Below the pieces are notes generated by a model that was not told the origin of the DNA, made no database searches, and saw only the letters and a program-made list of their open reading frames with translations. A DNA stretch of 6,149 nucleotides, taken from contig CAUBQU010000086.1 of assembly GCA_958438185.1 (NCBI GenBank), positions 1 to 6,149 of the forward strand. Reading direction: 5' to 3'. A program made the position numbers and the translations under genes. Positions 1 through 6,149 of this stretch are shown piece by piece (position 1 is the stretch's first letter; every line of letters starts with the position of its first letter). The stretch comes from an uncultured Oscillospiraceae bacterium. GTDB taxonomy: Bacteria; Bacillota; Clostridia; Oscillospirales; Oscillospiraceae.

Positions 1-990
1 GGTCGGATTCTTGCCGGACCAGAACTGGGCCGCCATATCGCTCTTGCGGATGATCTCGCCCTCAAACGCGGCGGCGAAGGCCACCGGGATGGGCAGCTCC
101 TTGGACTTGATCTTGATATTACGCAGCTCCAGGGACTTCTTGACCGTCTCAGCATGGTCGCAGACGGACTCCAACGCGCCGGGGACCTGGTTCTCCGCCA
201 GATCAATATCCACGACGACCGGGAAGCCCAGTGCAATGGCCCCCGCGCCCGCAGAGACGACGACAGCGTCGATGGCGCCGAACGTATTGACAAACGCCGG
301 GACGCGTTCCTTCGTATAGGCAAGCAGACCGGCCAGATCACCGGGCTGGACATTGCCGAAGATCAGCGCCGCCCGGATGGCGACGGTGACGACATGGATG
401 ACTGCCGTGACATCATGCCCCAGGGGCACGACACGCAGCTCCAGGCCCATCTTGACGCCGCCCGCGGCGCACTGGTCGATGACCTCGCCGATGAGGAATG
501 TCAAAATGCCCTTGGACTGGTAGTCCTTGACGACGGAGACGACATCCGCCGGATCATCCGCCTTGCCCAGGACGACGGCCACGCCGGGGATATCCCCCGT
601 GACCAGTGGCACGCCCAGGGAGCGGATGATCGGGTCCGGGACAAAGCCGATGCCCGCTTCGTTTTCATAGGGGGCAGCGCCGTCCACATACTTCAGGCCC
701 TCCAGAATTTCCGCGCCGACGGCGGTGGCAAGGCCGGCATTTAGGGCCTGCCCCAAGTCCTCCTGGTTCGTGATCAGGCTCTTCAGGACGCCTACGCACG
801 CGGGCAGGTCGCCCAGGGTCTTGACCTTTACACCGGTGGCTGCGTAGATCGTGGGGAAAAAGTACGCCGTATCCGGGAAGGCGATCTCTTTTTCCGCGCC
901 GTACTTGGCGATCGCGTCGTTGACCGCGCCTTCGGTCAGCCCGGCGACGGCGTTGGAGCCGCCATAGATAAGATCGGTTAATGCACTCAT
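1..990 (-). CDS. acsB: Acetyl-CoA synthase (CODH/ACS complex), N-terminal 330 residues, partial
   Basis: Cytoplasmic enzyme that condenses a corrinoid-bound methyl group, CO and coenzyme A into acetyl-CoA at the nickel-containing A cluster. The visible part matches, from memory, the N-terminal domain and start of the middle domain of Moorella AcsB. Landmarks are FPDTAYFFP (residues 38-46), the TLGDLP segment (58-63), and a closing block containing ELPIPVAFAAAFEGE and IIRKSDM (308-329). The frame is open to base 1. About 400 further codons, including the A-cluster cysteines, should lie beyond the left edge, so catalytic competence cannot be judged. The start is the ATG at 988-990, with GAGGAGG five bases upstream. 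An in-frame TGA at 1012-1014 rules out a longer N-terminus. The protein begins roughly 17 residues later than I recall for Moorella AcsB. It is the last visible gene of the cluster, separated from acsCE by 160 bases. Confidence 0.93.
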   Translation of the reverse strand, partial: MSALTDLIYGGSNAVAGLTEGAVNDAIAKYGAEKEIAFPDTAYFFPTIYAATGVKVKTLGDLPACVGVLKSLITNQEDLGQALNAGLATAVGAEILEGLKYVDGAAPYENEAGIGFVPDPIIRSLGVPLVTGDIPGVAVVLGKADDPADVVSVVKDYQSKGILTFLIGEVIDQCAAGGVKMGLELRVVPLGHDVTAVIHVVTVAIRAALIFGNVQPGDLAGLLAYTKERVPAFVNTFGAIDAVVVSAGAGAIALGFPVVVDIDLAENQVPGALESVCDHAETVKKSLELRNIKIKSKELPIPVAFAAAFEGEIIRKSDMAAQFWSGKNPT

Positions 991-995
991 AATAT

Positions 996-1002
996 CCTCC
1001 TC
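996..1002 (-). promoter_or_regulatory. Ribosome binding site of acsB
   Basis: On the minus strand this reads GAGGAGG, followed by ATATT and then ATG. It is a near-perfect anti-16S match with five-base spacing. It fixes the acsB start at base 990, because the next codons upstream run into a TGA. Confidence 0.85.
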
Positions 1003-1020
1003 AAGTTTTTGTCAAGCGTC

Positions 1021-1048
1021 ACCGGCGCCGCCCACGGCCGCGGCCGGT
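1021..1048 (-). repeat. GC-rich inverted repeat in the acsB leader
   Basis: ACCGGC (1021-1026) and GCCGGT (1043-1048) form perfect six-base arms around a GC-rich interior with further, imperfect pairing. In acsB-direction RNA this could fold about 20 bases upstream of the ribosome binding site. The region is very GC-rich, so a chance inverted repeat is plausible. No function is assigned. Confidence 0.35.
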
Positions 1049-1053
1049 CTATC

Positions 1054-1095
1054 AAAATGCAAACGCATCGAAATTGCACGCAAATTGCAATGCAA
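1054..1095. promoter_or_regulatory. Cluster of small TGCA-type palindromes, operator-like
   Basis: This AT-richer island in a GC-rich region holds three short palindromes. On the plus strand they are ATGC-AAAC-GCAT (1057-1068), TTGC-AC-GCAA (1074-1083) and TTGCA-A-TGCAA (1085-1095). The octamer AAATTGCA occurs at 1071-1078 and again at 1082-1089, an 11-base period close to one helical turn, and a variant AAAATGCA lies at 1054-1061. The position, 64-105 bases upstream of acsB and after the acsCE stop, suits a regulator binding site. I do not recognise the motif as a named operator, and I find no convincing -35/-10 pair beside it. Confidence 0.4.
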
Positions 1096-1104
1096 GTTAA
1101 GAAC

Positions 1105-1144
1105 GCGAAAGGACCATGCCCGGCCCCCGGGCATGGTGTTTCGC
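1105..1144 (-). terminator. Strong stem-loop after acsCE, possible terminator or attenuator
   Basis: A perfect 11-base stem (1113-1123 with 1127-1137) closes on a three-base loop. Below it, a second six-base stem (GCGAAA at 1105-1110 with TTTCGC at 1139-1144) is separated only by a GG/G internal loop. It starts seven bases after the acsCE stop. In the minus-strand RNA the stem is followed by a short TTTCGCG run rather than a long U tract. It may therefore terminate only partly, protect the upstream transcript's 3' end, or mark a processing site. The A-run/T-run flanks are near-symmetric, so it could act in either direction. Confidence 0.55.
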
Positions 1145-1150
1145 TGAAGC

Positions 1151-3412
1151 TTAGAAGTCCAGATAAGAATCGGAATACAGCTCGTTGTTTTTGAAGATGT
1201 CGCAGGATTTGATCGTCTCCATCAGGCGGCGGTCGTTGGGGTTGACGATGGCGGAGGTCAGGCCCTGCATCATCGCCATGGCGACCAATGCAGAATCCAT
1301 CACCGGCCGCACCGCCTTCGGCGCGCCGTTGGAGTTATTGGACAAGCCGCCAGTGGATTTCAGGCCCTCGTCACTGAACATCTTGATGGCCTCCAGGACC
1401 TCCATCTGCTTGTCCTGCATACCCTTGACGACGAGGAACAGCGGGTCAAACCACAGGTCCGTCGCCTCCATGCCCAGCTGCAGGCCGCGCTCGAGCATCG
1501 TATGGCAGTGGGCCATACGCTCGTCATTATCCTTGGCGATGCCATCGGCAGAGCACAGGGCGATGACGATGGCGTCGTTATCCGCCGCCAGGTCGATGTT
1601 GGAGATACGGGAACCGGCGTCAGCGGAGTTGATGATGGGCTTGCCGTTGGACCGGTTGTAGACGCGGATGCCCGCCTCAATGGCCCGCTTGTTGGCCGTA
1701 TCCAGGGCCAGCGGGACGTTGTTGAAGTTCTCCTGCAGCAGCTTGACAGCCCAGGTCATCAGCTGCGGACCGTTGGACTCGGCAGGGCCGATGTTGACAT
1801 CCAGGTACGTCGCGCCCGCCTTGATCTGCTCCGCCGCCCGCTTCAGAATGGGCTCCGGATCCATATTGTCCATCGCCTTGTGGATGACCGGGGAGATGCA
1901 GTGGATGCGCTCGCCGATGGTGACGAATTTCTTCGAGGCCGGGTCATGATGCCCATAGGTCACGCCCATGTCGACGACCTTGATCTCGGGGATGACGATC
2001 TTGTCGAAGTCCACTGGGGCGTCGGCCTTGGCCTCCTGCTTCTCCGTCGCCGCGGCCTTGGCCGCCGCAACGGCTGCCGCCGCCTTCTCATGCTCGCCGT
2101 CCTTCAAATAGCGGACCAGCTCGACCGCCTCCCGGGTACCGACGACGACATTCCAATCTGGCAGCTTATCCTGAATTTCGCCCTTCATGACGGCGACCTT
2201 GCCCGGCAGGACCAGGGTCCGGGAGTTGATCTTATTGGCAACGTCAAATTCGTCCATAAACTTCTTGACAGTGCTGGAAGAGAATTTGCCCGCCGCCCAA
2301 GCCGTTAGGACGGACATGCCGGAGGCGTCCGTGATAAGCAGGTTGACCGGCACCTTCGACCGCTCCAGCTCGCCGGAGACGAGGAAGTAGGTCAGCGCAA
2401 AATCGACCGTCAGCAGGCACGGCGAATCCGCCGTCGCGCCGTTCATCGGGTAGATGCCCGGGGCGACCTTCATGGGCTTCTGCGGGTCGGTATAGATATT
2501 CTGCCGCAGACCGAACAGCGGCAGCGCCTGGGCGTAGGACATCTGCTCCATGACCAGGATGGAGCCGTATTTGACGGTGAACAGCGACGCCAGCGCCGTC
2601 TGCAGATGCGCGTCGCCCCAGGCCAGGCGGGCGATGTTCACGATGGAAGGATAGCCCAGCGTCCGGACGCCGTCCAAAATTGCGCCGCGGCGGGCTTCGA
2701 CGGCGTTGGCAAACGTTTCCTTGACCGTCTTGCCGGTGACATCCAGGAGCAAATTCTTGTTGCCCGCCTTCTCCAGCTTTTCGACGGTGTCGTAAATCTC
2801 CGACAGGCTCTCGCCGCCGACGGCCAAGATGGCCTTGCCGCCAACCGCAGCCTGCATGGCCTCCCAGTTCTGCGCGTTGACGCCATCAATGACGGCCTCG
2901 GGGCACGCTGCGATGACGGCCGCCGCGGCGTCCGGGTCCGTCGTCTCGACGATGACGCCCCGGCCGGTGGCCGCTGCCTTCTGGGCAAAGCGCACCAGCT
3001 TCTCGGTATCGCGCCCGGCGTCGTGCACAAAGACGAATTCGACATATTCCCGCTCGCCGATGCGCTCGTAATCGACTTTTTCCAGCTGGGCCAGCGCCGC
3101 ATCCGCCGCCGCGTCGTCCAGACAGTCGCCCACCTGCACGGCGTAGACATTCCGGTTGACCAGCGTCTTCTCATGCCGGAACAGGACGGTCTCGCCGCCC
3201 AGCTTATGGCCCGCAGCCGTGATGGTCTTCATCGGCGGCGCTGTCGCCTCGGACAGCAGCGCGATGGCCTCTTCCGACATATACGGGCACTTCGTGATGG
3301 GCAGCGCCCCCTGGGCGACCTTCATGCAGAAGGCCATACAGGTCGGCACGCCGCATTCTTTACAGTTTTTCTTCGGAGACAGCTTAAAAATATCCAATCC
3401 CTTGACAGCCAT
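1151..3412 (-). CDS. acsC-acsE: Fused corrinoid iron-sulfur protein large subunit and methyl-THF methyltransferase (AcsC-AcsE)
   Basis: A single 753-residue protein combines two normally separate enzymes of the methyl branch. Residues 1 to about 437 are a full-length AcsC. They comprise a [4Fe-4S] domain with Cys17, Cys20, Cys25 and Cys42, then a TIM-barrel region, then the C-terminal corrinoid-binding region (about 325-437, with SGMSVLTAWAAGKF). Residues about 438-466 form an Ala/Lys/Glu-rich linker. Residues about 490-753 are a complete pterin-binding methyltransferase. Its TIGERI start (498-503), LDVNIGP (537-543), Asp571, Asn595, Asp656 and Asn692 match, by my alignment from memory, Moorella MeTr residues Asp75, Asn96, Asp160 and Asn199. 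The protein would accept the methyl of methyl-THF and load it on its own cobalt with AcsD as partner. The ATG at 3412 has GGAGG eight bases upstream, overlapping the acsD end. The stop is TAA. Domain identities are seen; better coupling through tethering is inferred. Confidence 0.93.
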   Translation of the reverse strand: MAVKGLDIFKLSPKKNCKECGVPTCMAFCMKVAQGALPITKCPYMSEEAIALLSEATAPPMKTITAAGHKLGGETVLFRHEKTLVNRNVYAVQVGDCLDDAAADAALAQLEKVDYERIGEREYVEFVFVHDAGRDTEKLVRFAQKAAATGRGVIVETTDPDAAAAVIAACPEAVIDGVNAQNWEAMQAAVGGKAILAVGGESLSEIYDTVEKLEKAGNKNLLLDVTGKTVKETFANAVEARRGAILDGVRTLGYPSIVNIARLAWGDAHLQTALASLFTVKYGSILVMEQMSYAQALPLFGLRQNIYTDPQKPMKVAPGIYPMNGATADSPCLLTVDFALTYFLVSGELERSKVPVNLLITDASGMSVLTAWAAGKFSSSTVKKFMDEFDVANKINSRTLVLPGKVAVMKGEIQDKLPDWNVVVGTREAVELVRYLKDGEHEKAAAAVAAAKAAATEKQEAKADAPVDFDKIVIPEIKVVDMGVTYGHHDPASKKFVTIGERIHCISPVIHKAMDNMDPEPILKRAAEQIKAGATYLDVNIGPAESNGPQLMTWAVKLLQENFNNVPLALDTANKRAIEAGIRVYNRSNGKPIINSADAGSRISNIDLAADNDAIVIALCSADGIAKDNDERMAHCHTMLERGLQLGMEATDLWFDPLFLVVKGMQDKQMEVLEAIKMFSDEGLKSTGGLSNNSNGAPKAVRPVMDSALVAMAMMQGLTSAIVNPNDRRLMETIKSCDIFKNNELYSDSYLDF
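2015..2101 (-). other. Alanine-rich interdomain linker of the AcsC-AcsE fusion
   Basis: This encodes residues about 438-466 of the fusion protein: a charged start (DGEHEK), an Ala-rich run (AAAAVAAAKAAATEKQ) and then EAKADAP. The low-complexity, charged-plus-alanine composition is typical of flexible or helical linkers between independent domains. It is in frame with both domains and contains no stop or ATG. Confidence 0.75.
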
Positions 3413-3428
3413 AGCTACAACCTCCCCC

Positions 3429-4373
3429 TCAGACCAATGCGTCGATCATCTTGCCGATGGCGGTAATGGATGCCGGATGCCGCAGGATGACAGCGTCCGA
3501 CCCGCAGGCCAGACAGGCTGCCGCCGTGGCGACCTCCATGTCGATGCCGCGGTTTTCCGCGTCGCCCCACTCGGGCATCTCCGCTTCGGGCATGACCGAT
3601 TCCTTCACGCCCCAGGTCTCCGGCGAGATGGGCGTCATGATCGGCATCTGCAGCTGGGCGTCGTTCTGGCCCAGGGCTGCCGCACGGATACGGTCCAGCG
3701 TCGAGGCGACGTATTCAAAGCCGTAGCCCGCCGCCGCGCTGCCCGCCTGCATGACGATGGAGCCGGGGTTGACGCCCAGCTGGGTCATGACGGTATTGAG
3801 CTGCTTTGCCAGGTTGATATCCACCGCCGACTCTGCGCCGACCTTCTGGCCATAGGCCAGGGCCGCCGAAGCGCCGACTGCCTTGTAGTTTTCCTCCCGG
3901 GCGGAGAGGACCAGAATATTCTTGCCTGCCAGGGCCTCAGAGACCTTAGCAAAGATCTCCGCGTCCTTTTCCACATTCTTGCAGCCCAGGATGACCAGCG
4001 GCAGTGCAATGCGATCGGCCACTTCCTTGCACAGGGCGACGCATTCATCGACCGACTTGTTCGCGCCGTTGGGGTCCGCCCCCTCCAGGTGCAGGGCGAT
4101 GAACGAAACATGCTCCATCGTCTGGGCCCGCTCGGCCATATCGGCGACGGTGGCGCAGCCTGCGTAAAACGCCTGCAGGCCCGGCTGCGGATACGCCGCC
4201 AGGCCGAGGTCCGTCACCTCCATACCGATCTTCGGCGCGTTGGCCGTCTCAGCGTCGAAGGTGTAGAACGGAAGCGTGCTGCCGCCGCCGATGGTCACAG
4301 CCTTGTCGCCCGTCCCGATGGTGACTTCGTTGATCTTGGCGTTACTCGTGTGTTTTTTGGGAACGAAAGCCAT
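3429..4373 (-). CDS. acsD: Corrinoid iron-sulfur protein small subunit (CODH/ACS delta subunit)
   Basis: This is the small subunit of the heterodimeric corrinoid protein that carries the methyl group from methyl-THF to acetyl-CoA synthase. It forms a TIM barrel that packs on the corrinoid domain of AcsC and lacks its own iron-sulfur cluster. The 314 residues compare with about 323 in Moorella. Recognisable family blocks are IGGGSTLPFYTFD (28-40), IGMEV (49-53), LEGADPNGANKSVDECV (96-112), VDINLAKQLN (184-193), ETWGVKES (252-259) and LRHP (297-300). The ATG at 4371-4373 is preceded by AGGGGG with seven-base spacing, 22 bases after the acsF stop. Its TGA stop sits inside the GA/G-rich ribosome binding region of acsCE, 16 bases before that gene, suggesting translational coupling and balanced subunit synthesis. 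Gene order is D then C, the reverse of the Moorella order as I recall it. Confidence 0.95.
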   Translation of the reverse strand: MAFVPKKHTSNAKINEVTIGTGDKAVTIGGGSTLPFYTFDAETANAPKIGMEVTDLGLAAYPQPGLQAFYAGCATVADMAERAQTMEHVSFIALHLEGADPNGANKSVDECVALCKEVADRIALPLVILGCKNVEKDAEIFAKVSEALAGKNILVLSAREENYKAVGASAALAYGQKVGAESAVDINLAKQLNTVMTQLGVNPGSIVMQAGSAAAGYGFEYVASTLDRIRAAALGQNDAQLQMPIMTPISPETWGVKESVMPEAEMPEWGDAENRGIDMEVATAAACLACGSDAVILRHPASITAIGKMIDALV

Positions 4374-4395
4374 ATTGTTTCCCCCTATTCTAACT

Positions 4396-5163
4396 CTAAA
4401 TATTTAACGATTTGAAAATTTCCCGCAGCGCCTGCTTGCTCTTGGCGTCCGCCGCGATATGCGCGCTGGGCTGACCGGCGCAGTCGGCGTCATAAACGGC
4501 CTCGTCCTGGGGCACGACGCCTGCCAGCTCCAGCCCATTGGCCTCGATCTCCTCCAGCACGCCGGGGTTCAGCTTCCCCTCCGGCGCCCGGTTGACGATC
4601 AGGCGGACCCGCCCCGGCGTCAGGTGCAGGTCCTGGGCCAGCTGGGCGATGCGGCCCACGGCCTGGATGCCCCGGCGGGAGCAGTCAGAGACCAGCAGCA
4701 GCGTGTCTACATGGGGCAGTGTGCCCCGGGCGATGTACTCCATCCCGGCTTCGTTGTCGATGACAGTATAGCGGTACTGGCCGGTGTATTTTTCCAGCTG
4801 GGCCTGCAGGATGCCGTTGACAAAGCAGTAGCAGCCCTTGCCCTGGGTCCGGCCCATGACGAGCATGTCAAAGTCGTCCTCCTCCGCCAGCGCTTCGCTG
4901 AAGCGGAATTCGGCGTACTCCGCCTTTGTCATGCCGCCGGGGATGACGTCCCCCCGCTTTTCCGCCTGGGCCATGTCCTCGCGGATCTCGCCCAGGGTCG
5001 TCCCCGCTTCGACGCCCAGGACCTCATTGAGGTTGGAGTTGGCGTCTGCGTCCACGACGAGAACGGGCGTCTTGCGCTGGCTGACCAGATAGTCGACCAG
5101 CATCCCGCAGATCGTCGTCTTTCCCACACCGCCTTTTCCGGCGATGGCAATCGTTTGTGTCAT
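4396..5163 (-). CDS. acsF: Nickel-insertion ATPase for acetyl-CoA synthase/CO dehydrogenase (CooC/AcsF family)
   Basis: This is a soluble P-loop ATPase of the MinD/CooC (SIMIBI) class that matures the nickel centres of CO dehydrogenase or acetyl-CoA synthase. The 255-residue protein has a deviant Walker A motif GKGGVGKT (9-16), the DADANSN segment (38-44), and the metal-binding Cys-x-Cys typical of CooC at Cys111-Tyr-Cys113 inside KGCYCFVNG. A conserved IDNEAGMEYIARGT block follows, and then a LLVSDCSRRG segment. The start is set at the ATG at 5161-5163 because AAGGAG lies eight bases upstream and the P-loop then sits at the usual distance. A GTG at 5190 in the same frame would add nine residues but has no ribosome binding site. 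The stop is TAG. Location directly before acsD and near acsB favours a role on acetyl-CoA synthase, hence AcsF. Family members cannot be assigned firmly to CODH or ACS from sequence alone. Confidence 0.9.
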   Translation of the reverse strand: MTQTIAIAGKGGVGKTTICGMLVDYLVSQRKTPVLVVDADANSNLNEVLGVEAGTTLGEIREDMAQAEKRGDVIPGGMTKAEYAEFRFSEALAEEDDFDMLVMGRTQGKGCYCFVNGILQAQLEKYTGQYRYTVIDNEAGMEYIARGTLPHVDTLLLVSDCSRRGIQAVGRIAQLAQDLHLTPGRVRLIVNRAPEGKLNPGVLEEIEANGLELAGVVPQDEAVYDADCAGQPSAHIAADAKSKQALREIFKSLNI

Positions 5164-5171
5164 AGCTTGTG

Positions 5172-5177
5172 CTCCTT
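5172..5177 (-). promoter_or_regulatory. Ribosome binding site of acsF
   Basis: The minus strand reads AAGGAG, then eight bases, then ATG at 5163. It decides in favour of this ATG over the upstream in-frame GTG at 5190. Confidence 0.75.
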
Positions 5178-5179
5178 GC

Positions 5180-5195
5180 GCCGGGCGCACCCGGC
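5180..5195 (-). repeat. Small hairpin in the metF-acsF gap
   Basis: GCCGGG (5180-5185) and CCCGGC (5190-5195) form a perfect six-base GC stem with a four-base loop. It ends two bases before the acsF ribosome binding site in the transcript. No T-run follows, so it is not a terminator. It could stabilise or punctuate the message, or be chance. Confidence 0.45.
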
Positions 5196-5200
5196 AGTTT

Positions 5201-6126
5201 TTACAGATCGACGATGCCGGACTCCTTGACCAGCCGCGTCACATCCTCGTATTTATTCAGCGCATACAGATGGATGCCGTCAATGCCGCAGGCTCTGTAT
5301 TCGTCGATGAGGCCGATGGTGTATTCCATACCCGCCTCCTTGAAGTCCGCCTTCTTCTGGGCGATGGACTCCTCCGATTCATTCGGGGCAAAGGGGTTCG
5401 GGAAGATCCAGTGCTTGGAGATGATCTCCGCAAGCTTTCTGGGCATGACGCAACCGTTGCGGCTCAGCGCCATGTTGATCGTCGCGCCCATATCCAGGAC
5501 CGGCATGATGCCCACATCCACCGGCAGCCAGACGCCCGCGTTGCGGATGGCCTCGAGCCAGTAGCGGAACTGGTCCATATCCCAGCACAGCTGGGTCATG
5601 ATATAATCCGCGCCCTCGTCCTGCTTCTGCTTCAGGAAGGAGATATCCGCCTCCAGGCTCCGACAGGCGATGTGCCCCTCCGGGGAGCCCGCCACGGCGA
5701 TACAGAATTTGTCGCCAAACTCCTGGCGGACAAATTTGACCAGCTCCGTCGCGTAATGCAGGTCGCCGCCGGTGCCCGTCCAGCCATAGGGCAGGTCGCC
5801 CCGCAGGGCCAGCATATGGTCAATGCCGTGGTCCAGATAATTCTGCAGCTGCTCCTTGATGCCTTCGCGGGTATTGCCGATGCAGGTGAAATGCGTCACG
5901 GGCGTGCATTTGCCGTCGGCCTTAATCTTGGAAAGCACATCCAGATTCCGCCCAACGTTCGTGCCGCCCGCGCCATAAGTGCAAGAGATATAATCCGGGT
6001 GCAGTGCATACAGTGATCCAGCACGCCGTTCTCTCCACAAAGCTTTTCCATGCCCCGGTCCGTCTTCGGCGGGAACACTACAAAAGAAAACCCCGCCCGT
6101 TTTTCCATGATCACATAAACCGTCAT
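5201..6126 (-). CDS. metF: 5,10-methylene-tetrahydrofolate reductase MetF, frameshifted after codon 38
   Basis: MetF reduces 5,10-methylene-THF to 5-methyl-THF, the methyl donor for the AcsE domain encoded downstream. The start codon at 6124-6126 has AGGAGG eight bases upstream. Codons 1-38 give an ordinary MetF N-terminus (FPPKTDRG, then GVLDH). The MetF sequence then continues in another frame from 6013 to 5201 (LYALHPDYISCTYGAGG, then ALRGDLPYGWTG). The span is 926 bases; one added base gives 308 residues, a normal family length, so a single missing base near 6012/6013 explains everything. As it stands, frame 1 ends after 76 codons. In reconstructed numbering Asp111 in LRGD and Gln179 in MTQ match E. 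coli Asp120 and Gln183. Position 16 is Val where E. coli has catalytic Glu28. The remaining 270 codons are clean. The gene is either recently damaged or affected by sequence error near the window edge. Confidence 0.85.
6012..6013 (-). other. Site of the apparent one-base deletion in metF
   Basis: The minus strand reads GAT CAC TGT ATG in the upstream frame and TCA CTG TAT GCA CTG in the downstream frame. Restoring one C after CAC gives Asp-His-Leu-Tyr-Ala-Leu and joins both halves without loss. There is no homopolymer and no recognisable slippery heptamer, so programmed frameshifting is not supported. Confidence 0.7.
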
Positions 6127-6134
6127 GCTACACG

Positions 6135-6140
6135 CCTCCT
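6135..6140 (-). promoter_or_regulatory. Ribosome binding site of metF
   Basis: AGGAGG on the minus strand lies eight bases before the ATG at 6126. It supports this start over the internal ATG at 6106-6108. Only nine A/T-rich bases remain beyond it, so the promoter or preceding gene cannot be seen. Confidence 0.8.
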
Positions 6141-6149
6141 AAATAAAAA

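Follow-up and report, generated by a model that had tools for sequence, protein, structure and literature searches.

AcsCE, a natural fusion of the corrinoid protein subunit AcsC with the methyltransferase AcsE in Oscillospiraceae

The window analysed here, a 6,149-nucleotide stretch of a contig from an uncultured Oscillospiraceae bacterium, carries a natural AcsC-AcsE fusion in which both halves are complete. The fused gene, acsCE (1151..3412, minus strand), encodes a protein of 753 aa composed of AcsC, a 53-residue linker (residues 441-493) and AcsE, which we consider, with a probability of roughly 0.85, a likely self-loading methyl carrier of the Wood-Ljungdahl pathway. The frame is continuous and conserved, its bearers form a clade, the gene lies beside acsD and acsB, and no other AcsE over cut-off occurs in eight fused genomes; the fusion is real and defines its clade. 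In model acetogens, AcsC and AcsD (together CFeSP) and AcsE (MeTr) are separate chains, AcsC and AcsE are encoded by two genes, and methyl transfer between MeTr and CFeSP involves docking with a large domain motion.

The earlier note had described the gene as one continuous 753-codon frame joining a full AcsC, with four cluster cysteines, through an Ala-rich linker to a full MeTr domain with its pterin-site residues, and the analysis bears out each element of this description. The strand, which the note had left unstated, is minus; an ORF check at 1151-3412 found an ATG start, 753 codons and zero internal stops, and both family profiles score over their curated cut-offs. The AcsC part (residues 1-440; 2093..3412, minus strand) comprises an FeS domain, a TIM barrel and a corrinoid domain. 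It matches the NCBIfam gamma subunit profile NF003195 along residues 1-439 (467 bits, cut-off 306), aligns over residues 1-438 with the corrinoid protein large subunit of PDB 9fzy_F (449 bits) and contains PF04060 (FeS) at residues 13-44. Cysteines occupy N-terminal positions 17, 20, 25, 29 and 42; those at 17, 20, 25 and 42 (cluster-cysteine region, residues 17-42; 3287..3364, minus strand) match the [4Fe-4S] cluster pattern of AcsC. The predicted corrinoid domain compares well with 9fzy_F, 4djd_C and 2h9a_A (122 columns, rmsd 1.4-1.5).

The AcsE/MeTr part (residues 494-753 plus the stop; 1151..1933, minus strand) is matched over residues 494-753 by NF040758 (CODH_ACS_meth) with 465.9 bits, above the cut-off of 370. 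Another profile, NF005719, scores 183 on this half, below its cut-off of 259, and the split AcsE proteins of loci L122, L085 and L182 likewise fall under that threshold. The half is a TIM barrel resembling solved MeTr and aligns with 2yck, 2yci, 1f6y and 2e7f. Its residues D571, N595, D656 and N692, unvarying across alignment A1, align with the pterin-site residues D75, N96, D160 and N199 of Moorella MeTr. The structures 4djd, 2h9a, 2ycl, 2yck and 9fzy represent Moorella, Carboxydothermus and Clostridium autoethanogenum. Along the whole chain, the Pfam order is FeS, CdhD, Pterin_bind; the full-length MetH model TIGR02082 reaches 84.9 bits against a cut-off of 1010.85, and the HgcA/HgcAB-like models also stay below theirs (NF043039, 45.1 against 285; NF040863, 40.5 against 275). 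At the overall base composition, 753 consecutive codons would be free of stops by chance with p about 7e-11, and the 54 linker codons alone would stay open with p 0.19-0.36. Since chance openness of the linker codons is not rare, the case for fusion rests on conservation across homologues.

The database search with the full 753-residue protein that the earlier note had proposed returned single chains spanning both domains in 120 of 120 matches listed (out of 7998 scored candidates), all of 750-754 aa and with the query fully covered; 55 of these listed matches share 99% identity with the window protein. A GTDB scan yielded 525 related stretches, the best 80 of which were analysed. Each of the 80 has the two halves within a single stop-to-stop frame, and 77 are complete, with 746-768 aa. 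The record titles of these best 80 of 525 loci name mainly Oscillospiraceae, and also Faecousia, Avoscillospira, Limimonas, a Butyricicoccus, some Lachnospiraceae-labelled genomes and Pseudoflavonifractor sp. MSJ-30, apparently an isolate.

Sampling by taxonomic rank places fused and split forms side by side in one family. In the family of MSJ-30, 112 of 400 genomes match at E<=1e-50: 47 cross the junction without a stop there, 38 of them at full length and one (G386) with a frame change earlier, within AcsC; 46 have separate genes on one contig, mostly adjacent; 3 have them on different contigs; and 15 were left unassigned to fused or split. In one genome of the family sample (G372), the frame ends inside the linker. 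In the genus reached by way of a Faecousia locus the fusion is widespread: 50 of 61 genomes match and 42 of the 50 cross the junction, one of these (G1425) with a TAG somewhere inside. Among the same 50 matches, one stops at residue 491, a further 7 are fragmentary and none represents two complete separate genes. The order sample (247 genomes) holds 4 fused cases, 3 two-gene cases and 3 with a distant AcsC only, the fused and two-gene cases having been ORF-checked. At class level, 22 of 391 genomes match at 1e-40: the fused reference genome itself, 18 genomes that have both genes, in every case as two frames, and 3 that have AcsC only. At phylum level, 132 of 398 match at 1e-30; 28 new loci were opened, and the 19 with both genes all have them in two frames, AcsE being cut by the locus end in two. 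Independent fusions elsewhere were thus not seen in the order (247), class (391) and phylum (398; 28 loci opened) samples. Frame lengths in the genome table had pointed to additional fusions, some with short linkers and one with a very long one. The ORF check found stops between the genes, and these cases were rejected; the tabulated lengths seem to run past a stop codon. Separately, one genome (G606) has a fused-type fragment (residues 294-752, 80% identity) and, on another contig, a split-like AcsC fragment (1-326, 60%), which could reflect either two copies or a mixed assembly.

In the direction of transcription, the window reads metF, CooC-like ATPase, acsD, acsCE, acsB, all on the minus strand. 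A Shine-Dalgarno-like GGGAGGT lies upstream of acsCE (3418..3426), behind the separate acsD gene for the CFeSP small subunit (3429..4373; NF040759, 480.3 bits, cut-off 430); acsD is also present in 76 of the 80 fetched fused stretches. The P-loop ATPase (4396..5190; CbiA/AAA_31 in Pfam) is named CooC from its position, as a putative assignment. The start of acsB, for acetyl-CoA synthase, is truncated at the window end (1..990; NF040764, profile positions 3-324 of 705). The metF body occupies 5201..6040 (PF02219), and within 5201-6130 on the minus strand its N-terminal part stands in another frame than the body, with the break near 6000-6030; either the gene has undergone a frame change or the window contig contains a sequence error here. 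Some split-type loci are arranged differently: L154 has 855 nt of repeat-rich, apparently noncoding DNA between acsC and acsE, and in L147 and L162 acsB and cooC are on the strand opposite to acsD-acsC.

The phylogeny was built from 107 rows (52 fused, window included, 53 split and 2 with the genes apart) after near copies and incomplete rows had been dropped, using quick LG+G4 trees of the AcsC and AcsE columns without the linker, with one long fused branch (L084). On the combined tree, the fused/split label needs 2 changes, of which well-supported branches force 1, against a shuffled mean of about 36; the AcsE tree needs 1 change and the AcsC tree 2. A tree constrained to a single fused clade beats the free quick tree by 29.95 log units (p-AU 0.696). 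The nearest split relative is locus L122, which the free tree leaves at an open fork with the fused clade; its order is metF-CooC-acsD-acsC-acsE-acsB, and by alignment its AcsE starts 76 nt beyond the acsC stop. Since the trees fit one origin and L122 retains this gene order, a single fusion event is most likely, in which neighbouring acsC and acsE genes joined and gained new linker codons, and split adjacent genes are the likely ancestral state.

The linker itself consists of two parts. For 52 non-redundant fused sequences, identity averaged over all pairs is 0.71 for AcsC, 0.38 for the variable, Ala/Glu/Lys-rich first half (residues 441-471; 2000..2092, minus strand), which accounts for the Ala-rich character, 0.56 for the second half (residues 472-493; 1934..1999, minus strand) and 0.87 for AcsE. 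Linker length, by alignment ends, ranges from 38 to 61 residues with a mode of 56 (113 fused loci, repeats included). The second half carries the motif P-x-I-x-V-V-D-M-G-V-x-Y, in which P475 is kept in 52/52 (100%), I477 and Y486 each in 51/52 (98%) and V484 in 50/52 (96%). M482 is present in 38/52, and several subclades have VVDMGV replaced; this stretch is less conserved than either enzyme half and not universal. Split AcsE proteins begin M-A/G-K-F, with few exceptions, and do not have the conserved stretch. Five AcsE entries (P0124, P0154, P0168, P0169, P0241) that had seemed to be stand-alone proteins with the linker motif proved to have long internal duplications without the motif, and are likely assembly products.

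The full-length structure model is weak (pTM 0.44, pLDDT <50 at the MeTr end), so domain placement in AcsCE is not established by it. A better model of residues 316-753 predicts a helix at 440-458, pLDDT <50 at 457-464 and then, at 466-495, block-mean pLDDT values of 84, 93 and 86 without regular strands. The conserved linker half may accordingly be modelled as an ordered seat adjoining MeTr, with a flexible arm ahead of it. When known proteins are compared with this model, some MetH rows start at model residue 162, corresponding to residue 477 of AcsCE, and many DHPS rows start at 172-173, which we note as leads only.

To what extent AcsCE replaces a separate methyltransferase can be gauged from eight fused genomes. 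In all eight, the only AcsE over the curated NF040758 cut-off sits in the fusion (448-477 bits), and the two controls with split genes, G314 and G193, each have a separate AcsE that passes it (489-497 bits). Seven of the eight also contain further, weaker MeTr-like matches, one or two per genome, which stay below cut-off at 85-139 bits, in MetH-sized or about 270-aa frames, and given these matches AcsCE is a presumptive sole methyl loader. Other pathway genes over cut-off are AcsV, the corrinoid activator (7/8), acsB (7/8) and CODH (5/8). CODH is split into two contig pieces below cut-off in G002 and has no match in G001. Pseudoflavonifractor sp. MSJ-30 (G007, locus L070) has no acsB match, a CODH match of 25.9 bits and an AcsV below cut-off, and its acsD-acsCE pair lies between glycosidase-like and histidine-kinase-like genes, which might mean either that the fused CFeSP is an orphan or that the assembly is incomplete. 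Owing to the gaps in G007 and G001, not every fused genome shows an intact pathway. Two acsB-type genes over cut-off occur in G002 and G003 (one beside acsCE, one near CODH on another contig) and in G008 (one near CODH, one elsewhere).

Could the joined frame stem from an error of assembly or base calling at the acsC-acsE junction? The aligned AcsE start of split relatives may be no more than 18 nt away from the acsC stop, so that a single lost stop could join the two genes on paper, and the window contig also carries the metF frame change. The same fusion, however, is found in the 120 of 120 homologues listed and in 80 of 80 loci (the best 80 of 525), and the 52 tree rows, mutually <92% identical, share similar linker lengths and a motif absent from split loci; a conserved linker is not what an error would produce, and we regard an artefact as extremely improbable. 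A subtler alternative accepts the fused frame and has it coexist with a free MeTr of about 272 aa, produced either from an internal start at the linker Met or by cleavage. It draws on database entries: among 20 entries with lengths of 265-290 aa, 5 are identical to a stretch inside a fused ORF, and four of these, NCBI-named MeTr-only models of 272-273 aa (P0164 in L003, P0174 in L005, P0200 in L048, P0214 in L170), start exactly at the linker Met. This Met, found in 38 of 52 sequences, also pairs slightly more strongly with the anti-SD than other internal Mets do (medians -3.0 kcal/mol, n=38, and -2.2 kcal/mol, n=1464; p 0.027). Its signal is nevertheless far below that of normal starts (-9.5 kcal/mol for split acsE, n=47; -11.7 kcal/mol for acsCE, n=52), which led us to reject an internal start as the main explanation; moreover, 14 of 52 linkers have no Met at this place, and the 272-aa entries are gene predictions. 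We read the 272-273-aa entries as probable annotation cuts that split or hide the fusion, and think it quite improbable that a free MeTr accompanies it.

A further possibility concerns the role rather than the existence of AcsCE, which might serve a degenerate pathway with another methyl route, such as acetyl-CoA/methyl group interconversion, instead of acetogenesis. MSJ-30, with acsD-acsCE retained in the absence of an acsB match or a CODH over cut-off, would fit this scenario, as would the formate-dehydrogenase-lacking pathways that a 2024 survey describes in many gut genomes (PMC11338639). Against it stand the co-occurrence of acsB, AcsV and CODH in most of the eight genomes (7/8, 7/8 and 5/8, plus one CODH in two pieces), the MeTr part being the most conserved of the protein (0.87) and, in the same survey, WLP gene transcripts from a Faecousia species (PMC11338639). 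A degenerate role thus appears unlikely, and a methyl carrier of the Wood-Ljungdahl pathway remains our preferred reading.

The fusion bears on a gap in the literature. The survey reports acsE as undetected in 78% of Oscillospirales CODH/ACS genomes, and its figures, as they read, assign 282 of 411 Oscillospirales CODH genomes to Faecousia (PMC11338639). A value of 78% could hardly be reached without Faecousia, assuming a like mix in the CODH/ACS subset, and all 7 loci with Faecousia in the title (among the best 80 of 525) are fused. Fused and split AcsE score alike with NF040758, which makes divergence a poor reason for non-detection. Gene-level annotation, in turn, may label the product AcsC only or excise a 272-aa MeTr model, either of which can make acsE look absent. 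The fusion is therefore a likely explanation of the non-detection; the words fused and fusion are absent from its main text (PMC11338639). Surveys that require an acsE call to name an acetogen, as PMC12449052 does, may drop fused genomes. The portions consulted of PMC13331322 and PMC6895022 do not mention an AcsC-AcsE fusion, and we found no prior description of it in the open-licence literature, including that on these organisms.

How AcsCE might work can be outlined from its parts. The protein would pair with AcsD, and its AcsE halves would dimerise to give a 2:2 particle. The corrinoid domain would take the methyl group from methyl-tetrahydrofolate at the tethered MeTr and, once loaded, swing to AcsB and hand it over; the Ala-rich linker half would be a flexible tether, and the conserved half an ordered lead-in seated on MeTr or AcsC. 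A fixed 1:1 ratio and a high local concentration are the benefits that the earlier note proposed for the fusion, as expectations, and the activity, stoichiometry and docking given here are expectations of the same kind. More tentatively, and at somewhat less than even odds, AcsCE-AcsD may form a permanent methyl-loading machine with a purpose-built linker (flexible arm plus new docking segment), the methyl branch may be complete in gut Oscillospiraceae scored as lacking acsE, and a large gut/rumen group may be undercounted as potential acetogens. A naturally tethered MeTr-CFeSP would also amount to an evolutionary experiment on whether encounter or domain motion limits the rate.

Compared with CFeSP and MeTr of model acetogens, AcsCE has the same domains and the same active-site residues; AcsC and AcsE are two chains there, and here they form one chain with a 53-residue linker. 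The L122 locus comes closest among split relatives, with the same operon order and an AcsE 84% identical to that of the window. In split pairs such as L122 and L085, a stop codon, a ribosome site and a new ATG separate acsC from acsE, whereas acsCE runs on uninterrupted. The likeness to MetH is limited to tethering: in AcsCE the domain order is reversed (corrinoid, then folate), homocysteine and activation domains are both lacking, and the corrinoid fold follows the CFeSP type, contrasted with the MetH fold in PMC13331322. AcsCE is not a MetH, and it is not a new kind of system; it is a known enzyme pair in a new form.
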